Of a stretch of 64,000 bases of DNA, positions 1 through 64,000 are shown piece after piece. The notes beneath the pieces were generated by a model. The model was given only the letters and a program-made list of their open reading frames with translations, did not search any database and was not told the origin of the DNA. The DNA comes from Pseudodesulfovibrio nedwellii. GTDB lineage: Bacteria > Desulfobacterota > Desulfovibrionia > Desulfovibrionales > Desulfovibrionaceae. The stretch is taken from the NCBI RefSeq assembly GCF_027923765.1, contig NZ_AP026709.1:429501-493500 (forward strand), read 5' to 3'. How positions within the stretch are numbered: the first letter of the stretch is position 1; each line of letters opens with the position of its first letter. Position numbers and translations under genes: made by a program.

Positions 1-252
1 CGGGCGTATGCGAAGTGTTCAGATGGCAAAGCGCCAGGATGGACCGGCATAGGATGTTCGGAACTGTTGGCTTTTCTGCGGGACGAAATCCCGCTGAGTG
101 ATGTTCGAAATATGTGGATCAAAAACACGCGGGCCTATGCTAAACGGCAGATTACATGGTTCAAAAAAGAATCCGATATTCATTGGTTTGCACCGGGAGC
201 AAATAATGACATCGCCAACCATGTGGAGCAATGGCTGGCTGAATTCAATTGA
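1..252 (+). CDS. miaA: tRNA dimethylallyltransferase MiaA, C-terminal part
   Basis: Only the last 83 codons are present; the reading frame is open from base 1 and ends at a TGA. The visible peptide carries the MiaA C-terminal signature: a Gly-Ile-Gly-Cys-x-Glu element, then a NTRAYAKRQITWF block, which in this family lies in the tRNA-binding and catalytic C-terminal part. MiaA transfers a dimethylallyl group to the N6 of adenosine 37 in tRNAs that read codons starting with U. The gene ends against the stop of the convergent sixA with no spacer. Identification rests on this C-terminal block alone. Confidence 0.88.
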   Translation, partial: RAYAKCSDGKAPGWTGIGCSELLAFLRDEIPLSDVRNMWIKNTRAYAKRQITWFKKESDIHWFAPGANNDIANHVEQWLAEFN

Positions 253-741
253 TCAATTCAGTCCGATAACGGCTAGTTGTGTTGGCGTCAGATACCAGTT
301 CAATGTGCCGTAGGTTTCTTTCATGTTCATCTGTAACTGCATGAGACCGCCGTTTTCGATAGCGATGTCCACTGGTGTTATTGTCGTCAGTATGTGGGAA
401 GCAAGTGCTCCGAGTGAGGGAAGGTGTCCCACAATGAGGATTGACTCCAACCCGTTGTAATCCCTTATATAATCTAATGTTTTTTTTGCTGGTGTCATTG
501 CCTTGACCACATCGGTCACCTGAATCCTAGAGGACGGATAGCCTGTTTGTTCAGCCATGATTTTGGCTGTTTCCAGAGAGCGGACTTTAGGGCTGGCGAC
601 TACAAGCTCGAAACGTAGGCCCAGAATTTGTGCGGCGCGTGCCGATTTTTCAATTTGTTCTCGGCCTACCGGACTTAAAGGTTGGTGCGGGTCAAGCTCT
701 TTGGATAGGCAGACGCCATGTTGCATTAAATGGATAAGCAT
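253..741 (-). CDS. sixA: SixA-type histidine phosphatase with QHG in place of RHG
   Basis: This is a 162-residue one-domain protein of the histidine phosphatase (phosphoglycerate-mutase-like) superfamily, closest in size and motif order to SixA, which removes phosphate from phosphohistidine. The catalytic His is residue 8, in the order Met-Gln-His-Gly; Arg54 follows in ASPKVRSLETA, and the second catalytic His106 is in LIVGHLPSL. The family's usual Arg before the first His is Gln here. I chose the ATG at 741 because GGAG stands 6 nt upstream and homology begins there; the frame continues to 861. The substrate is not known. Confidence 0.8.
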   Translation of the reverse strand: MLIHLMQHGVCLSKELDPHQPLSPVGREQIEKSARAAQILGLRFELVVASPKVRSLETAKIMAEQTGYPSSRIQVTDVVKAMTPAKKTLDYIRDYNGLESILIVGHLPSLGALASHILTTITPVDIAIENGGLMQLQMNMKETYGTLNWYLTPTQLAVIGLN

Positions 742-897
742 GCGTAACTCCACTGTTTGGTTGCCGTATTTTGGAAATGTATCACTCGCGTCAGGGCGCG
801 GCAAGCTGCTTGCAGAAAAGCGGCAACCACGATACATCCGATGGAGTTTGATATCCCACACCGCATGCGGTTTTGAATACTTGAGGACACTATATAC

Positions 898-1803
898 ATG
901 TCATTTCGTCTTGTTATTCCCATTTTGTTGTCATTGTTTATCTTTTCTCCTGTGGCGCAAGCCTTTCAAGGGCATGTGCAGTCTTTCGGAAAAGAGGGAG
1001 CTATTGCTTGGGGTAATGGCGAACTCTCTGTTGTTCAAGCTGTCGAAAAAAGTAATGATGAAGCGACGCCATATACGCCGCTGGCCGTGCGCAAGGCGGC
1101 TTCCAAGGCTCGTCGGCTTTTGCTTGATATGGTTTTAACCACACGAATCAGTGCCAAGCAGACGGTCGGCAGTGCTCTTGCTGATAATCGAGTGCTAGGC
1201 AGTCAGGTAAGGGGACTTGTTCACAATTCTCTTTTCCAAGGACCGTCCCATCTGGATGCCGAAGGAACCGTTCTGGTCTCCGAGCGTTTTAGAGGCAAGC
1301 TGGCTGAGTTGATTTTACCGACAACCATTCAGTTTCAAAGTGGCATCTCTCCGAAATTGTCTACATATATGGAACAGGATGTTACGGAGTTAGAAGCGGT
1401 TGGTTCTGCTGTAACAGGATATTCCGGTGTTATTATCGACGCTCGTGGCATGAAAGTTACGCCCGCACTGACTCCTGTTATTTACGGGAGCGAGGGGCTT
1501 GGTGCTTACGGTGCATTTCTGGTGAGCAGGGCCAATGCTGTGAATAAGGGCGTCGTAGCGTATGCGAATACATCCGATTTGGCAGTTCTTAAAGAGCGCG
1601 TGGGTAATAACCCTTTGCGGGTCAAAGCGGTCCGTGCGTACGGTTCTTGGCGGACCGATATAATTATTGAGACATCAATGGCCCGGTTAGTTCGTGCCAT
1701 TATGAAGTCCGGGAATATTGTTGCGAATTGTGCAGTTGTTATTGTCGTGGACGAAGCCGCGCCCGTTGAAACCCTTGAAACTGTTGAAACCGAAAGCGAA
1801 TAA
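898..1803 (+). CDS. Secreted protein of unknown function, possibly FlgT/LPP20-like
   Basis: This 301-residue protein has a classical signal peptide (residues 1-22, ending Ala-Gln-Ala), so it should be exported. The mature part starts with a short domain containing an Ala/Arg-rich helix (AVRKAASKARRLLLDMV near residue 60), which resembles the N-terminal module of LPP20/FlgT-like envelope proteins; that likeness is weak. There is no catalytic motif, and the C-terminal tail is rich in Val, Glu and Thr. A GAGGA ribosome-binding site lies 10 nt before the ATG. It is followed within 16 bases by another exported protein, so the two probably form an operon with pgsA. Confidence 0.6.
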   Translation: MSFRLVIPILLSLFIFSPVAQAFQGHVQSFGKEGAIAWGNGELSVVQAVEKSNDEATPYTPLAVRKAASKARRLLLDMVLTTRISAKQTVGSALADNRVLGSQVRGLVHNSLFQGPSHLDAEGTVLVSERFRGKLAELILPTTIQFQSGISPKLSTYMEQDVTELEAVGSAVTGYSGVIIDARGMKVTPALTPVIYGSEGLGAYGAFLVSRANAVNKGVVAYANTSDLAVLKERVGNNPLRVKAVRAYGSWRTDIIIETSMARLVRAIMKSGNIVANCAVVIVVDEAAPVETLETVETESE

Positions 1804-1818
1804 GCGCGAGTTGAGATA

Positions 1819-2712
1819 ATGCAGACTATTTTGAGAATTTGTTGTTTTTTGATGTGCCTCATGATTTTTCCTTCCATGGCAGGAGCAGGCACCGTGGATG
1901 TCTTTCGGCCTGTAGAAGAAAATGTGTCTCCCATGGAGATGCGCACCCGTGCCATGGCTGAAGGATTTGCCTTGGCTGTACTGGATGAGGCCCAAGTTAT
2001 GTTGCCCGGATTGGACGCATTGCGTGCCGAAGCCTTAAAAATGTATCTGACAGGGCACGCCAAGCCGTATATTCAGGGATACAAATTGCTCTCTTCCAAG
2101 GAAGTCGATGAAGGCCTTGAAATGCGTATGGACGTGCGTATTAACAAGCGAACACTTCGAGATGGTTTGAAAAAATTAGGACTTTTCCAGACGTTGAAAT
2201 CACCGTTGGTGGCATCAGTGGCCTGGCCTGAAGATATTTCCGGTGATGAAATGGCTGTTTTGCAAGGTCTTATCACCATGACTGGTTTGGAATTGGAAGA
2301 CGGTACGTATCCCGCCTTCTTTCTGGAATATACCAAGGAAAAAGCCTATAAAGGGCGCATGATTCTGGATAATCGAGAGTGGCTTAGCATCAACAAGGAC
2401 CTAGCGGTGGTCTGGGTTGATCTCTGGGCACGGTATTTTGATCAGTCTCAATCGAAGATTGCTCCGGCCAAAACGCAATTGCTCACTATTTCTGGATGGT
2501 TTTCACCCGACGGAATTCTGGAATTTGATCGTGTCTTGAGAGGATGGGATTCTGCCGTTCAGGAGGCTCGGTTGGTGGAAATGGACATGCAGCCTACTGG
2601 CACAGGTGCAACTTGGGATGTGAATATCCTGAATCGTGACCGACTGGACATGCTATTGCAGTCGTTTTTGCCGCAGCGTGGTTTGACGTTTCAAATGACG
2701 CAGGGAGATTAA
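1819..2712 (+). CDS. Exported protein of unknown function, DUF2066-like
   Basis: This protein has 297 residues with a signal peptide (about residues 1-22, ending AGAG). After it comes a helix of the type found in DUF2066 proteins (RTRAMAEGFALAVLDEA), then a YIQGYKLLSS segment and a strand leading into RTLRDGLKKLGLF. The order matches the beginning of DUF2066 proteins, but I cannot confirm membership by eye. The role is unknown. It sits 16 bases after another secreted protein and 21 bases before pgsA, which suggests a shared envelope context. Confidence 0.55.
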   Translation: MQTILRICCFLMCLMIFPSMAGAGTVDVFRPVEENVSPMEMRTRAMAEGFALAVLDEAQVMLPGLDALRAEALKMYLTGHAKPYIQGYKLLSSKEVDEGLEMRMDVRINKRTLRDGLKKLGLFQTLKSPLVASVAWPEDISGDEMAVLQGLITMTGLELEDGTYPAFFLEYTKEKAYKGRMILDNREWLSINKDLAVVWVDLWARYFDQSQSKIAPAKTQLLTISGWFSPDGILEFDRVLRGWDSAVQEARLVEMDMQPTGTGATWDVNILNRDRLDMLLQSFLPQRGLTFQMTQGD

Positions 2713-2733
2713 GAGTTAGGAGGAGATGTCACC

Positions 2734-3303
2734 GTGTCGCGTGATGCCATTTGGACTGTTCCCAATATTTTGACCATTATTCGGATTCTGCTGACTCCGG
2801 CTTTTGTCATGGCGTATATTTCAGAGAATTTCAATTTTGCCTGGATACTTTTTGCTATAGCCGGCTTGACCGACGCACTCGATGGGTTTTTGGCCAGAAT
2901 ATGGGATCAGCGGACACAGCTTGGTGCCATGCTCGATCCGCTTGCCGACAAGGTCTTGCTTGTTACATCTTTTCTTTGCCTAGCCCTCAAGGGTTGGATT
3001 CCTCCTTGGTTTACCGTGTTGGTTGTCAGCCGCGATGTCATCATTGTCGGGGGCTTGGCCGTACTTCATTTTTGGGGAATTGAGGTTCGTAGCCGTATCA
3101 AGCCTATTTGGATCAGTAAGTTTACCACAGCCGCACAAATCTTTTTGGTTATTTTTGTCATGATACAACGGTCTTTTGGGTTGGATTTCCCCTTAATTCA
3201 ATTGTTCATGGTCGGGGTGACGGGGGTTGTCACGGTTATATCCGGGATTGCCTATGTGCGCCGCGGTTTTGAACTTTTTTCTGAAGAGTCCGGCGGACAA
3301 TAA
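2734..3303 (+). CDS. pgsA: CDP-diacylglycerol-glycerol-3-phosphate 3-phosphatidyltransferase
   Basis: This enzyme makes phosphatidylglycerol phosphate from CDP-diacylglycerol and glycerol 3-phosphate at the inner membrane, the committed step to phosphatidylglycerol and cardiolipin. At 189 residues it has the usual PgsA length. The full CDP-alcohol phosphotransferase signature is visible: Asp47-x2-Asp50-Gly51-x2-Ala54-Arg55-x8-Gly64-x3-Asp68-x3-Asp72, with membrane segments on both sides. The start is a GTG behind a strong AGGAGGAG site; no ATG fits. A bidirectional hairpin terminator follows. Confidence 0.93.
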   Translation: MSRDAIWTVPNILTIIRILLTPAFVMAYISENFNFAWILFAIAGLTDALDGFLARIWDQRTQLGAMLDPLADKVLLVTSFLCLALKGWIPPWFTVLVVSRDVIIVGGLAVLHFWGIEVRSRIKPIWISKFTTAAQIFLVIFVMIQRSFGLDFPLIQLFMVGVTGVVTVISGIAYVRRGFELFSEESGGQ

Positions 3304-3323
3304 ACATCCAATTTCATAAAGAA

Positions 3324-3350
3324 AAACCCGGCTGCATGGCAACCGGGTTT
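3324..3350. terminator. Bidirectional terminator between pgsA and tatA
   Basis: An inverted repeat with 8-bp arms, AAACCCGG (3324-3331) and CCGGGTTT (3343-3350), lies between the convergent pgsA and tatA. It has A-rich sequence on the left and T/A-rich on the right, so it can serve both strands. Confidence 0.8.
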
Positions 3351-3378
3351 AAATAGCATTTGAAAGATTGAACGTGGG

Positions 3379-3576
3379 CTAGCTTTCTTTCTTGTCTTCG
3401 TCTTTTTCTTCTCTTGGGGTGACGTCAATTTCGTCAGGTTCGTTAGTCGCTTTTTTGAAATTGCTGATTGCTTTACCGATGCCACCGCCAATTTCAGGCA
3501 ATTTCTTGGCACCAAAGATGACCAGGACGATAACGAGAATTATCAACAGTTCCCAAACTCCGAATCCGCCGATCAT
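3379..3576 (-). CDS. tatA: Sec-independent protein translocase TatA/TatE
   Basis: A 65-residue membrane protein of twin-arginine translocation, which forms the pore-like oligomer that lets folded proteins cross the inner membrane. It has the TatA layout: a short N-terminal hydrophobic helix (residues 8-21), the [10 protein letters not shown] hinge with the conserved Phe-Gly, an amphipathic helix ([12 protein letters not shown]), and a charged, disordered C-terminus rich in Glu, Asp and Lys. A GGAGG site stands 6 nt before the ATG. No tatB or tatC lies nearby. Confidence 0.92.
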
Positions 3577-3802
3577 ATATTGCCTCCAATTTGGTGAAAG
3601 TCCACGTGATTATTTGTTGACTGAGGCTATACACCCGAGCAAATGCTCAGTCAAGGACGTGAACTCTTTTCCTGACCTGGCACCACGGGGAGAAAAGGGG
3701 CGCTTCGTCCTTTACAATCAAGGGCATGGGTCTTACATCTTCGAAGTCCGGGAACTGTGTATTTTTACTTTTGCAGCCCATATACATATATAATGAGCGA
3801 CC

Positions 3803-4186
3803 ATGAATGATATAAAGCGATTGCCGGGTGACGGATGTACTTATTACGTTCGAGGACGATGCCTGTATGAGGAGCGTCTCAACCCTGGATACACCCAGTC
3901 CTGGCGATGTCAGGTCCTTAAAAAATGGGAATCGAAGTTCGACGATTTTCTTGCTCGGGCGGAGTTCTTTGGCGTCGAACAGAAAGCTGTACCCGATTTA
4001 TGGGACCGACAGTTTCAAAGAATGGCCCGAGATGTGTTCCATTGTCAGATGTATACCTATGAACCCGGTGTGGAACCTCCGGGATGTCGCAATCAATTGG
4101 ATGCCATCTGTATTCACGGTCTGCCTAAATGCTATGGTCGTTGTCGTCATTACGAAATTGCAATCCCCGAACATGATGAAGAATAG
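3803..4186 (+). CDS. Cysteine-rich protein of unknown function
   Basis: I do not recognise this 127-residue protein. It has eight or more Cys, including a C-terminal run Cys-x6-Cys-x3-Cys (GLPKCYGRCRHYE) and N-terminal Cys residues around GDGCTYYVRGRC, a spread that could bind zinc or an Fe-S cluster. No signal peptide or membrane segment is visible. No Shine-Dalgarno sequence precedes the ATG; a TATAAT at 3789-3794 is so close that the message may be leaderless. The next gene begins 17 bases after its stop, behind its own AGGAGA site. Confidence 0.65.
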   Translation: MNDIKRLPGDGCTYYVRGRCLYEERLNPGYTQSWRCQVLKKWESKFDDFLARAEFFGVEQKAVPDLWDRQFQRMARDVFHCQMYTYEPGVEPPGCRNQLDAICIHGLPKCYGRCRHYEIAIPEHDEE

Positions 4187-4203
4187 AAATTAGGAGAATA
4201 TAC

Positions 4204-4986
4204 ATGCTGCTCTCTTTTCCCAATCTGCACCCTGAATTGTGGACAAATGGTCCGTTGAAAGGCCTCAAATTCCTCGATCCCGGTTTGAATGAAGCGTCAT
4301 TCGACCAAGCGTTTCGCCCCGAGGATTTGCCGCTTGATCACAATACTGCGACTGCGCTTATCAATGATTGTATCAATTTTGGTGAACAGTTTAAAGATCC
4401 CAGCGAGATGGCTTATTTCGGAGCTGTAACTACGGATGATTTTTATGAAGGGTCGAGCATGTCTATTCAGGCACAGCTCACCCGGCAGTTTGACGATGGT
4501 CAAGGCTCCAAGCAGGAGCGCGAAGAAAAGGAAGCTCGGTCCAAGGCACAGTTCATTTTGTTGCTGGCTTGGTTCTTTGAAGAGCGCATGATTGAGTTGT
4601 CCGGATTGGAGAAGGGGATTAAGGCCCGTTGGAAGTCCATGGATACTACTTTGGGAGTGGATGACGAAGATCGTATTAATGAGCGTGTTGTCGATCTTGG
4701 CAATGCGCAAAGTCATACGGGCGGCGTGTCAGACGGCCAGACCATTCCGCTTCCGTGGCAACGAGTAGTTGAGGCGTTGCCTGCGTTTATTCCTGAAGAC
4801 ACGACGCTGGTTTGCTCCAACAGTGAAATCATTGATGCATGGGAAGAACTCGACATCGAATTTTCCGAGAATGAGGACGGGATGCTTACAGCAACATTAC
4901 CAGCATGGAAGTTTGCTGGACGGCGCAGAGCGCCGGAAGGCACGCCCACTGCGCTCAAGAGTGTGACTGTCGGAATCCTTAAATAA
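4204..4986 (+). CDS. Soluble protein of unknown function
   Basis: This 260-residue protein is not one I recognise. It is acidic and has no signal peptide or membrane helix. There is a Lys/Glu-rich segment (residues 97-112), then a helix with FILLLAWFFEERM. Near the C-terminus is a VCSNSEIIDAWEEL segment. An AGGAGA site lies shortly before the ATG. It lies between the Cys-rich unknown protein and the HAD hydrolase with gaps of under 20 bases, so the three are probably cotranscribed. Confidence 0.7.
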   Translation: MLLSFPNLHPELWTNGPLKGLKFLDPGLNEASFDQAFRPEDLPLDHNTATALINDCINFGEQFKDPSEMAYFGAVTTDDFYEGSSMSIQAQLTRQFDDGQGSKQEREEKEARSKAQFILLLAWFFEERMIELSGLEKGIKARWKSMDTTLGVDDEDRINERVVDLGNAQSHTGGVSDGQTIPLPWQRVVEALPAFIPEDTTLVCSNSEIIDAWEELDIEFSENEDGMLTATLPAWKFAGRRRAPEGTPTALKSVTVGILK

Positions 4987-5001
4987 TTTTAGGAGATATT
5001 G

Positions 5002-5682
5002 ATGGCGCTTGCCAACGAGATAATGAACCCGGATATACTCGGGGGCCTCAAGACTATTGTTTTCGATTGTGACGGGGTGCTCATAGATTCTTATGAAGCC
5101 AACATGCATTATTACGGGACAATCAGAAAGGAATTGGGGTTGCCTCCTCTCTCTGATGAGGAAAAATACTATGTACATACGCGGACTCATAAAGAGGCTG
5201 TGACCCGTATCGTGCCAGAAGATCTGTTTGATGAAGCGTGGAAGCTTGTGAAGGCTTTTGATTCATCGTCGTTGCATCAATATCTTAAACGGTCAGATGG
5301 GGTTCGTGAATTTTTGTGGTGGTTGCGTGATGCAGGCTTCGGCTTGGCTGTGAATACCAGCCGAGGTGATACCATGGATGGCATTTTGACTATGATGGAC
5401 CTTGAAGGTTTTTTCTATCCGGTCATGACGTCGGATAAAGTTTGTGTTCCAAAGCCTCATCCTGAAGGAATATTTACAATTATGCGGGAACATAGTGTTC
5501 AACCCCACGAGGTTGCCTACATAGGAGATTCCATCGTGGACGAGAAAACTGCTCGGGCGGCTGGAGTCCGTTTTTGGGCATATAAAGATGCAAATATGAC
5601 TGCTGAAGTCCACATTGATGATTTCTGGGCTATCAAGGCGGCCATGCAAAGGTGCTATAAAGGGCGTAGACAGTCGTTTTAA
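5002..5682 (+). CDS. HAD-superfamily hydrolase, phosphoglycolate-phosphatase-like
   Basis: A phosphatase of the haloacid dehalogenase superfamily, 226 residues. Motif I is VFDCDGVLIDS with nucleophile Asp22 and acid/base Asp24; motif II is the Ser in VNTSRG; motif III is the Lys in SDKVCVPKPHPEG; motif IV is YIGDSIVDEKTA. A cap domain follows motif I, as in phosphoglycolate phosphatase and beta-phosphoglucomutase relatives. The substrate cannot be read from the sequence. I chose the ATG at 5002, 5 nt after AGGAGA, over the in-frame TTG at 4999. Confidence 0.85.
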   Translation: MALANEIMNPDILGGLKTIVFDCDGVLIDSYEANMHYYGTIRKELGLPPLSDEEKYYVHTRTHKEAVTRIVPEDLFDEAWKLVKAFDSSSLHQYLKRSDGVREFLWWLRDAGFGLAVNTSRGDTMDGILTMMDLEGFFYPVMTSDKVCVPKPHPEGIFTIMREHSVQPHEVAYIGDSIVDEKTARAAGVRFWAYKDANMTAEVHIDDFWAIKAAMQRCYKGRRQSF

Positions 5683-5770
5683 GACTTGATTCTTACTATG
5701 CTGTGTGCGAAATTGACCACATTGGTATTAATGGCGGATACAAAGGTATCCTTATGATTTTGGAGGATAT

Positions 5771-6088
5771 ATGGATTTTCTGGGCTCGTTAGTCCAAGCG
5801 ACGGCGTATATTACCAACACTGTCCTTACGATATACTTTTGGATCGTTATCATTTCTGCATTGCTTTCCTGGGTCAATCCTGACCCGTACAATCCCATCG
5901 TGCGTTTTTTGCGTGGTGTAACGGAACCGGTTTTCTACAAGATTCGCCGGTGGCTTCCGTTTGCCGTTGTCGGTGGTTTTGATCTTTCGCCCATCGTGGT
6001 GATTCTTGCCATTCAGGTGTGCAAGATCGTTGTGGTCGAAAATCTCTACCGCCTCGCGTACTCCATGAGTACTGGCGTACCCATGTAG
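5771..6088 (+). CDS. YggT-family membrane protein
   Basis: A 105-residue protein of the YggT family (CcmB/YlmG-like), with two hydrophobic stretches and the family element ISALLSWVNPDPYNPIVRFL between them. Family members are often found beside cell-division or osmotic-stress genes, and here a DivIVA-like gene follows 22 bases downstream. The molecular role is unsettled. A GGAGG site lies 6 nt before the ATG. A small 6-bp inverted repeat at 5736-5751 lies upstream of it. Confidence 0.85.
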   Translation: MDFLGSLVQATAYITNTVLTIYFWIVIISALLSWVNPDPYNPIVRFLRGVTEPVFYKIRRWLPFAVVGGFDLSPIVVILAIQVCKIVVVENLYRLAYSMSTGVPM

Positions 6089-6110
6089 CCGACCACACAG
6101 GAGGACTGCC

Positions 6111-6614
6111 ATGACTGTTTCCAAGATTGATTTGCTTAACAAACAGTTTTCACGTGGAATGTTTGGATATTCTCGCGTGGAAGTGGATCAGTTTATGATG
6201 GAACTGGCTGAAGTTCTGGGCGATTTTGCGGATAACCGAAAGGATATGCGCAAAAAGGTCAAGCGATTGGAAAAGACGTTGGTGGAGTATCGACAGCGTG
6301 ATGAAACATTGCGTGATACACTCATGAGTACGCAGAAGATGGTGGATGATCTCAAGGTGGCAGCCAGCAAAGAGGCCCAGTTGATTCTTGATGAAGCTCG
6401 GGCCAAGGCTGATGCGACCGTGCAGAAAGGTCATAACCGTCTGGCGCAGATTCATGAGGAAATTGAAGGCTTGAAAAGAAGCCGGACACAGTTTGAAATT
6501 CAACTCAAAGGGCTTTTGAACTCGCACCTTGAAATGCTTGAGATGTCCAGTCCCGAGCGAGATAAGGTGGAAGAGTTGGAATCCAAGTTGAAATATTTGA
6601 AAAAAGTCGACTAG
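6111..6614 (+). CDS. DivIVA-domain protein
   Basis: This 167-residue protein starts with the DivIVA membrane-binding head (residues 4-30, with FSRGMFGYSRVEVDQFM), followed by a long coiled coil rich in Lys, Glu and Leu up to about residue 145. DivIVA proteins bind curved membrane and recruit partners at poles or septa; the role in Gram-negative deltaproteobacteria is less clear. The start has an AGGAG site 7 nt upstream. The stop codon is in the same frame as the following DUF167 gene, separated from its likely ATT start by 15 bases. Confidence 0.85.
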   Translation: MTVSKIDLLNKQFSRGMFGYSRVEVDQFMMELAEVLGDFADNRKDMRKKVKRLEKTLVEYRQRDETLRDTLMSTQKMVDDLKVAASKEAQLILDEARAKADATVQKGHNRLAQIHEEIEGLKRSRTQFEIQLKGLLNSHLEMLEMSSPERDKVEELESKLKYLKKVD

Positions 6615-6629
6615 AACGGGGATTGGATT

Positions 6630-6938
6630 ATTTCCAGACCTGAATTTGTACGTCGGCACAAGGACGGCTGGCAGATAGCTGTCTGGGTACAGCCCGGAGC
6701 TCGTAAGAGCGATTTGGCGGGATTGTATCAGGGGTGTGCCAAGATACGTTTGAATGCCCCGGCTGTAGACAACAAGGCGAACAAGAGTCTTGTGAAGTTT
6801 GTGGCTGAATTGTTGAAAGTGAAAAAAAGTCAGGTGGCGATAGTATCCGGGCACACCAACCGGAGAAAGCTTCTGGCAATAAGTCCGACGGGGGAACCGG
6901 ATTGGAGTAACCTTCTTCCAGAACCCGCACCGCGATAA
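6630..6938 (+). CDS. DUF167/YggU-family protein, apparently ATT-initiated
   Basis: The reading frame holds a complete DUF167 (YggU) domain: a DGWQIAVWVQPGARKSDL strand, then KIRLNAPAVDNKANKSLVKF and KKSQVAIVSGHTNRRK, both strongly conserved. Homology begins near 6657, yet between the upstream stop (6612-6614) and 6714 there is no ATG, GTG or TTG in frame. The best start is ATT at 6630 (or 6627), with GGGGA 7 nt upstream. Starting at the TTG at 6714 would remove about 28 residues, including the conserved first strand. The function of the family is unknown. Confidence 0.75.
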   Translation: MSRPEFVRRHKDGWQIAVWVQPGARKSDLAGLYQGCAKIRLNAPAVDNKANKSLVKFVAELLKVKKSQVAIVSGHTNRRKLLAISPTGEPDWSNLLPEPAPR

Positions 6939-6958
6939 CCTGTAAAAAGGAGCAGAAC

Positions 6959-7189
6959 ATGGAAGCCAAAGACCTTGAAATCATTGAGATGCACGGGGCC
7001 AAAGACACACAACTGAAGGCTCTGTGGGAACAACATGCTACATACGAAAAGATGTTGGATAAGCTTGAATCCAAATCTTATCTTTCTGATACTGAAGTTC
7101 AAGAAATGAAGGAACTCAAGAAGAAGAAGCTCGCTGGCAAGACGCAGTTGCAGAGCATGCTCGATAAATATCGCAAATCGGAGGCGTAA
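6959..7189 (+). CDS. YdcH/DUF465-like small protein
   Basis: A 76-residue, highly charged, all-helical protein resembling the YdcH (DUF465) family: a short N-terminal helix, a His-containing central part (LWEQHATYEKMLDKLE) and a Lys-rich second helix (EMKELKKKKLAGKTQLQSML). It is likely to form a helical hairpin. AGGAGC lies 7 nt before the ATG. It ends three bases before ilvB, so it is probably cotranscribed with the branched-chain amino acid genes, though no functional link is known. Confidence 0.75.
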   Translation: MEAKDLEIIEMHGAKDTQLKALWEQHATYEKMLDKLESKSYLSDTEVQEMKELKKKKLAGKTQLQSMLDKYRKSEA

Positions 7190-7192
7190 GAT

Positions 7193-8884
7193 ATGAAATT
7201 GTCCGGGGCCCAGACTCTCCTTAAGTGTCTGGAAATGGAAGGAGTTGATGTCATGTTCGGTTTCCCTGGTGGAGCCGTCATCGATATTTATGACGAAATA
7301 CCCAAGTCATCTGTAGAGCATATTCTAGTACGCCATGAGCAGGGTGCTATTCATGCGGCAGACGGCTATGCCAGGGCTACTGGACAAGTCGGGGTATGTC
7401 TCGTTACTTCCGGCCCCGGCGCGACCAATACCGTAACTGGTATCGCGACCGCGTATGCCGATTCCATTCCGGTGGTCATATTTACAGGTCAGGTGCCCCG
7501 CGCACTGATTGGAAACGATGCGTTCCAGGAAGTGGATATCGTGGGGATCACCCGGCCGTGTACCAAGCACAATTATCTTGTGCAGGACATTGAAGATTTG
7601 GCTACCACCATCAAACAAGCATTTTATTTGGCCCGTACCGGTCGTCCCGGTCCGGTGCTGGTGGACCTGCCTAAGGATGTACAGCAGCAGATTGCCGAGT
7701 TTAGTTATCCAGAAGAAGTGTCCATGCGCAGTTACAAACCGACGAAAAAACCGCATGTCGGCCAAATTCGTAAGGTGGTTAAGCTCCTCAAGGACGCCAA
7801 GCGACCGCTTTTTTACTCCGGTGGTGGCGTTATCACTTCTGGTAGTCATGAAGAACTGACATGGCTCGGGCAGAATCTCAATATTCCGGTAACTTCGACT
7901 CTGATGGGGTTGGGAGCATTTCCGGGCGATGATGATCTATTTCTTGGCATGCTCGGTATGCATGGGACCTATGCAGCCAACATGGCTGTGAATAATTGTG
8001 ATCTGCTGTTGGCTGTAGGCGCTCGGTTTGATGACCGTGTCACCGGCAAGGTAGACACCTTCGCACCGAACGCCACGATCGTTCATATTGATGTGGACCC
8101 GACGTCCATTCAGAAGAACGTGTCTGTTCATGTGCCGTTGGTTGCGGATTGCAAACCAGCATTGGCTGCGCTCAAGAAAGAGACCGAAGCGACCTTAAGC
8201 GATTTTGATTGGGCTGGCAGTTATGGCGATTGGGTGAAAAAGGTTCAGGGTTGGGCTGCTGAACACCCGTTGACATATAATGATGACAGCGCTTCTATCA
8301 AACCTCAGTATGTCGTTGAAAAAATTTATGAAATCACCAAAGGTGACGCGATTATCGCTACCGAGGTGGGGCAGAACCAAATGTGGGCTGCCCAGTTCTA
8401 CAAGTACACTCAGCCGAACACGTTGTTGACGTCGGGTGGTTTGGGTACCATGGGCTACGGTTTCCCCGCAGCTTTGGGTGCACAACGCGCCTTCCCTGAC
8501 AAGCTGGTTATTGATGTTGCCGGTGACGGCTCCATCCAGATGTGTATTCAGGAGATGATGACCGCGGTATGCAATAAGTTGCCCGTGAAGATCATTATTC
8601 TTAACAATGGCTATCTCGGCATGGTCCGGCAGTGGCAGGAGCTCTTCTATGAGAAAAACTACTGTTCCACCTGCATGGATGCACAGCCTGATTTTGTTAA
8701 GCTGGCCGAGGCCTATGGTGCTGCCGGATTTCGGGTGACTGAAAAGAAGGATGTCGAATCGACCCTTCGTGAAGCCTTTAAGGTAGATAAACCGGTCATT
8801 GTGGACATTCGTGTCGAGAAAGAAGAAAACGTTTACCCCATGGTCCCGGCCGGTGCTTCGCTGACCGAGATGTTGTTGGTTTAG
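7193..8884 (+). CDS. ilvB: Acetolactate synthase large subunit
   Basis: The catalytic subunit (563 residues, normal length) joins two pyruvates, or pyruvate and 2-oxobutyrate, to give acetolactate or acetohydroxybutyrate, the first shared step of branched-chain amino acid synthesis. The N-terminal ThDP domain shows [12 protein letters not shown] and the catalytic-Glu region [14 protein letters not shown]; the C-terminal domain has the ThDP motif beginning GDGSIQM and ending with [12 protein letters not shown]. It stands at the head of ilvB-ilvN-ilvC. CimA, elsewhere in the window, supplies the precursor of 2-oxobutyrate. Confidence 0.96.
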
Positions 8885-8894
8885 GAGGCGCGCC

Positions 8895-10495
<1,601 letters not shown>

Positions 10496-10515
10496 TTCAT
10501 TTATCGACATGTATT

Positions 10516-10552
10516 AAAAAGGTCGGTCCCTTATGGGATCGACCTTTTTTTG
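10516..10552 (+). terminator. Rho-independent terminator after ilvC
   Basis: An inverted repeat of about 12 bp (AAAGGTCGGTCCC with GGGATCGACCTTT, one G-T pair) has a four-base loop and is followed by TTTTTT. Confidence 0.9.
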
Positions 10553-10692
10553 TCTCCGGCAGTTGGGGTAAGGGAGGACAAAACCCTTTGAAAAGGATCT
10601 CTTCCTTCCTTATTTCAGCTCCCCATTCATCCTTTTTCTCAAATTTTATATTGCCGTTTTGTAGGTGGATATTTTGATGATGGAATAAACAC

Positions 10693-10719
10693 TTGACCGT
10701 GGAAAGAAACGTCTATAGA
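10693..10719 (+). promoter_or_regulatory. Possible sigma-70 promoter for the UPF0316 gene
   Basis: TTGACC (10693-10698) is followed 15 bases later by TATAGA (10714-10719), about 35 bases before the ATG at 10754. The spacing is shorter than the usual 17, so this is only a candidate. I see nothing else in the 200 bases after the ilvC terminator. Confidence 0.3.
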
Positions 10720-10753
10720 TCACGCAATCCAAATTTGAATATGAGGTTGTGAG

Positions 10754-11326
10754 ATGAATATGGATGTCCTTTTTCTTGGCGTACTTATCTTTTGTGTTGA
10801 AGTTGCTGTCCTGACACTTGGGACGGTTCGTACCATGGTGACTGTGCTTGGCGAGTCGCGTGCTGCATTTTTTTTGGGGTGTTTGGAGATGACGCTCTGG
10901 GTTTTTGGTACGTCGACAGTGATGCTCAAGGTCGGTGATGAGCCTATTCTTGGCGTTTGTTATGCTGCGGGATTTGCATGTGGCAATGTGGTGGGAATCA
11001 TGGCTGAAAAGAAGCTTGCGCTCGGTAATGTAGTTGTGCGTATCATCAGCGCATGGAAAGGACACTCGATTGCTCAGGCTGTGCGAGAGGGAGGTTTTAT
11101 GATCACTACTGTGGCAGGGGAAGGTTCTGATGGCCCGGTTACTGTGCAATTCGTGGTCTGTAAACGAAAAGACATGAAACAGCTTTTGGCCGTTGCGCGA
11201 GAAGTTGATCCCGAACTTTTCTATACCTTTGAAACCGCAGGCGGCGCGAGTGCCATTACAAGTCCGTCTGGTAGCCGAGTTAACAAACTCCTTGGTCCTA
11301 TACGTAAAGTCGTTCCGCAAATCTAA
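10754..11326 (+). CDS. UPF0316/DUF2179 membrane protein
   Basis: A 190-residue protein with three hydrophobic segments in the first 95 residues (GVLIFCVEVAVLTLGTVRTM begins the first), then a soluble C-terminal DUF2179 domain with IISAWKGHSIAQAVREGGF and a terminal YTFETAGG. This is the UPF0316 layout. In YitT-like relatives the same cytosolic domain is thought to sense a ligand; no function is established here. It stands alone between the ilv operon and a convergent minus-strand run. Confidence 0.8.
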   Translation: MNMDVLFLGVLIFCVEVAVLTLGTVRTMVTVLGESRAAFFLGCLEMTLWVFGTSTVMLKVGDEPILGVCYAAGFACGNVVGIMAEKKLALGNVVVRIISAWKGHSIAQAVREGGFMITTVAGEGSDGPVTVQFVVCKRKDMKQLLAVAREVDPELFYTFETAGGASAITSPSGSRVNKLLGPIRKVVPQI

Positions 11327-11385
11327 TTATGCCAAAACAAGTTCGTTCAATTTCGCTGACGGCGTAATAAAAAGTTTAGGAGAGT

Positions 11386-11415
11386 CCAAAGAGCCCTTTT
11401 TAAAGGGGGCTTTGG
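11386..11415. terminator. Possible terminator hairpin
   Basis: An imperfect inverted repeat (CCAAAGAGCCC with GGGGGCTTTGG) separates the convergent UPF0316 gene and the chalcone-isomerase-like gene. There is no long T-tract, so the call is tentative. Confidence 0.45.
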
Positions 11416-11448
11416 TCCTGCTGAAAGCGACCGCTGGTAAGCCTCTTC

Positions 11449-12018
11449 CTATTCCAGTCCCAAAATTTCCTGCTTGAAGCTTTTCCCCGGACCGGGTTTT
11501 GGTCCGATCCATGTGGCGAGAATTGCGTCGGCAAAGTCCTTGCCAAGGATGGCGCCTTTGGGCTGATCGGCGACCATGATATCGGTGCCGGTAACGGGAT
11601 TGTATATGAATCCCATACTTTGATTTTCCTTGATATCCGTCATCATGGCGGCCAGTTGGTCGAACTTCGCCTTGAGTTCCGGCGTGACGTTTTCCACATT
11701 GGCTTCAAGCCCTTCATACCATGCATCGATGATCTTTTTGGCCTCCACATCACGCAGGAAATGCATGAGCATCATACGAGGTTCGTCTCGTTGGAGAATC
11801 TCTGCTGGGTCAGATGATTTCTCAAGGAGATAGAGACCCGCCACATACACGTCAAAGACGAATTTTTCACGCAGAGCAATGCCGTTGAGAAATATTTGTT
11901 GGTCACCAACCATTTGAGAATCGAGCATAACCACGTCGGCTTTGCTCGCACTCGTGGCAGGGGTTGAGATAATCAAGGTCAGGAGCAGGGTCGCGAAAAG
12001 AGTGGTCAACGATCTCAT
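11449..12018 (-). CDS. Exported chalcone-isomerase-like protein
   Basis: A 189-residue protein with a signal peptide (about residues 1-24, ending in a Ser/Ala-rich site). The rest matches the bacterial chalcone-isomerase-like domain: FLNGIALREKFVFDVYVAGLYL, a RMMLMHFLRDVEAKKI strand-helix and a WIGPKPGPGKSFKQEIL C-terminus. Bacterial members are periplasmic and probably bind fatty acids or other small ligands rather than isomerise flavonoids; this is inference. It is the last gene of a long minus-strand run. Confidence 0.8.
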   Translation of the reverse strand: MRSLTTLFATLLLTLIISTPATSASKADVVMLDSQMVGDQQIFLNGIALREKFVFDVYVAGLYLLEKSSDPAEILQRDEPRMMLMHFLRDVEAKKIIDAWYEGLEANVENVTPELKAKFDQLAAMMTDIKENQSMGFIYNPVTGTDIMVADQPKGAILGKDFADAILATWIGPKPGPGKSFKQEILGLE

Positions 12019-12026
12019 TGGTTCTC

Positions 12027-12893
12027 CTAGGAAGCCGTTTGATGCATGAAATGGGTCAAAGCTTCATTGAATAGATCAGGTTCTTCATAGAATGGCAAAT
12101 GACCGCTCTTGTCGAGGATGACGAAGCGGGCGTTCGGGATGGACCCTGCCACGTAGCGTCCTGTTGAAGGGCCGTAACACATGTGCCGGGAACGACCATA
12201 TATGATGAGTGCCGGACAAGTGATTGTCGGTAGGACTGGGGTGTAATCGCGGTTGGCATAGTCTTCATATATGACCGCGGCATTTTGTGGTGATATCTTG
12301 AGCTGTTCCCGTTGCATCCAGCTGAGAGCATGGCTTGGAGCTTGTCCTGAGAGAAACATGGTGTTGGCAAACTGGTCAGTGAAGGCCGTGCGGTCTTTGA
12401 GCATGGCTTTAACGTTATCGCGCATGGCTTCAGCATTGTTCCCATGACATTTGTGGGTGTTCCATGGTGCTGGAGACATGGGGGCCGGGGCTGTTTCGAC
12501 AAGTCCGATGTTTGAAAGTTTGTCCAGGCCGAATTGCGTCCAGTATTCCATGACAACCGACCCACCCATGGACCAACCAATAAGCATGACGTTTTGAAGG
12601 TGCAGTGCAATAAGGACTTCTCGGACATCGGTTGCATATCGGGGCAGAGTGTGTCCGCGTGGAGTATCCTGTGATTTGCCGTGTCCACGCAGGTCGATGG
12701 TAATAACTTGAAATTGGTCGGCCAGCGTGAGTTGGCGTCTCCAGAACAAAGAACTCATGGTCCAGCCGTGCAGCAGAACAAGAGGTCGTCCTGTGCCTTG
12801 AATGGTCACCCAGAGGCGAATGCCATCTGTGGTTTGCACCCACCCGGCGACCTGATTGTCACCAGTGCTTTCCACAGCCTCAAACAGGTCCAC
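12027..12893 (-). CDS. Alpha/beta-fold hydrolase
   Basis: A 288-residue serine hydrolase of the alpha/beta fold. The oxyanion segment is LVLLHGWTMSS; the nucleophile elbow is GWSMGG (the usual G-x-S-x-G); the acid is probably in YGRSRHMCYGP or nearby; the catalytic His is in LDKSGHLPFYEEP. The layout resembles small esterases or haloperoxidase-like hydrolases. The substrate is not visible. The start is a GTG placed two bases after the stop of the TrmO-like gene, so translation is probably coupled. Confidence 0.82.
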   Translation of the reverse strand: MDLFEAVESTGDNQVAGWVQTTDGIRLWVTIQGTGRPLVLLHGWTMSSLFWRRQLTLADQFQVITIDLRGHGKSQDTPRGHTLPRYATDVREVLIALHLQNVMLIGWSMGGSVVMEYWTQFGLDKLSNIGLVETAPAPMSPAPWNTHKCHGNNAEAMRDNVKAMLKDRTAFTDQFANTMFLSGQAPSHALSWMQREQLKISPQNAAVIYEDYANRDYTPVLPTITCPALIIYGRSRHMCYGPSTGRYVAGSIPNARFVILDKSGHLPFYEEPDLFNEALTHFMHQTAS

Positions 12894-12895
12894 AA

Positions 12896-13300
12896 CTAGT
12901 ACCCTTTGGGTTTCGTCTTGATATCGATGACGGGTGTCCCGTCGAGAACTTCTAAAGGTTCCACCACAAGTGTCAGGGGTTCTTCAATGGCGACCAGTGT
13001 GACCCTGTGTAATCCAATGGGATTGGGGCGGGAGGGAGAGCGTGTGGAAAAAACTCCGCGTTGTGGTTGGGTTAGATCTCCTCGCGGGTGAACTTTGAGG
13101 GTAGTCCGATCACCTTTGTGCAACCAGGTGAACAATTCTAATTGTGCGCCGATTTCCATGGCATCCAGACCTATTTTGTACGCCGGGTCCAACTCGATAC
13201 GGGCGCGCACAGCTCCCGGTTCATTTTCCATTTTTGGGGCTGTGGCAAGATCGGTTATGTCGGAATGGATGATGCCTATGATAACGAGATTGGTGTCCAT
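12896..13300 (-). CDS. trmO: TrmO/TsaA-like tRNA methyltransferase
   Basis: A 134-residue one-domain protein of the TsaA/TrmO family, which uses S-adenosylmethionine to methylate N6-threonylcarbamoyladenosine 37 in certain tRNAs. The strongest motif is GVFSTRSPSRPNPIGLHRV, and the later LDGTPVIDIKTKPKGY matches the family end. E. coli TrmO has an extra C-terminal domain that is absent here, so this is the short form. I chose the ATG at 13300 (GGAGG 5 nt upstream) over the upstream in-frame TTG. Confidence 0.82.
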   Translation of the reverse strand: MDTNLVIIGIIHSDITDLATAPKMENEPGAVRARIELDPAYKIGLDAMEIGAQLELFTWLHKGDRTTLKVHPRGDLTQPQRGVFSTRSPSRPNPIGLHRVTLVAIEEPLTLVVEPLEVLDGTPVIDIKTKPKGY

Positions 13301-13321
13301 GTCAGCCTCCAATGTAAATGA

Positions 13322-14269
13322 TTAGTCGTTGAAGTGATCGAATCCTGGTGTAGTGAAGGTTTTTCCATTGACCGTGAGGCCGGGTTCTTTTGTCACTGTA
13401 CCGATACGGGTAAAACCGGGTACTGATTCAGCTTTTCCGGCTTCAAAAGGAGAAACCGCGCCAAGCAGAGCATAGTCCTCACCGCCGAGCAGGGCAAATT
13501 CAACAGGATCAACGTCGATGGTCTGGGCAAAAGTTATCACGTTGCTGTTGAGGGTCTTTGTCTCAATGGTCAGGTCAGCGCCGAGTTCTGGACCAAGAAA
13601 GCGGGGAAGATCGCGTGCCAGACCGTCTGATACGTCCATAAGTCCTTTGACGCCGGCAGCGTTGAGCAGCGTGCCGATCATGACCTTCGGCTTGGGGCGC
13701 AGATGAGCAAGGACTGCGGCAGGTAAGGCTTCACGGGCTTTTGTCCCAGTGGCTTCAAGAGCCATGAGTCCCGTACGGGCTAAGCCTATGTCTCCAATAG
13801 TAAATAGAATGTCGCCGTATGCGCAGTTTTGGCGTTTGAGAAATCCGGTTGAACCAGCCACACCGAAAATGGAAATCGATATGCCGAGTTTATCAGCTTT
13901 GCTCAGGTCGCCGCCCGCCAGCACCATGTCGTTTTGGCGGGCTAACATGCTCATTGATTTGAAGAAGTCGTTCCAGAATTCGTCGTCCAGATTGGAGGGA
14001 ATCATGAGGTCCATGGTAAAGGCCACGGGTTTGGCCCCCATGGCTGCAATATCGCTGACGTTCACGGCTAGGGCTTTGTAGCCAATGTCGGCTGCGGAAA
14101 AATATTCGTGTCTGAAATGGACATCCTCCAGAAAAAGATCGGAAGAGACGCAGAGGTCTTTGCCGCCAGTCAGGACAGCGCAATCGTCGCCGCGTCCCAA
14201 AGCGACGAAGTCATGGTGCCCTTTGAAATGGGTATCGATGAGTTCAAGAAATTGTGCTTCGCTTTTCAT
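13322..14269 (-). CDS. thiL: Thiamine-monophosphate kinase
   Basis: ThiL phosphorylates thiamine monophosphate to the active cofactor thiamine diphosphate, using ATP. The 315-residue protein has the AIR-synthase-like fold with the family motifs GDDCAVL, SSDLFLEDVHF, NVSDIAAMGAKP and LAGGDLSKAD, and a later MDVSDGLARDL. I use the ATG at 14269, because the upstream in-frame start is a TTG with no better ribosome-binding site. It is preceded by the UvrD-type helicase gene 24 bases away on the same strand. Confidence 0.93.
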   Translation of the reverse strand: MKSEAQFLELIDTHFKGHHDFVALGRGDDCAVLTGGKDLCVSSDLFLEDVHFRHEYFSAADIGYKALAVNVSDIAAMGAKPVAFTMDLMIPSNLDDEFWNDFFKSMSMLARQNDMVLAGGDLSKADKLGISISIFGVAGSTGFLKRQNCAYGDILFTIGDIGLARTGLMALEATGTKAREALPAAVLAHLRPKPKVMIGTLLNAAGVKGLMDVSDGLARDLPRFLGPELGADLTIETKTLNSNVITFAQTIDVDPVEFALLGGEDYALLGAVSPFEAGKAESVPGFTRIGTVTKEPGLTVNGKTFTTPGFDHFND

Positions 14270-14293
14270 GTCATATCTCTGCAATTCAGTATG

Positions 14294-16429
14294 TTAGATG
14301 AGTTCGAGGTAATCCTCGATGATGACCTTGAGGCCGAATCCTGGGAAATTGACTCTACATTTATTGGGCTCGATGCGGGCGATGATTTTCCCTTTCCCGA
14401 ATATTTTGTGGCGGCAGAATCCGAGTTTGGATGGATCAGTTTTAGGTGTCGTCGAAGTCTCCGATTCATTGGTCTTGGGCCGTGATAAAGGCGTTGCGCC
14501 GGTTGTGCCGCGTTTGCGTCTCTGTTCCAGGCCGCCTCCATAAGATTCATTCATCCTGTCGAAAACCGTATCGGGAAGTTCAAGGATGAACGGGCTTGGC
14601 AGGGTCGGTTCCGACATGCCGCTGGCCCGGTTGTAAACCGAGCTTGGTACAAAGAGCTTGAGACATTTCTTGGCACGGGTGCAGGCCACGTACATAAGGC
14701 GACGTTCTTCTTCAAGGTCCTCGGCGCGTTGCATGGCTTTGCGAGATGGGAACCTGTCTTCAACAAGGTCAATGATGATGACCGCAGACCATTCCAGCCC
14801 TTTGGCAGAGTGGACAGTGGAAAGCACCACGGCGTTTTCTTTGCGTTTTTCCTCTTCCGGGTCACCATCCAGGCTGAGATCGCCAAGGAATTGTTCCATG
14901 TCAGAGTAGTTGACTGCAATCTGGCTGAGTTGTTCCAATCCTGCCTGACGTTTGGGATAATCGTCCGGGTATTTTTCGGTGAGTATCGGTTGATAGAAAG
15001 CCAGAATGGATTCTAAAATAGCGGAAGGCTTGGGCGGAGTAGCACGGAGTTTATTGAGTTCTCCAAGGAGTTCTCCGAGCTGCTCGTGCTTTTGGGTCAT
15101 CTTGCCAAGATATTTATTGTCGCGGGCATGAATGGCTTTGTATATTTTTGCCACGGTCTTGGGGCCGACGCCCTTGATATGATCCAGAGCGCGTTGCCAT
15201 GCCAGCAGGTCATGTGGATTGAGCACCAAGCGGAGATAGGACAACACATCCTTGATGTGGGCTGCCTCATGGAATCTGATGCCACCGTATTTTTGGTAGT
15301 CGATGCCGATGCGTGTCAAAGCCACTTCGAGCGGGAAGGATTGATATCCTGCCCTGAAAAGGACGGCTATATCATGTAATGAAAATTTGCGTCGAAATTC
15401 CAGTATTTGATCCACCACAAGTTTCGCCTGACTTTGGTCACTGAGTGGGTGGACTACTTCAGGCAAATGATTGCTTTTGAGGTCGGAATAGAGTTTTTTA
15501 TCAAATTTGATGGTCGCGCCCTTGAGGATTTCATTGGTCAAATCAAGGATGGGTTGGACAGATCGATAGTTCTTTTCAAGACGAATGACTTTGGCGTCTT
15601 TAAAAATTTGGGGGAATTTTAAAATGTTGGCGACGTTGGCACCACGGAATGCATAAATGGACTGGGCATCATCTCCCACGGCCATAACATTCCCTTTGTC
15701 TCCGGCCAGAAGCTTGACGATGCGAGCCTGAACCAAGTTGGTATCCTGATATTCGTCCACCATGATGTAGCGATATCTGGTCTGGAGTTGATTGCGCAGC
15801 GGCTTGTTTTCCGTCAGCAATTTGTCGACGAGAAAGAGAAGATCGTCGTAATCCATCAACGCATGGTTTCGCTTGAAATGAGCATAACCATCAGAAATTT
15901 CATTGAGATCATCTAGATAGGAATTCAGGTGGTATGCCTCTCGCTCAAGGATGGTCTCGATGGGCAATTCCTTGTTGCGGGATTTGGTGATCATGTCCAG
16001 CAGGGTGGATTTTCTCGGATAGGATCGGTCTCCTTTGCCGAGCTTGAGGCTGTCCTTGACATCCTTGCATATATTCTCGCTGTCGGCACGGTCCATGAGA
16101 GTGAATCCGTTGTCGAATCCAATGTCCATGGCATTTTGGCGTAGAGTCGCATACGCAAAAGAATGAAAGGTGCCACCAGAGGTGCCATGCAGTGAGCGGC
16201 CGAGGATCATTTCAGCTCGGTTCAGCATTTCCTGAGCAGCTTTACGGGTAAAAGTCAGGAGGAGAATTTGACTGGGGTCGACGCCTGATTCCACAAGGTG
16301 AGCCAATCGATAGACGATGGTGCGTGTCTTACCGGATCCAGCACCGGCGATGACCAGTACCGGGCCTTCGGTGGTTTGGACTGCCTCGCGCTGTGCCTCA
16401 TTAAGTTCGTTTTCGAAGTCTATGCTCAT
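14294..16429 (-). CDS. UvrD/PcrA-type DNA helicase
   Basis: A superfamily 1 helicase of 711 residues that unwinds DNA in the 3' to 5' direction, by family. Seen motifs include motif I (VIAGAGSGKTRTIVYRL, near residue 30), motif II with DEYQDTN, motif III (AVGDDAQSIYAFRGAN), motif IV with EKNYRS, motif V with TVHSAKGLEW and motif VI with YVACTRAKK. A C-terminal tail, FGKGKIIARIEPNKCRVNF, resembles the small Tudor-like domain of PcrA. Its start directly adjoins the stop of the phosphatase-superfamily gene. Confidence 0.93.
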   Translation of the reverse strand: MSIDFENELNEAQREAVQTTEGPVLVIAGAGSGKTRTIVYRLAHLVESGVDPSQILLLTFTRKAAQEMLNRAEMILGRSLHGTSGGTFHSFAYATLRQNAMDIGFDNGFTLMDRADSENICKDVKDSLKLGKGDRSYPRKSTLLDMITKSRNKELPIETILEREAYHLNSYLDDLNEISDGYAHFKRNHALMDYDDLLFLVDKLLTENKPLRNQLQTRYRYIMVDEYQDTNLVQARIVKLLAGDKGNVMAVGDDAQSIYAFRGANVANILKFPQIFKDAKVIRLEKNYRSVQPILDLTNEILKGATIKFDKKLYSDLKSNHLPEVVHPLSDQSQAKLVVDQILEFRRKFSLHDIAVLFRAGYQSFPLEVALTRIGIDYQKYGGIRFHEAAHIKDVLSYLRLVLNPHDLLAWQRALDHIKGVGPKTVAKIYKAIHARDNKYLGKMTQKHEQLGELLGELNKLRATPPKPSAILESILAFYQPILTEKYPDDYPKRQAGLEQLSQIAVNYSDMEQFLGDLSLDGDPEEEKRKENAVVLSTVHSAKGLEWSAVIIIDLVEDRFPSRKAMQRAEDLEEERRLMYVACTRAKKCLKLFVPSSVYNRASGMSEPTLPSPFILELPDTVFDRMNESYGGGLEQRRKRGTTGATPLSRPKTNESETSTTPKTDPSKLGFCRHKIFGKGKIIARIEPNKCRVNFPGFGLKVIIEDYLELI

Positions 16430-17728
16430 TTATTTCTTAATATCAAAGTGTTGGAGTATGGTGTTGCCAATGTCGCGCATCCGTTTTGGGCGCGAGTCGT
16501 CGGTGTCGGAAAAAATTGCTCCGTCCACCGTATGTGTCCCTGTTCGTCCATGCAAACCAAATATGTCATTACGATCAAATTTTGCTTTGAGATCAAAACC
16601 AGGGTGTGGCTCACAGATAAGATCGGGTGTCTGTTCCGATTGTGTGCCGGGGTAGATTTCATCTCTGTCGTGTACAGCTTTTAGAACTGGCTCACCGTTG
16701 TACTTTAACTGGAGCAGGCCTTGTTTGATGGTGTCGATCAAACTGTTTTTATTCTCTTTTGCGACACATCCACGGGCAAAACGTCCAACCGAGTGGATGT
16801 ATATACGACCGGGATCAAGGGCGAATGCCTTTGATTCAGAAGAAATTTTTGAGGCATCCCATTCGTCGGCAGGCGAGCCTGTGAGTGAGAGTAACCCCTG
16901 CTGTTTCAACAATGTGTTTATGCATACTTCGGTTTTAAGTTCCGTGAAACCGTGGTCGGCAAGCACTATTAATCGCTTTGGGCCGGGGAGTGCATCATAC
17001 CGTTCAAGAAAAAGACCAATGGCGTAGTCCCAGTCTGCGAGAAAGCGCATGCACTCAAAGTGTGCCGGGTGGTCTTCGTGAAGTACTGCATCCATGAAGA
17101 AGTGAAAGAGTCGGTCAGTCTCGGTGAAGACGTGAACGAATAGGTCCCAACCAAGGTCGGGCCAGAGCATATCCAGTGCTTTTAAACGGGAGTCGAGGGT
17201 CGTGCGTAATTCAGTGAGAAGGTATTCAAGATCGTCTCGTCCCTTATTGGTATCAGCTTCCAGTTTGTAGTCGATTGATCGGATTTTTTCTTTTAAAAAC
17301 GTGGGGTAAGCTGCTTTTTCAAGGTCGAGAGATACGAATCCTGATATGCACATGCCACGCAACGGGCGTACAGGATAAGTTCCCGGCAGATTAATGATAC
17401 GGGATACGATGCCGTTTTCACCAAGCCGGTCGAAGATGGTCGGGCAGTCTATGTCATGGCTGTTGCTGATCCGTAGTTGATACGTGTGCGGGTCCATGTG
17501 GGAGAAACCGAAAATGGTGTGTTTTTCTGGCCCTTCACCTGTGAAGAAGGCTGTCCAGTTCACAGGTGAGAGTTCCGGCAACTCTGCTTGGACTGTGGTC
17601 GCGTGTTTTGCGAGCCTGCCAATGTTAGGCAGGCTCAGGCCGAGGCGTTTGGCGAGGTCGAGCGGTACTCCATCGAGACCGAGAACAACCAGTCGTTTAC
17701 GAGATTTGGAAGAAAGCAGGATCGACAT
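16430..17728 (-). CDS. Alkaline-phosphatase-superfamily phosphodiesterase/pyrophosphatase
   Basis: A 432-residue protein of the type I phosphodiesterase/nucleotide pyrophosphatase group. The metal-binding motifs are visible: VLGLDGVP near the N-terminus, the nucleophile region SPVNWTAFFTG, then FTETDRLFHFF, VLADHGFTELK and the late GLHGRTGTHTVDG. There is no signal peptide, so it should act in the cytosol. The substrate is unknown. It sits in a tight row with a DUF2156 protein (2-base gap) and the UvrD-type helicase. Confidence 0.8.
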   Translation of the reverse strand: MSILLSSKSRKRLVVLGLDGVPLDLAKRLGLSLPNIGRLAKHATTVQAELPELSPVNWTAFFTGEGPEKHTIFGFSHMDPHTYQLRISNSHDIDCPTIFDRLGENGIVSRIINLPGTYPVRPLRGMCISGFVSLDLEKAAYPTFLKEKIRSIDYKLEADTNKGRDDLEYLLTELRTTLDSRLKALDMLWPDLGWDLFVHVFTETDRLFHFFMDAVLHEDHPAHFECMRFLADWDYAIGLFLERYDALPGPKRLIVLADHGFTELKTEVCINTLLKQQGLLSLTGSPADEWDASKISSESKAFALDPGRIYIHSVGRFARGCVAKENKNSLIDTIKQGLLQLKYNGEPVLKAVHDRDEIYPGTQSEQTPDLICEPHPGFDLKAKFDRNDIFGLHGRTGTHTVDGAIFSDTDDSRPKRMRDIGNTILQHFDIKK

Positions 17729-17730
17729 TG

Positions 17731-18612
17731 TTATAGTAGGGTTGTTTCGAATTTTTTTAGGAAAAATGATGGGTTGTATGACAACTTTGCTTTGCGCAAT
17801 CCTTCGTCTCCCAAGTCTTGTTCTCGGTTGACATTGGTGAATCCTGCTCCGTCCTTTTCCAAAAACATCTGGTTGATGGCTTGATATACACCTTTGTATC
17901 TGACATCACCTTTTTCGAAGTGAATAACGAGGGAGTCATCACATAAGGGTTCAGCCACGGTGTAGGCAATGACTTTGCCTTCCACACGCAGGGTGGCTCC
18001 CATGAGACCGTCGATCTGGTCGATGTTGTGCAAAACACGCGTTATGGCGCGGTTTTCTGCTTTGAGGGCGTCAGACGGGTTGTTTTCTTCGTACCACTTG
18101 TACCATTCATCCTGCATTTCAAGGACTTCTTCCACACATTCAGGGGCCATGGATTCGTAGGCGTAAAGGTAATTCTTTTTGAATTGATTGAGCAGATTCT
18201 TTTTCTTGTGAAATTTCTTACCCTTGAGAGAGATTAGATCTTCCACCGAATAGATGTAATCCCAATGTTCGCGGCTTTCCTCAATGAGGATGTTGTTGCC
18301 ATAAGCCACGGACCAGAGTCGTGTCAGGGCTTCAGGGACGCGGGTGAACTTTCCACTTTCGTGCATGGTTCTACAATTGGTCCAGTCGTATGCTTCCCAT
18401 GGGCCGACAGGCGCCCAGAGGATGGTTTCCGGCTTGGTCTGTCGAATGAAGCATAGGTCTTTGTGAAAGGCCCATTCCAGACCATAATGTTCAGCCCAGC
18501 CAAACACATTGGCAAAGGAGAAGTCGCTGGTCAGCAGTTGAGGGCATCCAGTGAGGCAGGCGTGGTATTCTGCCTGCCGGTCCAAACTGATCGGTTCAAA
18601 ATTCAGAGGCAT
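17731..18612 (-). CDS. DUF2156 (LPG-synthase C-terminal-like) protein
   Basis: A 293-residue protein of the DUF2156 type, which shares the two-GNAT-domain fold of the catalytic part of phosphatidylglycerol lysyltransferase (MprF). Family-like segments are KKFHKKKNLLNQFKKNY (the basic helix), MGATLRVEGKVIAYTVAEPL, IHFEKGDVRYKGVYQAINQMF and the C-terminal NREQDLGDEGLRKAKLSY. It lacks the flippase domain of MprF. Acyl or aminoacyl transfer is inferred from the fold only. MATE exporter and phosphatase-superfamily genes flank it. Confidence 0.8.
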   Translation of the reverse strand: MPLNFEPISLDRQAEYHACLTGCPQLLTSDFSFANVFGWAEHYGLEWAFHKDLCFIRQTKPETILWAPVGPWEAYDWTNCRTMHESGKFTRVPEALTRLWSVAYGNNILIEESREHWDYIYSVEDLISLKGKKFHKKKNLLNQFKKNYLYAYESMAPECVEEVLEMQDEWYKWYEENNPSDALKAENRAITRVLHNIDQIDGLMGATLRVEGKVIAYTVAEPLCDDSLVIHFEKGDVRYKGVYQAINQMFLEKDGAGFTNVNREQDLGDEGLRKAKLSYNPSFFLKKFETTLL

Positions 18613-18621
18613 GTATATCCC

Positions 18622-20013
18622 TTAGCGTCCGTTGTGGCCGTTTCTTTTTTTTATCATAGCGAAACGTTGCCAGTTTTTGAAGGTGAAGAAGTAGAGAAGG
18701 ATTGAAGCCTGAACAATTTGTGAGCAAAGCATGGCAATCCATATGCCTTCGGCGTCTTTCATCAAGACATGACCGAGGCCATATGCCAGAGGGAGCCTGA
18801 GGCCCCATGTGGCCGCGCCCATGATGAACATGTTGTACATCGTCGCTCCGGCTCCGTTAAGAGCTCCGGCCAGAATCATACTGGTCAGAGTGAAGGGAAT
18901 GGCGAGTACGTTCCATTTGAGATAGCTCATGGCTTGAGCAGCAACAGCTGTATCACGGGTGAGTAGGCCGACCCATGGCTCCATGAATTGCCAGACGACA
19001 AAAGAAAAAAGTGTGATTGATATGAGGCCTATTTTCAAGATTCTAAAGCCGAATTTTTTGGCTTCCACAGGCTGTCTTGCACCGAGATAATGGCCAATGA
19101 GAATACTCGCAGTCATGTTGAAGGCAAAGGCTGGGAGAAAGAGTAAGGCTTCAATACGCAAACCGATCGCCATACCAGCCAAGGCATCCACGGCGTCCCT
19201 GGGGAGGCTTGCCGTGATGATGTAGAGAACCATGTAGCCTGAATGCCATACTATTTGCATAAGTCCTGATGGCCATGCGACTTTTGCCAGATAGGGCATT
19301 GCCCGTTTCATCCAGCGCCATGGAGCAAAGCTTTCCCACTTGAGCAACCCGTGTTTGGCAAGAACTGTGACATTGAGCAACATGCCGGCGGTTATGGACA
19401 CGAGGGTTGCCCACGCAAGTCCCTTGAAACCTATATTCGGTATACCGAACCAGCCAAGCCCCAGACCGAGGTCGAGGACGGTGTTCAGCACGGTGACAAT
19501 GATCATGGAATACAGGGGGTACATGACTTGCTTACGTGCCCGGAATATGGCGTTGGTTATCATGAGCATGTAGTAGGATGGCAGCATGATAAGGTAGATT
19601 GTGAGGAAATATTCAGTGGTGGCGCGCATCTCCGCTGGAATTTGCAGGGCAACCAGCATGACATTTTTCAAAGGAAGACCGATGATCAGGAATGCGCCGC
19701 CCAAAACGGCAGCCAGCAGAATGCAGAGTCCCACATAGCGTTTGACCCGTCGGATAAGCCCGGCTCCCAGTGATTGGCTGATGGCGGCCACTGCGCCATT
19801 GGCAATGGCCATGGCAACAACCAGCAGAAGAAAGAATGATTGGGATATGATGCCGAGTGAAGCCTGAACTTCACGGTTAATGTGTCCGGCAACCCATACG
19901 TCAGTCATACCGATGAGAAAGTGAAAGAGCATCATCAGGAGCTGGGGCCAGGCCAGATTCCAGATGGTGCGGTACGGTGCGCGTGACATGTTTGCAGTAA
20001 GTGTGTCGGACAT
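18622..20013 (-). CDS. MATE-family efflux transporter
   Basis: A 463-residue integral membrane protein with about 12 hydrophobic segments in two repeats, as in the MATE family (drug or metabolite out, sodium or proton in). Family-like elements are WPQLLMMLFHFLIGMTDVWV near the N-terminus and AISQSLGAGLIRRVKRY, mirrored by ILIGHYLGARQPVEAKKFG in the second half. No Shine-Dalgarno sequence stands before the ATG at 20013. It probably heads the minus-strand run down to 11449. The substrate is unknown. Confidence 0.9.
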   Translation of the reverse strand: MSDTLTANMSRAPYRTIWNLAWPQLLMMLFHFLIGMTDVWVAGHINREVQASLGIISQSFFLLLVVAMAIANGAVAAISQSLGAGLIRRVKRYVGLCILLAAVLGGAFLIIGLPLKNVMLVALQIPAEMRATTEYFLTIYLIMLPSYYMLMITNAIFRARKQVMYPLYSMIIVTVLNTVLDLGLGLGWFGIPNIGFKGLAWATLVSITAGMLLNVTVLAKHGLLKWESFAPWRWMKRAMPYLAKVAWPSGLMQIVWHSGYMVLYIITASLPRDAVDALAGMAIGLRIEALLFLPAFAFNMTASILIGHYLGARQPVEAKKFGFRILKIGLISITLFSFVVWQFMEPWVGLLTRDTAVAAQAMSYLKWNVLAIPFTLTSMILAGALNGAGATMYNMFIMGAATWGLRLPLAYGLGHVLMKDAEGIWIAMLCSQIVQASILLYFFTFKNWQRFAMIKKRNGHNGR

Positions 20014-20226
20014 GGTTCAGGGGTGGTTTGCAGGCTGGCCGGGGTTGGCAGACCGTTCAATAATATAGGTCGTATTTTTGAATTGCCAAGGGGGAAGGGG
20101 GATTGTTTCTGTTATGTTTTTTCAAATAGATTGCACGGGGTATACGCTTAGTGTACGGTTTTTTTCAAGTGCTAATTTGGCGGTAAAAAACAGTCTATCC
20201 TTTGAATATTAAAAGAAGAATCCTTA

Positions 20227-20625
20227 ATGTCTGAACTCTCTCTCAATACCGATATGCGCATTTTGGTAGTGGATGATTCCAGTACGATGCGGCGAATTCT
20301 CAAAACGTCCTTGAAGGATATTGGTTTAAAAAATGTGGTGACGGCTGACGATGGTGATGCTGCTTGGGTGATAGTCCAACAGGATTCCATTGATCTTATT
20401 CTGTCGGATCACAAAATGCCTAATATGTCTGGTGAGGAATTCTTGGCGTTGGTGCGTGGTGACGAGGACTACAAGTGCATTCCTTTTATCATGGTTACGG
20501 CAGAATCTTTTCAGGAGAATGTCATGGCGGCCATCAAGCTTGGAGTATCCAATTATATCGTCAAACCATTCAGCGCAGAGCAGTTGCGGAATAAAATTTT
20601 GAAGGTCTGTACCATTGCCTGCTAA
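20227..20625 (+). CDS. CheY-like single-domain response regulator
   Basis: A 132-residue receiver domain without output domain. The acidic pair is Asp16-Asp17, the phosphorylated residue is Asp61 (ILSDHKMPNMSG), the switch Thr is Thr91 (MVTAES) and the conserved Lys is Lys113 (IVKPF), so it should be functional. Length and motif spacing match CheY. No kinase lies beside it; a CheW gene is at 48419. The 213 bases upstream hold no gene and only a weak inverted repeat (GTATAC/GTGTAC near 20138). Confidence 0.9.
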   Translation: MSELSLNTDMRILVVDDSSTMRRILKTSLKDIGLKNVVTADDGDAAWVIVQQDSIDLILSDHKMPNMSGEEFLALVRGDEDYKCIPFIMVTAESFQENVMAAIKLGVSNYIVKPFSAEQLRNKILKVCTIAC

Positions 20626-20637
20626 TGGTATTGCGAT

Positions 20638-21354
20638 TTAGTGCTGATGAGGCATATCTCCTTCTTCGTGGACATGAACGTGGGTGTGAGGTTTGAGTTC
20701 TCCCGGTCTGATGCGGCCGTCACGCATGGCAATAAGGCGATCTGTTGTTGCGGTCAGAAAGTCCGGGTCGTGAGAAACGACCAATCGAGCCATATCCAGC
20801 CCCTGTAATATCTCAACAAGTCTTACTTTGGCCTCGGGGGATAATCCTGTGGTCGGTTCATCCAATACAAGTACTTCTGGGCGCATGGCGAGTATTGTTG
20901 CCAGTGCCACGAGCTTTTTTTCTCCGCCTGACATGCGGTGGGGAATCCTGTCTTCGAATTCTGACAATCCCACAATAGCCAACGCTTCACGTGCTCGTTC
21001 GGCAGCATTGTCTTTGGAGAGTCCCTGATTAAGTGGGCCAAAGGCAACATCGTCAAGCACGGTCGGGCAGAACAGCTGATCGTCGGAATGTTGGAATAAG
21101 AAACCTATTCTTAATCGGGCTTCATTAAAAATTTTGTGTTCGGTCATGGGAACGCCAAAGAGTTCCACAGTACCTTGATCAGGCGTGAGCAGTCCCATGA
21201 GGATATGCAGCATGGTTGTTTTGCCTGCACCATTAGGGCCGAACAGGCCAAGTTTTTCGCCGTGGTGTAAATGAAATGTCAATTTGTCCAGAGCGTTGCC
21301 CCGGTTTGGAAATGCGTAGCTGACGTCCTCCAGCTCGATTATCGCATGAGTCAT
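20638..21354 (-). CDS. cbiO: Cobalt/nickel ECF transporter ATPase with His-rich tail
   Basis: The ATP-binding component of an energy-coupling-factor importer, 238 residues. Walker A is GPNGAGKTT, the signature is SGGEKK, and Walker B is VLVLDEPTTGLSP followed by the switch His in VVSHDPD. The C-terminus is an unusual His-rich tail (KPHTHVHVHEEGDMPHQH) suited to binding transition metal. The ATG at 21354 overlaps the cbiQ stop by four bases (ATGA), so the two are coupled. No substrate-binding CbiM or CbiN is encoded nearby. Confidence 0.9.
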   Translation of the reverse strand: MTHAIIELEDVSYAFPNRGNALDKLTFHLHHGEKLGLFGPNGAGKTTMLHILMGLLTPDQGTVELFGVPMTEHKIFNEARLRIGFLFQHSDDQLFCPTVLDDVAFGPLNQGLSKDNAAERAREALAIVGLSEFEDRIPHRMSGGEKKLVALATILAMRPEVLVLDEPTTGLSPEAKVRLVEILQGLDMARLVVSHDPDFLTATTDRLIAMRDGRIRPGELKPHTHVHVHEEGDMPHQH

Positions 21355-22133
21355 GGTAACGCTCCGGGAAAGAACCCCAATTGAATGATACGTGCGGCGA
21401 AAAGTAGGCAAATTGCCAGGAAAATGAAATCTGTCGATTTGGTCGAAAATTCGGTCAATGAATAGAACCGGCCGTGAAAGCCACGACAACGCATGGCGCC
21501 TTGAACTCGTTCAGCTCGATCCCAGCTTTTTACCAACAGCATGCCGACAAGCCATGCGTATGAGCGGTAGGTATGTGCATTGGTTTTGGGTTTGAAGCCC
21601 CGGGCTTGCATGGCCGTGCGCATGGTCATGTATTCTTGGTGAATTACGAAAATATACCGGTAAGTGAATAGGAGTATGTGACACAGCTTATGGTTTATAC
21701 CCAGTTGCTGGATGGCCGGGCCAAGATTTTGGACTGAAATAGTCCCCATAAGTGCCATGAGGGCCAAAACGATAGCATTGGACTTGATGGAGATCAGCAA
21801 TGCCAAGTCTACGCCCTGTGTCGTGGCGTTAAACGGTCCAATGGACCAAAGTGCATTACCCGGCAAGGAAAAGGGTAAAAAGACCCAGAGGAAGAGAATG
21901 AAGGTGTTAACAACCATGAGTCGTTTGAGGACTTGAGTGAGTTTTAAGCGCGCCATGAATATGAGCAGGGTACCAAAGGCGAGTCCTAGCAATGCGGGCG
22001 GTTGTGAGTTCAGGATTGCTAAAGGTATGGTGAGAAGCGCACCGCAGATAAGCCGGATGCGGGGATCGATCCGGTGAATGAATGAGTTGCCTGATGCGAA
22101 ATGTTCAGTAATTGCGGCCAATTTTTCTCCCAT
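21351..22133 (-). CDS. cbiQ: Cobalt/nickel ECF transporter T component
   Basis: The 260-residue transmembrane coupling protein of an ECF-type metal importer. It has five to six hydrophobic segments and the two coupling-helix motifs typical of T components: MQARGFKPK and AMRCRGFHG (Ala-x-Arg-Gly), which contact the ATPase. An AGAGGG site precedes the ATG. It precedes cbiO with a four-base overlap. The S component that decides between cobalt and nickel is not in the window. Confidence 0.9.
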   Translation of the reverse strand: MGEKLAAITEHFASGNSFIHRIDPRIRLICGALLTIPLAILNSQPPALLGLAFGTLLIFMARLKLTQVLKRLMVVNTFILFLWVFLPFSLPGNALWSIGPFNATTQGVDLALLISIKSNAIVLALMALMGTISVQNLGPAIQQLGINHKLCHILLFTYRYIFVIHQEYMTMRTAMQARGFKPKTNAHTYRSYAWLVGMLLVKSWDRAERVQGAMRCRGFHGRFYSLTEFSTKSTDFIFLAICLLFAARIIQLGFFPGALP

Positions 22134-22194
22134 GCCCTCTGAAAATCAGAGAAATTCAGTCAGGAAATGAGGAGTAGTACAAAAGTGGGAATCG

Positions 22195-22230
22195 TGCAAC
22201 CGGCAACGTCTTGCGACGTTGCCGGTTGCA
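22195..22230 (-). terminator. Perfect 16-bp hairpin after the HD-domain gene
   Basis: The arms at 22195-22210 and 22215-22230 pair perfectly over 16 bp around a TTGC loop. It lies 6 bases after the stop of the minus-strand HD gene and before cbiQ. There is no T-tract on that strand, so besides termination it could act as an RNA-stability element. Confidence 0.6.
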
Positions 22231-22235
22231 GGAAA

Positions 22236-22799
22236 TTATTCGGCAATCAGGCCGACTTCGGGGGCTATGGCAGTGACCGAGGCTATGGCAATCTGGAGGA
22301 ATTCACCCAGTTCCAGGCCGATTTTGTCACATTCACGGATACAGTCGCGGTTGACACTGGCTGCGAAGGCTTTGTCTTTCATTTTCTTTTTCAAGCTCTT
22401 GGGCTTCATACCGTGGATCTTGGTAGGCCGTACTAATGCACCTGCGTGAACGAGGCCGGTCACGGTTTCGCCACAGCGTAGAGCGTAGTCGAAATCGGTT
22501 TCCGGTTTATCCGAGCCATTCATTTCATAGGCATGGCGGCGGATGGCGGCAAGAGCTTCATCCGGAAGTTTGCCGGTAAGCAAGTCGACGCTGTCCAAGC
22601 CATGGCGGTCGTGGATTTTTTTGGTAACTGCGTAATCGAGATCGTGCAGCAGGCCGGTGATGCCCCAAAGTTCTTCATCTTGTCCCAATTTGGCAGCCAG
22701 ACCGCGCATGACGGCTTCGGATTCAAGGGCATGGTTGATGAGATTGGCTTCAGTGTTGTGTGCTTTCAGTAATTCAAAGGCTTCTTGTCGAGTTATCAT
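22236..22799 (-). CDS. HD-domain protein
   Basis: A 187-residue protein with an HD metal-dependent phosphohydrolase domain. Visible ligands are the His in LINHALESE, the His-Asp pair in LLHDLDY and the later His in IRRHAYEMNG, in the order of the HDIG-type family. Members hydrolyse phosphate esters of nucleotides; the substrate here is unknown. The C-terminal third (KSLKKKMKDKAFAASV) is basic and helical. A perfect hairpin follows the stop codon. Confidence 0.82.
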   Translation of the reverse strand: MITRQEAFELLKAHNTEANLINHALESEAVMRGLAAKLGQDEELWGITGLLHDLDYAVTKKIHDRHGLDSVDLLTGKLPDEALAAIRRHAYEMNGSDKPETDFDYALRCGETVTGLVHAGALVRPTKIHGMKPKSLKKKMKDKAFAASVNRDCIRECDKIGLELGEFLQIAIASVTAIAPEVGLIAE

Positions 22800-22899
22800 A
22801 TTCCTTTCCTTGAGATAATGGGGTTATGTCATAAGAGAATGCCTGAACAGTCCGGGGTGGTCCAGATACAGATTTGGGTTTGTATAATCCGTACAGATG

Positions 22900-23859
22900 T
22901 CAGGCGTTGTGCAGCCAACATGCGACGTTGGTGCCGGATTCTCCGGCCACAAGTTCTGGTCGACCGTTTTTACATTTGTCGAATGCGTGAGGGCAGCGTG
23001 GGTGGAATGGGCAACCCGTTGGAGGATCCATCGGACTGGGCAGATCTCCGCTCAACGGAATTCGGTGTGATTGTTTGGTTGGATCAGGGAGCAGTACGGC
23101 AGACAAAAGAGCTTGCGTGTAGGGGTGCTTGGGGGAATCGAATAAGGCCTTGCTCGGTCCGATTTCCATGATGCGGCCAAGGTACATAACAGCCACTTGA
23201 TCAGAAATATGACTGACCACGGACAGATCATGTGAAATGAAAACGTAGGTTAGGCCAAATTGTGTCTGCAAGTCCTTGAGCAAGCCGAGGACCTGCGCTT
23301 GTACAGAAACATCGAGTGCCGAGACTGGTTCGTCGCAGACGATGAGTTGAGGATCAAGAGCGAGTGTCCGGGCTACTGCCACACGTTGGCGTTGTCCGCC
23401 TGAAAATTCATGAGGATACCGTTGGCCATGTTCGGGCATGAGTCCGACTAACTGGAGAAGCCCGTTGACTTTTTCCTGCCTGTCTTCCTTGGTGCCAATA
23501 GTATGAATGTCCAGCCCCTCGCGGATAATTGATCCGATTCTTTGGCGTGGATTCAGTGAAGAATATGGATCTTGAAAGATCATTTGTATTTTACTGCGCA
23601 GGGCTTTTTCTTCCCATGTCGCGAGAGCCTTATTGGCGAAGAGGACTTCGCCGCTTGTGACAGGGGTCAAACCCATGATGCATTTTGCCAATGTCGATTT
23701 GCCACAACCGGATTCTCCAACCAATCCCAGGGTTTCGCCTTTATTGACATGCAGACTGACGCCGTCCACGGCGCGGACGAGGCCGGACTGAAGTCCCAGC
23801 AGGCCACTGGTGACTTTGAAATGTTTAGTGACGTTAATGAGTTCGAGAAGCGGTGGCAT
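22900..23859 (-). CDS. dppF: Oligopeptide/dipeptide ABC transporter ATPase, DppF/OppF-type
   Basis: A 319-residue ABC ATPase: Walker A GESGCGKST (about residue 50), signature SGGQRQR, Walker B LIVCDEPVSALD and H-loop ISHDLSV. The C-terminal oligopeptide-transporter extension has the Cys-rich GCPFHPRCPHAFDKC, which in this family coordinates an Fe-S cluster or metal. I chose the ATG at 23859 (GAGG upstream). The paralogous dppD precedes it by 10 bases. No permease or binding-protein gene of the system lies in the window. Confidence 0.9.
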   Translation of the reverse strand: MPPLLELINVTKHFKVTSGLLGLQSGLVRAVDGVSLHVNKGETLGLVGESGCGKSTLAKCIMGLTPVTSGEVLFANKALATWEEKALRSKIQMIFQDPYSSLNPRQRIGSIIREGLDIHTIGTKEDRQEKVNGLLQLVGLMPEHGQRYPHEFSGGQRQRVAVARTLALDPQLIVCDEPVSALDVSVQAQVLGLLKDLQTQFGLTYVFISHDLSVVSHISDQVAVMYLGRIMEIGPSKALFDSPKHPYTQALLSAVLLPDPTKQSHRIPLSGDLPSPMDPPTGCPFHPRCPHAFDKCKNGRPELVAGESGTNVACWLHNA

Positions 23860-23869
23860 GGCGTTTCCT

Positions 23870-24838
23870 CTACTCTTCGTATAGCCAGCACCGTACGGTA
23901 TGGCCGGGTTCCGGTTCAAAAAGAGGTGGCAGCATGAGGGAGCATTTTTGATAAGCCTTAGGGCACCGAGGATGGAAACGGCATCCTTGCGGTCGGTTAA
24001 ATATGCTTGGAACAATACCGGGAATGGGGTTCAGTCGTTGGGTGTCGCCCAGAGTCGGTACGGATGCAAGAAGGCCCTGCGTGTAAGGGTGCAAGGGCTT
24101 GGCGTATATGCTGTTTACATCGGCAAGCTCTACAACTTTGCCGGAATACATGACCGCGACCCGTTGAGCCATGCGTGCGACTACGCCCAGATCATGGGTT
24201 ATGAGCATCAGCGAACTGTGCATCTTCTCCGTGAGGTCATTCATGAGATCAATAATCTGGGCCTGAATGGTTACGTCTAATGCGGTGGTCGGTTCATCGG
24301 CGATGAGAATGTCCGGGTTGCAGGCCAAGGCCATGGCGATCATTACCCGTTGCCGCATGCCGCCTGACAGTTCATGTGGGTATGTTTTGGCGATAGCTGT
24401 GGGATTGGGGATGCCTACCATGTTGAGAGCGTCGACTGCTTTGTCGAGGGCCTCTTTTTTTGAAAATCCCTGATGAAGCCGGAGTGGCTCCGCTATTTGA
24501 TCGTTTACCCGAAAGACCGGATTGAGCGCGGTCATGGGTTCCTGAAAAATCATTGAAATATGGTTGCCCCTGACTTGCATGAGTTCAGTATCGCTCATGT
24601 CGAGTAAGTCTTTGCCTCGGTAGAGGATACGTCCTTCGGTGACGCGGCCCGGCGGATCGGGTATAAGACCGAGAATGGAGAGGGCTAGTACGGTTTTTCC
24701 GCATCCTGATTCGCCCACGATAGCCAGGGTTTCTCCTTGCATAAAGGAAAGGCTGACGGTATCCACCGCCTTGGCTATGCCTTGGTGCGAGGAAAAGCAG
24801 GTCGTGAGCTTGTCTATGTCCAGAAGGGGTTTGGTCAT
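23870..24838 (-). CDS. dppD: Oligopeptide/dipeptide ABC transporter ATPase, DppD/OppD-type
   Basis: A 322-residue ABC ATPase. Walker A is GESGCGKTV, signature SGGMRQR, Walker [13 protein letters not shown] and the H-loop LITHDLGV. The oligopeptide extension has [15 protein letters not shown] near the C-terminus. The start at 24838 fits the length of the family, while the open frame runs further upstream into the promoter region shared with the divergent trmFO, whose ATG is at 24917, 78 bases away. With dppF it should form the nucleotide-binding heterodimer of a peptide importer. Confidence 0.9.
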
Positions 24839-24916
24839 CTTTTGAATTCCACGGTTCTCCGTTTGGCCATCTATACGGCATATCGCGGCGAACGTAAACG
24901 ATATCGGGGATATGAA

Positions 24917-26245
24917 ATGGCACATGTGGCATTAGTTGGTGGTGGACTGGCCGGAACCGAGTGCGCCTGGCAATTGGCCAAGTCCGGAATTGAAGTCACG
25001 CTGTATGAAATGAAGCCTGGCAAACGGTCCGAGGCTCACAGCGAAGATGGTCTGGCTGAATTGATTTGTTCCAATTCCTTTCGTGCAACCGGTCCTGCTG
25101 CGGCAATCGGTTTGCTCAAGGAGGAAATGTCCAGTCTTGGCAGTCTGATTATGGAAGCCGCATTTGCCACGCAGGTTCCTGCTGGTGGCGCTTTGGCCGT
25201 GGATCGGACGCTCTTTTCCGAATACATTACGGACAAGATTGAAAATCATGAAAAGATCACGGTTGTTCACCAGGAAATACTGACACTTGATGCCGAAGAG
25301 TTGCAAGGTCATGACGCGGTGATCATTGCCGCCGGTCCTTTGGCGAGTGCGGAGTTGGCTGAAAGTTTGATGGCCGCGGTGGGCGATGAACGATTGTATT
25401 TCTATGACGCTATCGCACCGATTATTTCCCGTGACTCCGTTGATTTTGATAAAGCTTTCTGGGGTTCCCGTTGGAAGCCGGAAGATGATGACTATCTGAA
25501 TTGCCCCATGAGTGAGGATGAATATAAGGCTTTTGTCGCGGCCTTGATAGCCGGAGAAAAAGTTCAGCCAAGGGATTTCGAGAAGGAAATTCATTTCGAA
25601 GGATGTCTGCCGGTGGAGGCCATGGCCGAGCGAGGTGAGATGACCTTGGCCTTTGGGCCACTCAAGCCTGTAGGGTTCGTGGACCCCAAGACTGGGGAAC
25701 GTCCTTTTGCTATTGTCCAGTTACGTACAGAAAACAAAGACAAGACGGCTTTTAATCTCGTGGGATTTCAAACCAAGCTCAAATACCCGGAACAAAAACG
25801 TGTTTTTAGAATGATTCCCGGTTTGGAACAGGCTGAGTTTTTGCGTCTTGGTTCCATTCATCGCAATACATATGTCAATGCTCCTCAGGCATTGGACGAG
25901 ACATTACAGCTTAAGAATAGGCCTGGCTTTTATCTCGCAGGACAGATTACCGGAGTGGAAGGGTATCTGGAATCAGCCGCGTGTGGACTTTGGCTTGGTT
26001 TGTCGCTTGGGTATCGTGTGAATGGAATCGTCATTGCTGAACCGCCAGTGGAAACTGCCTTGGGGGCGTTGCTTGGGCATCTCAGGACCGTTCCAGATAA
26101 ACGTTTTCAGCCGTCCAATGTGAATTTTGGTCTTATGCCGGGATTGAAAAAGAAAATGAAGAAGAAGTTGCGTAAGGAAGCCTATGGAGTTCGTGCGCAG
26201 GAAGCTTTTGGGACATGGATCGAAGCCGTTGGCTTGAAAAAATGA
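24917..26245 (+). CDS. trmFO: Methylenetetrahydrofolate-tRNA-(uracil-54-C5)-methyltransferase
   Basis: This flavoprotein makes ribothymidine at position 54 of tRNA with methylenetetrahydrofolate as carbon donor. It has 442 residues. The N-terminal FAD site is VALVGGGLAGTECAWQLA with YEMKPGKR and the family motif ELICSNSFRATGP; later SAACGLWLGLSLGYR belongs to the second FAD-binding part. I use the ATG at 24917, where homology begins, though the frame runs open to 24737. It is divergent from dppD and ends in a hairpin. Confidence 0.93.
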   Translation: MAHVALVGGGLAGTECAWQLAKSGIEVTLYEMKPGKRSEAHSEDGLAELICSNSFRATGPAAAIGLLKEEMSSLGSLIMEAAFATQVPAGGALAVDRTLFSEYITDKIENHEKITVVHQEILTLDAEELQGHDAVIIAAGPLASAELAESLMAAVGDERLYFYDAIAPIISRDSVDFDKAFWGSRWKPEDDDYLNCPMSEDEYKAFVAALIAGEKVQPRDFEKEIHFEGCLPVEAMAERGEMTLAFGPLKPVGFVDPKTGERPFAIVQLRTENKDKTAFNLVGFQTKLKYPEQKRVFRMIPGLEQAEFLRLGSIHRNTYVNAPQALDETLQLKNRPGFYLAGQITGVEGYLESAACGLWLGLSLGYRVNGIVIAEPPVETALGALLGHLRTVPDKRFQPSNVNFGLMPGLKKKMKKKLRKEAYGVRAQEAFGTWIEAVGLKK

Positions 26246-26246
26246 G

Positions 26247-26280
26247 CCCCGCCCCGGTTCTGCTCAATCCCGGGACGGGG
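26247..26280 (+). terminator. Hairpin after trmFO
   Basis: A GC-rich inverted repeat (CCCCGCCCCGG with CCGGGACGGGG, one mismatch) starts two bases after the stop codon. No T-tract follows. The remaining 200 bases up to metY show no other element that I can name. Confidence 0.55.
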
Positions 26281-26495
26281 TAATTCCGCTGACCCCAATA
26301 GTGAGCGAAAAACATGAAACGTTTAACAGCACTTGCGTGTGTGTCAGAAAAATGTTTCTTGAGTCGTTTTTAAGCAAGAGTTGTTCCAATTATTGATTTT
26401 ATGAGAATGTTGTTTTCCCGTAAGACTGGGTATTGCCAATTCAATTACTTTGACGCACTGTGATTTGAAGACCGGGATACAGGAGGTATATGATC

Positions 26496-27803
26496 ATGGC
26501 AGACAAACATTATGGACCGCAGACAATGGCTTTGCATTCGGGGCATACCCCGGATAAGGAGACCGGTTCGCGGGCTGTGCCTATTTATCAGACAACGGCG
26601 TACATGTTTCGTGATACGCAGCATGCTGCTGATCTTTTTTCCCTCAAGGAAGCTGGGTATATTTATACGCGGTTGAATAATCCGACTACGGATGTTCTGG
26701 AAAAGCGACTTGCCGAACTTCATGGTGGCATGGGGGCCGTAGCAACTGCGTCGGGTATGGCGGCTATTTTTTATGCAGTAATGACTATTTGTTCTGCCGG
26801 CCAGAATCTTGTCACAGGGTCCAATCTTTATGGTGGAACGCAAACCTTGTTTGAGTATACGCTGAAAAGATTTGGCATTGAGGTCCGTTTTGTCGATTCC
26901 AGCGACCCAGCCAATTTTGAAACGGCCATTGATGAGAATACTCGTCTTATCTACAGTGAATCCATTGGTAATCCACGCTGTAACGTTGATGATCTTTTCG
27001 GTATTGCCGATGTAGCGCACAGGCACGGCCTGCCGTTTGTTCTTGATTCCACAGTTGCGCCGCCGCCTGTTTTTAATCCATTTGATTTTGGATGCGATAT
27101 TGTTGTGCATTCCTTGACGAAAATTATTGGCGGTCATGGTGTTGCCATGGGCGGTGCCATCGTTGAAAAGGGGTGTTTTGATTGGGGCAAGGGAGGGAAG
27201 TATCCCGAGATAGCCGCGCCTGATCCGACATATAACAATGTGAATTTGTGGGAAGCGCTTGGTGGAGCCGCAGGAGAACCATGTCCGGCATTTACGGCTA
27301 AAGTGCGGATCGGATTGCTGCGTGATACCGGTGCGACCATTTCGCCACACAATAGTTTTCTTATTCTTCAAGGAATGGAAACTCTTCCGCTTCGAGCAAA
27401 GCAACATTGCAAAAATGCTCAGAAAGTCGCTGAGTTTTTGAATACACATTATGCTGTGGAGTGGGTTAATTATGCAGGGCTTCCGAACCATGTCGATCAT
27501 GATCGAGCAAAGAACACCTTTCCACTCGGGCCGGGTGCTGTTTTTGGTTTTGGCGTCAAGGGGGGCCTTGAGGCCGGGCGCAAATTTATTGATTCAGTAG
27601 AATTGTGCTCACATTTGGCGAATATTCTGGATGCCAAGACACTAGTTATTCATCCCGCTTCGACAACGCATGGTCAATCTACTCCGGAAGAACAATTGGC
27701 CGCAGGGGTTCCACCGGATTTGATTCGTATCTCCGTTGGCTTGGAGGACATTGAAGATATTATAGATGATCTGGATATGGCTTTGATGAAGTCTCAGATC
27801 TGA
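26496..27803 (+). CDS. metY: O-acetylhomoserine sulfhydrylase
   Basis: A pyridoxal-phosphate enzyme of the Cys/Met metabolism family (435 residues) that replaces the acetyl group of O-acetylhomoserine with sulfide to give homocysteine, well suited to a sulfide-producing cell. The PLP lysine is Lys209 in VHSLTKIIGGHG; the family motifs NNPTTDVLEKRLAELHGG and SNLYGGTQTLF are present. I chose the ATG at 26496 (9 nt from AGGAGG) over the one at 26490 (3 nt). O-succinylhomoserine as substrate cannot be excluded. Confidence 0.92.
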   Translation: MADKHYGPQTMALHSGHTPDKETGSRAVPIYQTTAYMFRDTQHAADLFSLKEAGYIYTRLNNPTTDVLEKRLAELHGGMGAVATASGMAAIFYAVMTICSAGQNLVTGSNLYGGTQTLFEYTLKRFGIEVRFVDSSDPANFETAIDENTRLIYSESIGNPRCNVDDLFGIADVAHRHGLPFVLDSTVAPPPVFNPFDFGCDIVVHSLTKIIGGHGVAMGGAIVEKGCFDWGKGGKYPEIAAPDPTYNNVNLWEALGGAAGEPCPAFTAKVRIGLLRDTGATISPHNSFLILQGMETLPLRAKQHCKNAQKVAEFLNTHYAVEWVNYAGLPNHVDHDRAKNTFPLGPGAVFGFGVKGGLEAGRKFIDSVELCSHLANILDAKTLVIHPASTTHGQSTPEEQLAAGVPPDLIRISVGLEDIEDIIDDLDMALMKSQI

Positions 27804-27825
27804 AAGGTCTGAAATTTTGGGATAT

Positions 27826-27858
27826 AAATCCTCACTCGTAAGAGTGTGGATTTTTTTT
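27826..27858 (+). terminator. Rho-independent terminator after metY
   Basis: A 12-bp inverted repeat (AAATCCTCACTC with GAGTGTGGATTT, one mismatch) with loop GTAA is followed by TTTTTTTT. Confidence 0.9.
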
Positions 27859-27996
27859 GTAGATTAAAAATTGTTAATCAATATCAATATTGCTTTTGTC
27901 TTTTCATTGCTTTATCAAACATTTGTTTGTTTCTATGAGGCGGGACCCTTTTTATTTTGAATGATTAATAGCTCGGGTGATTCAAGAGAGGTTTTT

Positions 27997-30249
27997 ATGC
28001 GTCGTGTTCCTAGAGTGGCACCGTTGCTATTATGTGCGGTTTTTTTGTTGTGTTCCTGTAAGTCTGTGCATCTTGGGGGAGGTAAGGGCTTATCTGGGTC
28101 GCCGACAGAGAACGTCGAGGTCCTGCTCGATCAGGGGAAGATTGTTGAGGCATCTGATATAGTTGTCGACAATGAAGCCTATTTTGCGGGTTCTATTGGT
28201 GAACCTGAAACGAAAGCAATTCTTGCTCGATTGTCTGCTGCACTTGATTACACGTATTCTCCTCAAGTTCAGACGATTAAAGAACGCCTTCATTCTATAC
28301 ATTGGCCAGTTCCCCGTTCTGATTGGAAAGGTGTAAAGGATTCCATTTCACATATTCGTTTGGAATTGGATGAACTCGGCAAACTCGCCATATTTAAATA
28401 TCCGAGATACCGTCCGGCGATCTATGGACAGGCTTTGCTGGCCTTGCAAGCCAAGGAAGATGAGATAAGAGCCGATACTCCCAAGAACTTTGTTGGATTT
28501 TCTTTGGTTGATGGCAAGAATTTTTTTGCTGAATACCCTGTGCATATTGAAGAGGGAATTTTTCTTGATGAAAATAAATCGATCTGGAGTGGTGCTCTTG
28601 CTGACATGAAGGCTGCTGATAAGGCCGTTTTTATAGCTACATATGGGGCAAATCTTCCACACTCTGCCCAAAAGGAATTGGCGCAGAGTTATTTTTTGTC
28701 ATTGTGCCCCAAGGGGAAAGATGCAGATTTAAAAAATATTTTGGCAGCATACGAAAAGACGAGGGCCGCTGGGCTGGATTTACAGTCAATTCCTGGAATC
28801 AAGATTGCTTTTTTGCAAGTTACAAGTCCTGATTTAATTAAGGATAAAGCCCTTGATTTTGGTGTCGATATTAAATTGGATATGCCTTTTGACGCTTCAA
28901 AGGCGAGCATGCGCAAGGCTTTTTCTCATGGTGCTGTCAAGAATGCTGATATTTTGATTCTGGTCAATATGGCTGTGTCCAAGGCAAAGCGTGTGGTGGA
29001 AGAAAATGAAACCATTTCTTCTACGTACGTTGCTTCGTATGGGCAGGAGATTAATCCGGAATACGAGATTGCCAAGGCTGAGCTTGAGGCTGCTTCCGTG
29101 CAGCATCATGCCGCACAGTCCAAGACGACTACGAGTTGGGCGGTTGATGTCTTTGCTCATTGGGATGAGGAAAGCAAAAAGACAGACCTGATTGAGAGTA
29201 CGGGGAATCGTTATGATGTGGCCAAGAAAAAGATGCGAACCACACCGAAGCATATCTCGATCGCTCAGTATCAACCGTATCCTGTTACGAAAGCACATAT
29301 GGACATCTACAAGTTTGCAACCGTAAATTATTACGTTATTGATAAGCGTAAGAAAGTGTTTTTCAAAGATACTTTTGATGTTAGTGAAAAGTCTTTTTTT
29401 ACAGTTTGTTACGCGATGGAAGAAAGTGATCCCAACAAAGAGAAATTCCTTCAGACCTCAGTTCTTGAAGATGATGTTGTCCGCTATGAAATGGAGCCCA
29501 TTCCAGTCAATTTGTCTGACCTTTTGGAGCAGTTTGCGACCCGTCCTTCGGAGTGGAAGCGATACGCTTCCATGGAGTCAATTCATCGGACATTTACAAA
29601 AGATCGGAGTTTGGCTCAGCGCAAACATCACAGTGAAAAATATGAGATCGATAAGTATTCTGACAAACGTTTCGACAGTGTTGTTGTGGTGCGTAATACC
29701 GGGCAGGGCATGGGGACTGGGTTCTATGTGACCGGCGATATGATTATCACCAATTATCACGTTGTAGAAGAAGCCAATTATGTTCAGTTGAAGCGGTTTG
29801 ATCAACGAGAGACCATGGGGCGGGTTATTGCTCGTGATGCTTATCTTGATCTTGCTCTCATACAAGCTGACATGCGGGGTAAGCCTGTGTGTTTTTACAA
29901 CAAACGAACATTACCAATCGGAAAGACCTTGGAAGTGATCGGACATCCCAATGGATACGAATTTTCCATTTCTCGGGGTGTTGTGAGCACAGTCAGAAAA
30001 ACACGTCCAATAAACTTTCCTAGTTCTAATAAAAAGATACTGTATATTCAGACCGATGCGGCCACGAATGGCGGAAATTCCGGTGGCCCGGTCTTTTTTG
30101 GAAAGTATGTGGTTGGCGTGAATGATTGGGGGCAGGTGACTACGAGTTCTGGCGCCAGTGCGCAAGGGCTGAACTTTTCCATTCATTATGCGGAAGTTTT
30201 CAAGTTCTTGGATCAAAATGGTATTAGAGTCTCTAAGGGGAGTAAGTGA
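27997..30249 (+). CDS. Trypsin-like serine protease lipoprotein
   Basis: A 750-residue protein with a hydrophobic N-terminus ending Leu-Cys-Ser-Cys21, a likely lipobox, so it should be an envelope lipoprotein. Residues 25-560 form a large region that I cannot assign. The C-terminal domain is an HtrA-like trypsin fold: His588 (TNYHVV), Asp618 (YLDLAL) and Ser695 (GNSGGPVF), with spacings close to those of DegP. No PDZ domain follows. The start at 27997 has AGAGAGG 5 nt upstream; an in-frame ATG at 27961 lacks this. Composition is AT-richer than the neighbours. The next gene overlaps by one base. Confidence 0.78.
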   Translation: MRRVPRVAPLLLCAVFLLCSCKSVHLGGGKGLSGSPTENVEVLLDQGKIVEASDIVVDNEAYFAGSIGEPETKAILARLSAALDYTYSPQVQTIKERLHSIHWPVPRSDWKGVKDSISHIRLELDELGKLAIFKYPRYRPAIYGQALLALQAKEDEIRADTPKNFVGFSLVDGKNFFAEYPVHIEEGIFLDENKSIWSGALADMKAADKAVFIATYGANLPHSAQKELAQSYFLSLCPKGKDADLKNILAAYEKTRAAGLDLQSIPGIKIAFLQVTSPDLIKDKALDFGVDIKLDMPFDASKASMRKAFSHGAVKNADILILVNMAVSKAKRVVEENETISSTYVASYGQEINPEYEIAKAELEAASVQHHAAQSKTTTSWAVDVFAHWDEESKKTDLIESTGNRYDVAKKKMRTTPKHISIAQYQPYPVTKAHMDIYKFATVNYYVIDKRKKVFFKDTFDVSEKSFFTVCYAMEESDPNKEKFLQTSVLEDDVVRYEMEPIPVNLSDLLEQFATRPSEWKRYASMESIHRTFTKDRSLAQRKHHSEKYEIDKYSDKRFDSVVVVRNTGQGMGTGFYVTGDMIITNYHVVEEANYVQLKRFDQRETMGRVIARDAYLDLALIQADMRGKPVCFYNKRTLPIGKTLEVIGHPNGYEFSISRGVVSTVRKTRPINFPSSNKKILYIQTDAATNGGNSGGPVFFGKYVVGVNDWGQVTTSSGASAQGLNFSIHYAEVFKFLDQNGIRVSKGSK

Positions 30250-31007
30250 TGAGGAAAAATATAAAAAGATTGAGTTTCTTGGTTATGGCGGCGGTTATTT
30301 TGGTTTCTTGTGTCTCTACTCAGAAGAACAAATATCGATTAGTTGAGGATGAAGAAACAGGTTATTCTTACGGTGCTATTAAAAATGGTGAATTCGTTGC
30401 AGATCCCGCTATGTTTCGTAACAAGAAATTGAAGTTTCGCATCCGTAATACGACCGGTGATCCTGCATTGGATATTTATAAATTTCGTCAACAACTTGAA
30501 AATTCCTACAGTAACGTCGGCTATGAAATTACTCATGGAAGTGATTTTGGTATTCTTCTGGATATTAATGTTAAGTACTTTGGTCAGGTCACGGAAATGT
30601 TGCCTGCGGAATACACTTTTCTAGGCGCGGCCATTGGTGGAGTCGCTGGTGCTACTCCCGGAATTCAAGGGGGGCGTTCAGCTGATGCCATTACAGGAAT
30701 GGCTGCGGGGGCAGTGATTGGCGCGGCTTTGACTGAGGTAATAAGAAACTATGCGACCGAAGAGACTTTTATCATTATATCTTCTGTGACTATGGCAACC
30801 GTTATGCCTGAACATAGAGAAGATGAACGGTCAATATCATTTGTTACCGGAAAAAAAATAAAGCAAAAGAAAACGAATTTTAAGGGTTTTCGTTCTCGGG
30901 AAACAGTTGAGTTGGGCGTTTACGCCGGTGGACGAATGGCGGGTAAATCGGATATTATTTCAGAAGTTCGAAATCGCCATTTGAGAATCCTTAGAGATAT
31001 TATTTAA
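30249..31007 (+). CDS. TraT-like outer-membrane lipoprotein
   Basis: A 252-residue lipoprotein (lipobox Leu-Val-Ser-Cys21) that resembles TraT, the surface-exclusion and complement-resistance protein: a FRIRNTTGDPALDI strand, a GYEITHGSDFGILLDINV element, a Gly/Ala-rich central segment (about residues 124-160) that may enter the membrane, and a final KSDIISEVRNRHLRILRDI helix. The match is by layout, and sequence identity looks low. Its ATG overlaps the protease stop by one base (TGATG), so the two are translationally coupled. Hand-counted GC in a 120-base sample is about 38 %. Confidence 0.6.
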   Translation: MRKNIKRLSFLVMAAVILVSCVSTQKNKYRLVEDEETGYSYGAIKNGEFVADPAMFRNKKLKFRIRNTTGDPALDIYKFRQQLENSYSNVGYEITHGSDFGILLDINVKYFGQVTEMLPAEYTFLGAAIGGVAGATPGIQGGRSADAITGMAAGAVIGAALTEVIRNYATEETFIIISSVTMATVMPEHREDERSISFVTGKKIKQKKTNFKGFRSRETVELGVYAGGRMAGKSDIISEVRNRHLRILRDII

Positions 31008-31022
31008 TTCGTTTTGTAATAC

Positions 31023-31053
31023 AAAAAGCCCCGCCATATGGCGGGGCTTTTTT
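31023..31053. terminator. Terminator between the TraT-like and FTR-like genes
   Basis: AAAAAGCCCCGCC pairs with GGCGGGGCTTTTT around a short ATAT loop, with A- and T-tracts on both sides, so it can terminate both convergent units. Confidence 0.92.
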
Positions 31054-31070
31054 GAGTTTATGAATTCAGA

Positions 31071-31403
31071 TTAAAAAATGATTTTCTCAGGTGGCCTGCG
31101 TTCGGGCACCACTTCTTTTTCGATGGTTCCGTCATTGTATTCTTTGTTGACATAGAGCGCACAGAAACAAGCTCCGTATTCTTTGACGTCCTCTTCTCGG
31201 TAGGTACACGGGCAGACGATATCCTTGTCGGCTTCGAATTCTCCGTTTGCTAAACGACAGGGACAGGCCATGTAACCAAAGCGCTCTTTGTTGGTCAGCA
31301 GGCTTTCGAGTAGGGGCATGGTCATATCCATGTCCGAGTTAAAATAATATCCTTTGGGTTCCTGAGCCTTTTTGAGCATTTTGTAGAGTTGTTTTGCGTC
31401 CAT
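31071..31403 (-). CDS. Ferredoxin-thioredoxin reductase-like catalytic subunit
   Basis: A 110-residue Fe-S protein resembling the beta (catalytic) subunit of ferredoxin:thioredoxin reductase, which passes electrons from ferredoxin to a disulfide. The three Cys pairs are visible: Cys47-Pro-Cys49, Cys64-Pro-Cys66 and Cys79-Phe-Cys81, fitting a [4Fe-4S] cluster next to a redox disulfide. The plant enzyme has Cys-His-Cys at the last site; here the middle residue is Phe. No variable (alpha) subunit is encoded next to it. It follows a glutaredoxin gene by two bases. Confidence 0.82.
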   Translation of the reverse strand: MDAKQLYKMLKKAQEPKGYYFNSDMDMTMPLLESLLTNKERFGYMACPCRLANGEFEADKDIVCPCTYREEDVKEYGACFCALYVNKEYNDGTIEKEVVPERRPPEKIIF

Positions 31404-31405
31404 GG

Positions 31406-31657
31406 CTATTTCCCCTTGAGTGCTGCGTCGATTTTGTCTTTGTGATACCCCACGACAACCGTATCCTTGATAACAATAGTGGGGAAGGAGACAGCTGGAT
31501 TGTGGCTTTTGATTTCCTGAACAATTTGTTTGCGATCATCTCCACTCAACTCATCGACGTGGACACATTCATATTTTACACCACATTCATCGAGGTATTT
31601 TTTCGCATTTCTGCAATGAATACAAGTTGAAAGGGCATAGATTTTGATGTCGTTCAT
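31406..31657 (-). CDS. Glutaredoxin-family protein
   Basis: A small thioredoxin-fold redox protein, 83 residues in the chosen form, with active site Cys-Ile-His-Cys (STCIHCRN) and the conserved cis-Pro region SFPTIVI. The start at 31657 has GGAGG 8 nt upstream and fits the size of the family. However, the frame stays open to an ATG at 31771, which would add 38 residues: a short amphipathic helix (FRFIKDFFKGMF) and an acidic, Pro-rich linker; that ATG is only two bases after the permease stop. Both starts may be used. Confidence 0.82.
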   Translation of the reverse strand: MNDIKIYALSTCIHCRNAKKYLDECGVKYECVHVDELSGDDRKQIVQEIKSHNPAVSFPTIVIKDTVVVGYHKDKIDAALKGK

Positions 31658-31773
31658 ATGAAACGCCTCCGTGTCGAACGTGTTTTCTGTTTCATTAATT
31701 TTTGGAGTAGGAGTTTCTTTGGGTTCTACGTCGAACATTCCTTTGAAAAAATCCTTGATGAATCTGAACATGG

Positions 31774-32724
31774 TTAATCTCTTTGCAGTGTAAGTTCCAG
31801 TTTTCTGACAATCAGCGAACACATGAAAGTAAGAGCAAAGTACATGACAAGGACCAATGTCCAGATTTCGAAACTCCGGTAAGTGGTTGTCATGAGTTGT
31901 TGGGCCTGGAAAGTCAGTTCCTCAATGGAAATGACAGACACGATGGCTGAGTCCTTGATGATGGATATAAACTGTCCAGCCAAAGCTGGCAACATGCGTT
32001 GTATGGCTTGGGGAAGAATTACATAGGCCATGGCCTTGGTCCGGCTCATGCCTGTCCCGGATGCGGCTTCCCATTGCCCCGGTTCGATGGATTCAATTCC
32101 TGCGCGAACTATTTCGGCAATATAGGCTGCCTCGAACAGTGCAAGTGTCACGAGTGCAGAGAGAAATTGTGAGAACCTATTCATTGGACCGAAGAGCCAA
32201 CTGAGTATTTCTTTGGCTTCCGGGGACAGGGCGTATACGGCTTCATTTACATGGAGCAGTGTCATTATCTGATCTCCGACAAAGAAATAGAAAACGAAAA
32301 TGAGTACCAATGGCGGAGTGTTTCGGATTAATCCGACATAGGTGCTGGCAATTTGTCGTCTGAACAGACTCGGGCTGACACGGAAAAGTCCGATGAATGT
32401 CCCCAGGATGACACCAAACAACCCCGACCAAAGGCTGAGCCGGATGGTCGTGAAGAGGCCATGCATGAGCAAGCCGGGGACCCATGATTGTGTGTCTGGA
32501 TCGAAGCGGATTAAAAATTGTGGAATGATTGCCCAATTCCAATGGTAGTTCAGGCCTGTGGCTGCTTTGTAGATAATATAGCCGAATATCCCCGCCAAAA
32601 CCACCATGATGGTGGTGTCTAGCGGGGTTATACGGATGCGGCGTTTAAGAGGTTTTTTCTGCAATGAATCGTCTCGACTATTGAATCTGGTTTTCCCAAT
32701 CGTTGGTGTAAAACCAGTATTCAT
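31774..32724 (-). CDS. Polar amino acid ABC transporter permease (second)
   Basis: A permease of the HisM/GlnP family, 316 residues with about six hydrophobic segments. The coupling motif is EAAYIAEIVRAGIESIEPGQWEAAS (Glu-Ala-Ala...Gly), the contact to the ATPase, and the RNTPPLVLIFVFYF segment is characteristic. The first 35 residues are polar and the start is uncertain: the ATG at 32724 overlaps the binding-protein gene by 47 bases with no clear Shine-Dalgarno, while an in-frame TTG lies at 32661. No ATPase gene for this transporter is in the window. Confidence 0.85.
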   Translation of the reverse strand: MNTGFTPTIGKTRFNSRDDSLQKKPLKRRIRITPLDTTIMVVLAGIFGYIIYKAATGLNYHWNWAIIPQFLIRFDPDTQSWVPGLLMHGLFTTIRLSLWSGLFGVILGTFIGLFRVSPSLFRRQIASTYVGLIRNTPPLVLIFVFYFFVGDQIMTLLHVNEAVYALSPEAKEILSWLFGPMNRFSQFLSALVTLALFEAAYIAEIVRAGIESIEPGQWEAASGTGMSRTKAMAYVILPQAIQRMLPALAGQFISIIKDSAIVSVISIEELTFQAQQLMTTTYRSFEIWTLVLVMYFALTFMCSLIVRKLELTLQRD

Positions 32725-33520
32725 AGCGATTCTGGAGCCATCCTGTACTCATGGTGACAAGGACCCAATTGTTCAACCAATTCAGGTAATCGAAGTCGCC
32801 TTTTCTGATGGCAAAGGAGATCGGTTCTCTGGTGAAGTCTTCTTTGAAAGGCAGATAGAGTTTATCTGGATATTCTTTGGCCAGATTGAGAGGCAGCGGG
32901 TTGGAGGCGACCACGGCATGGACTCGCTCATTGAGAAGTTCCTGAATGGTCTGAGATTCTTCGTCAAAGAAGAGAATCTTGGCTTGGGGAAGAAAGTTCT
33001 TTGTGATTTCAGCGGCAGTGGTACCGAGGCGGACAGCCACAGTGGTTGCCGGGTTGTTGAATTCAGAGGCCATGGTCCGTCCTGCAGCGAGTTTTTTGCT
33101 CGCGATGACAGACATGCCAGTATATTCATAAGGAATAGAGAAGTTTACTTTCAGGTTGCGTTGGGGAGTAATGGACATGCCCCCGATGATGATGTCGAAC
33201 TTGCCGGTCAGCAAGGCTGGAATGATACCGGACCACTTGGTGGGGACGAATTCAACATCCACGCCCATATCTGCAGCCAGTCGTTTGGCAACTTCGATTT
33301 CAAAACCGATGTAGTTGCCGCTTTTATCTTTCATGGCCCAGGGTTTGAAAGTGTCGAAGCCGACTTTGAGGACACCGCGCTTGAGGATGGTGTCGAGTTG
33401 ACTGACTTGAGATTGGGCTGAAGTGTCTGTTTTTTGTTGTGAAGGCTGCTGGCTGCATCCGAATATGAATGCAAACAGGAGGACGATAGATAAGATAGTC
33501 GTGAAACGGTGAGTTTTCAT
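32678..33520 (-). CDS. Polar amino acid ABC transporter substrate-binding lipoprotein
   Basis: A 280-residue periplasmic binding protein of the family 3 extracellular solute-binding type. The signal peptide ends with a lipobox Ile-Phe-Gly-Cys22, so it is membrane anchored. Typical elements are GVLKVGFDTFKPWAMKDKSG, GFEIEVAKRLAADMGV and the DIIIGGMSITPQR hinge region. The ligand is a polar amino acid by family; which one cannot be read. I chose the ATG at 33520 where the signal peptide begins. It lies between the two permeases. Confidence 0.9.
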   Translation of the reverse strand: MKTHRFTTILSIVLLFAFIFGCSQQPSQQKTDTSAQSQVSQLDTILKRGVLKVGFDTFKPWAMKDKSGNYIGFEIEVAKRLAADMGVDVEFVPTKWSGIIPALLTGKFDIIIGGMSITPQRNLKVNFSIPYEYTGMSVIASKKLAAGRTMASEFNNPATTVAVRLGTTAAEITKNFLPQAKILFFDEESQTIQELLNERVHAVVASNPLPLNLAKEYPDKLYLPFKEDFTREPISFAIRKGDFDYLNWLNNWVLVTMSTGWLQNRYEYWFYTNDWENQIQ

Positions 33521-33563
33521 GGCGTTCTCCTTGTCCCGATTTATGCTCGGGACATGTTGTTGT

Positions 33564-33659
33564 TTACTTGCAGGATTCTTGGGCAAAAGTGACGTGTGAC
33601 ACTCCCAAAATGGCGATCATGATAGTGGTACCGGTTTTGACGGCTCTCCATATAGTCAT
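33564..33659 (-). CDS. Candidate 31-residue peptide between permease and binding protein
   Basis: A short open frame, too small for standard gene finding, starts with ATG at 33659, 6 nt after GGAG. It encodes 31 residues with a hydrophobic central stretch (TGTTIMIAILGVSHVTF) and an end with one Cys (QESCK). It looks like a lone membrane segment or a shortened signal peptide. The position inside the transporter operon, with its own ribosome-binding site, supports translation; there is no homology evidence. Confidence 0.4.
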   Translation of the reverse strand: MTIWRAVKTGTTIMIAILGVSHVTFAQESCK

Positions 33660-33679
33660 GTTTTGCTCCTGTTTTTAGG

Positions 33680-34492
33680 TTATGGCTTAACGCTGTTGGA
33701 CCGTTGTTCCAATATTTTTACCACGCCGGACAGAGCTAGGGTGACGGCAAGATATATGGCGGCAATGGTAAACCAGATTTCAAAAGTAAGAAACGTCTCG
33801 GCATCAATCATGCGTCCCTGTTGTGTCAGATCGAGAATGGCGATGGTGCTGACAAGGGCGGAGTCTTTGACCAGCGAGACCGCTTGGCTTGTCATGGGTG
33901 GGAGAACACGACGAATAGCCTGTGGTAAAATGATGTGACGATACATGGGAAATGGTGCCATGCCGAGGCTTTGGGCTGCTTCCCATTGTCCTTTATCTAT
34001 AGAAATAATTCCTGCTCTGAATATCTCAGAGGCATAAGCGCCTTCAAAGAGGCTGAGAGCAATGACGGCAGCCCAGAATGCGGACATGTCCAGAATTGGT
34101 GCGAGCACGAAGTAGATGAAAAAAATCTGGATGAGAAGTGGGGTGTTACGGATAATCTCCATATAAACCCGAGCTGTACCTTTGGCAGCCCATGAGTCCG
34201 TCATTCTTAGCAGGGCTGTGGTAATACCGATGCCAAGCATCAGTATCATGCTGATGCCGGTTATTTGGAAGGTGATTCCCAATCCTTCTATGAGCGGTCC
34301 CCATGAGAATCCGTGTTCATTGAATTGCCAGAGATATTTGGGAATTCTGTACCATTGCCAGTTGTAGCCAAGGCGGTCTGTGCCCAAAGTGAGCAACCAG
34401 ATGATACATCCCATAACAGCAAGATATTTTCCGGTATCGACGATGGCCGAAATCGGAAGTCGGACGGTTGAAGGGCGTTGTGTATCTGGCAT
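33680..34492 (-). CDS. Polar amino acid ABC transporter permease (first)
   Basis: A second HisM/GlnP-family permease, 270 residues with about six hydrophobic segments. The RNTPLLIQIFFIYFVLAP segment and the coupling motif EGAYASEIFRAGIISIDKGQWEAAQS identify the family. With the permease at 31774 it should form the heterodimeric channel. It heads the minus-strand operon: permease, small peptide, binding protein, permease, glutaredoxin, FTR-like protein. The missing ATPase must be encoded elsewhere. Confidence 0.88.
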   Translation of the reverse strand: MPDTQRPSTVRLPISAIVDTGKYLAVMGCIIWLLTLGTDRLGYNWQWYRIPKYLWQFNEHGFSWGPLIEGLGITFQITGISMILMLGIGITTALLRMTDSWAAKGTARVYMEIIRNTPLLIQIFFIYFVLAPILDMSAFWAAVIALSLFEGAYASEIFRAGIISIDKGQWEAAQSLGMAPFPMYRHIILPQAIRRVLPPMTSQAVSLVKDSALVSTIAILDLTQQGRMIDAETFLTFEIWFTIAAIYLAVTLALSGVVKILEQRSNSVKP

Positions 34493-34595
34493 GTTCTTGT
34501 GGTGTTCTCGAATGTGTTTGTTAGGCGTGAAAAAACGCCTACGGAGAGCACCATACCAGAATCGTCTGGAAAATTCAGGTACTATTCTGTTTTTC

Positions 34596-34614
34596 TTTGG
34601 TGAAAAACACCAAA
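34596..34614. terminator. Small hairpin after tmk
   Basis: TTTGGTG pairs with CACCAAA (7 bp) around an AAAAA loop, immediately after the tmk stop. It is short and lacks a proper T-tract on the tmk strand, so termination is uncertain. Confidence 0.3.
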
Positions 34615-35256
34615 TTAGGAAGATTTTGGCTGGTATGCCTCAAGAACGTTTTTGATTCTGTCAAAGACGTCTTCTGGTGTTGCCGCTGCGTTGACAATTT
34701 TGATTCGGTCTCGATTGAGTGCGGCCCATGTCAAATATCCTTCGCGGATGCGGTTGTGAAATGAGATGTGTTCCGCTTCGAATCGTCCTTCCTCTTTAGC
34801 CTTGCCATCTTCTATATTGCGCAGCATGGCGCGTTTCAGGCCAATTTCTGGATCAATATCGAGAATTATGGTCAGATCAGGCCACAGACCATCGACAGCC
34901 ACTTCGTTGAGCTGTTTGAGGACTTGTGTGTCTAGACCTCGACCATATCCTTGATAGACGATGGTGGAGTCGGCAAAGCGGTCGCAGAGCACTACTTTTC
35001 CTTCTTCCAAAGCCGGTCGAATTACTTGGGCGATATGCTGGGCACGGTCTGCCAGATAGAGGAATAATTCGGTGATGGGCGTGATATCCTTGTTGTCGAC
35101 ATGCAGGAGCATTTTGCGCAACTCCGTGCCCACTCGACTACCGCCCGGTTCCATCGTCAGAAATACTTCCTTCCCTTGGGATTCGTAATATTCCTTGATT
35201 TTGGTAATTTGTGTTGATTTACCGGTGCCTTCTATGCCTTCAAAGGTAATAAACAT
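34615..35256 (-). CDS. tmk: Thymidylate kinase
   Basis: The 213-residue enzyme phosphorylates dTMP to dTDP for DNA synthesis. The P-loop is [12 protein letters not shown] at the N-terminus; the Asp-Arg motif is in LCDRFADST; the LID region with [11 protein letters not shown] resembles the E. coli type. The first 25 bases overlap the end of the upstream yhaM-like gene, indicating coupled translation. Length is normal. Confidence 0.94.
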
Positions 35257-36272
35257 TGGTTCTCCGGCTTATCGTCATTTTTCTTTGAGTTATCAGGGGT
35301 CCCGGGTGCACGGTATACATTGCGCTCTAAAAAACGCATGTAAGGAGACCATTCCTGGCCGGTTTTATCCATGTCGACATAGGCCTGATCGATAATGTTC
35401 AGCTTGGCGTCCATGTTATCAGCGAAATGCAGGACAAATGCTTCCGGCGTCTTGGGGCGGACCGGCGAACCGAAGTCATGTTCTCCGTGATGGCTGGTGA
35501 TGAGGTGTTTGAGGTGCAGTTTGAGGCTGTCTTCCAGCGTTTTGCTTCGTTTGAGGAATGGCTCCAGCTTGTCCTGTCCAATTTGGATATGGCCAAGCAG
35601 TCGTCCTTCATCCGTATAGTCGTTGGTCAGGCCACCGGAGAGTTCCCACGCCTTGCCGAGATCATGGAATATTGCCCCGACCAGAAGAGTTTGTCGATCC
35701 AGATTCGGATAGACATCACATAAAGCCATACTGGCGCGGGCGACTTGTAAAGTGTGTTCGAGAAGACCGCCTACATATGCATGGTGCACGGTTTTGGCAC
35801 CCGGAGCCATAAGCATTCGGGTGCGGATTTCCTCGTCGTTCAGTACTTTTTTGCAGAATGTTTTCCACGGCTTGTACTTGATGTGTTTGGCTATGAGATC
35901 TTCAACCATCTCCATGAGTTCTTCAGGAGGTATGCAGGATGTCGGCATAAAGTCTGCGAGGTCGATTCCCGGAGCAGTGGCCTCAAGGAGTTCCATGTGG
36001 TCGACCTTGAGTTGTTTTTTGTCTCTATAGCTTTCCACAAAACCCCTGACATGCGCCATTTGTCCAGATTCAAGGGTTGGGTATTCTTGACTTTTAGGAC
36101 TCCATATTTTGCCATCTATGGTGCCGGTGGCGTCCTGGAACGAGATGTTCCAATATGGTCCGTTTTTGGATTGGGCCTGATTGGCGGATGCCAATATAAA
36201 GATGTCGTCGACCGGTTGGCCGGGGACCAGGCTATGGATATATTGCGACTTTTTTCCCACGTATCTTGCCAT
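35232..36272 (-). CDS. YhaM-like 3'-5' exoribonuclease (OB fold and HD domain)
   Basis: A 346-residue protein with an N-terminal OB-fold ([18 protein letters not shown]) followed by an HD domain: His in [13 protein letters not shown], the His-Asp pair in [13 protein letters not shown] and further His in [13 protein letters not shown]. This is the order of YhaM, a 3'-5' exoribonuclease of Gram-positive bacteria. The function in this lineage is inferred from the domain order. The C-terminal 20 residues overlap the tmk gene and look unconserved. Confidence 0.82.
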
Positions 36273-36408
36273 TGGATTAATGTTGAGGTACCCCGCCCAT
36301 ACGCGTATTAATCGAGTGTAGGACGGTTGCAGACATTACTGTCCGCTTCAGGTTTGAACCTGATTTTACAAGGATTGTCAAATTGAAGAGAATACTTGGG
36401 GATAGATA

Positions 36409-37161
36409 ATGAACATACTCCTTGCCAATGACGATGGTATTCAGGCCGTTGGGCTGCGAGCATTGTATTTTGCCTTGAAAGAAGCTGGACATGACGTTCA
36501 TGTGGTGGCTCCGGTGACGGAACAGTCCGCAGTGGGCCACGCCGTGACGTTGTCTATGCCCATTCGTGTCAAGGAATTCAAGGAAAATGGTTTTGTGGGG
36601 CAGGGGGTTTATGGTACTCCGGTTGATTGCGTGAAGCTTGGATTGTCCACATTGCTTGACGAAACACCTGATCTTGTTTTGTCAGGTATTAATGCTGGTG
36701 CCAATGTTGGAGTAGATATTCTGTATTCCGGGACTGTTTCTGCCGCAACTGAGGGCGCTCTCATGGAAATTCCAGCCATGGCTGTGTCCATGGATAATTT
36801 TAATCCACAGGATTTGAGCGGGCAGGCTCAATATTGCACGGAACTTTTGGGAAATATCCCATGGGCTAATTTGCCGCGAAAGTGTGTGTTGAATTTAAAT
36901 TTTCCTAATTGTCCCATTGATGAAGCAAAAAAAATGATCGTGTGTCCACATACCAGGGCATCCTATCAGGATTGCTATGACACACGAGAAGATCCGCGAG
37001 GCAGACCATATTATTGGCTTGATGGAGCCATTCCCCCGGAACGGATCAGTGCAGATCGTGATAGGGCTTTGCTCACCGATGGACATGTCACCCTGACACC
37101 ATTGCATTTTGATTTTACCGATAATGAGGCTCTGGACTTGTTGAAAAGGAATGATTTATAA
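36409..37161 (+). CDS. surE: 5'/3'-nucleotidase SurE
   Basis: A metal-dependent nucleotidase (250 residues) that removes phosphate from nucleoside monophosphates, linked with stationary-phase survival. Its signature is at the N-terminus, ILLANDDGIQAVGL, with the metal-binding Asp-Asp; further SGINAGANVGVDILYSGTV is diagnostic. Length fits the family. It diverges from the yhaM-like gene; the 136 bases between hold no element I can name. Confidence 0.93.
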   Translation: MNILLANDDGIQAVGLRALYFALKEAGHDVHVVAPVTEQSAVGHAVTLSMPIRVKEFKENGFVGQGVYGTPVDCVKLGLSTLLDETPDLVLSGINAGANVGVDILYSGTVSAATEGALMEIPAMAVSMDNFNPQDLSGQAQYCTELLGNIPWANLPRKCVLNLNFPNCPIDEAKKMIVCPHTRASYQDCYDTREDPRGRPYYWLDGAIPPERISADRDRALLTDGHVTLTPLHFDFTDNEALDLLKRNDL

Positions 37162-37254
37162 ACGCCGTTGACGGAAAATCATTGTATAAGTATTGTTAAT
37201 TACTTTTAAGATTATCAGGATTGAACAATTGTATATCCACAGGAGGAATCTGGC

Positions 37255-38238
37255 ATGGCAACGAAGATTGGTTTGAATGGATTTGGACGGATTGGACGGT
37301 ATCTCGCTCGTCTGTTGGCGGAAGAGAATGATTTGGAATTGGTAGCCGTCAATGCTCGTGCTTCCAATGAGGACCTGGCCCATCTGCTCAAATATGATTC
37401 AGTGCATGGCCGTTTTCTCGATGTGGAACCCACGGCTGATGGGCTCATGGTTTGCGGAAAACCCGTTACTGTGACGCGTAATGCTCCCGGAGAATGGACT
37501 TGGGGTGACCTCGGTTGCGATATTGTGGTGGAGTCTACCGGTAAGTTCCGTGATCGTGAAAACTGCCAGAAGATGTTGGATTGTGGTGCCAAAAAAGTCA
37601 TTATTTCCGCACCTGGTCAGGATCCCGATGTCACCGTCGTCATGAGCGTCAATGACGAGGTTCTCAAGCCCGAACATAATATTATTTCCAACGCATCCTG
37701 TACGACTAACTGCCTGGCCCCTGTCGCCAAGGTGATCAATGACCTGTTTGGTATCAAGCACGGCATTATGAACACGGTACATTCCTACACCATGAGCCAG
37801 CGTGTGCTGGATGGTTCTCATAAGGATCTGCGTCGTGCTCGTGCCTGTGCGGTGAACATGGTGCCGACCACGACCGGTGCAGCCAAGGCCGTTGGTTTGG
37901 TTATTCCCGAGCTCAACGGTGTTCTGGACGGTATGGCCATTCGTGTACCTACGCCGAACGTTTCTTTGGTGGATCTTGTTTGCGAATTGAAAAAAGAAAC
38001 GACAGTTGAAGAAGTTAACGCAGCTCTCAAGGCTGCATCCAATGAATCCATGGGGTATACAGATGAACCCTTGGTTTCCGTGGACTTCATGGGATCAACA
38101 TTTGGTGGTGTCGTCGATTCTCAGCTTACCCGTGTTATGGGTGGGACTCAGCTTAAGCTGATCATTTGGTATGATAACGAAGCCGGTTTTACTAATCAGC
38201 TTTTGCGTTTGACCAAAAAGGTTGCTGGAATGTTGTAA
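37255..38238 (+). CDS. gap: Glyceraldehyde-3-phosphate dehydrogenase, variant NAD(P) site
   Basis: A 327-residue phosphorylating GAPDH of glycolysis and gluconeogenesis. The catalytic Cys149 is in SNASCTTNC and the partner His176 is in NTVHSYT. The Rossmann motif is GLNGFGRIGR. At the coenzyme site the usual Asn-Asp (VAINDL in E. coli) is Asn-Ala34-Arg35; that Asp normally holds the ribose of NAD, so NADP use is possible. The end also differs: WYDNEAGFTNQ where many have WYDNEWGYS. AGGAGG lies 7 nt before the ATG. Confidence 0.92.
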   Translation: MATKIGLNGFGRIGRYLARLLAEENDLELVAVNARASNEDLAHLLKYDSVHGRFLDVEPTADGLMVCGKPVTVTRNAPGEWTWGDLGCDIVVESTGKFRDRENCQKMLDCGAKKVIISAPGQDPDVTVVMSVNDEVLKPEHNIISNASCTTNCLAPVAKVINDLFGIKHGIMNTVHSYTMSQRVLDGSHKDLRRARACAVNMVPTTTGAAKAVGLVIPELNGVLDGMAIRVPTPNVSLVDLVCELKKETTVEEVNAALKAASNESMGYTDEPLVSVDFMGSTFGGVVDSQLTRVMGGTQLKLIIWYDNEAGFTNQLLRLTKKVAGML

Positions 38239-38260
38239 GCTCATCACGTTACAGAAATAG

Positions 38261-38295
38261 AGACCGTTCGGCTTTGAGTCGAACGGTCTTTTTTT
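38261..38295 (+). terminator. Rho-independent terminator after gap
   Basis: AGACCGTTCG pairs with CGAACGGTCT (10 bp) around a nine-base loop and is followed by TTTTTTT. Confidence 0.93.
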
Positions 38296-38464
38296 GGGGA
38301 GGTCAATGAGAACGTAAAGAGGAATAATATCTATTAAGGTAAAATAATAGGGCTTTCTTATATTATAAATTGTGTTAAGTTTATGTTTAGTTGTTCTTAT
38401 GTGAGGAGAAATACGATTGGTTTGCTGTTCTCTTTAAGTGAAAAAAATGACGGGAGATAGTGAG

Positions 38465-39724
38465 ATGAGTGGTGATCCCACGGTCGCTCAGGAACAAAAA
38501 CAATTGCTTGTTGTGAAACAGCCGATATTTGATCGAGATAAATCTGTTTGGGGATACAGATTTGTTGTGAATGACGTTATGGCTCGTGAGGGTGTCGAGC
38601 ATGATGGTAGTGATGTCGAATTGGTCGCTGAGCAAGTGGTTTCTATGTCAACGTGTGGTACGGGGTGCCCTATAGGGAAGAAGTTCTTCCTTTCGATAAC
38701 AGGGGAAAGCCCTATTGACCGCTCGGTGCTTCCGGAAAATTTGGATAATTGTATTGTCACCATGAGTGGCAAGGCCGTGAATGACGCGCAATGTTCGCAT
38801 CTTGCGGAGGCCATAGGTGATGGCGGGGGCTCGCTCGCTGTTGACTATGATGTCGAAGGAGATGTTCTTGAGTCTCTTCTCGAGAAGTGTGACATCGTCA
38901 AAGTGTCGATGGCAGACAAAAGGCCCGCTGAAATTGTTGCACTTCGTAAAAAATTCAAGGGTTTTCAGGGAAAGCTATTGGCTGCCAACATTGATGATTG
39001 GGAAACGTATGAAGGTGCTCGTGCCTTGGGTTTCAAATATTTTCAGGGTTCTTTTTTTGGGGTTCCCGAGCTCAAAGAGGCGGAAGGTCTGCAATCGACT
39101 TCTGTTGCCAAGCTACAGTTGTTGGGAGAGTTGAATAATCCTGATTGTGGGATGGAAGATTTGGCTTCGATAATAGCTTCTGATATTTCTTTGAGTTATC
39201 GTATCCTTCAGTACATTAACTCCGCTTCTTTTGGTTTTAGGACGCAGATAAAATCCATACAGCAGGCTGTCGCATTACTTGGTTTGAAAGAACTCAAGCA
39301 TTGGGCGACTGTTGTCGTTATGACCGACATAGACTCAACACCCAAAGGCGAGGAAGTGGCATACACGGCTTTGCATAGGGCTCGTTTCCTTTCTCGGTTT
39401 ACAGAGATGAGCAATGGAGTCAGTCAGCCATCTGAATCCATGTTTATGTTAGGCTTATTTTCCAAGTTGGATGCCTTGTTGTCGTTTCCTATGGAAAAGG
39501 CTCTTGAAAATATTCCTTTGGATAAAGAAATCATGGCAGGCCTATGCGGGGCAGCGAACGAGTATCGAGGGCTTATTCGTATGATGGAAGCGGTGGAAGC
39601 CGGTAATTGCGCTGTTGCCAGTAAGATTTTGAAGCGATATGATGTGAATTGTGCTGCGATGGCAACGGAATATATGAAGGCCGCAACATGGACATCACAA
39701 CAGTTAAGTGAAATGCAAAATTAA
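38465..39724 (+). CDS. HDOD-domain protein with degenerate EAL domain
   Basis: A 419-residue signalling protein of the YuxH type. The N-terminal half is EAL-like (KQPIFDRDKSVWGYRF), but the catalytic Glu (normally in GYELL) is replaced, so it should not hydrolyse cyclic di-GMP. The C-terminal half is an HDOD domain: LLGELNNPDCGMEDLASIIASD, then RILQYINSASFGF and QAVALLGLKELKHWA. HDOD proteins act as regulatory modules without known catalysis. I chose the ATG at 38465 (GGGAG 8 nt upstream) over earlier in-frame starts. Confidence 0.85.
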   Translation: MSGDPTVAQEQKQLLVVKQPIFDRDKSVWGYRFVVNDVMAREGVEHDGSDVELVAEQVVSMSTCGTGCPIGKKFFLSITGESPIDRSVLPENLDNCIVTMSGKAVNDAQCSHLAEAIGDGGGSLAVDYDVEGDVLESLLEKCDIVKVSMADKRPAEIVALRKKFKGFQGKLLAANIDDWETYEGARALGFKYFQGSFFGVPELKEAEGLQSTSVAKLQLLGELNNPDCGMEDLASIIASDISLSYRILQYINSASFGFRTQIKSIQQAVALLGLKELKHWATVVVMTDIDSTPKGEEVAYTALHRARFLSRFTEMSNGVSQPSESMFMLGLFSKLDALLSFPMEKALENIPLDKEIMAGLCGAANEYRGLIRMMEAVEAGNCAVASKILKRYDVNCAAMATEYMKAATWTSQQLSEMQN

Positions 39725-39735
39725 TAGATTTATAA

Positions 39736-39773
39736 AAAAAAGCCGGGAAGCAGATGCTTCCCGGCTTTTTTTT
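39736..39773. terminator. Bidirectional terminator between the HDOD gene and cimA
   Basis: AAAAAGCCGGGAAGC pairs with GCTTCCCGGCTTTTT around an AGAT loop, with A- and T-tracts on both sides. Confidence 0.95.
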
Positions 39774-39792
39774 ATTGTATTGTTAGGGCTGG

Positions 39793-41394
39793 TCAGGATT
39801 TTTTTGAACGCCGAGAGTCATCTTTGAAAAGCTTGTAATTAATGGCGTCGACGACGGCTTGCCAACTTGCTTCGATAATATTGTGGGAAACACCCATGGT
39901 GGTCCAGCGGTCAGTTTGGTCGCCAGTCTCCACCAGTACTCGAACAAAAGATGCCGTGCCGCCAGTATCGCGGACAGCACCGGATAAGACGCGTACTTTG
40001 AAGTCAAGCAGACGGATGGCACTTAGTTCGGGGTAGAAACGTTCAAGGCCTTTGCGTAAGGCACGGTCAAGGGCGTTAACCGGTCCCATGCCGGTGGCAG
40101 CGGTGTGTTCCTGTTGCCCTTTAACTTCAATGATGACAGTTGCCTCGGTGAAAGGTTCGGGATCTTCTTCGCGTTTAGCGTCAACCACGAAGAAGTTTTG
40201 GAAATGGAAGTAGTTGAGCGGCTTGCCCAAGGCTTCCTGCAAGATTAACTCAAAGGAAGCATCAGCCACGGAATATTCGTAGCCCATGCTTTCACGTTGT
40301 TTGAGTTCCTTGAGTAGCTTGTCCACGGTGGGGTCGTTTTTGCCAAGGTCGTAACCAAGCTCTTTGGCTTTGAACAGGATATTGGATTTACCCGCCTGAT
40401 CCGAAAGCAAAACGCGTTGTTCGTTACCAACTGATTTTGGCGGAATATGTTCGTAGGTTCTGGAATCCTTGAGGATAGCGGACACATGGATGCCGCCTTT
40501 ATGGGCAAAGGCTGAGGCACCAACAAAAGGTTGGCGCATGAAGGGGCGCAGGTTTCCGGTCTCACTGACGAAGTGGGATGTGTTCAAGAGCTTTGGCAGG
40601 TTGCTTTGCCCGATTGTTTTGATATCCATTTTGAGTTCAAGGTTGGGGATGACAGAGCAGAGGTTCGCATTACCGCACCGTTCTCCATAGCCATTGATGG
40701 TTCCCTGAACTTGTGTCGCGCCGAGCCGGACAGCTTCAAGGGAGTTGGCAACGGCGACTTCCGAGTCATTGTGGGCATGGATGCCTAGTTGGGCTTCAGG
40801 CAGGGCCTTTTGGACGGCCTCCATGGCTTTAGCTATTTGGGATGGAAGAGAGCCACCGTTGGTGTCACACAGGATGAGTCGTGCAGCTCCGGCTTCGTGA
40901 GCGGCCTGAATGGCCTGAATTGCATATTCCGGGTTGTGTTTGAAGCCGTCAAAGAAGTGCTCGGCATCAAAGATAACCTCGTCCACCCGTTCATTGAGAT
41001 AGCGGACGCTGTTGGAGATCAATTCAAGGTTGCGTTCCAGAGGAATACCAAGCGCAGTTGTTGCATGTAGGTCCCAGGATTTTCCGAAAATGGTTATGAC
41101 CGACGTGTTTGCGGCCAATAAGCCTGCGAGGTTGGGGTCATTTTCTGGAGTAGTCTTGGCGAAATGCGTCGAACCAAATGCCGTCAATTTGGCATTTGTA
41201 AAGGTATGTCCTTTGATTTTTTCAAAGAATTTTTGATCAGTTGGGTTGGCTCCGGGCCAGCCTCCCTCTATATAATGTATTCCCAAGTCGTCCAGCTTGT
41301 GGGCAATGCGGACCTTGTCTTGAGAAGTGAAATTCAGTTCCTCTGCTTGTGCTCCATCGCGTAAAGTCGTGTCATAAATAGTTACGTGTCTCAT
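39793..41394 (-). CDS. cimA: (R)-citramalate synthase
   Basis: Condenses pyruvate with acetyl-CoA to citramalate, the start of the threonine-independent route to 2-oxobutyrate and isoleucine. The 533-residue protein has the HMGL/IPMS catalytic barrel (YDTTLRDGAQAEELNFT, then IHAHNDSEVAVANS and NGYGERCGNANL) and the C-terminal LeuA dimerisation/regulatory domain. The longer size and the GAQAEE motif separate it from homocitrate and isopropylmalate synthases. lysC is 3 bases upstream on the same strand. Confidence 0.92.
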   Translation of the reverse strand: MRHVTIYDTTLRDGAQAEELNFTSQDKVRIAHKLDDLGIHYIEGGWPGANPTDQKFFEKIKGHTFTNAKLTAFGSTHFAKTTPENDPNLAGLLAANTSVITIFGKSWDLHATTALGIPLERNLELISNSVRYLNERVDEVIFDAEHFFDGFKHNPEYAIQAIQAAHEAGAARLILCDTNGGSLPSQIAKAMEAVQKALPEAQLGIHAHNDSEVAVANSLEAVRLGATQVQGTINGYGERCGNANLCSVIPNLELKMDIKTIGQSNLPKLLNTSHFVSETGNLRPFMRQPFVGASAFAHKGGIHVSAILKDSRTYEHIPPKSVGNEQRVLLSDQAGKSNILFKAKELGYDLGKNDPTVDKLLKELKQRESMGYEYSVADASFELILQEALGKPLNYFHFQNFFVVDAKREEDPEPFTEATVIIEVKGQQEHTAATGMGPVNALDRALRKGLERFYPELSAIRLLDFKVRVLSGAVRDTGGTASFVRVLVETGDQTDRWTTMGVSHNIIEASWQAVVDAINYKLFKDDSRRSKKS

Positions 41395-41397
41395 TGG

Positions 41398-42627
41398 TTA
41401 CTCTATGTGTTTGCCTTCCTCCAAGCTGAAGGCTTTATGGAGTGTGCGTACGGCCAGTTCGGTGTACTTATCGTCGATCAGGCAGGTGACCTTGATCTCG
41501 GATGTGCTGATCATCAGGATGTTTACGTTCTCATCGGCAAGCGCTTGGAATGCCCGTGAGGCGACTCCAGAGTGATTTCGCATGCCGACGCCGATAATCG
41601 AGATTTTTGAGACGTTAAGGTTATGTGTTAGCTCTTCGTAACCTATTTCATATTGGAGTTTGGAGAGAGTCTTGAGGGTTGCATCCACATCTGAACGTGG
41701 AACGGTGAAAGTCATGTCGGTCAAGCCGTCTTTACTCGGATTCTGGACAATCATATCAACAAGAATTTTTTGTTCGGCCAAGGGGGAGAAAATTTGTGCG
41801 GACACACCGGGGTTATCCTGAACGTGTACCAGCGTGATCTGAGCCTGATCCTTGTCGTATGCGATTCCGGAAACGAGAACGGATTCCATGATTTCATCCT
41901 CCTGAGTGACTATAGTGCCCGGCTCATCGGAAAAAGTGGAGCGGACATGAACTGTTACATTATATTTTTTGGCAAATTCAACGGAACGGATCTGGAGTAC
42001 TTTGGCGCCCATGCTGGCCATTTCCAACATTTCATCATAGGCAATCTTATCGATTTTCCGTGCATCCGTGCACATGTTCGGGTCAGTAGTGAATACACCC
42101 GGAACATCGGTGTAAATTTCGCAAACATCAGCATCAATGGCGGCAGCCAGAGCCACAGCTGAGGTGTCGGAGCCGCCTCGACCGAGAGTGGTGATGCGCA
42201 TATCGTCATCACATCCCTGAAAGCCAGCCATGACCAATATGTCATACTCTTGGAGCATCGCTTTGAGTTTTTGCTCATCAATATCCACGATGCGGGCTTT
42301 TCCATGGGCTCCGTTGGTTTTGACAGGAGCCTGGAAGCCTAAGACAGAGCGGCATTTGACGCCCTGTTGCTTGAGTAGCATTGCAAAGAGTGCGCTTGAG
42401 ACCTGTTCGCCGGTCGAGACGAGGGAATCTACTTCTGCCGGGTCGGGAGTGTCTGTCCATTCTTTAGCGAGGTCGAGGAGTCTGTTGGTTTCACCGGACA
42501 TGGCCGAGAGAACCACGATGACTTTATTCCCTTCACGATAAGGGCGAAGGACTTTTTGCATGACCTGACGTTGGCATTCAAGGTTGCGGACCGAAGTGCC
42601 GCCAAATTTCTGTACGACGATGTTCAT
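41398..42627 (-). CDS. lysC: Aspartate kinase
   Basis: The 409-residue enzyme phosphorylates aspartate, the first step towards lysine, threonine and methionine. The kinase domain begins with VQKFGGTSV and has LGRGGSDTSAVALAAAIDADVCEIYTDV (partial match quoted by its ends, Gly-Arg-Gly-Gly-Ser-Asp); two C-terminal ACT domains (about residues 265-400) carry feedback regulation. The size fits the monofunctional type. It sits upstream of cimA, placing aspartate-family and isoleucine control in one unit. Confidence 0.95.
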   Translation of the reverse strand: MNIVVQKFGGTSVRNLECQRQVMQKVLRPYREGNKVIVVLSAMSGETNRLLDLAKEWTDTPDPAEVDSLVSTGEQVSSALFAMLLKQQGVKCRSVLGFQAPVKTNGAHGKARIVDIDEQKLKAMLQEYDILVMAGFQGCDDDMRITTLGRGGSDTSAVALAAAIDADVCEIYTDVPGVFTTDPNMCTDARKIDKIAYDEMLEMASMGAKVLQIRSVEFAKKYNVTVHVRSTFSDEPGTIVTQEDEIMESVLVSGIAYDKDQAQITLVHVQDNPGVSAQIFSPLAEQKILVDMIVQNPSKDGLTDMTFTVPRSDVDATLKTLSKLQYEIGYEELTHNLNVSKISIIGVGMRNHSGVASRAFQALADENVNILMISTSEIKVTCLIDDKYTELAVRTLHKAFSLEEGKHIE

Positions 42628-42646
42628 AATGCGTTCTGCTTTGTCT

Positions 42647-43132
42647 CTATTGCTGTTCTCTTTTCTGTGCCACGGCTTTGACTATTTTTGATGCCGTTTC
42701 ACCCATTGCACGGAGTTTTAGATTTCGTCCGGTTTTTGAAGGGGACCATTGGAAAAATAGAGCCTCTTCGGGCCAGAGTTCACGGTCAAGGAATTGAATC
42801 CATTCAATGATCGTGATGGTTTCCGGGTCTTCCAACTGTTCAAACAGGGAGTCATCCGGAGGCATTCCTTCCAATCTGTACAAATCAAAGTGCGCCACGG
42901 GCGGTGTCGTGGGGTACAGATTGAAAATATTGAAACTCGGGCTGGAAACTTCCGCCATTTCCGAGCCAGGCAGGGATTCCACGAATCCTCTGACCACCGT
43001 GGTTTTGCCTGAACCGAGGTCGCCTTGCAAGAGTAATGAGGGGGGATTGGGGACTTTTTTTATGGCATTTGCCAAAAATATGCCCAAATCAAGGGTCGCT
43101 TCCGTGTCTGGGAGGTAGATTTCTACATCCAT
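42647..43132 (-). CDS. tsaE: tRNA threonylcarbamoyladenosine biosynthesis ATPase TsaE
   Basis: TsaE is the ATPase that works with TsaB and TsaD to install threonylcarbamoyl-adenosine 37 in tRNA. The 161-residue protein has the P-loop LQGDLGSGKTTVVRGF, the VSSPSFNIFNLY segment and HFDLYRL, the family metal and switch residues. I chose the ATG at 43132 over the in-frame TTG at 43144. It follows the CBS-protein gene by 13 bases and precedes lysC. Confidence 0.93.
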   Translation of the reverse strand: MDVEIYLPDTEATLDLGIFLANAIKKVPNPPSLLLQGDLGSGKTTVVRGFVESLPGSEMAEVSSPSFNIFNLYPTTPPVAHFDLYRLEGMPPDDSLFEQLEDPETITIIEWIQFLDRELWPEEALFFQWSPSKTGRNLKLRAMGETASKIVKAVAQKREQQ

Positions 43133-43145
43133 GTAAATTCCCAAG

Positions 43146-43595
43146 CTATGCCTTCAAGAGTGTTTTAAGGACGTCTTCTTTGCCGACAACGCCAACGAGT
43201 TTTTCGTTTTCGATGACCGGCAGGGTATAGAGCTTTTCGTTGGCCATCATAGTGGCAATATCTTCGATAGTTGTCTCAGGGGAGATGAATGTGGGAGCCG
43301 GCGTCATGGCTTCAGCGACTTTGGTTGCTGAAATTTTTGTCATTTCTCGTTCCAGTTCTTCATGAGAGGAAAGCGGAAAAACTCCGTCGAGTAGCGTGAA
43401 GAAGGAGGGCAGGGTTATCTTTTTTTGTTGTGCCACAAGGTCGGCCTGGCAGAGTACACCAACAACCGCACCGTCTTCTACGACGGGGGCGCCGTTGATT
43501 TTGTTTTCCAACAAGGCTTTGGCTGCTGTGGCTATTTCGGTGTCAGGGGTCAGAGTGATGCATTCCGTGGTCATGATGTCTTTGGCTGTCAGCAT
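43146..43595 (-). CDS. CBS-domain-pair protein
   Basis: A 149-residue protein made of two CBS domains (about residues 1-60 and 80-149), with the start MLTAKDIMTTECITLTPDTEI and the second repeat VAEAMTPAPTFISPETTIEDI. Such Bateman modules bind adenosine nucleotides and sense energy state. No effector domain is present. Its start overlaps the end of nnr by seven bases. Confidence 0.9.
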   Translation of the reverse strand: MLTAKDIMTTECITLTPDTEIATAAKALLENKINGAPVVEDGAVVGVLCQADLVAQQKKITLPSFFTLLDGVFPLSSHEELEREMTKISATKVAEAMTPAPTFISPETTIEDIATMMANEKLYTLPVIENEKLVGVVGKEDVLKTLLKA

Positions 43596-45139
43596 GGTGA
43601 GTACTCCTCGTTAGTTGGTGTTGCCACAACAGGCAACATATGCGCGATCTCGGAAGGGAGGTTGCCGCGCAGGGGAAATTCTTCATTTAAGGCGTTGCCG
43701 GCCAGACCGTGCCAATACACACCGAGACAGGCCGCCTGCATTGGGGGTATGTTTTGAGCCATGAGCGAACCGATAACACCTGAAAGGACGTCACCTGATC
43801 CGCCTACGGCCAGATTGGGTTCAGAAAACGGACTGAGACAGGTCAAGTCACTATCGGATACCACTGTTCCGGCTCCTTTCAGGACCAATGTGGCGTCAGA
43901 AATTTTGGAAAAAGAGCGTACTGCCTGCAATCTGTCTGCCTGGATGGCTGCCGATTGAGTTTTGAGTAATCGGGCCATTTCGCCGGGGTGAGGCGTCAGT
44001 ACGGTTTGTTCCGGGAGCGCGTCGAGTAATTCCGAGGATTGCGCTATTGTGAATAGTGCATCGGCATCCAGAACAAGAGGGCGTGTGCATCCTTTGATGA
44101 ATGCATTGATAAACGCCTGTGTTTCGAGCGTTCTCCCTATGCCCGGTCCGAGAACGACGGTGTCGAATCTAGTTAATTCTTTAAGCAGGGGGTTCGCCAT
44201 TCCCTGTTCCCATATCGAGTCTGAGTTTAAAGGTAAGGTCATGATATCTGGTCTTCCGCATTTAACGGAATCCGATAATCCAGCGGGACAGGCTATGGTT
44301 ACCAATCCGGCACCGCTCCGTAGTGCTCCCAGAGCAGCTAGGTGAGGTGCGCCAGTCAGTCCCTGACTGCCTCCGACGATCAAGACGTGTCCAGCCTTGC
44401 CTTTGTGCATGGTCGGAGCGGTTTGGGGAATCAGGTTCATGATTTCCCCGGTGATGAGATGATGATCAACACCATATTCATTCTGTATTTTCAACGGTAT
44501 GCCGATGGGGCAGACGTGAATGGTGCCAACGAAATTTTCTGCTTCGGGCATGACGAGTCCGAGCTTTGGAGCTTCGAATGTGGCTGTTGCATCCGCCATG
44601 ACAGCTTCGGGCTGGGGCATACCGGTTAAACCGTTCAATCCAGAAGGAATGTCTACGGCCAGAACAAACGCCCGTTCACCAAGTCTATTTATGGTCTTAA
44701 TCAACGCAAGGTAATCGTGTCGGAGATCACCGGAAAAGCCGGTACCCAGTAGCGAGTCGATAATGATATCTGGCTGTGGGAGGCCGTTTACATCAGTTGT
44801 GGCAAGATGTTTGAGTGGAATGTCGAGTTTTTGAGCCCACAAGAGATTGGTGCGAGTTTCACCCCGATATTTCTTTTTTGGTTTGGTGTGAAAAACAGTT
44901 ATGTTCGCACCAAGGTCCGTCAGGTGACGCGCGATTGCCAATCCGTCTCCGCCGTTGTTGCCGGAGCCGACAAAGCAAGAAATATCCGCTCCATCCACGG
45001 ATCCGTATTCTTCAATTATAACGTTGACGGCTTCGTGGCTGGCGGATTCCATGAGTGTGATGCCGGGGATGCCAATGGAATCAATGGTTTCCCGGTCCCA
45101 GATGACCATTTCGGCCGGAGTCGGAAGGGGCAACAGCAT
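43589..45139 (-). CDS. nnr: Bifunctional NAD(P)H-hydrate repair enzyme
   Basis: Repairs hydrated NADH and NADPH: the N-terminal domain (about residues 1-215) is the epimerase, with FVGSGNNGGDGLAIARHL; the C-terminal domain (about 225-510) is the ADP/ATP-dependent dehydratase of ribokinase fold, with HKGKAGHVLIVGGSQGLTGA, TPHPGEMARLL and the catalytic GGSGDVLSG. The length of 516 is typical. The start at 45139 has GGGAG 5 nt upstream. acpS is upstream and the CBS gene overlaps its end. Confidence 0.94.
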   Translation of the reverse strand: MLLPLPTPAEMVIWDRETIDSIGIPGITLMESASHEAVNVIIEEYGSVDGADISCFVGSGNNGGDGLAIARHLTDLGANITVFHTKPKKKYRGETRTNLLWAQKLDIPLKHLATTDVNGLPQPDIIIDSLLGTGFSGDLRHDYLALIKTINRLGERAFVLAVDIPSGLNGLTGMPQPEAVMADATATFEAPKLGLVMPEAENFVGTIHVCPIGIPLKIQNEYGVDHHLITGEIMNLIPQTAPTMHKGKAGHVLIVGGSQGLTGAPHLAALGALRSGAGLVTIACPAGLSDSVKCGRPDIMTLPLNSDSIWEQGMANPLLKELTRFDTVVLGPGIGRTLETQAFINAFIKGCTRPLVLDADALFTIAQSSELLDALPEQTVLTPHPGEMARLLKTQSAAIQADRLQAVRSFSKISDATLVLKGAGTVVSDSDLTCLSPFSEPNLAVGGSGDVLSGVIGSLMAQNIPPMQAACLGVYWHGLAGNALNEEFPLRGNLPSEIAHMLPVVATPTNEEYSPC

Positions 45140-45166
45140 GCAATCTCCCAAGTTAGTTATATGAAT

Positions 45167-45541
45167 CTAGCCTTCCAATATCACGGTGGCACCAGCGGTG
45201 TCACGGGAATGAGTCAAGGATATGTGTGCGGCGGTGATACCCTGTCTTTTGCATTCTTCAAGACCGTTATGCAAAAAAGAGATTTCCGGTTTGCCGCTTG
45301 GCGCGTGGAGTATTTCAATGCATTTGAAATGAATGCCCTGGGCAAATCCTGTTCCCAACGCCTTGACTGCTGCCTCCTTGCCGGCAAACAACGCGGCCAG
45401 ACGTTTGGTTGGATGAATCTTGGGTAATTGTTCGGTCTCGCGGTCTGTCAAAATCCGGTGAGCGAATTTCATACCGTACCGGTCCCACAGTTCTTCAATG
45501 CGGTCCAGTTCAGCGAGGTCTATGCCGATGCCTTTGATCAT
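45167..45541 (-). CDS. acpS: Holo-[acyl-carrier-protein] synthase
   Basis: Transfers phosphopantetheine from CoA to acyl carrier protein. The 124-residue protein begins with IKGIGIDLAELDRIEELWDRYG (Asp and Glu bind magnesium) and has LAALFAGKEAAVKALGTG, the CoA-binding motif. Length is normal. It lies two bases downstream of pdxJ on the same strand, an arrangement common in bacteria. Confidence 0.95.
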   Translation of the reverse strand: MIKGIGIDLAELDRIEELWDRYGMKFAHRILTDRETEQLPKIHPTKRLAALFAGKEAAVKALGTGFAQGIHFKCIEILHAPSGKPEISFLHNGLEECKRQGITAAHISLTHSRDTAGATVILEG

Positions 45542-45543
45542 GG

Positions 45544-46269
45544 TTAGTCCGCAAAGGTCCTGACAAGGTTAGCCATGTCGCGCACGGCTTGATCAAGGCC
45601 TATGAAAATGGCGCGGGCCATGATGGAATGTCCGATGGAGTATTCCGTGATGCCGGGAACATCTTTGAAGTTTAGGATATTTCGATAATTGAGGCCGTGA
45701 CCCAGATTGACCTTGAGGCCGATGTCAGTGGCCAGGGCAACACCTTTGAGAATCTTTTCCAATTCATCGTTGCGCGCATCAATTTCTTTGGCGTCCGCAT
45801 AGTGGCCGGTGTGGATTTCAATATATTCTGCACCAGTGGCCTGCGCCGCTTGAATCTGCTTGGGGTCGGCGTCGATAAACAGGCTGGAACGGATGCCCTT
45901 GGCGTGAATTGGGGCAAGAAAATCTCGCAATTCATCTTCTCGACCAATGCAGTTTAATCCGCCTTCTGTGGTTAATTCCTGTCGTTTTTCAGGCACCATA
46001 CAGACCATTTCAGGTTCTATATTCAAGGCAATGGATTGCATTTCTTTTGTGGCAGCCATTTCTAGATGCAAACGAGTGTTACATGTCTGTTTAATAAGTT
46101 CTACATCTCTGTCTTGAATGTGGCGACGATCTTCGCGAAGATGGACAATGATTCCAGTCGCTCCCGCCATTTCAGCCATATAGGCGGCGGTGACTGGTTC
46201 TGGCTCTATGCCCATTCTGGCCTGACGCAGAGTAGCCACATGATCAACGTTGACAACGAGTACCGGCAT
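45544..46269 (-). CDS. pdxJ: Pyridoxine 5'-phosphate synthase
   Basis: Closes the pyridine ring of vitamin B6 from 3-amino-2-oxopropyl phosphate and deoxyxylulose phosphate. The 241-residue barrel protein begins [15 protein letters not shown] and has the family motifs [10 protein letters not shown] (here [12 protein letters not shown]), [10 protein letters not shown] and [12 protein letters not shown] chose the ATG at 46269 because GGAGG lies 8 nt upstream and homology starts there. PLP is needed by MetY in the same window. Confidence 0.95.
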
Positions 46270-46449
46270 TATTATTTCCTCCGAGCATTGCAATAAAGTG
46301 ATATCCTCAAATATTAAGCCTTCTTGATTTGAATGGCAATAGTTGAGACAATCGGTTATCAATTTATGATTCTATTGACATGAAAACGGGCCTGAGGGTA
46401 TCGCCTTGGCCTGTTATTGATTTGAAATACCATTGGGAGCTGTATTGCT

Positions 46450-47787
46450 ATGAACGTATGCATCGTTGGCACTGGGTATGTGGGCCTTGTTTCCGCAGCC
46501 TGCTTTGCCGAAATGGGTAACAATATTTATTGTGTGGACGTCAACCCCAAGGTTGTCGAGACCTTGAGAAATGGTCAGGTCCATATCTACGAACCGGGTC
46601 TTGAAGATTTTGTCAAACGCAACACGGAACAGGGCCGCCTGACTTTCACGACTGACCTTGGTGAAGGTTTGGCTGAAGCGGAAGTTGTTTTTATCACTGT
46701 TGGTACGCCGTGTGGCGACGATGGTTCCTGTGATCTTTCTTACGTCGACGCAGTGGCTCGTGAAATTGGCCAGCGTATGACGAGTCCGAAAATTGTCGTG
46801 GACAAGTCCACGGTTCCTGTCGGTACTGCTGATCGCGTACGTGGCATTATTTCAGGCGAATTGGAAAAGCGCGGTGAGTCCATTGACTTCGACGTGGTTT
46901 CCAACCCCGAGTTTCTGAAAGAGGGTGATGCCGTCAATGACTTCATGAAGCCGGATCGTGTGATCGTCGGTACTGAAGATGAAAATTCCGCAAAGGCATT
47001 GCAAAATTTGTATGGTCCTTTTGCTCGCAGTCGCGAAAAACTTATTGTCATGGGTGTGCGCTCAGCCGAGATGACCAAGTATGCTGCCAACTGCATGCTT
47101 GCCACGAAGATTTCTTTCATCAACGAAGTAGCCAATATTTGTGAACGTGTTGGAGCCGATGTCTCAGAAGTGCGTGCGGGTATCGGTTCCGATAGCCGTA
47201 TCGGGTACAGCTTTATTTATCCTGGCGTTGGCTACGGTGGTTCTTGTTTCCCCAAGGATGTCAAAGCGCTTATTGGTACTGCTGCAGAAAATGGCTATGA
47301 TGCCAAGCTCATTCGATCGGTGGATGAGGTTAATAATAAGCAGAAGCATGTCCTTGCCGACAAGATCAAGGAATACTTTGAACCGCAGGGCGGAGTAAAG
47401 GGACGTCGTCTGGCTGTTTGGGGTATCGCCTTCAAAGCCAACACCGATGATATCCGTGAAGCTTCCGCCATTGAAGTTATCAAGGACCTGACTGCTCTTG
47501 GTATGACGGTGCGTGCTTTTGATCCTGTGGCTAACGAGCGTGCTCGTGAAGAAGTTGGTCATCTTGAAGGGTTGGAAATCATGGATGACGAATATGATGT
47601 GCTGGATGGTGCAGATGCGCTGGCAGTGGTAACTGATTGGAATCAGTTCAGGGATCCTGATTTCGAGCGTATTAAGAGTGCCATGAAGGCACCTCTTGTT
47701 TTTGATGGCCGGAATCTTTATCAGCCTGAACGCATGGGGCAGGCTGGTTTTGCGTATTTCAGCATTGGCAGAATGCCGGTGAAATAA
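46450..47787 (+). CDS. ugd: UDP-glucose 6-dehydrogenase
   Basis: Oxidises UDP-glucose to UDP-glucuronate with NAD in two steps, feeding surface polysaccharides. The 445-residue protein has the N-terminal Rossmann motif VGTGYVGLVSAACFAEMG, the catalytic Cys in GGSCFPKD and the C-terminal UDP-binding domain with WGIAFKANTDDIREASAI. It stands alone, with a terminator downstream, away from any polysaccharide cluster. Confidence 0.95.
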   Translation: MNVCIVGTGYVGLVSAACFAEMGNNIYCVDVNPKVVETLRNGQVHIYEPGLEDFVKRNTEQGRLTFTTDLGEGLAEAEVVFITVGTPCGDDGSCDLSYVDAVAREIGQRMTSPKIVVDKSTVPVGTADRVRGIISGELEKRGESIDFDVVSNPEFLKEGDAVNDFMKPDRVIVGTEDENSAKALQNLYGPFARSREKLIVMGVRSAEMTKYAANCMLATKISFINEVANICERVGADVSEVRAGIGSDSRIGYSFIYPGVGYGGSCFPKDVKALIGTAAENGYDAKLIRSVDEVNNKQKHVLADKIKEYFEPQGGVKGRRLAVWGIAFKANTDDIREASAIEVIKDLTALGMTVRAFDPVANERAREEVGHLEGLEIMDDEYDVLDGADALAVVTDWNQFRDPDFERIKSAMKAPLVFDGRNLYQPERMGQAGFAYFSIGRMPVK

Positions 47788-47827
47788 TGTTTTGTTGTTT
47801 TCTGGGGTGTTTTTGTAACGCCAAAAA

Positions 47828-47863
47828 GAACTCCCCGTCTCAATCGAGGCGGGGAGTTCTTTT
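47828..47863. terminator. Terminator between ugd and the small acidic gene
   Basis: GAACTCCCCGTCTC pairs with GAGGCGGGGAGTTC around an AATC loop (one mismatch), followed by TTTT on the plus strand and with A-rich sequence on the other side. Confidence 0.85.
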
Positions 47864-47876
47864 GTACCCTGTACTG

Positions 47877-48107
47877 CTAAAATTGGCTCTTGAAGCAGGT
47901 TCGGTATTGCAATTCTTGTAATATGACGCGTTCATATTCAGGGTTGTATTCAAAATCGGCTTGTTCTTCCTGATCCAGCATTTTTGCAAGCTGTTGAGTT
48001 TCTTCCCAGAAGTCGAGCAGTTCTTCGTCAGCCAGATTCTTGACCTGTTCCTCAAGGGTATGTTGGTCACTGAAATTTGCGTATTGGCCCATAGGCGAAA
48101 GGTCCAT
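47877..48107 (-). CDS. Small acidic protein of unknown function
   Basis: A 76-residue protein that I do not recognise. It is rich in Glu, Gln and Asp (LEEQVKNLADEELLDFWEET and MLDQEEQADFEYNPEYE), predicted helical, with one Cys near the C-terminus. It has no signal or membrane segment. It stands alone between the ugd terminator and a 311-base gap. Confidence 0.6.
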   Translation of the reverse strand: MDLSPMGQYANFSDQHTLEEQVKNLADEELLDFWEETQQLAKMLDQEEQADFEYNPEYERVILQELQYRTCFKSQF

Positions 48108-48418
48108 CCTGTTTGTAAAAAGTCAAAAAAATCAAACAAATAGGTGCAGCGCGGAACTTACGTTAGTCGTTTCTTATTTTATCGTCAATAAGACTTTGAC
48201 TCGCAGGATATTATAAATGATTTAACAGACTTTATTTATTGATAAAAAAAGATGCTGTTTTAATGATTGCAGCAGGATGCGATGGAGAGAGCCTGTCTTG
48301 TCAAATATTTCGCAGGTATGGAGATTCTGATTGACAAAAAACGGTGCTGTTGACAGATTCAAAGACTGAAAATTGTGATATACAATATATTGACTGAGCT
48401 ATTGATGATGGAGTTGTC
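48108..48418. other. Gene-free stretch before cheW
   Basis: These 311 bases are AT-rich and contain no open frame with coding character. There are several TTGACA-like boxes (48331-48336 and 48350-48355) and a TATACA/TACAAT near 48379-48386, but the spacing (23-25 bases) is too long for a normal sigma-70 promoter. No hairpin terminator or riboswitch fold is evident. Confidence 0.5.
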
Positions 48419-48919
48419 ATGAGCCTTGAAATTGAAGAATTTGGCGATGTCAAGGGAGTCGAAGCCGATCAGGAATTGACTCAACTGGTGACGTTTAGCA
48501 TCGGTGAAGAGGAATTCGGCGTCAATATCCTTCAGGTGCAGGAAATCATCCGCACAATGGAGATCACCAATGTTCCGCGTGCGCCTGAGTTTGTTGAAGG
48601 GGTTATTAATTTGCGTGGCAAAGTTATTCCCATTGTGGATATGCGACGCCGTTTTGGGCTTCAGTCCAAAGAGCACGATAAATATACCCGTATCATTGTC
48701 ATCGAAATTGATATGATAATCGTAGGATTTGTAGTTGATGCTGTCTCCGAGGTTTTGCGAATCCCCGCCAATTCGGTTCAGCCGCCGCCGCCTATGGTTG
48801 CTGGTATGGATTCCGATTATATTGACGGCGTGGGCAAGCTTGATGACAGACTCCTCATACTGCTGGATTTGGATTCTTTGCTTGATAATGAGGAGAAGGA
48901 AGCGTTGGGCAACGTTTAA
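48419..48919 (+). CDS. cheW: CheW chemotaxis adaptor
   Basis: Links chemoreceptors to the kinase CheA. The 166-residue protein has the CheW domain: LVTFSIGEEEFGVNILQVQEI, PRAPEFVEGVINLRGKVIPIVDMRRRFGL and the Val-Asp-Ala-Val-Ser-Glu-Val element. The first 20 residues are an acidic extension. ATGGAG lies 5 nt before the ATG. No other chemotaxis gene adjoins it; a CheY-like gene is at 20227. Confidence 0.95.
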   Translation: MSLEIEEFGDVKGVEADQELTQLVTFSIGEEEFGVNILQVQEIIRTMEITNVPRAPEFVEGVINLRGKVIPIVDMRRRFGLQSKEHDKYTRIIVIEIDMIIVGFVVDAVSEVLRIPANSVQPPPPMVAGMDSDYIDGVGKLDDRLLILLDLDSLLDNEEKEALGNV

Positions 48920-48940
48920 CGCTTGTAGATATTTGCTGAC

Positions 48941-48985
48941 AAGCCGCTTTACTCCCGATAGGGAGAAGGCGGCTTTTCCGTTTTT
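48941..48985 (+). terminator. Terminator after cheW
   Basis: AAGCCGC pairs with GCGGCTT, with an inner CTCCC/GGGAG pairing, and is followed by T-rich sequence (TTTTCCGTTTTT). Confidence 0.85.
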
Positions 48986-49022
48986 CAACCAGAGATATTG
49001 AAAGCTCTTAACCAGACACACC

Positions 49023-52000
49023 ATGTCATTATATCCCAAAGCTATATCTGAATTCATGCGCAAAGCGACTGATTCTGTCCGTATTTTTAAAAGCGGACCG
49101 GGTAGTCAGGCCCTTATGGCAAAGTCCCTGCTTTCTAAGGGAAGCAGTGTGGTCCTTGTTGTGCCCGGTGTTACCGAATTTAAGGAAATGCGGGCGCTTT
49201 TGACACTGTTTGCTTCGGAGACAGGAGCGGGGCTGGAGCGGCCGACCTGGGAAAACGATTGGTTTTTTCTTCCTCCATATCATTCAAAAACACCTGACGC
49301 ACAGGCGTGGAGCGAACGCTGGGCGGCCTTGTACGGTTTGACTTATGGGAAAAAGCCGTGCGGCGTGCTTATGACCTCGGACAACCTGTTGCCGCATTGG
49401 CCAGAAGAGTCTGTCCTGAGAGAAAATTGGGTTTCGCTTGCCAAGGGCGAAGAAATGTCGCCCGATATTCTTTTGGAGCAGCTTGTCAGTTGGGGGTATG
49501 TACGGCGTAAGTTGGTCTCTGGCCCGGGCGATATGGCCATGCGCGGCGATATCCTCGATATCCACGCGCCCGGATATGCACTTCCATTGAGGTTGGAATT
49601 TTTCGGTGACATTCTGGAAGAAATCAGACTGTTCGATCCAGCATCCCAGCGATCAAAAGCCGATTTGGCAGAAGCTGTTTTGCTTCCTGTTTCACCGGGG
49701 ATTACCACAGACGACTATGCGGAACGAGCGACTGTCATGTGGGAAAAATTCCGAAAGACCGGAGAAATAAACTCGGCGCAAGAACATTCCCTGATTGAAC
49801 GCCTTGATGCCAACAATGGCTTTGTTTGGCCTGGTTTGTATTATGATAATCCGGTCGGGCTAGAGGCTTATTTGCCGAAGGATGCGGCATACTTGTTGTC
49901 GGCCGGTGGTACCTTGCGGGCGCGGTTGGAAGATCGGGATCAGGCATGGCGGGACTTTCTCAAGGAAGAAGAGCGGGCGAAGGGCGTGAGCCTTCCCTTG
50001 CGTTTTATTGTGCGTACTCACGAAGCAGCTCGACAAGTATGGCGTGACGCCAGACAGCTTGTTTTTGAAGAGTTGACTATCGGGCGTGAAAAGGTCGGTA
50101 TCGATCTGGGTGAGATACCCTATAGTGATTTTACGGATATTTTTTGGCAGCCCGAGGCTTCAAGAAGGCCGTGGTCCGCGTTGATGACGGGGTTGAAAGA
50201 GTGGAATCGTTCGGGGCAGACCACTATTCTCAGTTTTCGGACACAGCGTTCACGGAGTAAGTTCCTGGCTTTGGCAGAGCAGGAAAAGCTGCCCATGAGT
50301 TTAGAATTCAAACCGGGCGGGCGTGGTATTTTTGCGTTGATTTCCCCTTTGCGCAAGGGGATGGAGTTGGCTTGGGATCAAACGCGTATTCTTGGCGAAG
50401 AAATTTTACAGCCGCAGGCTGCACGAGTTCATGTCGGGCGAGAAAAAGCCTTCAAGGGACTGGAGAAGTACGAGGATCTTTCCGAAGGAGATCTTCTCGT
50501 ACATCGTGATTATGGGTTGGCGCAGTTTGGTGGATTGCATCATATGAACATCGGTGCGGGTGCCAACGATTATCTGCTGCTTTTCTTTTCGGGCGATGAT
50601 AAATTGTACCTTCCTGTGGATAGGCTCAATCTGGTGCAGCGGTTCAAGGGGCCTGAGGGGGCGAAGCGGCCTTCTCTGGATAAGCTTGGCGGAACCCGTT
50701 GGAGTAAGACTACTGCCAAAGTCCGTAAGGCCATTGAGAAAATTGCACACGAACTGGTCGAGATGTATGCCTTTCGTAAAGTGGGTAAGGGATTTGGCTA
50801 TGGCCCGCTAGACGATATGTATTCCGAGTTCGAAGCAACGTTTGGTTTTGAAGAGACGCCGGACCAGGATAAGGCCGTGGCCGATGTCTTTCGTGACATG
50901 GAAAAACCGGAGCCTATGGACAGGCTTGTGTGTGGCGATGTTGGTTTTGGCAAGACTGAAGTTGCCTTGCGCGCGGCTTTCCGTGCTGCATTGGAAGGAT
51001 ACCAGACCGCTTTGCTGTGTCCGACCACGGTGTTGGCGGAGCAGCATTATCAGACGTTTACCAAGCGGATGGAAGGATTTCCTGTCCGGGTTGGCATGCT
51101 CAGTCGTTTTGTTTCAGCCAAGCGGCAGAAGACTATTATTGAGGCGGCGGCTAGAGGTGAGATTGATATTCTCATAGGAACCCATCGTCTCTTGTCCAAG
51201 GATGTGGAACTGCCTAACCTTGGATTGCTCATATTGGATGAAGAGCAGCGGTTTGGAGTCAAACACAAGGAAAAGCTCAAGCATTTCAGACAAAACATTG
51301 ATGTTTTGACACTAACTGCAACGCCTATTCCTCGTACATTACAACTTTCTCTGTCCGGGATTCGAGGGCTGTCAGTTATCGAGACACCGCCGGTTGACCG
51401 TAAACCTGTTGAAACGGCGCTTATGGAACGTGAAGCTTTGGAACTCAAGGCCGTTCTGGAGCGGGAGCTTGCACGTGGTGGTCAGATCTACTGGGTGTAC
51501 AATCGGGTGAACGGGCTGGCGCGAGTCGCTGATTTTGTAAAAGAATTAGTCCCTGGAGCCAAAGTCGGCATGGCCCATGGGCGGATGAATGAAAAAACTT
51601 TGGAAGAGGCCATGCGCAATTTTTGGCATGGTGAACTCGACGTGCTTGTTTGTACGGCCATTGTTGAATCCGGGTTGGATTTCCCCAATGCCAACACGTT
51701 GATTGTGGATCAGGCGCAATTGTTTGGCCTTGGTCAGTTGTATCAACTGAGAGGGCGCGTTGGCCGAAGTGAACGGCAGGCCTATGCGTATTTTGTGGTT
51801 CCCTCCATTAAGGATATTTCCGAAATTGTGCGCAAACGCTTGCGTATCATTCTGGACATGGATTATCTGGGAGCAGGATTCAAGGTGGCCATGGAAGATT
51901 TACGTCTTCGTGGTGCTGGTAATATTTTGGGGGAGACCCAGTCTGGTCAGATTGCCAAAGTCGGGCTGGAACTCTTTTTGGAAATGTTGGAGGAAGAGGT

Positions 52001-52508
52001 TCGACGGTTGCGAGGCGAAGCCGAAACGCGAGCCAGTGATCCGGAACTTAATTTTGTTTTCGAGGCACATATTCCGAGTGGATATGTACCTGATTCAAAG
52101 GAAAGACTTCGGTATTACAAGGCGTTGTCGTCAGCCTCTACCGATTTGGAACTCCGTGAATTCGAAGCGGAACTTCGAGATCGTTTTGGGCCATTGCCGG
52201 AAGAGTTGGATTCCTTTTTCGGTGTGTTACGCTTGAAGCAGACGTTGTCAAGATTGCAGGCAGCCAGAGCGGAGTTGTATCCGGGGCGGGCTGTTGTTAC
52301 GTGGAGTGACAACGCTATTGCTGTCAGTCCTGAAAAATTGATGCAATGGGTCGCAGCTCGTGGCGACATGACCCGAATTGTTCCTCCGGCTAAGTTGGAA
52401 ATTCGATATGGAGAAATAGACTCCATGCGACAGGCCCTTGAAGAAACGGCTATTGATCTGGAAGCAATGTTGGATATGGAATCCGACACCGCAAACGATA
52501 CAAAATAA
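49023..52508 (+). CDS. mfd: Transcription-repair coupling factor
   Basis: Removes RNA polymerase stalled at DNA damage and recruits UvrA. The protein has 1161 residues: a UvrB-like N-terminal part, the RNA-polymerase-interacting domain (about residues 470-540, with EGDLLVHRDYGLAQFGGL), and a RecG-like helicase with Walker A GDVGFGKTEVALRAAF, DEEQRFG and the translocation motif, then the C-terminal TRCF domain. I see no clear Shine-Dalgarno before the ATG. The next gene starts 8 bases after its stop. Confidence 0.96.
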   Translation: MSLYPKAISEFMRKATDSVRIFKSGPGSQALMAKSLLSKGSSVVLVVPGVTEFKEMRALLTLFASETGAGLERPTWENDWFFLPPYHSKTPDAQAWSERWAALYGLTYGKKPCGVLMTSDNLLPHWPEESVLRENWVSLAKGEEMSPDILLEQLVSWGYVRRKLVSGPGDMAMRGDILDIHAPGYALPLRLEFFGDILEEIRLFDPASQRSKADLAEAVLLPVSPGITTDDYAERATVMWEKFRKTGEINSAQEHSLIERLDANNGFVWPGLYYDNPVGLEAYLPKDAAYLLSAGGTLRARLEDRDQAWRDFLKEEERAKGVSLPLRFIVRTHEAARQVWRDARQLVFEELTIGREKVGIDLGEIPYSDFTDIFWQPEASRRPWSALMTGLKEWNRSGQTTILSFRTQRSRSKFLALAEQEKLPMSLEFKPGGRGIFALISPLRKGMELAWDQTRILGEEILQPQAARVHVGREKAFKGLEKYEDLSEGDLLVHRDYGLAQFGGLHHMNIGAGANDYLLLFFSGDDKLYLPVDRLNLVQRFKGPEGAKRPSLDKLGGTRWSKTTAKVRKAIEKIAHELVEMYAFRKVGKGFGYGPLDDMYSEFEATFGFEETPDQDKAVADVFRDMEKPEPMDRLVCGDVGFGKTEVALRAAFRAALEGYQTALLCPTTVLAEQHYQTFTKRMEGFPVRVGMLSRFVSAKRQKTIIEAAARGEIDILIGTHRLLSKDVELPNLGLLILDEEQRFGVKHKEKLKHFRQNIDVLTLTATPIPRTLQLSLSGIRGLSVIETPPVDRKPVETALMEREALELKAVLERELARGGQIYWVYNRVNGLARVADFVKELVPGAKVGMAHGRMNEKTLEEAMRNFWHGELDVLVCTAIVESGLDFPNANTLIVDQAQLFGLGQLYQLRGRVGRSERQAYAYFVVPSIKDISEIVRKRLRIILDMDYLGAGFKVAMEDLRLRGAGNILGETQSGQIAKVGLELFLEMLEEEVRRLRGEAETRASDPELNFVFEAHIPSGYVPDSKERLRYYKALSSASTDLELREFEAELRDRFGPLPEELDSFFGVLRLKQTLSRLQAARAELYPGRAVVTWSDNAIAVSPEKLMQWVAARGDMTRIVPPAKLEIRYGEIDSMRQALEETAIDLEAMLDMESDTANDTK

Positions 52509-52516
52509 GAGTCAAC

Positions 52517-53536
52517 ATGTTGCGTAACATTATTTTTTTATTGATTATTGTAGTCATGGCCGGTTGTTCGGGCGATTCCGACGATATCGGGATTGTTGCC
52601 AGAGTTAACGAGGCGCCTATCTATTTGACACAGCTGGAATTTCAGCATGATCAATTTCAGGCTGATTCTGTTGGAACCTATGTCCCTAGTGTAGAAAAGC
52701 TCAGGAATGAGTATGGAGATATTCTGGCCGATTTGGTTGTGCAGGAATTGGTCGTTCAGGATTTAGTGCGTCGGGATATGGCCGTGACCGATGAAGAGGT
52801 GCAAAAAGCCGAAGAGGTTGTTCGGGCGGATTATCCCGAGGGCGCTTTTGAACAGGTTTTGGTCGAAGAATATATTGATTTGAAATCCTGGCGTCGGCAG
52901 TTGAAATATTATCTTGCGCAAAAGAAACTTTTTCAACAGGTACTTAGAGCGCAGATCAAAATTGATTATAAAGAGGCTGAAGCCTACTATCGTGAGCATA
53001 TTTCCGATTTTTATTTGCCGGAAAGCATGCGTATACTCGTTGTGCGCGGCCCTAGTCGGGAGCTGGTGGTCAGGGCTGTTGAGAAATTTAGTCAGGATCA
53101 AAATCAGATGGATTTGGCAACGGCCTTTGGCGAAGTGGAAACACGTGAGGTTGTTGTACGTGAAGGGAGACTCTCCGCAGCATGGCGGAGTGCTTTGGAA
53201 GGGTTGAAACCAGGCCAGTCAAGCGATGTCCTGACGGATCGACTCGGTTTTGAAGCCTTGGTTCTTCTGGAACGGAGTGAGGCCAAAGTTTTGGCTCCGG
53301 CACAGGCGTACCCTCTTGTTGAAGAGGCGTTGCTTGAAAGAAAGTTACATGATGCCTTTGATGCATGGCTTTCAGAAAATCTGGCAACGGCAACGATAAC
53401 CGTGAGTGAACATCTTTTGGCTGAAGCCATGGAGAAGGACGAGGCAGAAGCTGTCGAGCCGGATATGTCGGCAATTCAGGAAAACATGGAAGAATCAGGC
53501 AGTGATGTGTCAACAGAGGGCGCCCTGGGAAATTAA
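52517..53536 (+). CDS. SurA/PrsA-like peptidyl-prolyl isomerase lipoprotein
   Basis: A 339-residue lipoprotein with lipobox Met-Ala-Gly-Cys17. Residues 28-160 resemble the SurA N-terminal chaperone domain (VARVNEAPIYLTQLEFQ), followed by a parvulin-like region (about residues 170-260) that is poorly conserved in its catalytic signature, so isomerase activity is doubtful. The C-terminal tail is acidic and low-complexity. A second SurA-like gene lies 101 bases downstream. Confidence 0.8.
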   Translation: MLRNIIFLLIIVVMAGCSGDSDDIGIVARVNEAPIYLTQLEFQHDQFQADSVGTYVPSVEKLRNEYGDILADLVVQELVVQDLVRRDMAVTDEEVQKAEEVVRADYPEGAFEQVLVEEYIDLKSWRRQLKYYLAQKKLFQQVLRAQIKIDYKEAEAYYREHISDFYLPESMRILVVRGPSRELVVRAVEKFSQDQNQMDLATAFGEVETREVVVREGRLSAAWRSALEGLKPGQSSDVLTDRLGFEALVLLERSEAKVLAPAQAYPLVEEALLERKLHDAFDAWLSENLATATITVSEHLLAEAMEKDEAEAVEPDMSAIQENMEESGSDVSTEGALGN

Positions 53537-53636
53537 ATCGGCGGCTCATTCGTTGCATAGTCTGTCCAAAGTGACTAGAATTCGTCAAAATATCGGTGGA
53601 ACACACAGTCCGTTTCACTTTTTAAGGAGTAAATGC

Positions 53637-54608
53637 GTGGTTAAATTTTTCTCGTTGCTCATTGGAGCCATGCTTATGATATCCACGGCCCAAGCGTGGG
53701 CTGCTGAGACGGTAATTAACCGTATCTTGGTGAAAATTAACGATAATATCATTACAGAATATGACCTTGATGAAGAAATGAGTCCGATTTTTGATAAGCT
53801 TAAAGGACGACAGCTGAGTGCTGCGGAAAAGCAACAACTCGGCAGGATTCGTAAACAGGCTTTGAATAATCTGGTCAATCAGGTGCTTGTGGATCAGGAG
53901 GTTGCTCGATACGGCATCAATGTTACTGATGAGGACATTGATAAGGAAATCAAGCGCGTCATGGAGGCCCAAAAATTGGATGATGCCGGTTTTGAAGCCT
54001 TGGTTGCCAAAGATGGATTAACCGTTGACGATTTTCGGGTTAAGTTAAAAAAATTGCTCGAAAAGCAGGAGCTTATTGGCTATATGGTCAATAAAAAGGT
54101 GCTGGTCACCGATACGGAAATCCAAGAAGAATACACAGCCAGAAAGGATGACTACACGCTCGATAAGATGGTCGAACTCGCCATTATTCTCTTGCCTTCA
54201 GACATTTCTGCCGTCGAAGTGAAAGAACGGATTAATGACGACGAATTGACGTTTGCAGAGGCTGTTGCGAAATACAGCGTCGGTCCAGGCAAGGAATCCG
54301 GTGGTTCCATCGGTGAACTTGGGTATGCTGATCTGGCTGAAGATTGGAAAAATGCATTGAAAGGCCTCAAGCCGGGTGCGGTCAGTGAGCCTTTGACAAT
54401 TCAGGGGAAGGAAGCACTTCTTTCACCTGTGAATATTTCGAAAGATCGTCTTGTCCCACTTGAAGAAGTGCGTGACGGGATTTATCAGGAACTGATGCAG
54501 AAAAAACGGGATACCATCTTTACTGAGTATTTCGATAAGCTGAAACAAAGTTCGGTCATCGTCTATATGGATGATTCCGCCAAGCCCGATAATGGAGTAG
54601 CTCAATGA
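53637..54608 (+). CDS. surA: SurA-like periplasmic chaperone/peptidyl-prolyl isomerase
   Basis: A 323-residue exported chaperone for outer-membrane proteins. Signal peptide residues 1-22 end AQAWA; the SurA N-terminal domain follows (INRILVKINDNIITEYDL), then one parvulin domain (about residues 180-280) with LTFAEAVAKYSVGPGKESGGSIGELGY. The start is a GTG at 53637, 7 nt after AGGAG; no in-frame ATG fits and homology begins there. E. coli SurA has two parvulin domains; this has one. The ATG of the next gene overlaps its stop by four bases. Confidence 0.85.
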   Translation: MVKFFSLLIGAMLMISTAQAWAAETVINRILVKINDNIITEYDLDEEMSPIFDKLKGRQLSAAEKQQLGRIRKQALNNLVNQVLVDQEVARYGINVTDEDIDKEIKRVMEAQKLDDAGFEALVAKDGLTVDDFRVKLKKLLEKQELIGYMVNKKVLVTDTEIQEEYTARKDDYTLDKMVELAIILLPSDISAVEVKERINDDELTFAEAVAKYSVGPGKESGGSIGELGYADLAEDWKNALKGLKPGAVSEPLTIQGKEALLSPVNISKDRLVPLEEVRDGIYQELMQKKRDTIFTEYFDKLKQSSVIVYMDDSAKPDNGVAQ

Positions 54609-55573
54609 ATTTTCAGGAACTCGGACAAGCGTTGCAAGAAGGGCGCGAAGCCAAGGGTATGACTATAGAGGCGGTCATGGAGGCCACCAAAATCAGCCGG
54701 ATTAATTTGATTGCCCTTGAGAGCGGCGATAGTTCGTCCATGCCTCATCCTGTTTATACGAAGGGGTTCGTCAAGAGTTACGCTCGGTTGCTTGGCTTGG
54801 ATGCTGACGAATTATCCATGGTGGTGGACAGGGAATATCAACTTGATGAGCAGAATGCTGATGAAGTTGATTATGAAGTTTCTCCGTCTGCGGAAAAGGC
54901 ATTTCAGGAGGCAGATGCTCCGGCTGTCAAGAAGCGTTCAGTATGGCCTTCTATTCTTCTTGTTGTTGTGTTGAGTTGTTCTATTATAGCTCTCGTCATG
55001 TACTTGAATAAGAGCGAAGAAATTTCGACTCCGGTTCAGACCAGTGAAACCTCCGAATCTGTTGAGACACCAGAATCGTCTGTTGTCATGGAACCGATCG
55101 AAGATGCTGTCGAAACAGTTGAACCGGCTGAAGGCGAAGCTGTTGTGGAAGAAGCTGTTACTCCGGTCGAAGTACCTGAAGAGATTAAGCCTGAACCTGC
55201 GCCTGCAACGCCTCAACCTGAAGCCGAAAAGCCTGTTGCGGCTCAGCCTGCGATTCCTCAGCCTGGTGCCGGCGAAAAAGAAGTTGTCGCGACACAAGAA
55301 GCGGCTCCAGGACAAACTCGATACGCCCATGTGATGATTATCACTGCAACAACGAATAAGGGCTGTTGGATTGGCGTTTGGAAGGGCGATGAGTCAAAAA
55401 TGGCTCGTGATTTTGTTTTGAAGAAAGGTGAACCTCTTCGGTTGATGTTTAATTATCCCCGGAGAATTCGCATTGGTAACGTGGCTGGTGTAACTGTGAC
55501 ATACAATGGTAAGCCATATGCTCTTGATAAAAACAAAAGCAATATTCAGACATTATTCGTCGGTATGGAATAG
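54605..55573 (+). CDS. RodZ-like helix-turn-helix membrane protein
   Basis: A 322-residue protein with an N-terminal Xre-type helix-turn-helix domain (residues 4-75, LGQALQEGREAKGMTIEAV), an acidic linker, one transmembrane helix (about residues 115-137), a long Glu/Pro/Ala-rich periplasmic spacer (residues 140-235) and a C-terminal DUF4115 domain. This is the layout of RodZ, which couples MreB filaments to the cell wall machinery. Overlaps the surA stop by four bases. Confidence 0.85.
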   Translation: MNFQELGQALQEGREAKGMTIEAVMEATKISRINLIALESGDSSSMPHPVYTKGFVKSYARLLGLDADELSMVVDREYQLDEQNADEVDYEVSPSAEKAFQEADAPAVKKRSVWPSILLVVVLSCSIIALVMYLNKSEEISTPVQTSETSESVETPESSVVMEPIEDAVETVEPAEGEAVVEEAVTPVEVPEEIKPEPAPATPQPEAEKPVAAQPAIPQPGAGEKEVVATQEAAPGQTRYAHVMIITATTNKGCWIGVWKGDESKMARDFVLKKGEPLRLMFNYPRRIRIGNVAGVTVTYNGKPYALDKNKSNIQTLFVGME

Positions 55574-55596
55574 ACCCTCATTACAAGGATGATCGT

Positions 55597-56355
55597 ATGA
55601 GCTCCACTGAAAAAGCTCTAGTACTCAAGGTGGGGCGTTTTCGGGAGGCAGATTGCTGGGTTAAACTTCTCACGCCCGGACGTGGCATTTTTAATGCCTT
55701 TGCCTTTGGCGGGTCCCGTAGTCGTCGTCGATTCGTTGGGTGCCTTGATCCTTTAAGCCTTGTTTTATTTACGATTGGAACCAACAAGACCGGGACATAT
55801 ACGGTTCTTGAAGAAGGTTCCCTGCTTCATAATTTCCCTGCAATTCGTGAAGATCCCACCAGAACTGGCCTTGCTGTCAATTGTATCAAATTTATTGAAG
55901 CCGTGGAAATCGATCCGTCTGATGCTCGTCCTGTGTATGAGCTTTTGTTGGAAACGCTCCATATGCTGGAAAAGGGTGGTGGAAGCAGCGATTTTACTCC
56001 ATGGTTGTTTCGTGCGAAATTGGCCTTTGAAATGGGGTTTCATCCGGATTTCCTTTCCTGCGGAATATGTGGTCAATCTGTTGTTTCTCTTGATGGTTGC
56101 CATTTCGGAATTGAAGGGGGGCAAGTGGCCTGCCGGACTTGTCTTTCAGGCGGGAAACCGTTAGAGGGACTTGCTCGGCCAGTTTCCACCGGGGTGCTTC
56201 GTGCTTTTGATTGGATTCAACATAGTCGTCCTTTGGATTGGCTGACTGTATCCATGAATAATGAAGTCCGGCGGCAAACGAGTCAATTGATCGAGCTTTT
56301 CGTTGCGTATCACCTGGGCCTGTCCTGGGATAATGGCATGTATAAAAAGGTATGA
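55597..56355 (+). CDS. recO: DNA repair protein RecO
   Basis: Assists RecF and RecR in loading RecA on gaps. The 252-residue protein has the N-terminal OB fold (ALVLKVGRFREADCWVKLLTPGRG), a helical middle part and a zinc-ribbon-like Cys set (LSCGICGQS and VACRTC) in the C-terminal half. Length fits RecO. glyQ follows 13 bases downstream. Confidence 0.92.
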   Translation: MSSTEKALVLKVGRFREADCWVKLLTPGRGIFNAFAFGGSRSRRRFVGCLDPLSLVLFTIGTNKTGTYTVLEEGSLLHNFPAIREDPTRTGLAVNCIKFIEAVEIDPSDARPVYELLLETLHMLEKGGGSSDFTPWLFRAKLAFEMGFHPDFLSCGICGQSVVSLDGCHFGIEGGQVACRTCLSGGKPLEGLARPVSTGVLRAFDWIQHSRPLDWLTVSMNNEVRRQTSQLIELFVAYHLGLSWDNGMYKKV

Positions 56356-56368
56356 GTTGGAGTAAGCA

Positions 56369-57238
56369 ATGAATTTTCAGGATGTTATACTGAAATTGCA
56401 GAATTTTTGGGCAGACTATGGCTGTGCCGTTGTCCAGCCCATGGACATTGAGTGTGGGGCTGGGACGTTTAACCCCTCCACATTTTTCCGTGTTATCGGC
56501 CCTGAGCCGTGGAAAACCGCGTATGTCGAACCTTCCCGCCGTCCCACTGACGGTCGGTATGGCGAGAATCCCAACCGGTTACAGCATTACTATCAGTTTC
56601 AGGTCGTTCTGAAACCTTCTCCTGATAATATTCAGGAATTGTATCTGGAAAGTCTGGCTGCCATCGGTATTGATGCCGCAGCCCATGACATTCGTTTTGT
56701 CGAGGATGATTGGGAGTCTCCGACTCTTGGTGCATGGGGATTGGGCTGGGAAGTTTGGCTCAACGGTATGGAAGTGACGCAGTTCACTTATTTCCAACAG
56801 GTTGGTGGTATTGATCTCAAACCCATATCCGTGGAAATTACATACGGTCTTGAACGCCTTTCCATGTATTTGCAGGAGAAGGAGTCTGTATACGATCTCA
56901 TGTGGAATAATGAGATAAAATACGGACATATTTTCCATCAGAATGAAGTTGAGATGTCCAAGTACAACTTTGAGTTGGCGAATACGGATATGCTGTTCGA
57001 TCTTTTCAACAAGTTTGAAGCGGAATGCCTCATGCTGTGTGAAGAAGGATTGCCCTGGCCTGCGTATGACTGCTGTCTCAAGTGTTCTCACTCGTTCAAT
57101 ATGCTGGATGCCCGAAGCGCGATTTCTATCACTGAACGCGCCTCTTATATTGGTCGTGTGCGTAATCTGGCTTCTAAAATTGCCAGACTTTATGCGGACC
57201 AGCGGGAAGAAATGGGCTATCCCATGCTTAATAAGTAG
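56369..57238 (+). CDS. glyQ: Glycyl-tRNA synthetase alpha subunit
   Basis: The catalytic subunit of the bacterial-type heterotetrameric glycyl-tRNA synthetase, 289 residues. It has the class II motifs: [39 protein letters not shown] and the late SIRA-type end with [18 protein letters not shown]. glyS is 42 bases downstream. Confidence 0.96.
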
Positions 57239-57280
57239 TCGACGCAACAGACACGAATATAGAGAATAAAGAGAAGTACA

Positions 57281-59389
57281 ATGGCCGAATTCATTCTGGA
57301 AATCGGAACAGAGGAAATGCCAGCCCGTTTCGTACCCAAGTTGGCTGCCGAGCTGGAAGGCGTCTTTGCCAAGTCTCTCGATGAGGCTATGGTCGAGAAT
57401 GGGGGCGTGAAATGTTACGCTACTCCTCGCCGTATCACCGCACATGTCGCATCCATTGCCCTGAAGCAACATCAGGAAGAGGAGACTGTGACTGGGCCAC
57501 CGACCCGTATCGCTTATGATGCAGAGGGTAATCTGACCAAGGCAGGACAGGGGTTCGCTAAAACTCAGGGTGTGTCTGAAGATGCTCTGTTTAAGATGGA
57601 AACCGGCAAAGGTGAATATTTGGCCGCCAAGAAGACTGTCGGCGGCGGTAATACCGTTGATATTTTGCCTGATATTTGCATTAAGGGAATCGAATCTCTT
57701 TCTTTCCCCAAGAAAATGCATTGGGGCGATTATGATTTTACCTTTGGTCGTCCTTTGCGGTGGCTTTTGGCCCTGCTGGATGATCAGGTTGTTGAATTCA
57801 CCGTGGAAAACTTGACCACCGGACGAGAAACTCGTGGGCATCGAGTAATGGGGCATGGTCCTCATGTGGTGAATTCCACTGCCGATTATTTTTCTGTCAT
57901 CAAGAATGATTGCAAGGTTGTCATCGACCCGGAAGAACGGAAGAAGACCATAATTGCAGAAGGCGATCGTCTGGCCAAGGAGCTTGGTGGGGAAATCGTT
58001 TGGCATGCCGGATTGCTTGAAGAGGTTGCCAATCTCGTCGAGTATCCCAAGCCGCTCATTGGTGACATTGAAGCCTTGTATCTTGAATTGCCGCGCGAGG
58101 TCTTGCTGACGTCCATGCAGTCGCACCAGAAAAGCTTTGGTGTGCAAGGCCCGGATGGCAAATTGATGCCGCATTTCTTGACGACCTTGAACATTGAGCC
58201 GCTGGATGTGGCTCTGGTCAAGAAAGGATGGGAACGTGTGCTCAAGGCCCGCCTGGAAGACGCGCGTTTCTTCTGGGAAGCTGATTGCAAGGTTGAATTC
58301 GAAACATGGTTGGACAAGCTGGAAAACGTTGTTTTTCTCGGTCCCCTTGGTTCCGTAGGCGACAAGTCTCGTCGTATCGAAACCCTGTGTGGCAAATTGG
58401 CTGAAGTTCTTGGCGAGTCCAAGTCCATCATGCCGGGTGAAATTGAAAAATATGCCATGGCTGGTCGTTTGGCCAAAGCCGACCTCGTATCGGAAATGGT
58501 CATCGAGTTTGACAGTTTGCAAGGCAAAATGGGTGGCATATACGCGGAACTCGCCGGAAAGGGCGACATCGTTTCTCAGGGAATCTATGAGCAGTATCTC
58601 CCGGCAGGTCCTGACACTCCTGTGCCATCCAGTCTGGCTGGTGCGCTTGTGTCCATGGCTGACAAAGTTGATACCATGGCCGGTTGTTTCGGGTTGGGCA
58701 AAGTACCTACTGGTGCTAATGATCCGTATGCCCTCAGACGTTGCGCTCTGGGCATTTCCCGTATCATTATGGAACATGAGCTTGATGTGGATCTTGATGT
58801 GCTTCTCCGTGAAGCTCAGGGGGCCTATGCAGATGTAAAGTGGAAGGTTGAGCAACCGGAAGCTTTTGTTAAGCTCAAGGATTTCTTTGGACAGCGTCTC
58901 CGTGCTTTGTTCATTGGACATGGTTTTGAAACCCGCGTGGTCGATGCGGCTCTAGGTGCCGGATTTAACGACATCCGAACCTTGAAAGCTCGTTTGAAGG
59001 CGTTGAGCGAGTTCAGCAAAGAAGCCGATTTCGAACAGGCCGTGCTGACGTTTAAACGTGCTTCGAATATTATCCGCAAGCAAGGGAACGAAGCAGGGCA
59101 GACCCTGACGGGTTCTTATGATGCGGATTTGTTTGAAGGTGAGCATGAACAGTCTTTCGGCAGCAAGCTGGAAGAGATCGCGCCCCGTTTTGACGATCTG
59201 TGGGAAAGCGGTGAGTTTGGTGGTTTGTTTGGACTTCTCGGAGAGTTGCGTCCTTCCGTGGATGGTTTCTTCGACAACGTCATGGTTATGTGCGATGATG
59301 CGGATATCCGGTTGAATCGGTTAAATCTGTTGAAAGCACTGGTTGACCGTTTGAGTCGTTTGGCTGATTTTAACGCATTGCAAGTCTAG
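57281..59389 (+). CDS. glyS: Glycyl-tRNA synthetase beta subunit
   Basis: The 702-residue tRNA-binding subunit. The N-terminus FILEIGTEEMPARFVPKL is diagnostic; the HD-like region and the C-terminal anticodon-binding part (about residues 580-690) are present, with NVMVMCDDADIRLNRLNLL close to the end. Together with GlyQ it charges glycine tRNA. The opposite strand is open over most of its length, which is an effect of codon use. Confidence 0.96.
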   Translation: MAEFILEIGTEEMPARFVPKLAAELEGVFAKSLDEAMVENGGVKCYATPRRITAHVASIALKQHQEEETVTGPPTRIAYDAEGNLTKAGQGFAKTQGVSEDALFKMETGKGEYLAAKKTVGGGNTVDILPDICIKGIESLSFPKKMHWGDYDFTFGRPLRWLLALLDDQVVEFTVENLTTGRETRGHRVMGHGPHVVNSTADYFSVIKNDCKVVIDPEERKKTIIAEGDRLAKELGGEIVWHAGLLEEVANLVEYPKPLIGDIEALYLELPREVLLTSMQSHQKSFGVQGPDGKLMPHFLTTLNIEPLDVALVKKGWERVLKARLEDARFFWEADCKVEFETWLDKLENVVFLGPLGSVGDKSRRIETLCGKLAEVLGESKSIMPGEIEKYAMAGRLAKADLVSEMVIEFDSLQGKMGGIYAELAGKGDIVSQGIYEQYLPAGPDTPVPSSLAGALVSMADKVDTMAGCFGLGKVPTGANDPYALRRCALGISRIIMEHELDVDLDVLLREAQGAYADVKWKVEQPEAFVKLKDFFGQRLRALFIGHGFETRVVDAALGAGFNDIRTLKARLKALSEFSKEADFEQAVLTFKRASNIIRKQGNEAGQTLTGSYDADLFEGEHEQSFGSKLEEIAPRFDDLWESGEFGGLFGLLGELRPSVDGFFDNVMVMCDDADIRLNRLNLLKALVDRLSRLADFNALQV

Positions 59390-59508
59390 TTTCTATTTAG
59401 AAAACACTTGACATCAGAGGAAGAGTCCATATAAAAGGCTCTCCCTTTGGGAATAATAACAAGCAATAGTATTTTACTACGATAATAAATTGATCAGGAG
59501 AAATTACC

Positions 59509-59775
59509 TTGGCTAATCACAAGTCCGCCTTGAAGAGGCACCGTCAGAGCTTGAAGCGTCGCGCCCGCAACCGCATTTCCAAGACCCGTATCAAGAACAC
59601 CGTTAAGGCTGTTCGCGTGGCCATCGAGGAGAAGGATGTTGCAAAGGCTATGGAGGCCCTGAAGGACGCTACGTCCATTCTGGACAGAGCTGCCCGTAAA
59701 AAGATCATCCACCAGCGTCAGGCTCAGCGCCGTATTGCTCGCCTTCAGGTGGCAATCAACAAGATCGCTGAATAG
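59509..59775 (+). CDS. rpsT: 30S ribosomal protein S20 (TTG start)
   Basis: An 88-residue, strongly basic helical protein with ANHKSALKRHRQSLKRRARN at the N-terminus, which binds 16S rRNA. The start is TTG at 59509, 8 nt after AGGAG; the next codon begins the conserved ANHKSA, so the choice is firm. E. coli rpsT also uses TTG, which there helps autoregulation. A perfect hairpin terminator follows. Confidence 0.96.
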   Translation: MANHKSALKRHRQSLKRRARNRISKTRIKNTVKAVRVAIEEKDVAKAMEALKDATSILDRAARKKIIHQRQAQRRIARLQVAINKIAE

Positions 59776-59799
59776 CCGTATTTTTGCTGCTATGAAAGT

Positions 59800-59831
59800 A
59801 GCCCGCTGTACATATGTACAGCGGGCTTTTT
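59800..59831. terminator. Bidirectional terminator between rpsT and the Crp/Fnr gene
   Basis: AGCCCGCTGTACATATGTACAGCGGGCT is a perfect inverted repeat of 14 bp arms without spare bases (real loop formed by its centre), followed by TTTTT on the plus strand. Confidence 0.92.
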
Positions 59832-59856
59832 GTGGTTGGAGTTTTGAGTCGGCGTT

Positions 59857-60531
59857 TTATCGGCCTTGATCCGCGATATCCTGAAGGGCGGTTTCATCCA
59901 GAATGGTAATGTCCTTGCCGCTGACTTCGATAATTTTATCTTCTGCAAAGCGCTTGAAAATGCGGGATAATGTTTCCTGTATTGTGCCAAGGTAGTGCGC
60001 GATTTGACCTTTGGGAAGATCAAGTTTGAAGGTCGCTGAATCCTGTGAAGAACGCAGCAGGAGAAGATACGACGCGACGCGTGCAGGTGTCTCTTTGAGG
60101 CTTAGGTCATCAATCTTGTTGACCAGAATACGGAGACGTTGAGAAAGCATGGCCATCATTTTCATGGCCAAATCCGGGTCCTCTCGGATAATGCGTTCAA
60201 AGTCTTTGCGCGGGAAAAAAAGGGTTTCCAGTTTTTCTAAAGCCTGACCATTCGCTGGGAATGTGCCTCCTTGAAATACCGGCACCTCGCCCACCGCTTC
60301 ACCAGGGCCAAAAATGTGAAGTATCTGTTCCTTACCAGCCGGGGATGTTCTGAAAATCTTTACTCTGCCAATGACTGGCGCAAAGAATCCGTGGGCTGGC
60401 ACATCGCCAAGGAACAACGTCTCTCCTTTCTTGAACTTTTTTATAACGGCAATATCTGCAAGCTTAGTGAATTTTTCTTCGGGGAGTCCTTCGAAGAAGG
60501 CTATACCTTTGACTGCTGCAAGTTTATCCAT
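59857..60531 (-). CDS. HcpR-like Crp/Fnr-family regulator without cysteine
   Basis: A 224-residue regulator with an N-terminal cyclic-nucleotide-type beta barrel (about residues 10-125), a dimer helix (126-160) and a C-terminal winged helix (about 165-215). The barrel segment GKEQILHIFGPGEAVGEVPVF and FPANG match the HcpR type of sulfate reducers, which answers nitric oxide or nitrosative stress through heme. There is no Cys at all, so an FNR-like Fe-S cluster is impossible. The recognition helix has Glu186, Ser189, Arg190, as in FNR. It is divergent from the Fe-S operon; an FNR-like palindrome lies between. Confidence 0.82.
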   Translation of the reverse strand: MDKLAAVKGIAFFEGLPEEKFTKLADIAVIKKFKKGETLFLGDVPAHGFFAPVIGRVKIFRTSPAGKEQILHIFGPGEAVGEVPVFQGGTFPANGQALEKLETLFFPRKDFERIIREDPDLAMKMMAMLSQRLRILVNKIDDLSLKETPARVASYLLLLRSSQDSATFKLDLPKGQIAHYLGTIQETLSRIFKRFAEDKIIEVSGKDITILDETALQDIADQGR

Positions 60532-60569
60532 GAAATAATTTGCTCCATTTTTCGTTATGATACGGTAAT

Positions 60570-60583
60570 TTGACCTAAGTCAT
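60570..60583. promoter_or_regulatory. FNR-type operator candidate in the divergent intergenic region
   Basis: TTGAC-CTAA-GTCAT matches the FNR-type consensus TTGAT-N4-ATCAA in the conserved TTGA and TCA bases, and the core TGAC/GTCA is a perfect inverted repeat. Its centre is 45 bases from the regulator ATG and 56 bases from the GTG of the polyferredoxin gene. It lies where a shared operator would act on both promoters. Confidence 0.55.
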
Positions 60584-60632
60584 GGTTCCCGTCAAAAAAA
60601 AAGTTCATTGTCTGTGTACGGAGAACGAAACA

Positions 60633-61949
60633 GTGAAAAAGTTTTTTTGGATCATACCTTTGCTTGCCTTACTTTTGCTGGCAGCCCATTCGCTTAGACA
60701 AGGCGATTTTGGCTTAATGGCTTCTTTTGTCATTCTGGCCGGACTCCTGTTTACCCGACAGGCGTGGGTGCGCTGGGGTGTCGTTGCAGCTCTTTTGTGG
60801 GGTGGATTTATTTGGGCGGACGCCACCGTGGATTTTGTTAGTTTTCGACAGGCGTTTGATCTGCCATGGAAGCGACTGACTGCTATAATGGCGGGTGTTA
60901 TTGTATTTGATGGCTTTGCCCTGATGGCCATGCTGAGTCAGCGAGCCAAGGATTACTTTTTTGTTGCTCACGACAAGTCTGCGGCGCGTACTGCAATATT
61001 TATTTTGACGATTTTGGGACTGGCTTTGGCTCGAACCAAGGTTCCTTTTCCTGTCTTGTTGGCTGACCGGTACCTGCCAGGGTGGGGGTGGGCAGAAATT
61101 TTTGCGTTGGGTGTATACGCTCAATGGATTGGTGGGCGCATGATGCAACCTCGTGGGCACCGTACGCTTCGTCCTCGCATATGGGGATTGTTCTCGGTAT
61201 TGTTTTTTTTGCAATTGAGTTTGGGATTGATGGGCATGGAACAAATGCTCATGACCGGCAATCTCCATTTGCCGGTTCCTGCCTTGATCCTTGGAGGGCC
61301 TGTCTTCAGAGGCGGTGGGTTCTTCATGCTCATCCTGTTCTCCGTCACTATATTTTTGGTCGGTCCGGCGTGGTGCAGTCATCTTTGCTATATTGGTGCA
61401 TGGGATGACACCATGAGCCGCCTTGGTTCGCGTCCTGCGCCCAGTGGGATCCTGAGGCGTCTGAGTATTGTTGGACGTGGTACAACCTTGCTTCTGACAA
61501 TTGCTACAGCGTGGATTTTGAGGTCCATGGGGATGCCTGGTACTTCGGCCGTCTTATTCGCAGTCTTTTTTGGTCTGGTCGGTGTGGGGATAATGGCATT
61601 TGTTTCGCGGAAGGCTGGTATGATGACCCATTGCATCACGTTTTGCCCCATGGGTCTGATTGCAAATATCATGGGTAAGATTTCACCTTGGCGCATTCGT
61701 ATTAATTCCGATTGCACCAAGTGCGGTGCCTGTTACACGAGATGTCGCTACAATGCGCTGGATGAAAGTAGGATGGAATTGGGGCGTCCGGCTCTTTCCT
61801 GTACTCTTTGCGGCGATTGCGTGTCCGCTTGTGTGCACAAGCATATAGGATATAGTTTTCCGGGATTGTCCGGTGAGAATGCCAGAACACTGTTTATAGT
61901 TCTGGTTGTCACCCTACACGCCATCTTTCTTGGCGTGGCAAGAATGTAA
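60633..61949 (+). CDS. NapH/NosR-like membrane polyferredoxin
   Basis: A 438-residue membrane protein with about 8-10 hydrophobic segments. Between them are Cys motifs of the NapH/NosR/CcoG type (WCSHLCYIGAWDD and ITFCPMGLI), and at the C-terminus a ferredoxin domain with CTKCGACYTRCRYNAL and CTLCGDCVSACVHK, binding two [4Fe-4S] clusters. It likely moves electrons across or along the membrane; donor and acceptor are unknown. I chose the GTG at 60633 (GGAGA 8 nt upstream): the earlier ATG at 60582 falls inside the operator candidate. Confidence 0.82.
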   Translation: MKKFFWIIPLLALLLLAAHSLRQGDFGLMASFVILAGLLFTRQAWVRWGVVAALLWGGFIWADATVDFVSFRQAFDLPWKRLTAIMAGVIVFDGFALMAMLSQRAKDYFFVAHDKSAARTAIFILTILGLALARTKVPFPVLLADRYLPGWGWAEIFALGVYAQWIGGRMMQPRGHRTLRPRIWGLFSVLFFLQLSLGLMGMEQMLMTGNLHLPVPALILGGPVFRGGGFFMLILFSVTIFLVGPAWCSHLCYIGAWDDTMSRLGSRPAPSGILRRLSIVGRGTTLLLTIATAWILRSMGMPGTSAVLFAVFFGLVGVGIMAFVSRKAGMMTHCITFCPMGLIANIMGKISPWRIRINSDCTKCGACYTRCRYNALDESRMELGRPALSCTLCGDCVSACVHKHIGYSFPGLSGENARTLFIVLVVTLHAIFLGVARM

Positions 61950-61976
61950 AGATAAGAGAAAAGAGAGGATATCACC

Positions 61977-62765
61977 ATGTTGAGCACGAGAAAAATGATC
62001 ACTATTGATGAGGAACTGTGCAACGGTTGTGGCGAATGTGTCCCGTCCTGTGAAGAGGGCGCGCTGGCTATCGTTGATGGTAAGGCACGATTGGTTAAGG
62101 AAATCTATTGCGACGGATTGGGTGCGTGTTTGGGCGATTGTCCAACCGGTGCGCTCAAAGTTGAAGTGCGTGAGGCTGAAGATTTCAACCCTAAAGCTGT
62201 AACGGAACATCTGAAGGCACAAGGGCGAGAAGTGCCGGATCACATGCCTTCCCCGGAAAGTTTGCGTCTGGATAAGCCTGCCGGTTCTCCCAAGCCCATG
62301 GGCGGTTGTCCTGGTGCTGCTATGCATACCATGTCTCCCTGTGAACGGGCCAACATTCCCATGGCGTCGCCTGCCGGTGGTTCTGCATTGTCTCATTGGC
62401 CAGTACAGTTGCGGCTTGTTCCGCCGAATGCACCGTTTCTCAAAGGCGCAGATCTGCTTTTGACGGCAGATTGTGTCCCTGTAGCCATGCCATCTTATCA
62501 TAGTGAATATGTCGCCGGACGTGTTGTGGTTTTGGGTTGCCCCAAGTTTGACAATCAAATGGAATATGTAGAAAAGCTGGCCGATATTTTGACCGAGAAT
62601 GATTTGAAATCCATCACAGTTTTGGAAATGGAAGTGCCATGTTGTTCCTCCATGTCAGTGATTTTGCGTGAAGCCGTGAAGCGCGCCGGAAAAAAGGTCG
62701 ATACTGTTCGACTGACAGTCGGTAGAAATGGTAACGTTCTGGAAACTGTTCCTTTGGAATTTTAG
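61977..62765 (+). CDS. Ferredoxin-type 4Fe-4S protein with Cys-rich C-terminal domain
   Basis: A 262-residue soluble protein. Residues 8-60 are a ferredoxin domain (Cys15, Cys18, Cys21, Cys25, then CDGLGACLGDCP). The middle has GGCPGAAMH and SPCERAN. The C-terminal half (about 140-262) has LLTADCVPVAM, VVLGCPKFDN and EMEVPCCSSM, a layout seen in Fe-S proteins of sulfate reducers linked with the HcpR regulon. The activity is unknown. It follows the membrane polyferredoxin by 27 bases. Confidence 0.82.
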   Translation: MLSTRKMITIDEELCNGCGECVPSCEEGALAIVDGKARLVKEIYCDGLGACLGDCPTGALKVEVREAEDFNPKAVTEHLKAQGREVPDHMPSPESLRLDKPAGSPKPMGGCPGAAMHTMSPCERANIPMASPAGGSALSHWPVQLRLVPPNAPFLKGADLLLTADCVPVAMPSYHSEYVAGRVVVLGCPKFDNQMEYVEKLADILTENDLKSITVLEMEVPCCSSMSVILREAVKRAGKKVDTVRLTVGRNGNVLETVPLEF

Positions 62766-62780
62766 CAAGGAGTTTATCCC

Positions 62781-63098
62781 ATGAAGAAGACTGAATTATT
62801 CAATGAGCATGGTTTCAAGGACTTGACGTTTTCCAACTTCTTGGTGCACGAATCAGAGTTCATGAAGGTGATCAATTTCAACTTTCGGGCCGGGCAGCAA
62901 CTTCCTGTGCATTCCCATGAACTGGAAGGAGAATTGACCCTGACCATTCTTGAAGGTGAAGGTGAATTCCTGGCTGCGGATGGTGCGACCATGCCAGCTC
63001 GTACCGGTGATATATTGGTGTCGGAAATTGCAGAACCTCACGGCGTGAGGGCCACGACTGATATGCGTGTCCTCGTAACCATAGCTCCCCCTATTTAA
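62781..63098 (+). CDS. Cupin-domain protein
   Basis: A 105-residue single cupin barrel. The first motif with the metal ligands is LPVHSHELEGELTLTILEGEGEF (two His and one Glu), the second is AEPHGVRATTDMRVLV with one His. Such small cupins bind a metal and often sense or modify small ligands. Placed in the same operon as the Fe-S and siroheme proteins; its role there is unknown. Confidence 0.88.
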   Translation: MKKTELFNEHGFKDLTFSNFLVHESEFMKVINFNFRAGQQLPVHSHELEGELTLTILEGEGEFLAADGATMPARTGDILVSEIAEPHGVRATTDMRVLVTIAPPI

Positions 63099-63099
63099 G

Positions 63100-63765
63100 A
63101 TGGAAATTAAAGAATATATAAAAGAACTCCCAATGCGAGCCGTCAAGCCCCGAGGTGACGGCTCGTTTACTGTGGTGCCTCAGATGAGCCAGGGGCAGGT
63201 AGCAGCCAGGCAACTCGCCGCCATTCAGAGCGTTGTGGAAGAATACGGTTTGCCCGGAATTCGTGTCACGGCAGGGCAGCGTGTCATGATCGATGGTGTA
63301 TCCGCTGATATTCTTCGGGAAGTGGTGGAAAAAGTAGGGCCTGTCGGAGATGTTTTTAGACATAAGGTCCAATCCTGCTTGGGAACGACCGGCTGTAGGC
63401 TTGCCATGCAGGATTCCATGGGATTGGCAGCAAGGATGGAGGAATTTTTGAAGGATTACTCTTTGCCTACCAAACTCAAGTCCAGTGTTTCCGGCTGTTC
63501 AATGTGCTGCGCGGAGTCCTTGATTCGCGATATCGGATTGATCGGGCGCAAGACTGGCTGGACTGTTTCTTTTGGTGGAAATGGAGGGAAACGTGTTCGT
63601 CAAGGAGATGTCCTTGCGCAGGATGTCACCGAAATTGAAGCCTTTGAAATAATCGGAAAGGCGCTTGATTTTTATGCGGAAAACGCCAAGGTTAAAGAAC
63701 GCACTGCGCGATTTGCAGAGCGTGTTGGTGTGGACGCTATCAAGAAAGCAATCTTTGGCGAATAA
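63100..63765 (+). CDS. Small siroheme/4Fe-4S sulfite reductase-like protein
   Basis: A 221-residue protein of the nitrite/sulfite reductase superfamily in half-size form. A ferredoxin-like half-domain comes first (about residues 15-75), then the siroheme/cluster motif Cys93-x5-Cys99 (CLGTTGC) and Cys133-x3-Cys137 (CSMCC). This size and motif match the assimilatory-type low-spin sulfite reductase of Desulfovibrio. Which substrate (sulfite, nitrite or another) is used cannot be read. Its ATG stands one base after the cupin stop. Confidence 0.85.
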   Translation: MEIKEYIKELPMRAVKPRGDGSFTVVPQMSQGQVAARQLAAIQSVVEEYGLPGIRVTAGQRVMIDGVSADILREVVEKVGPVGDVFRHKVQSCLGTTGCRLAMQDSMGLAARMEEFLKDYSLPTKLKSSVSGCSMCCAESLIRDIGLIGRKTGWTVSFGGNGGKRVRQGDVLAQDVTEIEAFEIIGKALDFYAENAKVKERTARFAERVGVDAIKKAIFGE

Positions 63766-63792
63766 CTATTCTTATATTTGGAGTTTGTAATC

Positions 63793-64000
63793 ATGGCTCA
63801 GAAAGAGACACCCAAGGGCGCGATACTTCAGCGTGACAAGAAAACTTATGCCATCGTTCCCAGAACGCCTGTAGGGTTGGTCACGCCGGATGTCCTTGAA
63901 GCCCTCGCCCGGGTCGGTCGGAAATTTGAAATTCCGATTATGAAAATTACATCGGGTCAGCGGATTGCTCTTGTCGGTCTCGAAGAAGAGCAAGTGGATG
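63793..64000 (+). CDS. Nitrite/sulfite reductase-type half-domain protein, 5' part
   Basis: Cut by the window edge; 69 codons are visible. The start is the ATG at 63793 with GGAG 9 nt upstream. The peptide (LQRDKKTYAIVPRTPVGLV... PIMKITSGQRIALVGL) has the layout of the ferredoxin-like half-domain that precedes the siroheme site, similar to the start of the preceding gene (TAGQRVMIDGV against TSGQRIALVGL). So it is probably a second member of the same family in tandem. The Cys motifs lie beyond the window. Confidence 0.7.
   Translation, partial: MAQKETPKGAILQRDKKTYAIVPRTPVGLVTPDVLEALARVGRKFEIPIMKITSGQRIALVGLEEEQVD

Follow-up and report, generated by a model that had tools for sequence, protein, structure and literature searches.

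The divergent locus at the end of the window (the whole 64,000-nt stretch of DNA analysed, G000:C1:429501-493500 of a 3.76 Mb Pseudodesulfovibrio genome) is a variant of the known HcpR system. It probably constitutes the regulatory and electron-supply half of an HcpR-controlled nitrosative-stress system in this genus, with the unlinked hcp gene as a second target. A regulator gene and a plus-strand operon are separated by a 101-bp gap that contains the palindrome TTGACCTAAGTCAT. The operon encodes, in this order, a NapH-like polyferredoxin, an FrdX-type 4Fe-4S protein, a cupin and the siroheme-type proteins 1 and 2, after which come trkA/trkH-like genes (names read from the sequence). An earlier sequence-only reading had described the locus as a cysteine-free regulator, a palindrome and a polyferredoxin/4Fe-4S/cupin/siroheme operon, and every one of these elements was found where that reading had placed it:

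59857..60531, minus strand: HcpR-type CRP/FNR regulator, 224 aa; no Cys; recognition helix with Glu186, Ser189 and Arg190
60570..60583, no strand: palindrome TTGACCTAAGTCAT, probable HcpR site; identical at the operon promoter in 26 of 36 genus genomes, with a near-identical site before the unlinked hcp
60606..60611, plus strand: possible −10 element CATTGT, 22 bases past the palindrome; spacing kept among relatives' promoters
60633..61949, plus strand: NapH-like membrane polyferredoxin, 438 aa, GTG start; hydrophobic segments, CX3C pairs and two ferredoxin-type motifs
61977..62765, plus strand: FrdX-type 4Fe-4S protein, 262 aa; C-terminal domain with conserved Cys; relatives adjoin hcp in 45 of 61 other-genus loci of the family
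62781..63098, plus strand: small cupin, 105 aa; adjoins frdX in 16 of 16 genus neighbourhoods
63100..63765, plus strand: siroheme-type protein 1; one NIR_SIR_ferr and one NIR_SIR domain; CX5C...CX3C
63793..64000, plus strand: siroheme-type protein 2, 219 aa; runs beyond the window to G000:C1:493952

A cysteine-free regulator of the HcpR group

Sequence comparison places the window regulator in the HcpR group. The protein matches PF00027 and PF13545 above cut-off, giving the two-domain architecture of the CRP/FNR family; Glu186, Ser189 and Arg190 are present and cysteine is absent, as the earlier reading had it. FNR proper, the oxygen sensor whose [4Fe-4S] cluster needs four cysteines, was rejected as an assignment, the window regulator having none. 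Among 129 aligned regulators, 86 are cysteine-free, and since the maximum is three, the four residues of an FNR-type cluster occur in none of them. Sensing of cAMP is unlikely, as the Arg-Ser pair of CRP would presumably correspond to Pro92-Ala93 of the window regulator. The heme ligand of DNR, His167, aligns with Ser162, meaning that this ligand is not conserved; His72 is kept in 97% of 131 aligned proteins. Heme-based NO sensing, which the earlier reading had proposed for this regulator, is hypothetical. HcpR of P. gingivalis is reported to sense NO by heme, with Met68 being important (PMC12750200).

Orthologues of the regulator are present in 35 of the 36 genus genomes. The host genome (G000) encodes two further CRP/FNR proteins above cut-off, one of them a CooA-like regulator that adjoins a CO-dehydrogenase-like gene (names read from the sequence), the other a paralogue at C1:2438905-2439561.

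Scanning GTDB for relatives of the regulator, of which the best 80 of 304 were kept, revealed many that face hcp, an HD-domain protein and an frdX-type gene (FD). Where the divergent flank of these best 80 exceeded 5 kb, FD was seen in 30 of 58 loci and HCP in 23 of 58, and four distant loci with neither gene had other, unrelated neighbours on inspection. In other-genus loci of the family with the same minimum flank, which had been picked by FD, the corresponding counts were 24/28 and 22/28. HcpR relatives are thus genomically linked to hcp and frdX. The earlier assignment of an HcpR-type regulator with an FNR-type site and divergent control is supported.

One palindrome at the operon and hcp promoters

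In the host genome, hcp (2464368-2465972, minus strand) lies about 2 million bases from the operon. Nearly the same palindrome, TTGACTCAAGTCAT, stands 89 bases before its start. The sequence-only reading had pointed to hcp as a place to look for the palindrome, and the search was positive both in this genome and across the genus. Among 36 genus genomes, hcp was found in 35; 28 of 30 hcp loci were readable and used for site scoring (L217 and L235 were unreadable), of which all 28 carry at least 8 of 10 palindrome bases and 22 carry 9, at positions −84 to −108. Taken one at a time, the six hcp loci at 8 of 10 fail to stand out from shuffles (0.08–0.175). A second PF03063 match in the host genome (2746344) was not taken as hcp; it is the CO-dehydrogenase-like gene beside the CooA-like regulator.

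Sites matching TTGACYYAAGTCAT number 56 in the 36 genus genomes, as compared to 3 for the reversed control, with at least one site in 32 genomes. By their coordinates, 26 sit at the operon and 27 at hcp (53/56 at two promoters). The remaining three (two in G116, one in G209) are no more than the control's 3. The motif is nearly restricted to two promoters. Exact TTGACNNAAGTCA occurs only 5 times in the host genome; other than the operon and hcp sites, three lie inside ORFs. Allowing the refined motif one mismatch gave no enrichment in that genome (39 and 30 sites vs 35 and 28 in the control), and the case therefore rests on exact sites and conservation. Some genomes depart from this pattern: G205 has no hcp match and retains the operon with a degenerate site, and in G198 and G148 the exact hcp site is present and the exact operon site absent. 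The motif TTGACnnnnGTCAA was found before hcp and frdX units, in keeping with HcpR membership.

One of the G116 TTGACYYAAGTCAT sites is flanked by an HPP-type membrane gene and, on its other side, a flavorubredoxin gene (above the NCBIfam cut-off), which is suggestive of an extra regulon member. None of the 6 other listed flavorubredoxin loci (at least 62% identity) has TTGACYYAAGTCAT within 300 bases, three of them having closely preceding genes; a seventh copy, in G207, came without a locus. The G209 site lies 1.1 kb from the regulator yet before the polyferredoxin gene (seen in L015, same coordinates).

Within the gap, the palindrome had been described as midway between the two start codons. 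It does lie there, with its centre (60570-60583) slightly nearer the regulator: 45.5 bp from the regulator ATG (60531) and 56.5 bp from the polyferredoxin GTG (60633). The GTG is the better polyferredoxin start, because the longer ATG frame at 60582 opens inside the palindrome and the L016 orthologue begins at residues that come after the GTG. At up to one mismatch, TTGACNNNNGTCAA gave 172 matches in 3.76 Mb (reversed control, 93), so that about 0.005 would be expected by chance in the 101-bp gap. Before the regulator, loci whose best site scored at least 9/10 numbered 15 among 19 from the genus (0.55 expected from random windows of the same loci), 12 among 32 from the family (1.43) and 36 among 75 outer ones (1.95). 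A chance palindrome was rejected on the grounds that the site is kept at the operon and hcp promoters, that exact-motif counts exceed the control and that scores exceed those of random windows.

Promoter spacing is conserved as well. Operon promoters fitting the site pattern (20 of 30 loci) share a candidate −10 element of the form CA-N3-T, with C in 19, A in 19 and the final T in 18, equally spaced to the TA pair that lies 22 bases past the site, invariant, in 29 of 29 hcp promoters. L273, L289 and L292 were absent from the promoter-spacing scan (ORF calling or distance), and their sites come from the exact-TTGACYYAAGTCAT scan. The operon −10, CATTGT, is weak; given this possible element, the site would be centred at about −41.5, which is the spacing of a class II activator.

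hcp stands apart from the operon in the genus

Neighbourhoods were compared in loci from 77 other genomes, mostly best matches; the search had covered 199 genomes, 170 of which gave a match. In 61 other-genus genomes of the family, FD-centred loci contained HCP in 45 cases and regulator, polyferredoxin, HCP and FD together in 17. A regulator relative lay within 7 kb of frdX in 31 of these 61 loci and was not seen in 30, some of which are on short contigs; other genera of the family therefore also have frdX units that stand apart from the regulator. Within the genus, the regulator was present in 16 of 16 neighbourhoods and HCP in 0 of 16. Separation of the operon from the regulator had been named beforehand as the pattern that would count against their link: inside the genus the two stay together in every neighbourhood and it is hcp that has moved, whereas in other genera the association holds in only the 31 of 61 loci. 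In a FastTree phylogeny, the genus regulators (node support 0.995) neighbour a family clade whose members are hcp-linked in 15 of 17 cases. The most economical explanation has hcp leaving the operon within the Pseudodesulfovibrio lineage.

In L145 and relatives, from another genus of the family, the operon reads SIR(Fer4)-polyferredoxin-hcp-frdX. These loci share the divergent regulator type, the polyferredoxin and frdX with the window locus, and L145 has the palindrome TTGACTCAAGTCAG. They differ in that hcp is within the operon and in that their siroheme protein bears ferredoxin-type motifs.

Operon proteins and the role of the siroheme pair

The ferredoxin-like protein is of the FrdX type in that it is encoded with hcp in relatives and lies under predicted HcpR sites, an assignment made by context. 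The polyferredoxin is NapH-like but falls short of the NapH/MauN family model (TIGR02163, 44.8 bits vs a cut-off of 213.05, residues 340-424 only). For the siroheme protein, the best NCBIfam match is to the siroheme portion of the nitrite reductase NirB and does not reach the cut-off: TIGR02374 scored 151.6 bits vs 578.35 and covered profile positions 556-762 of 794 only, which does not amount to a full-length reductase. The only Pfam matches of the siroheme proteins are NIR_SIR_ferr and NIR_SIR. With one CX5C...CX3C site and no inserted ferredoxin domain, they resemble the small siroheme proteins of Dsr-like group I (DVU_1597 type), judged from domains and ligand motif. Siroheme protein 2 (at least 80% identity) occurs at full length in only 20 of 36 genomes, with one more carrying it split, so no fixed two-subunit siroheme enzyme can be required.

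It is possible, if on balance doubtful, that these small proteins serve as electron carriers or in siroheme handling and are not reductases, leaving detoxification to Hcp only. A canonical siroheme reductase has two repeats, and each protein here has a single one, about half of that enzyme; PMC3448663 brings up electron transport as a role of Dsr-like proteins. Speaking against this reading, the CX5C...CX3C ligands are kept in 15 of 15 siroheme-1 and 10 of 10 siroheme-2 proteins labelled in genus loci.

Going by its genus, the host is a sulfate reducer, and the siroheme domains occur in sulfite and nitrite reductases alike. The operon might then handle sulfite or another sulfur oxyanion, the small siroheme proteins being sulfite reductases of the assimilatory type that the polyferredoxin supplies, and hcp sharing no more than a general redox signal. 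D. vulgaris has a small sulfite reductase, DVU_1597, which is described as being of this simple type (PMC3448663). We consider such a function unlikely, however: hcp is the other gene that the palindrome targets in this genus, NO induces frdX and a cupin in other species (PMC12915319, PMC5701242), and the NirB match, though below cut-off, is to a nitrite reductase.

Control of both sites by the CRP/FNR paralogue, with the window regulator acting elsewhere, is very improbable: the paralogue shares the contact residues (PEALSR) and could bind TTGA-type sites, but the window regulator adjoins the site and occurs in 35 of 36 genomes, and 8 of 11 genomes with a single regulator match at E 1e-10 (completeness is below 90% in three of the 11, and only 82% in G213, one of the 8) keep both sites, which can thus be accounted for without the paralogue.

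Relation to described HcpR systems

Our literature search found no HcpR study in Pseudodesulfovibrio. The HcpR regulon of delta-proteobacteria, predicted in 2004–2005 to use an FNR-like motif and to include a polyferredoxin/siroheme operon (PMC545781, PMC1274295), is the closest described system. It shares with the window locus a CRP/FNR regulator near hcp-frdX and an operon of polyferredoxin plus sulfite/nitrite reductase, the latter nitrite-induced per a personal communication (PMC545781). The motif given there for non-Desulfovibrio species, wyTTGACnnnnGTCAArw, resembles the window site, whereas that of Desulfovibrio is CRP-like (TGTGA-N6-TCACA). Unlike the regulon as described, the window unit is divergent, single and without hcp, which is instead a remote target. 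The earlier reading knew of no described system with this exact gene set, but the set is partly known: an HcpR-controlled polyferredoxin and sulfite/nitrite-reductase operon was predicted in 2004 (PMC545781).

In Clostridioides difficile, HcpR is reported to activate hcp and frdX in the presence of NO, by about 200-fold, and knockdown of either gene renders cells NO-sensitive (PMC12915319); its hcpR-frdX-hcp genes form a compact cluster, and the available text of that report mentions neither polyferredoxin nor siroheme proteins. The hcpR2-cupin-hcp genes of D. desulfuricans 27774 parallel the cupin of the window operon, cupin and hcp making up one of the two clusters most strongly induced by NO (PMC5701242). 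That report models HcpR2, which is hcp-linked, as a repressor carrying Fe-S clusters, whereas the window regulator has no cysteine and is proposed to be an activator.

A probable nitrosative-stress function

Because published work (PMC545781, PMC12915319 and PMC5701242 among it) ties HcpR, hcp, frdX, a cupin and a polyferredoxin/siroheme operon to NO or nitrite, nitrosative-stress defence is the best reading of the locus. Nitrogen-oxide stress, first suggested from the DNA, is supported as the likely signal. We infer that when NO, or nitrite yielding NO, appears, the regulator would bind TTGACYYAAGTCAT and, once bound, activate two promoters, that of its own divergent operon and that of the unlinked hcp. 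The NapH-like polyferredoxin would pass membrane electrons to FrdX and then to Hcp, which would reduce NO. Electrons may also reach the small siroheme proteins, allowing further reduction of nitrite, NO or hydroxylamine.

A bolder extension, which we offer as speculation, is a split NO defence of two units tied by one palindrome, in which Hcp, as the NO reductase, and a membrane polyferredoxin-FrdX relay that also feeds half-size siroheme enzymes might together convert NO and nitrite to ammonium in the cytoplasm without NrfA, as an unrecognised nitrosative-stress respiratory chain.

With the control site marking almost only two promoters, one for hcp by itself and one for the genes that usually accompany it, each half can be deleted separately and tested. 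The roles of the FrdX, polyferredoxin, cupin and small siroheme proteins that travel with hcp are thereby open to experiment, and the locus offers a clean example of a gene leaving an operon while keeping its control site.

The locus also occurs in a pared-down form (loci L143 and L017), in which the HcpR-type regulator gene lies opposite the genes for the FrdX-type 4Fe-4S protein and the cupin only; no polyferredoxin or siroheme-type genes were recognised at either. In another genome of the same species (G203), the gene for siroheme protein 2, the last product of the operon, is split by an insertion of ~30 kb (L299 and L300; G203:C51:124500-157500), whose cargo includes a tyrosine recombinase, a RecD-like helicase and a CusA-type metal efflux gene. 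Also carried within this insertion is a second homologue of siroheme protein 2 (64% identical).

Genome G116 harbors one more exact match to the palindrome motif of the probable HcpR site (L297, position 2495), flanked by genes for an HPP-type membrane protein and a NorV-like flavorubredoxin. Directly after the palindrome (60570-60583), a GG-N5-GTCAAAAAAAA tract (60584-60602) is kept in most operon promoters of Pseudodesulfovibrio, whereas comparison with the hcp promoters of the genus revealed no conservation of the tract upstream of hcp. The spacer of the palindrome itself is promoter-specific and almost invariant, reading CTAA at the operon and mostly TCAA at hcp, a difference that may tune affinity or orientation.
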